Part shown: positions 1 to 10,319 of the stretch, one piece after another
Layout: every line of letters begins with the position of its first letter
Position numbering within the stretch: the stretch's first letter is position 1
DNA from: Cudoniella acicularis
Taxonomy: Eukaryota > Ascomycota > Leotiomycetes > Helotiales > Helotiaceae
NCBI GenBank assembly: GCA_013054445.1
Contig: JAAMPI010001812.1
Coordinates: forward strand, 1-10,319
Reading direction: 5' to 3'
DNA length: 10,319 nucleotides
Notes under the pieces: model-generated
Database searches by the model: none
Told to the model about the DNA's origin: nothing
The model's input: only the letters and a program-made list of their open reading frames with translations
Position numbers and translations under genes: made by a program

Positions 1-1
1 C

Positions 2-945
2 GGTATAGGAGGTAAGTAGGCCTGGCCTAAGTAAAGTAAAGGTATAGATTACTAACTTTATTTTATTCGCTGGTACAGCAGGTAAGTAGACCTGGCCTGA
101 GTAAAGTAAGCGTATGGATTACTGATTTTATTTTTTTCGCTGGCATAGGATGTAAGTAGACCTGGCCTAAGTAAAATAAGTGTGTGGATTACTGACTTTA
201 TTTTGTTCGCTGGTATAGGGGGTAAGTAGACCTGGCCCGAGTAAGTAAGTATAGGGATTGCTGACTTTGTTTTGTTTATTGGTATAGATAGTAAGTAGAT
301 CTGGCCTAGATAAAGTAAGCGTATAGATTACTAACCTTATTTTGTTTGCTGGTATAGGTGGTAAGTATAGCTATCCTGAGTAAAATAAGCGTGTGGATTG
401 CTAACCTTATTTTGTTCGCTGGTGTAGTGGGTAAGTAGACCTGGCTTGGGTAGAATAAGCGTATAGATTGCTAACCTTATTTTGTTCGCTGGAATAGCCT
501 GTAAGTATAGCTGGCTAAGTAAAGTAAGCTTGTAGATTACTAACTTTATTTTGTTTGTTGGTATAGACGGTAAGTAGAGCTCACCTAAGTAAAGTAAGCA
601 TATAGATTACTGACTTTTATTTTGCTCACTGGTGTAGATAGTAAGTAGACCTGGCTTAAGTAAAGTAAGCGTATAGATTACTGACTTTATTTTGTTCGCT
701 GGCATAGGACGTAAGTAGACCTGACCTAACTAAAGCAAGCGTGTAGATTACTAACCTTATTTTGTTCGCTGGTATAGGAGGTAAGTAGAGCTAGCCTGAG
801 TAAAGTAAGCGTATAGATTGCTAACCTTATTTTGTTCGCTGGTATAGGAGGTAAGTAGACCTGGCTTAAGTAAAGCAAGCGTATGGATTACTGATCTTTA
901 TTTTATTCGCTGGTGTAGGAGGTAAGTAGATCTGGCCTAAGTAAA
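2..945 (+). repeat. Tandem array of intron-like ~70-bp units, 13 full copies plus a partial 14th
   Basis: Units start at 2, 72, 142, 212, 281, 351, 421, 491, 560, 631, 701, 771, 841 and 912, giving periods of 69-71 bp. Similarity stops near 945, where the last copy diverges into unique sequence. Each unit reads GGTATAG (or a close variant), a free triplet, then GTAAGTAG, a TAAGTAAAGTAAG block, an ACTAAC/GCTAAC/ACTGAC-type branch site, a T-rich tract, and GCTGGTATAG of the next unit. GTAAGT is invariant in all 14 copies and the acceptor AG in every copy. Intron-like segments measure 66, 67 or 68 nt, but the triplet between acceptor and donor is always exactly 3 nt. The array enters from the left edge, so its true length is unknown. 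No long ORF crosses it in any frame. Confidence 0.97.
9..921 (+). CDS. Candidate run of 14 single-codon (3-nt) microexons forming the N-terminus of the HET protein
   Basis: Between each intron-like acceptor and the next GTAAGT donor lie three bases: GAG at 9, CAG at 79, GAT at 149, GGG at 219, ATA at 288, GTG at 358, TGG at 428, CCT at 498, ACG at 567, ATA at 638, GAC at 708, and GAG at 778, 848 and 919. Joined in phase 0 they encode E-Q-D-G-I-V-W-P-T-I-D-E-E-E without a stop and run in frame into the exon at 991. Seen directly: donor, branch and acceptor signals in every unit, and fixed triplet length despite intron length changes. Inferred: that the triplets are exons. Alternatives are skipping of some or all units as one longer intron, or a minisatellite inside a 5' intron. 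The upstream exon and start codon lie outside the window. Confidence 0.66.
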
Positions 946-990
946 ACATGGCCTTTTAAATTGATTGGTGCTATGCTGAACAGAATATAG
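922..990 (+). other. Last array intron, joining the microexon run to the HET exon
   Basis: The donor GTAAGT at 922-927 belongs to the partial 14th repeat unit, but from about 946 the sequence is unique. It still holds a branch-like GCTGAAC near 975-981 and an ATATAG acceptor ending at 990. Its length is 69 nt, almost that of the repeat introns (66-68). The next base, 991, is the first base of the HET reading frame, directly after an in-frame TAG (988-990) that the intron would remove. This ties the repeat donors to a real gene and sets the phase (0) of all upstream triplets. Confidence 0.72.
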
Positions 991-3053
991 ATCAATGATA
1001 GATGGTCCTATGTCGCAGACAATCATTTTGCCGTGGAATTTTTACGAATTAACCAGCCAGATATATTACCTCAACAGCCAGCCTTTTCGCAATTATGTGG
1101 GGACTGTAGCAATATCTCGTTGCAGGATTTCCGCCGTAACGTCACGCCCTCTCAGCTGAGAAAAACTGTAGAGTCTTGTGACCTCTGCAAAATGCTCGGG
1201 AAATCCTCAAAGCTGCTTAGCACAAACGATCAAAAAGGCATTGAGCTCTATAGAGATGGCTCGATGTTAAAAATAAAGGATCATGAACCGCCTGTTCTTA
1301 GAATATGTATAGATCCAGGTATGTAAACATATCCTCAACCTTTTCTATAAGTAGGAGAAGATGAAAACGTTATACTACAAGATAACTTACCTCCTATATT
1401 GTGGACAGGATCTAAAGCAGCTCCTGCTAATATCCAAGTCGGATTCCCTATATTGCCCGAAGCGGGGAGTCCGATCCATTTCAAGTTGCTCCGCGAATGG
1501 CTTCGAGTTTGTGACAACCAGCATTCCTGTCTGCCTGGATCCGACAGTTTACTACCCACTAGAGTCCTTGATGTAGGAGATCACATGAACTCGGATTCAC
1601 TCCGCCTTTACTGTACAAACGGAGATGAACAAGGAAAGTACATTGCTTTGTCTCATTGCTGGGGCATACTTCAAGAGAGCAAGAAATTTTGCACTTATGG
1701 TCATAATATCGCCGCCCTGTGTGAAAGCATCGACTTCAATAAACTACCAAAGACATTTCAAGATGCTGTTATAGTCACTCGAGAACTCGGTAAACGATTC
1801 CTCTGGATTGACTCGATTTGTATAATTCAGGATGACAAAGATGACTGGGACAGGGAGTCCCAGAAGATGGAAACGTTCTTCAGTTCGGCCTATTGTACGA
1901 TCGCTGCTAGCTCCGCTGAAGATTCTACCAAAGGATTTCTCAGTCCACGGTCACCAAGTAAGCCAGCAAGAGAGTGTGTAAAGGTTCCAAATGCCTTAGA
2001 TACCTCACTTTATATTTGCGAAATTATCGACAATTTTCATCACGACGTGGAGAAAGGAAAACTAAGTCAACGGGGTTGGGTGTTACAAGAACGAGCCTTA
2101 TCACGTCGGACAATCCACTTCACCACGGCACAGACTTATTGGGAATGTGGTGAGGGCGTTCACTGTGAAAGCCTCATCAAAATGCACAAGTAAGTCTATC
2201 AAGCCTAATATAATTCTATTACGAGCCAAAATCCCTCCTAGAGCCTTTGTATGTCTGTATTCCCATTCTATTAAAGGCTATTTTGACTACCTTGACGGTT
2301 TGGCGAGTGATTAGATATATCTGACCTTTTGTCTTTAGTGAGAAAGCACGTTTGCTAGGCGATCCTCAGTTTCCTGAGTCTATTTTGGGCAGGGCTGACA
2401 AAAACAAAATCCGTCTCTTTGAGTCCGTCTTTGAGATGTATTCGAAGCTTGCCCTTACAAAATGTGCCGACAGGTCCGTTGCGATCTCTGGACTGGAGAA
2501 CAGATTTGCAAGTACTTTCCACACTGAAGGGAGACACGGCATTTTCCAGTGTTACCTACATCGGAGCATCCTGTGGCAACGGTCTAGGGAGGAGAGGATG
2601 AAGCGGATAGAATACCCGCCAGACCGGAAGGTGCCGTCGTGGTCCTGGATGGCATATGAAGGAGAGATCAGTTATATGGATATTCCATTCAATCGGGTAG
2701 AATGGAGCAACGCCGTCAAATGTTTCTCTGGCGAACTTGTACTGAAAGCTCCGGTGAGAGAGTTCTTACGTTGTACGATCGAACTACAGAATACAGAATG
2801 CGCTATATTTGCTAAAGGGGCCGATAAAAGAGGATGGCTGAAGTTCGATAGGGAGGACATGACAGATATTCAAAGATTGAAGTGCATTGTCGTTGGAAGG
2901 GCACGCGAAGGACAAGAAACAGTTGAGCAAGAACATTATGTATTGGCTGTTGTGCAGAGACTTGAGGGAGGTTATGAAAGAGTCGGGGTCGGTTCTATCC
3001 AAAGGAGACAAATTTCGTTGAAGGGAGGGGAGTTTGAGTCGCGAATTATTTGA
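991..3053 (+). CDS. HET-domain protein (heterokaryon-incompatibility family), 5' end incomplete
   Basis: HET-domain proteins are fungal self/non-self recognition and cell-death effectors, usually cytoplasmic. Proposed exons are 991-1318, 1409-2189 and 2339-3053, about 607 codons. Exon 1 has the usual paired cysteines upstream of the domain (LCGDC, SCDLC). Exon 2 carries the HET motifs: YIALSHCWG (about 1639-1665), LWIDSICIIQDDKDDW with the following M-x-FFSSAYCTIAASSA stretch, and RGWVLQERALSRRTIHF. All look intact. Intron 2 (2190-2338, GTAAGT, branch CTGAC, TTTAG) is well defined and phase-consistent. Intron 1 starts at GTATGT (1319), but three in-frame acceptors exist (ending 1354, 1381, 1408). 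I prefer 1408 because the first gives only 36 nt. There is no in-frame ATG before the first cysteine pair, so the start must come from an upstream spliced exon through the repeat array. The stop TGA is at 3051-3053. Confidence 0.9.
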
Positions 3054-3268
3054 CGTTGTTTGTGCCCACCACTGGCTTGGGATCCACGGCTGAGGCATAT
3101 AGCCCATACATGTCCTTTCATGTGCTATTAATATACTAGAACCATAGGTTTAGTATATGATACTGGGTAGCCGATAGTTGAGCAGTGATATCGTACCTTC
3201 ACGACCTCTGTTACGACGTCATCGTCTATGTCCGTATGAATCACCATGACCCTAGACACAAAGAAGAA
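3054..3268. other. 3' flank of the HET gene, no gene seen
   Basis: This holds the presumed 3' UTR and terminator of the HET gene. I see no convincing reading frame, RNA gene or repeat. Confidence 0.5.
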
Positions 3269-3578
3269 CTAAGGGCTAGAAAGAGCGCTCAAGAATGCCT
3301 CGACAGCACCTTCTCGCGCCAGATACCTCATCTGTATCATGCACATACGGGTCCATAGGCTTTCCCGGAGCCCATGTCCCAGTTCGGTACGTTGAATTCA
3401 ACACTACCAACGAAACATTTCCTTAGCCCACATACTTTGGCTCCCGAGGTGTGATACCGTGCACGACATGGACGTGGTTCTTGAAATGATTGACGTTGTT
3501 GAGAACCACACCCTCAGACTTATACATAGGATGGTGATAGATGAACTTCTCGTCTGCGGCTTGATATTTCGGGTACGA
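3269..3578 (-). pseudogene. Decayed reverse-strand coding remnant, family not recognised
   Basis: Reading the reverse strand from 3578, a frame runs to a TAA at 3425-3423 with protein-like composition rich in H, N, V and Y (for example KFIYHHPMYKSEGV and NHFKNHVHVVHGITP). Protein-like sequence resumes in a different frame from about 3388 (GHGLRESLW, then MRYLAREGAVEAFLSALSSP) to a TAG at 3271-3269. The two pieces together look like a frameshifted and stop-interrupted C-terminal part of a once-functional gene, with the 5' part lost in the AT-rich block to the right. It converges on the HET gene. I cannot name the family. An intron between the pieces instead of damage cannot be excluded. Confidence 0.4.
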
Positions 3579-3589
3579 TTAGAATAGCA

Positions 3590-3989
3590 ACAACTTTACA
3601 TACACTAATTAAGTTATACAGCGCCACAGGTCGCTTGCGACTTCCTAATCAAGTCTAGTAGTAGAACTTAACGACCTAATTAAAAAAGTATTATCTAATC
3701 AGATTAGTAAAATTATTTAGTAAAAGACCGACTAATAAAAGCGCTCGTATAATCAGCTAGTTCAGCCTCTTAACGCTTAAGTAAGCGTTCCTGTCTGTCG
3801 GTATCTAATAAATCATAGAACTTAGTAACTTTAAAGAAGCGAGTCCTAATTTAGTCTAGCACTTTACTCGTAACAAGCTTAGCCTCTAAATGACGTGATA
3901 GTCCCCTAACTTAGTCATCCTCTACCTCTATAAGACTATAACTAATATAAACCTCGAACCCTAATTTATTAAATTAATCTAAATTTTAT
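3590..3989. repeat. AT-rich, RIP-like degenerate sequence
   Basis: The block is dense in TAA, TTA, CTA and TAG on both strands and poor in CpA and TpG. A hand count of 3661-3720 gives TpA 11, ApT 7, CpA 1, TpG 0, ApC 3 and GpT 3. That fits fungal repeat-induced point mutation, which turns CpA into TpA. No ORF survives. It is probably an old, mutated repeat abutting the inverted-repeat element at 3990, but I cannot identify the original element. Confidence 0.5.
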
Positions 3990-4402
3990 CTACTATCCTC
4001 CCCCCCGGTTCATTAGCTATTTTGCCACTTTATTGCCACTGTTGCGATACCGTCCAGCACCCCACTTCTCTTTCCACCAGGCACCTGATTATTGTCCAAA
4101 ATCGCCCAGAAAGATAAAACTGACACAATTGANGTTATTCCCNCAAATATTTACACANTATAAGCGNATACTTTAGATTTTCATAAATCCTTTTCCTTCG
4201 ACAAGNTTACTTAGTAGAGGGCCCTCTTCCTTCCTCCCTACTTTTAGTAGCGTTACGCGAGCCCTGAAATTAAATAATACATGCCATCTATAGTACTGGC
4301 TATAGAGGTGAAGAAAAGTATAGTGGAATTATAAGTGGAGTGCTTAGGCGTGGTGATAAAGTGGCAAAATAGCTAATGAACGGGGGGGGGGAGGGATAGT
4401 AG
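3990..4402. mobile_element. Non-autonomous DNA transposon (MITE-like) with ~45-bp terminal inverted repeats
   Basis: The left arm (about 3990-4033: CTACTATCC, a C-run, GTTCATTAGC, TATTTTGCCACTTTAT) is matched in reverse complement by the right arm (about 4355-4402). The arms differ mainly in C-run length (7 versus 10) and one or two bases next to it. The interior is about 320 bp with no coding capacity. It contains a small palindromic CTATAG...CTATAG motif near 4288-4307 and TTGCCACT repeated inside the left end. TA dinucleotides lie at both outer ends, as expected for TA-inserting Tc1/mariner/pogo-type elements, but the exact edges and target duplication are uncertain. No transposase is present, so an autonomous partner would have to act in trans. 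Confidence 0.75.
4133..4206. other. Five ambiguous bases (N)
   Basis: N occurs at 4133, 4143, 4158, 4167 and 4206, all inside the inverted-repeat element and nowhere else in the window. This is typical of low-quality base calls or collapse of several element copies during assembly, so the element interior is not exact. Confidence 0.9.
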
Positions 4403-4403
4403 A

Positions 4404-4745
4404 AAAGGAACGGTTGCGTGACGGTTGCGAAATGGTTTCAATTATCAACGGTTACGATTTGCCAACCGTCGAAATTGGTTGCACTTTGCGATGTGCAACA
4501 GATAATTCTCCCTGTCCTGTGATTGGTTATCGAGTTTGAAAAGTAAGTGATTATCTTATGATAGGTATATAAGTGCGAACCGTTGCGGGACGGCTGCGCA
4601 GCGGTTCCAAACTCGCAACGGCTGCACAACGGTTGCACAACGGTTATGAAAAGACAACGGCTGTAAGAAATCAACCGTCGAAATCGGTTGCGCCCTGCGA
4701 TGTGCAACAAAAAATATTTCCGCGTTGCCCATTGGTAGAAAATCC
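4404..4745. repeat. ACGGTTGC-type motif cluster with a 38-bp direct repeat
   Basis: About eleven copies or near copies of (A)ACGGTTGC / ACGGCTGC occur here, in both orientations. One imperfect hairpin near 4577-4606 has arms AACCGTTGCG and CGCAGCGGTT. A 38-bp segment at 4463-4500 recurs at 4672-4709 with four differences, all transitions, the left copy being the more T/A-rich. Short clustered motifs of this type resemble transposase-binding subterminal repeats of hAT-like elements, but I see neither defined ends nor a transposase. Short ORFs on both strands are by-products of the repetition. Confidence 0.6.
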
Positions 4746-5530
4746 CACCCAGCTGTTTGAGCGCTCAGGGTCCACTTCGCGATATTAGGTAGGCACTTCA
4801 AAATAATTAAATAGATATTAATTTCAAATAGTAGTTAATTCAATCATGAATTCAATATAAATTCAAGCTGTGTCATTCCCCTAAAGAATGTACAAAATTA
4901 ATATAGTGCCTGTTCTTTGAAGTGTTGCCAAGAGACTATGTAGAGTATCGCTAGACATTCGGAGGGGCTGGCGCTTTTTAAACAATTATATCTATCGTAA
5001 AGACAAAGATATGATTATAAGATTCCTAGAACTTCAAATCCTATATCAAGATTCGTGACTGCTGAAACACAGTAATAGCATTGCCGTTTTCTAGCGTCTG
5101 TTCAAGGGCCGTCGGACGAGGCAGTTCAAACACGTGATTATCGGGGAGACTTGACTGGGGATGCAGTGCGACTTGAAAATTTTATGACTCCAGAGCTAAA
5201 GTCAATAGATACGTAAATACCCTCGCATGCACCAAAGAGAGCAAAATCGAGCAAAGAGCTTTCCCAAAGTCACGTGACTCAAGTCAAAACTCGAGTCATG
5301 ATCAGGAGGTCAGGAAAGCTGAGTGGAACCTGCTCATTGTGGGCTCTACCGAACTCAAATAAGTGGAATGATGACGCTGGAATAGAACCACATACGCAAC
5401 GTGGCAGATATGATAGGGAAAGGAGTTTTGATCGAGTAATTATCGAGTAAACATCGGCTGAGTGGTGAAGTCGCTAAGGGCGCTAAGAAATTAACCCTCA
5501 CCGTGCTTCCGAACCTCGCCTGAGTTTCAA
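4746..5530. other. Intergenic AT-rich stretch, no gene seen
   Basis: About 4800-4920 is very AT-rich with several TTCAA-containing words. The rest is mixed and has no credible reading frame or RNA gene. The only clear structure is the CACGTG palindrome at 5268-5279, with a second CACGTG near 5131. Confidence 0.5.
5268..5279. promoter_or_regulatory. CACGTG palindrome (E-box type)
   Basis: AGTCACGTGACT is a perfect 12-bp palindrome containing the CACGTG core bound by fungal bHLH factors such as Cbf1-type proteins. Another CACGTGAT lies near 5131. Both are far from the allantoinase start, about 1 kb upstream, so a role is speculative. Confidence 0.3.
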
Positions 5531-5567
5531 TTCGTTGAACGACACTTCCAGATCTTCCCAATCCGCC

Positions 5568-5747
5568 ATGGCTTACATGAAACCTGCCAGCAGTTGGATC
5601 GCAATATATGTGTCTTCTACCTCTCCAGAATGTACTGATGTATCTTCAGATGCGATGCGTTATGTCAGCGACGACTTGCTGGCCAATCCGACTCTCCCCG
5701 GGCCCGAACTTGGCGTATTATCAGCTCTAGACAACCCTATACTCTAG
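5568..5747 (+). CDS. Doubtful small hypothetical ORF, 59 aa
   Basis: An ATG at 5568 in a strong initiation context (CCGCCATGGC) opens a 59-residue frame ending at the TAG at 5745-5747. The product starts MAYMKPASSW and is rich in S, P, T and D. It has no recognisable motif, signal peptide or membrane segment, and no clear introns. The favourable start context is the only positive evidence. It may equally be chance in intergenic DNA or part of the allantoinase upstream region. Confidence 0.2.
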   Translation: MAYMKPASSWIAIYVSSTSPECTDVSSDAMRYVSDDLLANPTLPGPELGVLSALDNPIL

Positions 5748-5757
5748 CATCGGGCCT

Positions 5758-6162
5758 AGATAGGCGTTTACTCGATCAAAACTGGCTTTAGGCGGTCCAA
5801 GTAGCATTGATGAGTTCTAGAGGCCTTTTCCTCCTTGTTCCTGCTGCCGTAGTGGCCGCCGATGCTTGGCCGCGCTCGAGTTGCGGAAATGCGGGCCCTA
5901 GATACGTGAAGATAGGTGAGAGAGATAAGGACCTAGTGGGCTGTTGAAGCATTGCACATGCACCCCACAAAACCCTAGCTCCGATCTTGTTTGTCTATTT
6001 CAAGGCCGTCGTTTTTGTTCCTTACCGTCTTTCTCTTCCCCAGATTCTCTGTCTCATTCACCCTCAAACATAACAAAGAGGAGCATTTTCCTCCTTTTTC
6101 TGCTTATCAGCACTAATATCAAGGCTAAATCGCTTATCTTTTCCCCCTCAACACCACGATAA
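5758..6162. promoter_or_regulatory. Cluster of six GATA-factor motifs upstream of allantoinase
   Basis: HGATAR sites, the core bound by fungal nitrogen regulators of the AreA/NIT2 type, occur at 5758-5763 (AGATAG), 5910-5915 (AGATAG), 5923-5928 (AGATAA), 6104-6109 (TGATAA, reverse strand), 6134-6139 (AGATAA, reverse strand) and 6157-6162 (CGATAA). They lie about 110-515 bp before the allantoinase ATG, with pyrimidine-rich runs (about 6005-6150) typical of fungal core promoters. Nitrogen-regulated expression of a purine-catabolism gene would fit. Binding is inferred from motif and position only. Confidence 0.5.
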
Positions 6163-6273
6163 GCGCATTCCTCCGGGAAATTCTCTTGTTTACTCCCCAG
6201 AAACACCTCAATTACGTCTATACACCTCCTGCGAAGTCTCAATTACCTCGAAATCCTCAGATTCGCAATCACA

Positions 6274-7956
6274 ATGACTCTCAACGATCGATCTACATAT
6301 CTTCCTTACCCAACACCCGCTCACACCCCTCCTAACGATTCCAACATCCCACTTACGGTCATCGTATCCTCCCGTGCAGTCATCTTCGATCAAGACAACA
6401 ATTTGATTGTTTCACCTGCAACTCTCACATTGTCTCCGCAGACTGGGACAATCATTTCGATCCTTCCTACTATACTCCCTCCTACTAGCTTCCCTCCGAA
6501 TACTACATATATAGACCACTCGCCGCATTTGTTGCTGCCTGGTCTGGTTGATGCTCATGTGCATCTGAATGAGCCTGGAAGAACGGAATGGGAGGGCTTC
6601 AATACTGGTACGAGAGCTGCAGCCTCAGGCGGTGTAACAACCGTTATTGATATGCCATTGAATGCAATTCCACCAACCACAACTGCCAATGGGCTGAAGG
6701 AGAAGATCAAGGCTGCTGAGGGGCAATGCTGGGTTGATGTTGGTTTCTATGGTGGTATAATTCCTGGAAACGCATTAGAATTGTTGCCGCTTGTTGAAGC
6801 TGGTGTCAGGGGCTTCAAGGGCTTCTTGATAGAGAGCGGTGTAAGTCTTCCTGCCAATTATGAAGTATCCTACTAAACCTGGCATGAATAGGTCGACGAG
6901 TTTCCTGCAGTATCATCCTCTGATGTAGCACTCGCTATGACAACCCTGTCATCTACACCCACAACCCTCATGTTCCACGCCGAAATGATTCCACCCATCA
7001 CCGCCTCCGTCGGCGACGACGTCCAAGTCTCGCTTCCGCCCCTCGAGCCCTCAGGCCCATTAACCTCCTATTCTACCTTCCTCTCCTCCCGCCCGCCAGC
7101 CTTCGAAACCTACGCCATCGAAGAAATCCTCTCACTCTCTCACCTCGCACCAGAGCTGCAACTCCACATCGTGCACCTCTCTGCCATCGAAGCCATTCCC
7201 ATACTACGCGCCGCACGAGACCGAGGTGTCAAAATCACTGCGGAAACCTGCTTTCATTACCTGGCTCTTGCATCTGAAGAGGTTGCCGACGGTGACACAA
7301 GACATAAATGCTGTCCTCCCATCCGCAACTCCGTCAATCGCGATGGTCTCTGGTCCGAACTCGCCTCCCCGAATTCTGTCCTCCAGACTATTGTCTCGGA
7401 TCATAGCCCTTGCACCCCGGAGCTAAAACTCCTACCTGACGGCCTGAGTCGCGGATGCGGCGCTTCTCACTCCCACGCTAGAGAGATAAAAGGTGTCAAC
7501 GGCGAGATAATAAGCAAAGAAGAAGCAGAGGAAAGAGAAAAAGGCGATTTCTTTGCTTCGTGGGGCGGAATTTCATCCGTAGGTCTTGGGCTACCAATCT
7601 TGTGGACTGCGGCTTCGGAGCGATCCGAACCTATCAGTATCACAGATGTGGTACGCCTGTGCTCCGTGAATACGGCAGCGCAAGTTGGCTTGAGCCATAA
7701 GAAAGGAGGCTTGAGACCGGGTATGGATGCCGACGTGTGCGTGTTTGATGATAAAGGCGAGTTTGTAGTGGGCAGAGAGCAGATGTTATTTAGGAACAAG
7801 GTGTCACCTTATCAGGGGAGGAAAATGAGGGGTGTAGTTAAGGAGACTTGGTTGAGAGGCCAAAAAGTGTTTGAGAGGGATGGCGCGAATGGTGGGTTTG
7901 TGGATAAAGGTGGTTTGCCGAGAGGTACTTTGTTGTTGGAGAAGAGGAAATGTTGA
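6274..7956 (+). CDS. Allantoinase (allantoin to allantoate, purine catabolism)
   Basis: This is a cyclic amidohydrolase that hydrolyses (S)-allantoin to allantoate, letting the fungus use purines as nitrogen source; in yeast the gene is DAL1. Exons are 6274-6840 and 6892-7956, joined by a 51-nt phase-0 intron (GTAAGT, branch TACTAAAC, acceptor TAG). The product is 543 aa, slightly long for the family owing to a P/T-rich first ~30 residues. Signatures: [20 protein letters not shown] with metal ligands H95 and H97, the K182 in GFKGF expected to be carbamylated, H218 (FHAEM), H284 (HIVHLSA), and D359 in [11 protein letters not shown]. The spacing H95/H97/K182 and the order match bacterial All[14 protein letters not shown] stretch closes the barrel near the C-terminus. 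The ATG at 6274 is in good context (CACAATGA). The stop TGA is at 7954-7956. Confidence 0.96.
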
Positions 7957-8249
7957 TTTTGCTTCTGCTTTTGATGGATGATGGGAGTTTGGGCGGTTTC
8001 TGGTGAATGGCTGGGTGGCATTTTCAAAAGGTGTGATGAATCATGAGTCGATTTGGAAGGATTAATTGGCCTCTTGCTCTGGGATCTTAGACGTGCGCAT
8101 CTTGTTACTGCCATTAAATTGGCAATACTATGCGTGAATAGAAAATTATAGAATCATGATTTCTGAGTTCTTAATAAGTCCCTCGTTCCTAAGAGTCATC
8201 GTGTTACGCCCATTCTCCTTTTGCTGTCATACACTATATACTTTTCGCT
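7957..8249. other. 3' flank of allantoinase, no gene seen
   Basis: It begins with a T-rich stretch just after the stop and later becomes AT-rich, consistent with 3' UTR and polyadenylation. No supported gene is present on either strand. Confidence 0.5.
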
Positions 8250-8410
8250 AGCCAACCGAATTTAAAAAAACTCAACTCTCTGAAGTACGAGAGAAACGAA
8301 AATAACGACGTTGTTGCCACAAACTCTATGCCTATTACCAGCCAACCGAATTTAAAAAAAAAAATCAACTCTTTGGGGTGCGAGAGGAACGAACGTATGA
8401 CGTTGCTGCC
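8250..8410. repeat. Direct duplication of a ~70-bp segment
   Basis: The segment 8250-8318 beginning AGCCAACCGAATTTAAAA recurs at 8340-8410 (period 90). The copies share AGCCAACCGAATTT, an A-run of 7 versus 11, TCAACTCT, ACGAGAG/GCGAGAG, and GACGTTG(T/C)TGCC. Differences are mostly transitions and A-run length. A reverse-strand ORF here is only the translated duplication. Confidence 0.8.
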
Positions 8411-9348
8411 TTGAGTATGGCGCACAATCCTTGATGCTTGATGCGAAAGGGTTATGAGAAGAAGTTGTTGTCCTGCGACGACATGTGCTGACGACCGAGG
8501 TTATAGAGATTGAGAAGGATCAAATTCACCCTCCAATAATGCCTTTACGACTTACTTTTCTAGGTCAATCCGTCGAACTTCGATCCATCTCGCATCTCTT
8601 TTATACCCCGCCACCCACCCTACCTCTCAACCCATGTTCAAAATCCCAGCCAATCGCGTCCGACAAGAATGTTTTGTTGCACGTCGCAAGTCTCACTCGT
8701 TTCGGCGAAAAACCGGTGTTTTATGTCCTTCGAAATCGTTAACGCAGGATTTCTGAAGTATTGGATTTCAGTGTTTTAGCACAACCACGCCGAATTTTTT
8801 TTCACTCTTTTATTGTTACAAACAGTTTCTACAATTTGCATTTATTATATACACTTCTACAGTATTATACGGTAACTATCCCAAAACCTGAATCAAGTGA
8901 AGATTGAGTGACCCGGTCACGGGAATCAATGATGTCGTAAGCAAACCCCGCAAAGTTCTGACATAATCCTGCAGATCATTTCCACTCTTCACTTCATCTG
9001 TTTTGACGACATCCTTTCTGCTTCCATTAAATGCAAAATAATTATTGCAGCTTGCTCTGAACTCGTGAACTCCGATGATGTTATGAGACGAGACTGTTTT
9101 CAGTTGGTAGATGGGATGAAGGCTCAATTTCGACACGATTTGCGATGATTAACAATGGAATTCGAACACGAAAATCTTTATTAATAGTCTACTTTTTTTT
9201 TAAAAGGGCTGTTCATAATTGACGATACATCTGAGCGCTTCCTTCAGAAACTGTGAGGCACTCTCCTTGCTTAGAACAATTGCTTTGCTAACAAAGTCCC
9301 AAATTTCTCTAGTCACGAATTTCTTTCCCAGTTCCCAAAACCCAAGAA
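8411..9348. other. Intergenic region before the PHD-like gene, nothing firm
   Basis: Short frames occur on both strands (8539-8742 forward, 8876-9136 reverse), but neither shows a recognised motif and the reverse one lacks an ATG. About 8780-8880 is strongly AT-rich. The last ~150 bases are probably promoter and 5' UTR of the gene at 9349, with T- and C-rich runs near 9190 and 9310-9340. Confidence 0.45.
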
Positions 9349-10319
9349 ATGTACGAACCAGAACCCATCCAATGGCGTGGAGGCGAACATTTTTACACCG
9401 GTTCGTCACCCCCTTTCTCAGGAATTTCTCCCTCGCTAAATACTATAAACCAGGCAAACATGATGACTTCTGCTTCGTCTGTGGTACGGCCAAAGAAATT
9501 CTTTTCGGCTGCCAAACATGTGAAGATTGCTATTGTGCAGAATGCATGATGGATCCTGATGATATTCCTGAATTCTGGTTTTGTCCGCATTGTGTGGATA
9601 GAGCTTATAATTTTCCTCCGGGTCAAGAAATAACTAATGAGAATTTTACTCCGGATTCTGTGGCGATTTCGGGGTCTACACCCGGCAACCAGGATTCCAG
9701 CATTGAAGAAACGAGAAGAAGCGCTCAAGAGTCAGAAATAGTTGCACCTGAAATACATTCAAAAAAGGCCTGTTCTTCTAAGCAGGAATCCGGAAAATTC
9801 AACTCTAACGCCACCGCAAGATATCCAACCGTCGGGAACATCGAACTTCTCTCCCACTACTTTCTCCACCTCGCAACATCCCACCACATCTCGACCACTA
9901 CCACCCAAACCCATAACCTCCAACCCAACAACCACAATACCCTCCTCCTCATCCTCATCACCACCAAATCCCACCCAATCAAACATTCCCAAACCCCCAA
10001 AACGGCCCCTCCCAACACACTCCCCACCTCTCCCAGCACCACCCAAAAAGAAATCCAAATACTCAACCTTCTCCTCACACGTCGACAAAGCCCTCTCAAT
10101 CATCCACTCTGAACTCGAAAAAGCGGCACAAACCAATAAATCGGAGCATGTTCTTGAAAGAGAGATCGAGAATTTAAAGCAGAGGATTAGGATGATGGAG
10201 GGGCAGTTGGCGCTTATGGAGAGGGAAATTGAGGGGTTGAGGGGTGAGAAAGAAAGGGTGAGGGTTTTGGAAGAGGAGAATAGAGTGTTGAGGGGAGTGG
10301 TGGAAAGGTTTAGGGGTGA
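9349..10319 (+). CDS. PHD-like zinc-finger protein with C-terminal coiled coil, 3' end cut by window
   Basis: The start is the ATG at 9349 (MYEPEPIQWRGGEHFYTG). A 53-nt intron (9401-9453; donor GTTCGT, acceptor CAG) splits a glycine codon and joins in frame to the finger. The finger runs C24-x2-C27-x9-C37-x2-C40-x4-C45-x2-C48-x12-C61-x2-C64 with W59 two residues before C61. This is PHD spacing, with cysteine where the usual histidine sits (C45). PHD fingers typically read histone tails in the nucleus, but C45 makes the ligand uncertain. A P/S/T-rich linker with basic patches (KPPKRP, PPKKKSK) follows, then a heptad-like coiled coil from about 10111 to the end. The finger is in one frame and the linker/coil in the next, so a second intron (possibly 9731-9785, GTCAGA...CAG, weak sites) or a frameshift lies near 9731-9830. 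No stop is reached in the coil frame. Confidence 0.8.

Follow-up and report, generated by a model that had tools for sequence, protein, structure and literature searches.

Do introns that stand exactly one codon apart build part of a protein? This question is raised by the window, which is the whole stretch of DNA that we analyzed. It is 10,319 bases long and makes up the entire contig C902 of the 53,198,242-base assembly of Cudoniella acicularis. The window begins inside an array of short introns, so the upstream start exon falls outside it. We found GTAAGT donors at 12, 82, 152, 222, 291, 361, 431, 501, 570, 641, 711, 781, 851, and 922 (n = 14, window 9-990). The spacer before every one of these donors is exactly 3 nt, and the array introns are 66 to 69 nt long. 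Thus, the invariant GTAAGT and the constant distance from acceptor to next donor described in the first-pass annotation were borne out. An extra GTAAGT at 241 is internal to an intron and is not an array donor. Tandem Repeats Finder reported 13.5 copies with a period of 70 over 2-945. Read directly, the 14 triplets are GAG CAG GAT GGG ATA GTG TGG CCT ACG ATA GAC GAG GAG GAG; none of the 14 is a stop codon, in agreement with the uninterrupted run of sense codons noted earlier. A CTRAY branch site had been claimed for each unit. This is true of 13 of the 14 introns and fails for the last one (922-990), which differs from its counterpart at a second locus, C915, at 14 of 68 aligned bases. The coordinates of the array and of the gene behind it are collected in Table 1.

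Table 1. Features of the intron array and the adjoining HET gene in the window
Feature	Position	Strand	Observation
3' part of the array intron cut by the contig start	1..8	+	Ends in ATAG, followed by GAG and GTAAGT; the contig begins inside this intron
13 full units (codon plus 66-68 nt intron) and the 14th codon at 919-921	9..921	+	Residues predicted if each codon is an exon: E Q D G I V W P T I D E E E
Array codons 1-7	9-11, 79-81, 149-151, 219-221, 288-290, 358-360, 428-430	+	
Array codons 8-13	498-500, 567-569, 638-640, 708-710, 778-780, 848-850	+	
Last array intron, 69 nt	922..990	+	Resembles the unit only at its 5' end; no CTRAY
HET gene exon with predicted phase-0 junction to the array (INDRWSYVADNHF...)	991..1318	+	Open frame; C915 has LDDRWIYTPDNDF at the equivalent place
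Ordinary intron 1 of the HET gene (GTATGT..ACAG)	1319..1408	+	Joined frame open; C915 has an intron at the same position
HET gene exon carrying the HET domain	1409..2189	+	PF06985
Ordinary intron 2 of the HET gene (GTAAGT..TTAG)	2190..2338	+	Joined frame open
Last HET gene exon, stop at 3051-3053	2339..3053	+	Joined frame open

The array runs into a gene of the HET family, fungal genes that are linked to cell death and self-recognition. Membership is given by a PF06985 match above the curated cut-off (E = 2.3e-32; 112.8 bits versus 22.5) and by a joined frame that is intact to the stop. When the six window frames were scanned against Pfam, the frames of this gene contained HET only, with no NACHT or ankyrin domain. 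The HET frame is open from 991 and in phase with the TAG at 988-990, so the phase-0 opening that had been placed directly after the last array intron stands. We found that the protein is identical over 540 residues to C. acicularis G7Y89_g14193 (P0001; Leotiomycetes, Helotiales). This public model begins at an internal methionine downstream of the array and omits the first 67 residues of the HET frame, along with any array-coded linker. Because gene models of such array genes are cut short in this way, arrays of this kind may be under-reported.

The remainder of the window carries other features. An amidohydrolase gene (6274-7956, plus strand; Pfam Amidohydro_1 and Amidohydro_3), which we take to be allantoinase- or dihydroorotase-like, contains a short intron at about 6841-6891. 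A plus-strand frame at 9350-10319 runs to the contig end and has a Cys/His-rich stretch that resembles a PHD-type finger by eye; the tested frame of this region had no Pfam match. Inverted repeats at 3986-4406, with 40-nt arms (4000-4039 and 4350-4389, 93% complementary) flanking 310 nt, look like a small terminal-inverted-repeat element.

The 3-nt-spaced intron chains are not due to chance. We made 400 dinucleotide shuffles of each of five array stretches; their chains never exceeded 3 introns, a length reached in 2 of the 2,000 shuffles, compared with the 5 to 13 observed. We also observed that folding of the array RNA was poorer than that of every one of 20 shuffles (z = +3.03). Thus, the splice sites are not hidden by unusual structure.

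The first-pass annotation had proposed a genome scan for 3-nt-spaced introns, which we ran over the whole 53.2-Mb genome with the pattern GTAAGT-N(50-72)-YAG-NNN-GTAAGT. It returned 37 matches, 35 of which lie within six loci (C902, 13; C1636, 9; C915, 8; C35, 2; C1671, 2; C952, 1). C1753 and C1832 hold the remaining two; C1832 is a simple repeat. HET matches are present at five of the six loci (C902, C915, C1636, C952, and C35), and the sixth, C1671, is a remnant that has a start exon homologous to that of C915. With the gap set to 2, 4, or 6 nt, the whole genome gave 6, 3, and 3 matches, respectively; the reversed pattern gave 13. Allowing GTRAGT and introns of 45 nt or more gave 59 matches, with 35 at the six loci and 24 elsewhere, compared with 35 for the reversed control. 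None of the 24 is an array, bar the simple repeat at C1832. The lone junction TAG-NNN-GTAAGT occurs 406 times genome-wide, which is no excess over the 545 occurrences of its reversed pattern, and a single junction is therefore uninformative. At C1424:10194-10257, a lone intron-like stretch with CTGAC and TAG-GAT-GTAAGT is a possible isolated 3-nt exon.

A chain detector (donor, CTNAY, and AG; introns of 45 to 130 nt; exon lengths of 0 to 15; both strands) was applied to 215,743 bases. Chains of at least four introns were found at exon length 3 only, at C902, C915, C952, C35, and C1636. At other exon lengths, 3-intron chains were seen just twice, once at length 0 and once at length 9. These bases were picked around arrays and HET genes, so the chain rate is not a genome rate. 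Zero-length exons or recursive splice sites were rejected as a reading, since the one chain at exon length 0 in the 215,743 bases lies elsewhere than the window array.

Upstream regions were inspected at 31 HET loci: the window, C915, nine more, and then 20 more distant ones, with two regions clipped by contig ends. Arrays lie upstream of HET in C902, C915, C952, C35, and C1636, and a broken array lies upstream in C1080. We found none upstream of C843, C1086, C299, or C1124, nor at the 20 more distant loci. C1023 has two or three candidate junctions upstream of HET and an ambiguous 5' end. For a further 37 HET matches, the upstream regions were covered by the genome-wide pattern scans only. 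In a FastTree phylogeny, one group (support, 0.998) unites C902 and C915 with P0036 and with proteins of Tricladium and Halenospora. A second group contains C952, C1636, and C1080 (0.991); its sister C299 is without an array, and C35 falls elsewhere. As grouped by this tree, arrays are present in three HET lineages of the C. acicularis genome. A three-donor pattern matched 40 stretches of prokaryote genomes. The three that were inspected (L022, L024, and L055) are a CRISPR-type cyanobacterial repeat, whose unit contains TAG-NNN-GTAAGT and is unrelated to splicing. All four of the three-donor stretches in viral contigs were inspected, and none is an intron array.

The array loci do not all share one intron. 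C902, C915, and C1671 have a common unit of about 70 bp, and C1636 and its mutated copy C1080 have another, of about 71 to 74 bp. Mean intron identity between C902 and C1636 is 0.62, and within these arrays it is 0.84 and 0.83, respectively. C1080 is a HET copy with many stops, in which the array units have ATAAGT in place of GTAAGT; its C-to-T and G-to-A changes resemble repeat-induced point mutation.

Paralogous loci supply the 5' ends that the window lacks. At C915, a 60-nt exon, MNLKRVNELLFHSRRRESFT, ends in phase 0 at a GCAAGT donor and is followed by 13 codons, IEEYRPRLPYPPD, and then by LDDRWIYTPDNDF. The start exon of C1671, MKKVKRVTKQLLNWRRAESFK, also ends in phase 0 and is homologous to that of C915 (182 of 259 bases); after three GTAAGT units the sequence gives way to other DNA, and no match to the window HET protein was found in the 10 kb examined. 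At C952, MATKSSYTSDSGEDHGKYFL ends in phase 0, and the array codons S, D, D, and F lead to YAKNEWTYP. At every locus for which we located both ends, the HET part follows immediately after the array.

The introns of C35 are a separate case. The seven chained introns at this locus are no more alike than shuffled sequence (0.582 versus 0.571), and the exons between them, AAT, GAA, TAT, ATA, and TTA, are all 3 nt; a sixth candidate exon, ACC, and the seventh intron are uncertain. Because the introns are mutually unrelated and the exons are still 3 nt, the array is not merely a minisatellite. Repeat copying could not be expected to yield this spacing, and a one-codon spacing constraint could. The frame upstream of the array has a weak Pkinase match (E = 2.9e-7; 30.6 bits, under the 31.7 cut-off) and possibly runs into the array in phase 0. 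The HET part is without about its first 240 residues, and the array sits between it and the weak kinase match. This copy may be degenerate.

We then compared the variability of codons and introns. Units were aligned for the window (13), C915 (11, with a divergent first unit dropped), and C1636 (9, with two shorter units dropped). The codon was compared with the 53 intron columns outside the splice signals for the window and C915 and with all 71 other columns for C1636. Mean pairwise difference per site was 0.679 in the codon versus 0.182 in the other columns for the window, 0.630 versus 0.228 for C915, and 0.491 versus 0.160 for C1636. Transversions showed a larger disparity (0.427 versus 0.037, 0.400 versus 0.030, and 0.333 versus 0.021, respectively), with codon values 11 to 16 times those of the other columns. 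In all three arrays the most variable contiguous triplet is the codon, the next best triplets scoring 0.376, 0.533, and 0.444. The codon columns rank 2, 1, and 3 of 70 in the window, 3, 1, and 17 of 70 in C915, and 2, 1, and 34 of 74 in C1636. The third codon base is T in 9 of 9 units of C1636, where the first two bases vary most, and it is mostly G in the window (8 of 13) and C915 (8 of 11); G next to a donor is common. Window units 10 and 13, and likewise units 2 and 10, have introns that differ at 5 of 67 bases and codons that differ at all three. The correlation of codon distance with intron distance gave a Spearman coefficient of 0.10 (P = 0.38) for the window and -0.07 (P = 0.63) for C915. 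Between C952 and C1636, we counted 40 differences in 177 bases of corresponding introns and 45 in 188 bases at the start of the HET exon; in the three codons there were 6, in only 9 bases. From these comparisons, the codons were likely diversified by selection. Diversification that acts on the codon would imply that the codon is translated. The 51 array codons contain 0 stops where 2.2 were expected (P = 0.11), which is weak support.

Protein relatives give a picture of what such a linker might look like. P0036 (415 residues; JGI source) has a homologous start segment, METIKRLAAQLLNRKRPESF, about 32 further residues, NDPWITYTDDDF, and the HET module, all in one frame. Relative to the window gene, ordinary intron 1 is absent and the frame stops where intron 2 lies. 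P0036 resembles the product of an incompletely spliced transcript from a relative, but it may instead come from a gene without introns. The AlphaFold2 model of P0036 (40 sequences; mean pLDDT, 84.2) has a helix at residues 2-13 and is mostly confident in the HET module; the linker between them (residues 14-51) scores below 50 and is modeled as disordered. When the PDB was searched with this model, the best E value was 0.27, and no structure reached the threshold of 0.001. A query made of the first 60 residues of P0036 returned P0036 alone, and one with the C952 start and N-terminal region returned nothing. The Tricladium varicosporioides protein P0002 (69% identical) begins with MFAGVEQHLAC before IDDNW, which hints at a translated end of a repeat unit, and P0003, P0004, and P0001 start at downstream methionines. 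There is a hint here, not proof, that the relatives share the array layout.

We consider it very probable, judging from genomic DNA, that the array triplets are spliced together as one-codon exons, which would give the protein a hypervariable linker after a short N-terminal segment and ahead of the HET module. The N terminus built from consecutive 3-nt exons that was proposed at first is supported as a prediction by four lines of evidence: the concentration of pattern matches in six HET-linked or related loci (35 of 37), the unrelated introns of C35, the phase-0 5' exons, and the variability focused on the codon. The phase-0 5' exons are those of C915, C1671, and C952, and C35 has a phase-0 frame.

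It is unlikely, in our estimation, that introns instead entered an existing coding linker in succession and split it into codons, so that the codons are old coding sequence and not diversified copies of a unit. This has the same splicing outcome as one-codon exons in a diversifying array and differs only in origin. It fits with codons that are unrelated to intron similarity in the window and C915 (Spearman, 0.10 and -0.07), with the continuous linker of about 32 residues in P0036, and with the mutually unrelated introns of C35. However, successive insertion would be expected to produce some 6- or 9-nt exons as well and to use phases other than 0, and we observed chains of at least four introns at 3 nt only. 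Moreover, the window unit is found at three loci only among the best candidates scored, and it is not dispersed. Dispersed mobile introns were likewise not supported, with the window unit at three loci and the C1636 unit at two among the best candidates scored.

Less probable still, the whole array could be a single intron of about 1 kb, or else an untranslated leader, containing an intron-derived minisatellite; the outermost sites alone would be used and the triplets never translated. Splicing of the 5' exon straight to the HET exon would also keep phase 0, and the public model P0001 does begin downstream of the array. Such a reading leaves unexplained that in three arrays no part of the unit varies more than the triplet, with transversions elevated 11- to 16-fold, and that the unrelated introns of C35 are spaced by exactly 3 nt. 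A noncoding minisatellite was rejected on similar observations, because variation centers on the codon triplet in three arrays and C35 has no repeat. We give almost no credence to a structural RNA or to minus-strand coding: although two 89-codon minus-strand frames occur in the array (58-327 and 337-606), a period of 70 is not a multiple of 3 and so breaks the frame, the RNA folds worse than all 20 of its shuffles (z = +3.03), Rfam has no match in window 1-1100, and neither idea explains a variable triplet between fixed splice signals.

If the triplets are one-codon exons, the array introns would be removed singly, by intron definition, and each unit would likely contribute a single residue to a disordered linker that precedes the HET module. 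The array codons would be translated, and selection would favor codon change. Units could be gained or lost, or exons skipped, and the linker would change by whole residues with no shift of the frame, since all the exons are 3 nt long. The likeness of the introns would permit units to be copied or lost through recombination while the codons diverge. We infer that the linker likely serves as a disordered segment, open to change, through which the HET cell-death module would be tuned or triggered.

Fungal one-codon-exon arrays could be a general generator of peptide diversity, in which one-residue intron cassettes, kept alike for this purpose, are copied, lost, and shuffled, codons are selected apart, and combinatorial splicing multiplies the variants. 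Such a device would have been fitted to different self/non-self effectors, namely NACHT-ANK proteins in truffle and, here, HET proteins and a kinase-HET protein, with at least three unrelated intron sequences in this genome. We offer this tentatively and think it somewhat more apt to prove wrong than right. At one codon, these exons come close to the smallest size possible, and a long series of them probes how sites are paired by intron definition. If the codons are translated, the copied part (the intron) is separated from the variable part (the codon), which are usually mixed in one repeat. The comparison of codon and intron inside the same 70 bases would then be an internal control for diversifying selection, and the array would be a frame-safe way of varying a self/non-self-type protein.

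Codon-sized microexons in the nank genes of Tuber melanosporum were reportedly described by Iotti et al. in 2012. According to the first-pass annotation, no gene with such a structure was known to have been described, and this does not hold: codon-sized microexons with alternative splicing have been reported for the T. melanosporum nank family, as cited in PMC10197012, PMC4986451, PMC9815663, and PMC3689799, and the kind of structure is therefore already known. According to these citing passages, the likeness includes dozens of 3-bp exons, a family linked to self/non-self recognition, and a proposed diversification of a protein segment. The window array has many 3-nt exons between short introns by its anatomy, and their use in splicing is predicted. 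As cited, however, the nank genes encode NACHT-ANK receptors with the microexons in the C-terminal recognition part, whereas here the array precedes the HET module of HET proteins in a member of the Leotiomycetes. Alternative splicing is reported for nank in those passages, and the HET arrays are described here from genomic DNA. Variation limited to the codon and unrelated introns are shown for the HET arrays; the nank genes are known here by the citing passages only. In passages of the literature on microexons and on HET or incompatibility genes (PMC3689799, PMC4986451, PMC9815663, PMC10197012, PMC11121469, and PMC4779268), microexon arrays in HET genes are undescribed; most subscription literature was outside this scope, so absence is unproven.

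Other systems share parts of the architecture, as described in the papers cited. Introner-like elements of fungi (PMC4457414) are near-identical introns with standard splice signals, but they are spread over unrelated genes, and the array units here occur at three and two loci among the best candidates scored. Stwintrons (PMC8469720) are also adjacent U2-type introns in ascomycetes; they are nested, with one interrupting a splice signal of another, whereas the array introns are complete and 3 nt apart. Xlr2 of Trichoderma virens (PMC11121469) has a functional microexon in a filamentous fungus, which acts as a regulated switch and is not an array of one-codon exons. The HNWD-type repeats of Podospora (PMC9815663 and PMC10197012) are described as alike repeats with few variable positions under positive selection and with reshuffling by recombination. 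There the repeat is translated, as WD40 units, whereas here the intron is repeated and a single codon varies. The role that we propose for the linker is comparable in logic to that of the variable repeats of fungal self/non-self receptors. Relative to these systems, what is new here is the presence of such arrays in HET genes, their N-terminal position, their occurrence in another fungal class, and the use of unrelated introns under one architecture.
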